DNA of 8,877 bases. Origin: Bacteroidia bacterium (GTDB taxonomy: Bacteria > Bacteroidota > Bacteroidia > Cytophagales > Cyclobacteriaceae). Positions 1 to 8,877 of this stretch are shown piece by piece; within the stretch, counting starts at the first letter, position 1; every line of letters begins with the position of its first letter. The notes under the pieces were generated by a model. It saw only the letters and a program-made list of their open reading frames with translations. It did not search any database and had not been told where the DNA came from. The translations under genes were made by a program, and so were the position numbers. Where the stretch lies: the NCBI GenBank assembly GCA_012031955.1, contig JAAURZ010000066.1, positions 1 to 8,877 on the forward strand. The letters are read 5' to 3'.

Positions 1-2
1 AA

Positions 3-74
3 TTTCGGGAGCAGGTCCGAGCCAACACTGAGGCGGCAATGACGCACGAACATCTGGTCTTTGACAGCGATTAG
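3..74 (+). CDS. C-terminal tail of an unidentified protein (5' end outside window)
   Basis: An open frame runs from the left edge to a TAG at 72-74 and encodes 23 residues ending in THEHLVFDSD. The other two plus frames stop within the first 42 bases, and the composition (acidic and polar, ordinary codons) fits the end of a real gene. The piece is too short to assign a family. It could also be a chance open stretch. Confidence 0.35.
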   Translation, partial: FREQVRANTEAAMTHEHLVFDSD

Positions 75-168
75 GTGATGCTAGGCAAATGGAGGGAATT
101 GAGATTTCAGTAATTACCAACGTACGTAGTACGCGTTCGCCCGAACATTGTAATAAGGAATCACCAAC
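75..168. other. Intergenic spacer with a short perfect inverted repeat
   Basis: No coding frame was seen here. The only structure is CGTAC-GTA-GTACG at 121-133, a perfect 5-bp inverted repeat with a 3-base spacer. It lies just downstream of the stop of the minus-strand regulator and could be a protein-binding site. It is not flanked by a T-run, so a terminator role is not supported. Confidence 0.3.
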
Positions 169-387
169 CTATTTCTTCGAAGGCACCAACAACTCCCTCA
201 CATCCACATCGAGGAACTTGGCTATCTTATAGAATATCTCAATCGCGGGCTGACTATCGTTGGTGCACCACCGCGAAACGGTGGCGGGTCTAACGTTCAG
301 GTGGTCGGCCAGCTCTTTGTTCGTCCTTTTCTTTTCTGCCAGCAGCACCTTTAATCTGTTGTAGTCCGCCTTGGTTGATTTGCTCAT
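169..387 (-). CDS. Small Cro/C1-type (XRE) helix-turn-helix regulator
   Basis: A 72-residue protein that is almost only a Cro/C1-type DNA-binding domain. Residues about 21-40 form the recognition motif (NKELADHLNVRPATVSRW), followed by the usual IEIFYKIAKFLDVDVRELL helices of the family. I chose the ATG at 385-387 because the Lys-rich MSKSTKADYNRLK start matches the usual N-terminus of such proteins. An in-frame ATG at 412-414 and a TTG at 427-429 would add 9 or 14 residues. No sensor or oligomerisation domain is present, so it probably acts as a dimeric repressor of itself and perhaps of the divergent gene at 546. Its cytoplasmic DNA-binding role is known from the family; its targets are inferred only from position. 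Confidence 0.8.
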   Translation of the reverse strand: MSKSTKADYNRLKVLLAEKKRTNKELADHLNVRPATVSRWCTNDSQPAIEIFYKIAKFLDVDVRELLVPSKK

Positions 388-463
388 TCGTCTGGTTTTC
401 TCAAATCTAACCATTTGACAATAAGCCAATTGAATACGTATAAAAGGAAATTAAATGCGCTAT

Positions 464-481
464 AATGTAATATATATCATT
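464..481. promoter_or_regulatory. Candidate operator in the divergent XRE / unknown-gene promoter region
   Basis: In the very A+T-rich region between the two divergent genes, AATG-TA-ATATAT-AT-CATT reads as an interrupted dyad: the outer 4 bases and central 6 bases are symmetric, with two 2-base mismatches. The position fits an operator for the small regulator. A+T-rich sequence makes such dyads by chance, so support is weak. Confidence 0.25.
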
Positions 482-545
482 GTAGACAAATATAATTTCG
501 TTTTATTTATATCTTTATATCATTAAAGGAGCTATTCAAATTTTA

Positions 546-881
546 ATGGAACCGGAAAAAATTCGGCATCGACAGGTCATTTCCTCCGCTGAAGCGCAGA
601 TATGTATCCGCCTTATCGTGGAAGAACTGAAAACCCGCAAACTCTTTCATGGCCTGCATGAACTCGGTTTTGAAGACTGCTATTTGCAGCCGAACCTGGA
701 TGAATTCATTTTGCAATGTGTTGGCTTGCGCGACGATTCCGATGATATCTTCAAGACGTACACCGCCATCATGAATAAGCGCTCCGCAAAAATTCGCAAG
801 GACGGCGATATGATAATAAAGCAGGCTGTGAAAGCTTATCGCGAGATCGTCCAAATCAAAAGCACGGCGCCAGGTAAATAA
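546..881 (+). CDS. Unrecognised 111-residue helical protein
   Basis: I do not recognise a family. The protein is predicted cytoplasmic: it has no signal peptide or membrane segment, a charged amphipathic sequence, and a likely all-alpha fold. An acidic centre (DEFILQCVGLRDDSDDIF) is followed by a Lys-rich C-terminal helix. A TAAAGGAG element lies at 524-531, but its end is 14 bases from the ATG, long for a classical ribosome site. The overlapping minus-strand frame at 543-854 has less natural composition and no start signal, so I take the plus strand. A strong hairpin begins two bases after the stop, so the gene is probably monocistronic. It is divergent from the small XRE regulator, which may control it. 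Confidence 0.65.
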   Translation: MEPEKIRHRQVISSAEAQICIRLIVEELKTRKLFHGLHELGFEDCYLQPNLDEFILQCVGLRDDSDDIFKTYTAIMNKRSAKIRKDGDMIIKQAVKAYREIVQIKSTAPGK

Positions 882-882
882 A

Positions 883-919
883 AGAGCGCGGGCAAAAGAA
901 CACCTTTCGCCTGCGCTCT
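883..919. terminator. Strong stem-loop after the 111-residue gene
   Basis: AGAGCGCGGGC at 883-893 pairs with GCCTGCGCTCT at 909-919 (11 bp, one G-T wobble). The loop can extend the stem by AAAG/CTTT after an A-C mismatch. It starts 2 bases after the stop of the upstream gene. On the plus strand it lacks a clear T-run. On the minus strand it is followed by TTTTATTT, so its intrinsic termination would be better in that direction. Confidence 0.65.
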
Positions 920-1072
920 ACATTCTATTGTACCTACGCAGTAGCTTGCGCTATTTGTTGGACGAACTGGGTGGGTATTTTGTGTTCACTACAGAAACTT
1001 CAAGAACCAAGCAAAGTATCAAATGAGATGAATGTGGCATACGATAGCTGAACATTTAACACTCATACCCGC

Positions 1073-1095
1073 ATTCCGTTCACTGGTGAACGAAT
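1073..1095. promoter_or_regulatory. Palindrome upstream of the WYL regulator (candidate operator)
   Basis: CGTTCAC-TG-GTGAACG is a perfect 7-bp inverted repeat with a 2-base centre. It extends to 10-bp arms (ATTC-GTTCAC / GTGAACGAAT) if one C is bulged. It lies about 43 bases before the start of the WYL regulator, the position expected for autoregulation. The rest of 920-1138 shows no gene or other clear structure. Confidence 0.45.
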
Positions 1096-1138
1096 TTTCC
1101 ACCATGAATTGTAAATTGAGTTCTCCAAACTTAACAGT

Positions 1139-1834
1139 ATGAAACGCGTCGACAGACTTATGGGTATTGTTACCATGCTTCAATCGCGGCGGTATGTGAC
1201 GGCGGAAAAAATTGCCGAAAAATTCGACATCAGCATTCGCACCGTCTATCGCGACATTCGCTCGCTGGAGGAAGTCGGCATTCCGGTGTCTTTCGAGAAC
1301 AACAAAGGGTACTTCATCGTGCAGGGCTATTTTCTTCCACCCGTTTCATTTTCGCCCGACGAAGCCAACGCGCTGGTGCTGATGGCTTCCCTGGCCGAAC
1401 GTTTCAGCGATGCGATCACCGCGCGCCATACCGAAAGCGCGCTTGTAAAGATCAAGGCCGTGTTGGGTGAATCCGACAAAGAGCGCTCGGAACGGCTGTC
1501 GGAAAGTATCAAGGTGGTGAACCCCAACCCCAACGATACGCACTACCTGCCGGAGATACAGGCGGCCATTTGTTTTCAGACCATACTCTCCGTCAACTAT
1601 ACCGACCTGAAGCAGCAAACCACGCAACGCGAGGTGGAGCCGATCGGCATGATCTATTACACCGACCAGTGGCACCTCATCGCCTGGTGCTGGTTGCGCC
1701 ACGATTACCGCGACTTCATCGTGAAGCAGATCAACAAGCTTTCCCTCACCCGCAAACCCTTCCGCAAGCACGACCACATCAGCGTCGCAGACCACATGCT
1801 CACCTGGAAAATAAATCCAACCGGACTGCCATAG
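1139..1834 (+). CDS. YafY-like transcriptional regulator (HTH_11 + WYL domain)
   Basis: A 231-residue cytoplasmic transcription factor of the usual length for this family. The N-terminal winged helix-turn-helix (residues about 4-60) contains the typical VTAEKIAEKFDISIRTVYRDI motif and the wing ending in NNKGYFI. A linker region rich in hydrophobic helices follows. The C-terminal WYL domain (about 150-215) carries WHLIAWCWLRHDYRDF, where the signature W-Y-L is W-H-L here. WYL domains are known to sense ligands, often nucleic acid or nucleotides, in regulators and defence systems; the ligand here cannot be told. The ATG at 1139 is supported by the direct MKRVDRL start typical of the family. No adjacent target gene is obvious; the upstream palindrome suggests autoregulation. 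The reading frame is intact. Confidence 0.9.
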   Translation: MKRVDRLMGIVTMLQSRRYVTAEKIAEKFDISIRTVYRDIRSLEEVGIPVSFENNKGYFIVQGYFLPPVSFSPDEANALVLMASLAERFSDAITARHTESALVKIKAVLGESDKERSERLSESIKVVNPNPNDTHYLPEIQAAICFQTILSVNYTDLKQQTTQREVEPIGMIYYTDQWHLIAWCWLRHDYRDFIVKQINKLSLTRKPFRKHDHISVADHMLTWKINPTGLP

Positions 1835-1865
1835 GGCTGTCAGTGGCCTGAGGTTATTTCGCCGT

Positions 1866-1892
1866 GTCCAATCCGCAAGCTTCGGGTTGGGC
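1866..1892. terminator. Hairpin downstream of the WYL regulator
   Basis: CCAATCCG at 1868-1875 pairs with CGGGTTGG at 1883-1890 around a 7-base loop (8 bp, one T-G wobble), and two more flanking pairs are possible. It lies 34 bases after the stop of the regulator and before the next start. No T-run follows, so this is a possible terminator or leader structure rather than a textbook terminator. Confidence 0.35.
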
Positions 1893-1921
1893 ATGCATGT
1901 TATAACTATCAATTTCGAGCC

Positions 1922-2143
1922 ATGAATCCGACACAATCACTAGCACACGAGCGCAGCCGCCGTTTTTCGCGATGGGACGCCGTCGTAAAATTTCTGTCAG
2001 GCCTGACCGGCAAAGACAGCGAGATCAGGATTTCGCACGATAAGGATGAAGATTGGAGCGTGGAAGTGCGGGACCGTGTGAAGAAAATTCAACACAAAAA
2101 CCGGTCTTCCCTCGGGGCAGGCCTTCACGACCTCTATTGGTAA
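1922..2143 (+). CDS. Unknown 73-residue basic protein
   Basis: A small soluble protein with many charged residues (RSRRFSRWDAVVKFL near the N-terminus, DKDEDWSVEVRDRVKK in the middle) and no signal or membrane segment. I recognise no family. Support comes from the ATG start, an intact frame with ordinary codon use, and the stop at 2141-2143 lying one base before the ATG of the next gene, which is typical of translational coupling. An overlapping minus-strand frame exists at 1997-2323 but runs across both plus genes and looks like a shadow. It could be non-coding leader sequence. Confidence 0.45.
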   Translation: MNPTQSLAHERSRRFSRWDAVVKFLSGLTGKDSEIRISHDKDEDWSVEVRDRVKKIQHKNRSSLGAGLHDLYW

Positions 2144-2144
2144 C

Positions 2145-2867
2145 ATGTTTCGAACAAGCTTACTCCTGCTTATCGTCACGTTGACGGCTGGCGACGCCAT
2201 CGGCCAGGTGCGCGACTCCGTATCGCGGCCAACGCTGCTTATCACGCCGCGACTGAACAGCGCCGGGCACTTTCCTTTTACCGGGTCGCTTATCAACCAC
2301 CACCTCAATGCCGACCTGAACATTTTCTACAGCCGGCGCACGCTGGGGTTTTTCCTCTTCAAGTCGTACGACATTGCCGACCCGCACTCGATCGTGAACT
2401 ACTTCCAACCGGGCGTATTTGCCAACTTACAGTTGCGCCCCACTTTTAAGGCGCGCGTGGTGTTCGGCTACATCTTCTCGCAAACCGACGGCTTCCGCGA
2501 CAGCGACTCAGACTATTACACGGCTGTGGCGTTTTACTGGGATCCTTCGCCCAACTTCCATGTCGAACACACCGCCCTGTTCTATGACTATACGCTTAAC
2601 AAGAAACTCGCCAACCGGTTGCTGGTGGGTTGGTCGTCGCGGAAGGTGAAAGTGGAAGTGTATATCTGGCACCGCTATGTGATGGACGAAGAGCGGCAGG
2701 CGGTATCGTCGGCGCTGGCGCTCACGTTCCCCAAGGTCAAGCTAAGCGAAAAGGTGTCGGTGCAACTCACCTCTACGTACATGGGCTACATGAGCAAGAG
2801 CAAACCCGACTATGCATTGCGCGATGGGTTCCTCTTTACGCTTGCGGCTCCCATCTCACCGCTATAA
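2145..2867 (+). CDS. Secreted/outer-membrane beta-rich protein of unknown function
   Basis: A 240-residue protein with a clear N-terminal signal peptide: a basic start (MFR), a hydrophobic LLLLIVTL core, and likely cleavage after residues 18-21 near the GDAIGQ segment. The mature part alternates polar and hydrophobic residues and is rich in Tyr, Phe and Trp (for example ADLNIFYSRRTLGFFLFKSY and VKVEVYIWHRYVM). This pattern fits an outer-membrane beta-barrel of roughly 8-10 strands or a periplasmic beta protein. The C-terminus ends FLFTLAAPISPL, with no terminal aromatic residue. It follows the small protein at 1922 by one base and may be co-translated with it. No enzyme motif is seen. The assignment is to a structural class only. 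Confidence 0.7.
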   Translation: MFRTSLLLLIVTLTAGDAIGQVRDSVSRPTLLITPRLNSAGHFPFTGSLINHHLNADLNIFYSRRTLGFFLFKSYDIADPHSIVNYFQPGVFANLQLRPTFKARVVFGYIFSQTDGFRDSDSDYYTAVAFYWDPSPNFHVEHTALFYDYTLNKKLANRLLVGWSSRKVKVEVYIWHRYVMDEERQAVSSALALTFPKVKLSEKVSVQLTSTYMGYMSKSKPDYALRDGFLFTLAAPISPL

Positions 2868-2995
2868 CACGGAAACAAAAAGCAGATTCCGCGCGTCGTG
2901 ATTTGGCTCCCGTTTTTTCTACGGGCTACGGGTCGCAGACACACGCTGATTATCGGATTATACTGTTTATGAGAGAAAGGCCTCGCTAATCATTA

Positions 2996-3023
2996 CTGGC
3001 AGCCCCGGATTACGGGACGCCAG
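2996..3023. terminator. Stem-loop between the convergent barrel and repressor genes
   Basis: CTGGC at 2996-3000 pairs with GCCAG at 3019-3023, and inner CCCG/CGGG closes a GATTA loop, with a small internal loop between the two stems. It sits between the 3' ends of convergent genes, where a shared terminator is expected. There is no T-run on the plus strand. The rest of 2868-3058 shows no gene. Confidence 0.4.
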
Positions 3024-3058
3024 CATGATCGGGCAAACAGCGAAGAAAGCCAACTCTT

Positions 3059-3841
3059 TTATTTTTTCTTAAGGCGCGCCAATTCCTCCTGCAGGGAGTA
3101 AATGGTGAGCGCCAGGTGGTCCATTTGTTTTCTATCTGCTTCGTCGGGCCCGGGAAACTTGGTGGAGAAAAATCCCTTGGCCTGCCATACTTCGAGTATG
3201 TCCTCCGCGGCGATAGCATAGGGCTGATATTGGCGATTGTCTGACACCAGCAGAAACTTTTCGTCGTCCGAAAAATTGAACATCCGCTTGAATACAATCC
3301 CCTCTGTCTTCGTCACAACGACATAAAGGTTTCCATTCTTCACCTTGTCGAGGTTGTCGATGTATTCGCCGAACACGATACTGCCGGGTTGCACCGGAAG
3401 CATGGAGTCCCCTTTAATTTCGAACGCTCTATATGTAGCAGCGCGCGGAAGCACCGGCACATTCATGCGCGGCAGGTCGCGAATAAATTCCGGGTCCTGG
3501 TATCCATTCAGGTATCCGGCGGAAGCCTTCTGCGACACCAGTTCTACGTTCTCCCTGTCGTCTTTATCAACCGTAATGGCCAGTATCTCCTTGCCACGAG
3601 CCATCGGCTTGGCCTTCCATTCGGGTTCAGGCACTTTACTTAATTCCTTTCTGCTCAATATATCAAGACTCACCTGAAAGGTTTCTGCAATGTCGAGTAA
3701 ACAGGGCAGCGGTGGGGTTGCTCTCGCCTCCTCATAAGCACCTATTACCGACTGCTTCACGCCCAGTTTCTCGGCAAGTTGTTTTTGCGTCCAGCCCTTT
3801 TGAGCACGGAGAAACTTGAGGTTCTTACTAATCACATTCAT
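3059..3841 (-). CDS. LexA/CI-like repressor: XRE helix-turn-helix + S24 self-cleaving peptidase
   Basis: A 260-residue repressor. Residues 5-60 are a Cro/C1-type DNA-binding domain (WTQKQLAEKLGVKQSVIGAYE). Residues about 105-225 are an S24 (LexA/UmuD-type) peptidase: the likely nucleophile is Ser146 in KGDSMLPV, the general-base Lys is Lys185 in GIVFKRM, and a probable self-cleavage bond is Ala108-Gly109 in KASAGYLNGY. A charged helix (LQEELARLKKK) ends the protein. The family is known to be inactivated by RecA-stimulated autocleavage, or by related signals, after DNA damage. I chose the ATG at 3839-3841 because it starts directly before the HTH; a TTG at 3881-3883 would add 14 unconserved-looking residues. 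It is divergent from dinB, and two matching inverted repeats lie between them. It is therefore likely the SOS-type repressor of this cassette and of itself. Confidence 0.9.
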   Translation of the reverse strand: MNVISKNLKFLRAQKGWTQKQLAEKLGVKQSVIGAYEEARATPPLPCLLDIAETFQVSLDILSRKELSKVPEPEWKAKPMARGKEILAITVDKDDRENVELVSQKASAGYLNGYQDPEFIRDLPRMNVPVLPRAATYRAFEIKGDSMLPVQPGSIVFGEYIDNLDKVKNGNLYVVVTKTEGIVFKRMFNFSDDEKFLLVSDNRQYQPYAIAAEDILEVWQAKGFFSTKFPGPDEADRKQMDHLALTIYSLQEELARLKKK

Positions 3842-3910
3842 GACATCACTTGTCTGGTAAACACTCGTCCTTGTGACGATCAACCTACGCTAATGACTTC
3901 ACAAATAAAA

Positions 3911-3925
3911 ACTAAATATTTTAGT
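3911..3925. promoter_or_regulatory. Operator 1 for the S24 repressor (predicted)
   Basis: ACTAAA-TAT-TTTAGT is a perfect 6-bp inverted repeat with a 3-base centre. It recurs almost exactly at 3944-3958, and both sites lie in the 128-base gap between the divergent repressor and dinB. Two copies of a dyad between a repressor and its presumed target support an operator. The binding protein is inferred, not shown. Confidence 0.7.
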
Positions 3926-3943
3926 ATTACAATGTTTCATGAT

Positions 3944-3958
3944 ACTAATTTATTTAGT
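3944..3958. promoter_or_regulatory. Operator 2 for the S24 repressor (predicted)
   Basis: ACTAAT-TTA-TTTAGT is the same dyad as at 3911-3925 with one arm mismatch. The two centres are 33 bp apart, close to three helical turns, so dimers could bind on the same DNA face. It ends 11 bases before the dinB ATG, so bound repressor would cover the dinB promoter or start region. Confidence 0.7.
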
Positions 3959-3969
3959 TATATAGCGTC

Positions 3970-5169
3970 ATGAATGCGAATAGAAACATTGTTCACCTGG
4001 ATCTGGATGCTTTTTTTGTGGCCGTGGAGCGCCTCAAGGACAAAAAGCTTGTTGGCAACCCCTTATTATAGGAGGCAGCAGCCGGCGTGGCGTGGTGGCC
4101 GCCTGCAGCTACGAAACGCGGCGCTTCGGCGTGCACTCCGCCATGCCCATGTACCTGGCGTTGCAACTTTGCCCCGACGCCATCGTCATCTCCGGCGACG
4201 TGGAGGCGTACAGCAAGTTCTCGCACCTGGTTCACCGAAGTGATCGCCGAAGAGTCGCCCAGCTTCGAAAAATCTTCCATCGACGAGTTCTACATAGACG
4301 CCAGCGGCATGGATCGCTACGTGGGCGCGTTCAAGTGGGCACTTGATCTCCATAAAAAGATTACCAGGGAAAGTGGCCTGCCTATCTCCATGGGCATGTC
4401 TATTAATAAGCTGATTTCCAAAGTGGCCACAGGTGAATACAAGCCCAACGCCAAAATTCAAATACCCCTGGGGCAGGAGCGTGATTTTCTCGACCCGCTG
4501 CCGGTGGAAAGAATTCCGATGATCGGCAAACAGACAGCGTCCTTCTTATATGATATGGGCGTGCGCCGGGTAAGCACCCTGCGTGAAATGCCACTGCCCT
4601 TCCTGGTAAGCGCGTTTGGCAAGAATGGCATCAGCCTCTGGAACAAGGCGCATGGTGTTGACGAGACGCCGGTAGTACCCTACAGCGAACAAAAGTCGAT
4701 CTCCACCGAAAGCACCTTCGAAGAAGATACGATAGACGTGAAGAGGCTGAAGTCGATCATGATCGCGATGGTAGAAAAAATCAGTTTCCAATTACGTCAG
4801 CAGAAAAAGCTTACGTCGTGTGTGACGGTGAAAATCAGGTACTCCAACTTCGATACGGAAACCAAGCAGATCCAGATTCCCTACACATCGTCGGACCATG
4901 TGATCCTGCGCACCGCCCTGGAACTGTTCGAGCGCCTCTACAACCGCCGCATGCTGATACGCCTCGTGGGTGTACGCCTGAGCGGCCTTGTGCATGGCAA
5001 CTACCAGATCAGCCTGTTTGACGACACGGTGGAAAGCATCAGCCTGTACGACGCCATCGACCGCATCAAACACAAACACGGGTCCGAAAAAGTAATGCGT
5101 GCCACGACCATCGACGTGGGTAAGCGGGTAAAAATGGAAATGAACATGTTTAAAGGAAATTTGAGATGA
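3970..5169 (+). CDS. dinB: DNA polymerase IV (Y-family translesion polymerase), two apparent frameshifts
   Basis: After correction this is a full-length protein of about 399 residues. Catalytic metal ligands are visible: Asp11 in VHLDLDAFF and Asp105-Glu106 in SSIDEFYID; the FF pair at 15-16 includes the steric-gate position. The palm/fingers segment RRFGVHSAMPM, the thumb helix-hairpin-helix region (PVERIPMIGKQTASFLYDMG) and the little finger domain follow. QISLF at residues 346-350 (5005-5019) matches a beta-clamp binding motif. The frame from 3970 stops at a TAG at 4069-4071. Adding one C to the C-run at 4059-4062 restores PLIIGGSS. Removing one T at 4231-4232 restores SHLVTEVIAEE and returns to the original frame. 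It copies damaged DNA with low fidelity (family knowledge). It is divergent from the S24 repressor, with operators 11 and 44 bases upstream. Confidence 0.92.
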
Positions 5170-5243
5170 CGTCAAAGCAAGCGGGCCAGGCGAAGTTCGC
5201 GAACCGGAAACCGGCAGCCGCCCGGCCCGCCGCCAAACCCTGA
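5166..5243 (+). CDS. Possible 25-residue basic Ala/Pro-rich micro-ORF overlapping the dinB stop
   Basis: An ATG at 5166 overlaps the dinB TGA (ATGA), and the frame runs 25 residues: MTSKQAGQAKFANR then KPAAARPAAKP. ATGA overlaps are typical of translational coupling. The Lys/Arg/Ala/Pro-rich composition resembles disordered nucleic-acid-binding tails. It could be a chance frame in structured G+C-rich DNA, or a tail of DinB separated by another frame error. No family is recognised. Confidence 0.25.
   Translation: MTSKQAGQAKFANRKPAAARPAAKP
5181..5230. terminator. G+C-rich structured element after dinB
   Basis: GCGGGCC at 5181-5187 is perfectly complementary to GGCCCGC at 5224-5230. The enclosed 36 bases can form smaller hairpins (GCG-AAGTT-CGC and CCGG-AAA-CCGG), giving a branched fold. 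It lies between dinB and the LigT-like gene. No T-run follows, so it may be an attenuating or mRNA-stabilising structure rather than a full terminator. Confidence 0.35.
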
Positions 5244-5285
5244 AGGGGGCGCGCGAAGAAACCAGTAATCAAAGACAACAACAAT

Positions 5286-5824
5286 ATGAGAACGACAGCA
5301 GTAAAAACCAGCCAGTCCATTCAGGAATTACTTTTTATCATTGCACCGCCGCGGCACATTGCCAGCGACGTGGCCGTGTTGAAAGACGACGTGCAATACC
5401 TTATCGGACGCGAGTTCGAAGATCGCTACACGCCGGCGCACATTTCTCTCTTTAAATATGCCGACGAACATATCGACGAAATCATCGAACACGTCGAAGC
5501 CAAGGCACGCAGTTTAAGGCATTCAATGTTTTTATCAAAAATCTGAATACGATCGTATGTGAACGGCAGACGTGTCATACCACCTGGACATCACTCAACA
5601 AATACCCCATACGCGAAATCTTTGAGAAAACAGTAAAGGAAGACGCCAACTTCACGCCCCGGCTCGTGATCGCGCGAAACCTTGGCGACGAAGATTTTCT
5701 CAAAAGCTGGCCCTATCTGAAAGACCTGCCCTACAGCCAGCACTTCCTTTGCGATCGCATTACGGTACTGGCGCGCACGGAAAATCGGTGGACGTTCTAT
5801 CGCGACATTCAGTTCAGTTTCTAA
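5286..5824 (+). CDS. LigT-like 2'-5' RNA ligase / cyclic phosphodiesterase family protein, one apparent frameshift
   Basis: The first frame (from ATG 5286) ends at a TGA at 5544-5546. A one-base loss near 5516-5520 (AAGG, restored as AAAGG or AAGGG) joins it to a second frame that runs to TAA 5822-5824, giving about 179 residues, the usual family length. The family has a two-lobed 2H fold with two His-x-Thr/Ser motifs. The first is present (AHISLFKY). At the second, the expected PHxTIAR-type sequence reads FTPRLVIAR, so both the His and the Thr/Ser are missing. The C-terminal SQHFLCDRITVLAR strand matches the family end. 2H enzymes act on RNA 2',3'-cyclic phosphate, 2'-5' bonds or cyclic nucleotides; with one motif lost, activity may be altered or absent. 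It lies downstream of dinB and upstream of recQ on the same strand. Confidence 0.8.
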
Positions 5825-5849
5825 TCAATCCTAAGCCGGTAAGTTGGCT

Positions 5850-5864
5850 GCAAGCAAAACTTGC
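5850..5864. terminator. Short hairpin after the LigT-like gene
   Basis: GCAAG-CAAAA-CTTGC is a perfect 5-bp stem with a 5-base loop 25 bases after the stop. It is followed on the plus strand by an A-run rather than a T-run, so terminator function is uncertain. The remaining spacer to recQ (to 5975) is A+T-rich. It holds a TTCAAAT direct repeat at 5914-5920 and 5927-5933 and an ACCGG/CCGGT inverted repeat around 5942-5960, but no gene. Confidence 0.25.
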
Positions 5865-5975
5865 GTTAAAAAAATAAACAACAAAATTTAAAATAGACGT
5901 AAGGCGGGCATTGTTCAAATAATGTTTTCAAATTAGGCAAAAACCGGCCGCGCACCGGTCAATACGCTTTTGAAA

Positions 5976-8142
5976 ATGTCCTCGAATAAAATGTCCATGT
6001 CTACACCACTCGAAATACTTCGGCAAAAATTTGGCTATAGCTCCTTCCGGTTGGAACAGGAAAGGGTGATCGACACCGTGCTGCAAAGGCGCGATACATT
6101 TGTGCTCATGCCCACCGGCGGCGGCAAGTCGCTCTGTTTCCAGATCCCCGCGCTGCTGCTCGAAAACCTCACCGTGGTGATCTCCCCGCTTATCGCGCTG
6201 ATGAAAGACCAGGTTGACGCACTCCGGCTCAACGGCATTCCCGCGGCTTACCTGAATTCAACGCAACATTTTCTTGAACAGGAAGAAATCTTGCGGCAGG
6301 TGCAAAACGGCGAGATAAAACTTCTGTACCTGGCGCCCGAAAAATTGCTGCGCAACAATGGCGCCTTTATCAAGACACTCGAGTCGCTGAGGGTAAGTAT
6401 GTACGCCATCGATGAAGCGCATTGCATTTCGCACTGGGGTCACGACTTCCGGCCGGAGTACCTCATGCTGGCGAAGCTAAAAGACGCAATGCCGGAAACA
6501 CCCATCATCGCGCTCACAGCCACAGCCGATGCGCTCACGCGCAAAGACATCATCGAAAAGCTGGCGCTACGAAATCCTGCCACTTTTGTATCCAGCTTCA
6601 ACAGGGCCAACATTCGTTATACCGTGGAACAAAAGCGGGATAGCTTTGCCAAGCTTCTGCAATTTCTTTCAGCGCACAACGACGACGCCGGCGTAATCTA
6701 TTGCCTGTCGCGACACTCCACGGAACAGGTGCACCGACCTGGTTGCCAAAGGTTATGCAGCCCCTGCCCTACCACGCCGGGCTCGACAAAGAAACACGCG
6801 CGCGACACCAGGAAATGTTTCTGAGAGACGAAATCAAAATTATGGTGGCAACCATCGCCTTTGGCATGGGCATCGACAAGTCGAACGTGCGCTATGTGGT
6901 GCACATGGACCTGCCCAAGAACATTGAAAGCTACTACCAGGAAACTGGCCGCGCGGTCGCGACGGTCTTGACAGCGAGGCGCTGTTATTTTATTCCGCCG
7001 CCGACGCCTTCAAGCTCAAGCGGCTCGTGGAAGTGGAAGACAACCGCGAACAAACCGGCGTCTACCTGAAAAAACTTGACCAGATGGTCACGTTTGGCGA
7101 ACTGACGAGCTGCCGGCGAAAATATTTATTGAATTACTTTGGCGAAGAGGCACCCGACCAGTGTGGCAATTGCGACAACTGCATCACGCGGGTCCATACA
7201 TTCGACGGCACCGTACTTGCGCAAAAAGCGCTGTCGGCCGTCGTGCGCCTGAATGAGGGCTTCGGCGTTAATTATGTGATCGATTTTCTCCGCGGGTCGC
7301 ACGCAGAAAAAATCCGGGAAGAGCACAAGTCCCTCAAGACCTTCGGTGTAGGAAGCGACGTGAGCAAGGAAGCGTGGAAAAGTATCTTCCACGACCTGAT
7401 CGCCCAGGGCCACCTTGTGAAATCGGTCGGCAACTATCCCTTGCTCCGGCTCACCGCTACGAGCGATGACGTGCTGAAAGGCAGAATCCAGGTGAACCTC
7501 ACGCAATCGAAAGAAAAGATCAAAGTGAATGAACCCGGTACCGGCTATGAAGCGGCGTTGTTGCAGCAACTGAAGGTGCGCCGACGCGAACTGGCCGACG
7601 CGGAAAATGTACCGGCGTACCAAATACTTTCCGACGCAACGCTTACAGAGGTCGCGACATTCCTGCCGCTCGACAAGGCCGGACTCAGCCGCATCAATGG
7701 CTTCGGTCAAATCAAATTAGAAAAATACGGCAAGGCATTTTGTGAAATCGTCTTTTCGTACTGCCGGCATCACCAACTACAGTCGCGCATCGATCAGAAG
7801 TCGCCGCGACGGCAACGCTACACGAATCCGGAACGAGAAACGGACACCAAAATCCAGAGCCTGAATCTAATCAACGAGGGGCATTCCGTTTCCGAAGTCG
7901 CGCGGCAACGCGGCCTTTCCGTAAGTACCGTGGAGAACCACCTTACCTTTTTCGTACAGCAAAACAAAATTGAAATTGAAAAACTCGTATCCGCCGAAAA
8001 GATCGCGGCTATCGAAAAGGCTTTCACGACAACTGCAGACACCATGCTTTCACCTGTGAAACAGATGCTGGGTGACGGCTTCTCGTATGGCGAAATCAGG
8101 TTTGTACGGGCACACCTTTTCAAAGAAATTCCAAATCCATAA
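5976..8142 (+). CDS. recQ: ATP-dependent DNA helicase RecQ with C-terminal HTH extension, apparent frameshifts
   Basis: About 722 residues after correction. Superfamily 2 motifs appear in order: Walker A PTGGGKS (about 46-52), [15 protein letters not shown] (146-149) with the RecQ aromatic loop [37 protein letters not shown] and [12 protein letters not shown]. Next come the zinc site Cys-x16-Cys-x2-Cys-x2-Cys (7111-7182), an RQC winged helix, an HRDC domain (about 7549-7755) and an HTH_40-like tail ([20 protein letters not shown]). RecQ unwinds DNA 3' to 5' in recombinational repair. The start is ATG 5976 (TTG 5970 and ATG 5991 are alternatives). Frame changes occur near 6729-6733 (probably two bases lost, restoring STEQVATDL), at 6761-6764 (extra C, restoring AALPYHAGL) and at 6955-6956 (one G lost, restoring GRAGRDG). 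It ends 7 bases before dnaE. Confidence 0.93.
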
Positions 8143-8149
8143 GTGGCGT

Positions 8150-8877
8150 ATGTATTTCAACTGCCATACCGCTTTCAGCTTCAAATACGGGACACTCACA
8201 ATCGAGCGATTGTTTCAGGAGGCACAACGGTACGGCATAAAAAAACTGGCGCTCACCGACATCAACAACACCGCCGCCTATGTCGAAATGCTCCGGCACT
8301 GCGCCGAGTATGCGCCCGCGCATCCGGGTAGCCAGACAACGAAGTATGGCAAACCAGCTTATAGCCTCGACATCGCGCTGGGCGTGGAGTTCCGGAACGA
8401 AAACGAATTGCGCTTTATAGCGCTGGCCAAAAATGGAGACGGCTTCACGGAAATCAACCGGTTCCTGTCTTTCCACAACCGGCACAACAAGGCGATCCCC
8501 ATGCGTGCGCCGGAGTTTCAGGATGTGTTTGTAATATACCCTTTCGGGAAAATATTTCCGGAACAACTTCGCAGCAACGAATACATCGGCATTCGTAAAA
8601 GTCAACTGACACAATTCTCATTCTCAACATTGCGCAAGGAGTTCCCCGGAAAATTTCTGGCATGGCACCCTGTCACATTCGCCACCAAGACCGACTTTAA
8701 CGTGCATCGCCTGTTGCGTGCCATCGACAACAATACATTGCTCAGCAAGCTGCCGACACACCAGCAAGCACAGCCCGACGAGTGCATGACGCCGGCAGAA
8801 GCACTGGAAGCTCAGTTTGCCGATTGCCCCGACCTCGTGGAGCGGGCGAATTTCATACTCGACAACTGCTCGCACTC
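8150..8877 (+). CDS. dnaE: DNA polymerase III alpha-subunit-like polymerase (accessory DnaE), N-terminal part
   Basis: An open frame from ATG 8150 runs to the window edge (242 codons) without a stop; the rest is outside. It begins MYFNCHTAFSFKYGTL and continues with LALTDINN and IALGVEFRNENE, the PHP-domain landmarks of bacterial C-family polymerases; a conserved VIYPFGK segment follows. The usual His-x-His metal motif reads Asn-x-His (residues 4-6), and the TDH-type motif reads TDIN, so the PHP phosphoesterase site is degenerate. This N-terminus resembles the second, accessory DnaE found beside dinB in Bacteroidota rather than the main replicase. That is inference, since the polymerase core is not visible. 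The start 7 bases after the recQ stop suggests coupled translation. Such DnaE copies serve translesion synthesis in other phyla. Confidence 0.88.
   Translation, partial: MYFNCHTAFSFKYGTLTIERLFQEAQRYGIKKLALTDINNTAAYVEMLRHCAEYAPAHPGSQTTKYGKPAYSLDIALGVEFRNENELRFIALAKNGDGFTEINRFLSFHNRHNKAIPMRAPEFQDVFVIYPFGKIFPEQLRSNEYIGIRKSQLTQFSFSTLRKEFPGKFLAWHPVTFATKTDFNVHRLLRAIDNNTLLSKLPTHQQAQPDECMTPAEALEAQFADCPDLVERANFILDNCSH

Follow-up and report, generated by a model that had tools for sequence, protein, structure and literature searches.

A likely SOS-controlled PolY2-DnaE2-type operon with an additional RecQ helicase and a 2H-fold protein in Cyclobacteriaceae

The stretch of DNA analyzed here (the window, 8,877 nucleotides) most likely carries an SOS-controlled translesion-synthesis operon of the PolY2-DnaE2 kind, into which one Cyclobacteriaceae lineage has captured a 2H protein and a RecQ helicase dedicated to the unit. 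An S24 repressor gene is divergent from dinB. Downstream of dinB come a 2H ("LigT") gene, then recQ, and finally an accessory dnaE, of which the window includes the start. These five genes and their order are as described in the initial annotation:

3059..3841, minus strand: XRE-S24 repressor of the non-canonical LexA type (HTH_3, 2e-13; Peptidase_S24, 4e-9)
3912..3924, no strand: SOS box 1, CTAAATATTTTAG, a CTAA-N5-TTAG match
3945..3957, no strand: SOS box 2, CTAATTTATTTAG, a CTAA-N5-TTAG match, 33 bp from box 1
3970..5169, plus strand: dinB (PolY2) with IMS and IMS_C; in-frame stop and out-of-frame stretch as sequenced
5286..5824, plus strand: 2H-fold (PF13563, LigT-like) gene; sub-threshold PF13563 match, fold taken from the relative at locus L004
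about 5970-8142, plus strand: cassette-specific recQ with DEAD, RecQ_Zn_bind, RQC, HRDC, HTH_40, and Helicase_C
8150..8877, plus strand: accessory dnaE, N-terminal part only, with PHP domain; runs off the window

Repressor, SOS boxes, and polymerases

The S24 reading frame is open to position 3883, with a likely ATG start at 3841, and its product has the architecture of the non-canonical Bacteroidetes LexA, consisting of an HTH_3-type N-terminus and an S24 peptidase domain. The stretches KASAGYL, GDSM, and IVFKRM align with the relatives, and we take them to be the cleavage site, the catalytic serine, and the catalytic lysine, respectively.

The window contains only two matches to CTAA-N5-TTAG, both of which lie in tandem 5' of dinB. 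A box spacing of 31-33 bp recurs in the loci L001-L006, L010, L012, L018, and L022, and at least one box was found upstream of dinB in all 22 usable close loci (L001-L023 without L017), with 0.006 expected per 321 bp. A loose box was present in only 28 of 77 usable loci, and the strict box also has chance matches: in 12 genomes it occurs 51 times and the reversed control 21 times. In relatives, the box also lies 5' of recA, uvrA, imuA-imuB-dnaE2, and SRAP operons, among others; the recA, uvrA, and imuA sites come from an inspection of 20 box regions in five genomes. As CTAA-N5-TTAG has been described as the binding site of the non-canonical Bacteroidetes LexA (PMC8565304), the sequence indicates that the dinB-LigT-recQ-dnaE unit is probably under SOS control. 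The proposed SOS-type nature of the cassette is thus supported by the tandem boxes and by the same box at the recA, uvrA, and imuA genes of relatives. According to the parts of PMC8565304 available to us, a regulator of the same family and the opposite polymerase gene are mitomycin-induced in Elizabethkingia, where the box has diverged. When the window was scanned for sigma-70 promoters and terminators, the counts were at chance level.

The window DinB retains the catalytic stretches DLDAFFV and SIDEF. D11, D105, and E106 are invariant in a nine-row alignment (A1), and of 120 relatives, 108 retain the catalytic D and 115 the DE, which bears out the claim that a DinB with catalytic residues takes an ImuB-like place. 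The window part of DnaE is 50% identical to residues 1-249 of the L004 DnaE. Among the 23 close loci, dinB is adjoined by the accessory dnaE in 19 and by the S24 gene in 12, with L017 starting at dinB. DnaE lies within 9 kb of DinB in at least 33 of 42 clade genomes, a count that used 52 DnaE rows among the matches listed plus 15 weak LigT rows and entered G301 with a placeholder, which makes it count as lacking DnaE. The RecA-NT-like PolY tail motif had a pairwise score of 25 in the window versus 21.9 (sd 4.0) for shuffled sequences; it is at noise level in the window, L004, and L005, and well above the mean of the shuffles in L029 and L076.

Conservation of the neighborhood and the cassette RecQ

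The suggested search for a conserved neighborhood was run on the genomes of the family. DinB with at least 77% identity was found in 42 of 295 family genomes among the matches listed. In these 42 clade genomes, the LigT gene was near dinB in 31, recQ in 15, and both in 14, with "near" defined as within 4 kb on the same contig and strand. The count took in all listed DinB rows at or above 77% and the RecQ rows listed for those genomes (74 DinB rows among the matches listed, 24 of 98 RecQ rows, and 41 of 54 LigT rows), and contig ends conceal some neighbors (G199, G240, G269). The order varies with constant content, being dinB-recQ-LigT in G237 and G301 and dinB-recQ-dnaE in G298. The presence of recQ and LigT next to dinB and dnaE is not a peculiarity of this genome, as many genomes share them, and because of this recurrence, the gene order is not due to chance. 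As recQ is near dinB in only the said 15 genomes, it is not required in the unit.

The DEAD, Helicase_C, zinc-binding, RQC, and HRDC domains and motifs are present in the L004 RecQ and the window pieces, and Walker A and motif VI are intact in 18 of 18 cassette RecQs. At E <= 1e-60, three RecQs per genome were detected in the four cassette genomes and one or two elsewhere (23 genomes); in those four, the RecQ of the cassette is thus a third copy. In the RecQ tree, the 18 cassette copies of relatives and the N-terminal piece from the window form one clade (100/98), which by this phylogeny is of single origin.

It could be that recQ and the LigT gene joined the SOS operon for regulatory convenience only, gaining damage inducibility while serving separate pathways (recombination repair and nucleotide clean-up) that are unconnected with the polymerases. 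We regard this as possible but rather unlikely. It would fit with the observation that the same slot is occupied by Y1-transposase-like and DUF559 genes in other genomes and by a 23S-IVP gene in L208. A box precedes only one of 13 free relatives of the cassette RecQ, two of which (L165 and L175) are at loci that end soon after recQ; as these relatives are mostly boxless, entry into the operon would bring new control. The damage-regulated LigT and recQ of Deinococcus are likewise listed in separate units in the available parts of PMC5552922. However, the RecQ has one origin, it persists in 17 or more of the 295 family genomes with reordering within the cassette, and no member of its clade was found outside the cassette in the loci inspected, which argues against this reading. 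An earlier free RecQ that was already SOS-regulated found no support in the 13 free-RecQ loci.

The 2H protein, the proposed function, and the state of the window copy

In the LigT-like gene of the window, PF13563 is matched only below threshold, by the second piece with an E of 0.014, and the intact L004 relative matches it at 1.5e-12. The model of this L004 protein, not of the broken window copy, has a pLDDT of 89.6, and its closest structure is Bacillus subtilis YjcG (2d4g; TM 0.78, E 1.8e-10). The predicted 2H phosphoesterase fold is thus assigned via the L004 relative. The first 2H motif of the window reads H-I-S and the second R-L-V, so that the HxS/T pair is incomplete; among homologues regardless of genomic place, both motifs are complete in 64 of 121 and incomplete in 57. 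Because the pair is so often incomplete, the window included, the suggested RNA-end-processing role of the LigT-like protein is doubtful, and it may hold for those relatives that have both motifs.

Five of 39 clear LigT copies sit apart from DinB, RecQ, and DnaE, and no box was found at the four solitary loci opened (L201, L202, L203, L206). In G286 and G290, operons with the layout box-2H-dinB-ORF-dnaE have a distant 2H gene in first position. When this distant 2H protein served as query across the order, 20 of 231 genomes gave matches, at 25 loci, three of which have DinB on the piece (L215, L230, and L236, the latter being the L004 cassette itself) and five of which have a box (L214, L215, L221, L230, L236).

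For the proposed operon, we infer the regulation in the source organism and every protein-level step as follows. The divergent S24 protein would repress the operon from the two boxes until RecA filaments on damaged DNA induce its self-cleavage, which would result in the joint expression of dinB, the 2H gene, recQ, and dnaE. Insertion opposite the lesion would then fall to PolY2 and extension to the accessory DnaE, and the extra RecQ could open stalled-fork, recombination, or structured-DNA intermediates to give PolY2/DnaE access. As its catalytic pair is often lost, the 2H protein may have been retained chiefly to bind partners or to serve as a scaffold. The shared operon suggests that in Chryseolinea-related bacteria, DNA unwinding is induced jointly with mutagenic bypass. 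A more far-reaching, and in our view unlikely, version is a helicase-coupled mutasome, in which the RecQ clade would have evolved solely as partner of PolY2 and the accessory DnaE, with a 2H-fold pseudo-enzyme taking the position that UmuD', YolD, or the ImuB C-terminus have elsewhere and acting as a small regulatory subunit, so that SOS-induced unwinding and mutagenic synthesis would be one machine.

RecQ helicases are commonly assigned to recombination and fork repair, and mutasomes are treated as a matter of polymerases. Here, a RecQ paralog clade is, as far as sampled, confined to a translesion operon, and the question of whether unwinding limits or steers mutagenic bypass becomes testable by the deletion of one gene, with the two other RecQs untouched. 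In complexes of the mutasome type, the 2H protein is a candidate new small subunit.

Three of the five window genes (dinB, LigT, and recQ) are frame-broken as sequenced, and the copies of relatives are intact; the S24 gene and the dnaE part have open frames. The dinB gene has an in-frame stop at 4069, and by-eye comparison with relatives indicated that it is out of frame to about 4230. The LigT gene has at least one frame change near 5500-5520, and recQ is broken at 6731-6764 and near 6955. Three adjacent broken genes and the loss of the second 2H motif could point to a decaying, non-functional remnant, but the similarity is high on either side of the breaks, and the S24 gene, boxes, and dnaE part are preserved. 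Since a full-length protein (P0001) shares 97% identity with the open part of the window DinB, assembly error appears likelier than decay, and a remnant is very unlikely.

It is extremely unlikely that the cassette is a mobile or anti-phage defense island and not a host repair unit: XRE-S24 proteins resemble phage CI repressors (PMC8565304, parts available) and PADLOC DpdF models match the L004 RecQ, but these models seem to match RecQ helicases generally and the matches thus look generic, the L004 DinB, LigT, and DnaE have no PADLOC match, the L004 LigT has no match in the plasmid collection, which argues against plasmid carriage, and the box regulon comprises host repair genes.

Comparison with known systems

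With lexA-imuA-imuB-dnaE2 cassettes, the operon shares the combination, here probably damage-regulated, of a Y-family polymerase and DnaE2. In contrast to these, it lacks ImuA, as had been stated initially (no RecA-like ImuA ORF was recognized in the window or among the L004 ORFs), and its Y-family member keeps the catalytic residues. In relatives, an imu cassette lies elsewhere (L133, L136, and L146). As 21 of 43 clade genomes have ImuB at another place, the cassette is not a modified imuA-imuB-dnaE2 cassette, and the earlier interpretation as a variant of that mutasome type is not supported.

S24 proteins with a CI-like N-terminus and the CTAA-N5-TTAG box control recA, dinB, imuA-imuB-dnaE2, and SRAP (Sanchez-Osuna et al., 2021; PMC8565304). 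The window shares this repressor type and box, and the box regulon of the relatives is similar. The available parts of that study name RecQ (COG0514) among the regulated functions of several species and report dinB-dnaE operons with the other box type, whereas a dinB-LigT-recQ-dnaE operon is not described and "ligase" and "Chryseolinea" are not mentioned in them.

A putative PolY2-DnaE2 or DnaE2B-PolY-RecA mutasome of Bacteroidetes has already been published (PMC6511836, PMC12926913), and the core pair of the cassette is, going by the accessible parts of these papers, this described association. The difference lies in the additional RecQ and 2H genes, with neither "RecQ" nor "LigT" mentioned in the accessible parts of PMC12926913. 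DnaE2B genomes lack imuA and imuB according to these parts, in contrast to the ImuB-containing clade genomes here; the assignment of the cassette DnaE to DnaE2B is putative, and if it applies, the co-occurrence of operon and ImuB qualifies that statement.

The 2H protein shares its fold with phosphoesterases such as YjcG and differs in the frequently incomplete HxS/T pair. In the Deinococcus IrrE/DdrO radiation regulon, going by the available parts of PMC5552922, a single DNA-damage repressor similarly controls recQ and a LigT-type 2H gene, the latter within the operon cinA-ligT-recA, but repressor and box differ, and ligT and recQ are listed as separate units not associated with dinB or dnaE. 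The reappearance of a 2H protein in this regulon may point to a role of such proteins in the response to DNA damage that is recurrent and as yet unexplained. The regulator, the PolY-DnaE2 pair, and the damage regulation of LigT and recQ in Deinococcus are already published in the sources at hand, and what is new, as far as found, is a RecQ clade tied to the operon and a 2H protein that often, as in the window, lacks the catalytic pair.

Gene order of the cassette and its conservation in relatives

The cassette comprises a repressor gene and, divergent from it, four genes on one strand, with two palindromes in the intergenic region:

3059-3841, minus strand: S24 repressor, divergent from dinB, open frame
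3912 and 3945, between S24 and dinB: two 13-bp palindromes CTAA-N5-TTAG, 33 bp apart
3970-5169, plus strand: dinB (PolY2), frame-broken as sequenced
5286-5824, plus strand: 2H 'LigT-like' gene, 3' of dinB, frame-broken as sequenced
about 5970-8142, plus strand: recQ, 3' of the LigT-like gene, frame-broken as sequenced
from 8150, plus strand: accessory dnaE, first ~242 codons, the part in the window with an open frame

As a full-length protein with 97% identity to the open part of the window DinB exists, and as similarity remains high on both sides of the frame breaks, we took these breaks to be presumable sequence errors.

A search of GTDB genomes with DinB provided 80 loci (the best of 441), including a close set of 23 with DinB identity of at least 70%. 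In this close set, 19 loci had a co-directional dnaE 3' of dinB, a LigT gene followed dinB in 11 and recQ in 4, and S24 was upstream of dinB in 12 (locus L017 starts at dinB, and L023 has an S24 fragment only). The exact gene order of the window was also found in L004 (Chryseolinea sp. H1M3-3), L005 (Pseudochryseolinea flava), and L212, and with one additional ORF (DUF559) in L012 (Fulvivirgaceae JP3-4). DinB was at least 77% identical to that of L004 in 42 of 295 genomes of the same family. In these 42 clade genomes, LigT was found within 4 kb of dinB on the same strand in 31, recQ in 15, and both in 14, and at least 33 have a DnaE no more than 9 kb away. The order varies, with dinB-recQ-LigT in genomes G237 and G301 and dinB-recQ-dnaE in G298. 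As the order is shuffled while the content is kept, these data argue for a functional tie among the cassette genes beyond simple inheritance.

In five loci, the dinB-dnaE slot is occupied by Y1-transposase-like (RAYT-like) genes with an HUH-like stretch (L002:10213-10776, L007:11518-12075, L010:11224-11865, L013:11226-11651, L018:11374-11937), of which only that of L018 scored above the Pfam cut-off; by eye, a gene in L011 and a fragment in L014 resemble them. Second dinB-dnaE cassettes within one genome were seen at L141 (G006, divergent S24) and L023/L014 (G017).

Probable SOS boxes at the cassette and elsewhere

The two boxes upstream of dinB are the sole CTAA-N5-TTAG matches in the window, and this sequence is identical to the motif published for the non-canonical Bacteroidetes LexA, with binding as well as induction by mitomycin demonstrated in other species (PMC8565304). 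At least one box was present within 300 bp upstream of dinB in all 22 usable close loci, and two in 12 of them, with a chance expectation of 0.006 per 321 bp. Overall, 28 of 77 usable loci had the box; it was absent upstream of dinB in the Algoriphagus-type loci L029-L052. An inverted repeat TGTTTA-N5-TAAACA, counted over the whole set, occurs upstream of dinB in 15 loci and is perhaps a shifted operator.

In 12 genomes, the strict box ACTAAWWWWWTTAGT gave 51 matches versus 21 for the reversed control (25 versus 4 in G001-G003); as the control also matches 21 times, single matches can be due to chance. In 14 of 20 non-cassette regions from five genomes, the box adjoined a recognizable gene of repair or the SOS response, namely recA, uvrA, three imuA-imuB-dnaE2, three NHEJ-type ligase genes, two SRAP operons, three PA0069 radical SAM genes, and one second S24|dinB-dnaE. 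In three other regions, a recurrent small ORF stood alone at the box, and three contained nothing telling. Family models were run for one each of recA, uvrA, PA0069, SRAP, ligase, and ImuA and for two ImuB genes, the ImuA example matching below the NCBIfam cut-off and having no Pfam match; other assignments were made by the look of the first residues, and for ImuB also by a family-wide ImuB search.

None of three tested examples of the small ORF (roughly 103-131 codons; L130, L132, L135, L137, L138, L139, L143) matched a Pfam family, and the ORF adjoins the NHEJ-type ligase gene in L132, L137, and L138 and an SRAP-like gene in L143. The PA0069-family genes lie by a box in three genomes (L131:2721-3782, for which the model was run, L144:2416-3504, and L149:2276-3328), and near that of L131 lies the gene of another 2H protein (PF13563), which has both motifs.

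The cassette RecQ and the 2H protein

Cassette-like RecQ was detected in 98 of 295 family genomes (E <= 1e-170). Thirty loci from this search plus L101 were inspected, and recQ adjoined LigT, DinB, or DnaE in 18 of these 31, with none of them within 1.5 kb in 13; six weaker matches beyond the 30 loci, placed by coordinates, were all more than 5 kb from any listed DinB. Maximum-likelihood analysis placed the N-terminal piece of the window RecQ (34% of columns) and all 18 cassette RecQs in one group versus 14 free RecQs, with support of 100/98; this group was recovered in 100% of the 200 bootstrap trees. As for helicase motifs, 18/18 cassette RecQs have Walker A, motif VI, and the Zn cysteines, and 15/18 have the DEAH stretch in the form searched. 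The single clade and the kept helicase motifs mark this RecQ as a distinct paralog, apparently active, that is tied to the operon and has one origin in this sample. Counts in 23 relatives' genomes (E <= 1e-60) showed that RecQs of other kinds number one or two per genome, with frames of ~730 and ~640 codons, the cassette RecQ being a third in the four cassette-recQ genomes covered. In three genomes of other lineages (L209 of G104, G024, L052), dinB is followed at a distance of ~6 kb by a free RecQ related to that of the cassette; no box was found at that of L209.

The LigT-like protein of L004 matches PF13563 (1.5e-12), and its AlphaFold2 model (pLDDT 89.6) is structurally most similar to B. 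subtilis YjcG (TM 0.78). It occurs in 54 of 295 family genomes (E <= 1e-8), with 39 clear copies (E <= 1.5e-27). By coordinates, 34 of these adjoin DinB, RecQ, or DnaE, those of G004, G190, G281, G291, and G021 lying apart, and a cassette gene was visible at 26 of the 30 best LigT loci. No box was found at the other four of these 30, which are free (L201, L202, L203, L206).

In a set of 121 sequences, made up of the query and its 120 best listed homologues out of 445, the HxS/T pair was complete in only 64, with the first His kept in 85 and the second in 112, and 47 other positions were at least 97% conserved. The pair was read as complete in 4 of 12 sequences from 11 cassette loci and the window, whose motifs are H-I-S and R-L-V. 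More distant 2H proteins (24-26% identity, both motifs intact) come first in box-2H-dinB-ORF-dnaE operons of G286 and G290. In G167, another distant 2H protein is encoded under a box and 5' of dinB, and in G077 one of the same sort under boxes without dinB; both have an incomplete pair with H-I-R as first motif (by eye). From these operons and the incomplete pairs, we infer that more than one lineage recruited 2H proteins into SOS units and that some of these proteins seem able to do without catalysis. ORFs of the 23S-rRNA-intervening-sequence (four-helix) type also occur inside the distant 2H-dinB(-dnaE) operons (L208:6297-6650, L239:3243-3596, L207); the Pfam match is that of the L208 example.

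Proposed mechanism and relation to known systems

Direct observation of the cassette covers only its genes, their order and conservation, the boxes, and the tree. Judging the protein steps from the respective families, the scheme is most likely that DNA damage would lead to RecA filaments and S24 self-cleavage, upon which the cassette genes would be expressed jointly. PolY2 would then insert at the lesion and DnaE extend, while RecQ may prepare the substrate for the polymerases and the 2H protein may bind nucleic acid, a nucleotide, or a partner.

PolY2 adjoining DnaE2 has already been described in Bacteroidetes (PMC6511836, PMC12926913). Of 295 family genomes, 44 encode ImuB; adding G240, which has its cassette on a short contig, to the 42 gives 43 clade genomes, and 21 of these encode it. 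If the cassette DnaE is DnaE2B, this contrasts with PMC12926913, which states that genomes with DnaE2B have neither ImuA nor ImuB. ImuB was more common with cassette recQ (13/17) than without it (8/26; Fisher p 0.005), an association that may be confounded by shared ancestry and genome size.

A RecQ and a 2H protein inside a PolY-DnaE operon were not found in a literature search that covered few subscription papers, and PMC8565304 names RecQ (COG0514) among the regulated functions of several species, with no location given in the passages covered. In the literature covered, no precedent was found for a joint operon of the two genes with PolY and DnaE. However, in Deinococcus ligT belongs to the damage-induced cinA-ligT-recA operon, and recQ is in the same damage regulon (PMC5552922), so that the DNA-damage link of LigT and recQ has a precedent in Deinococcus.
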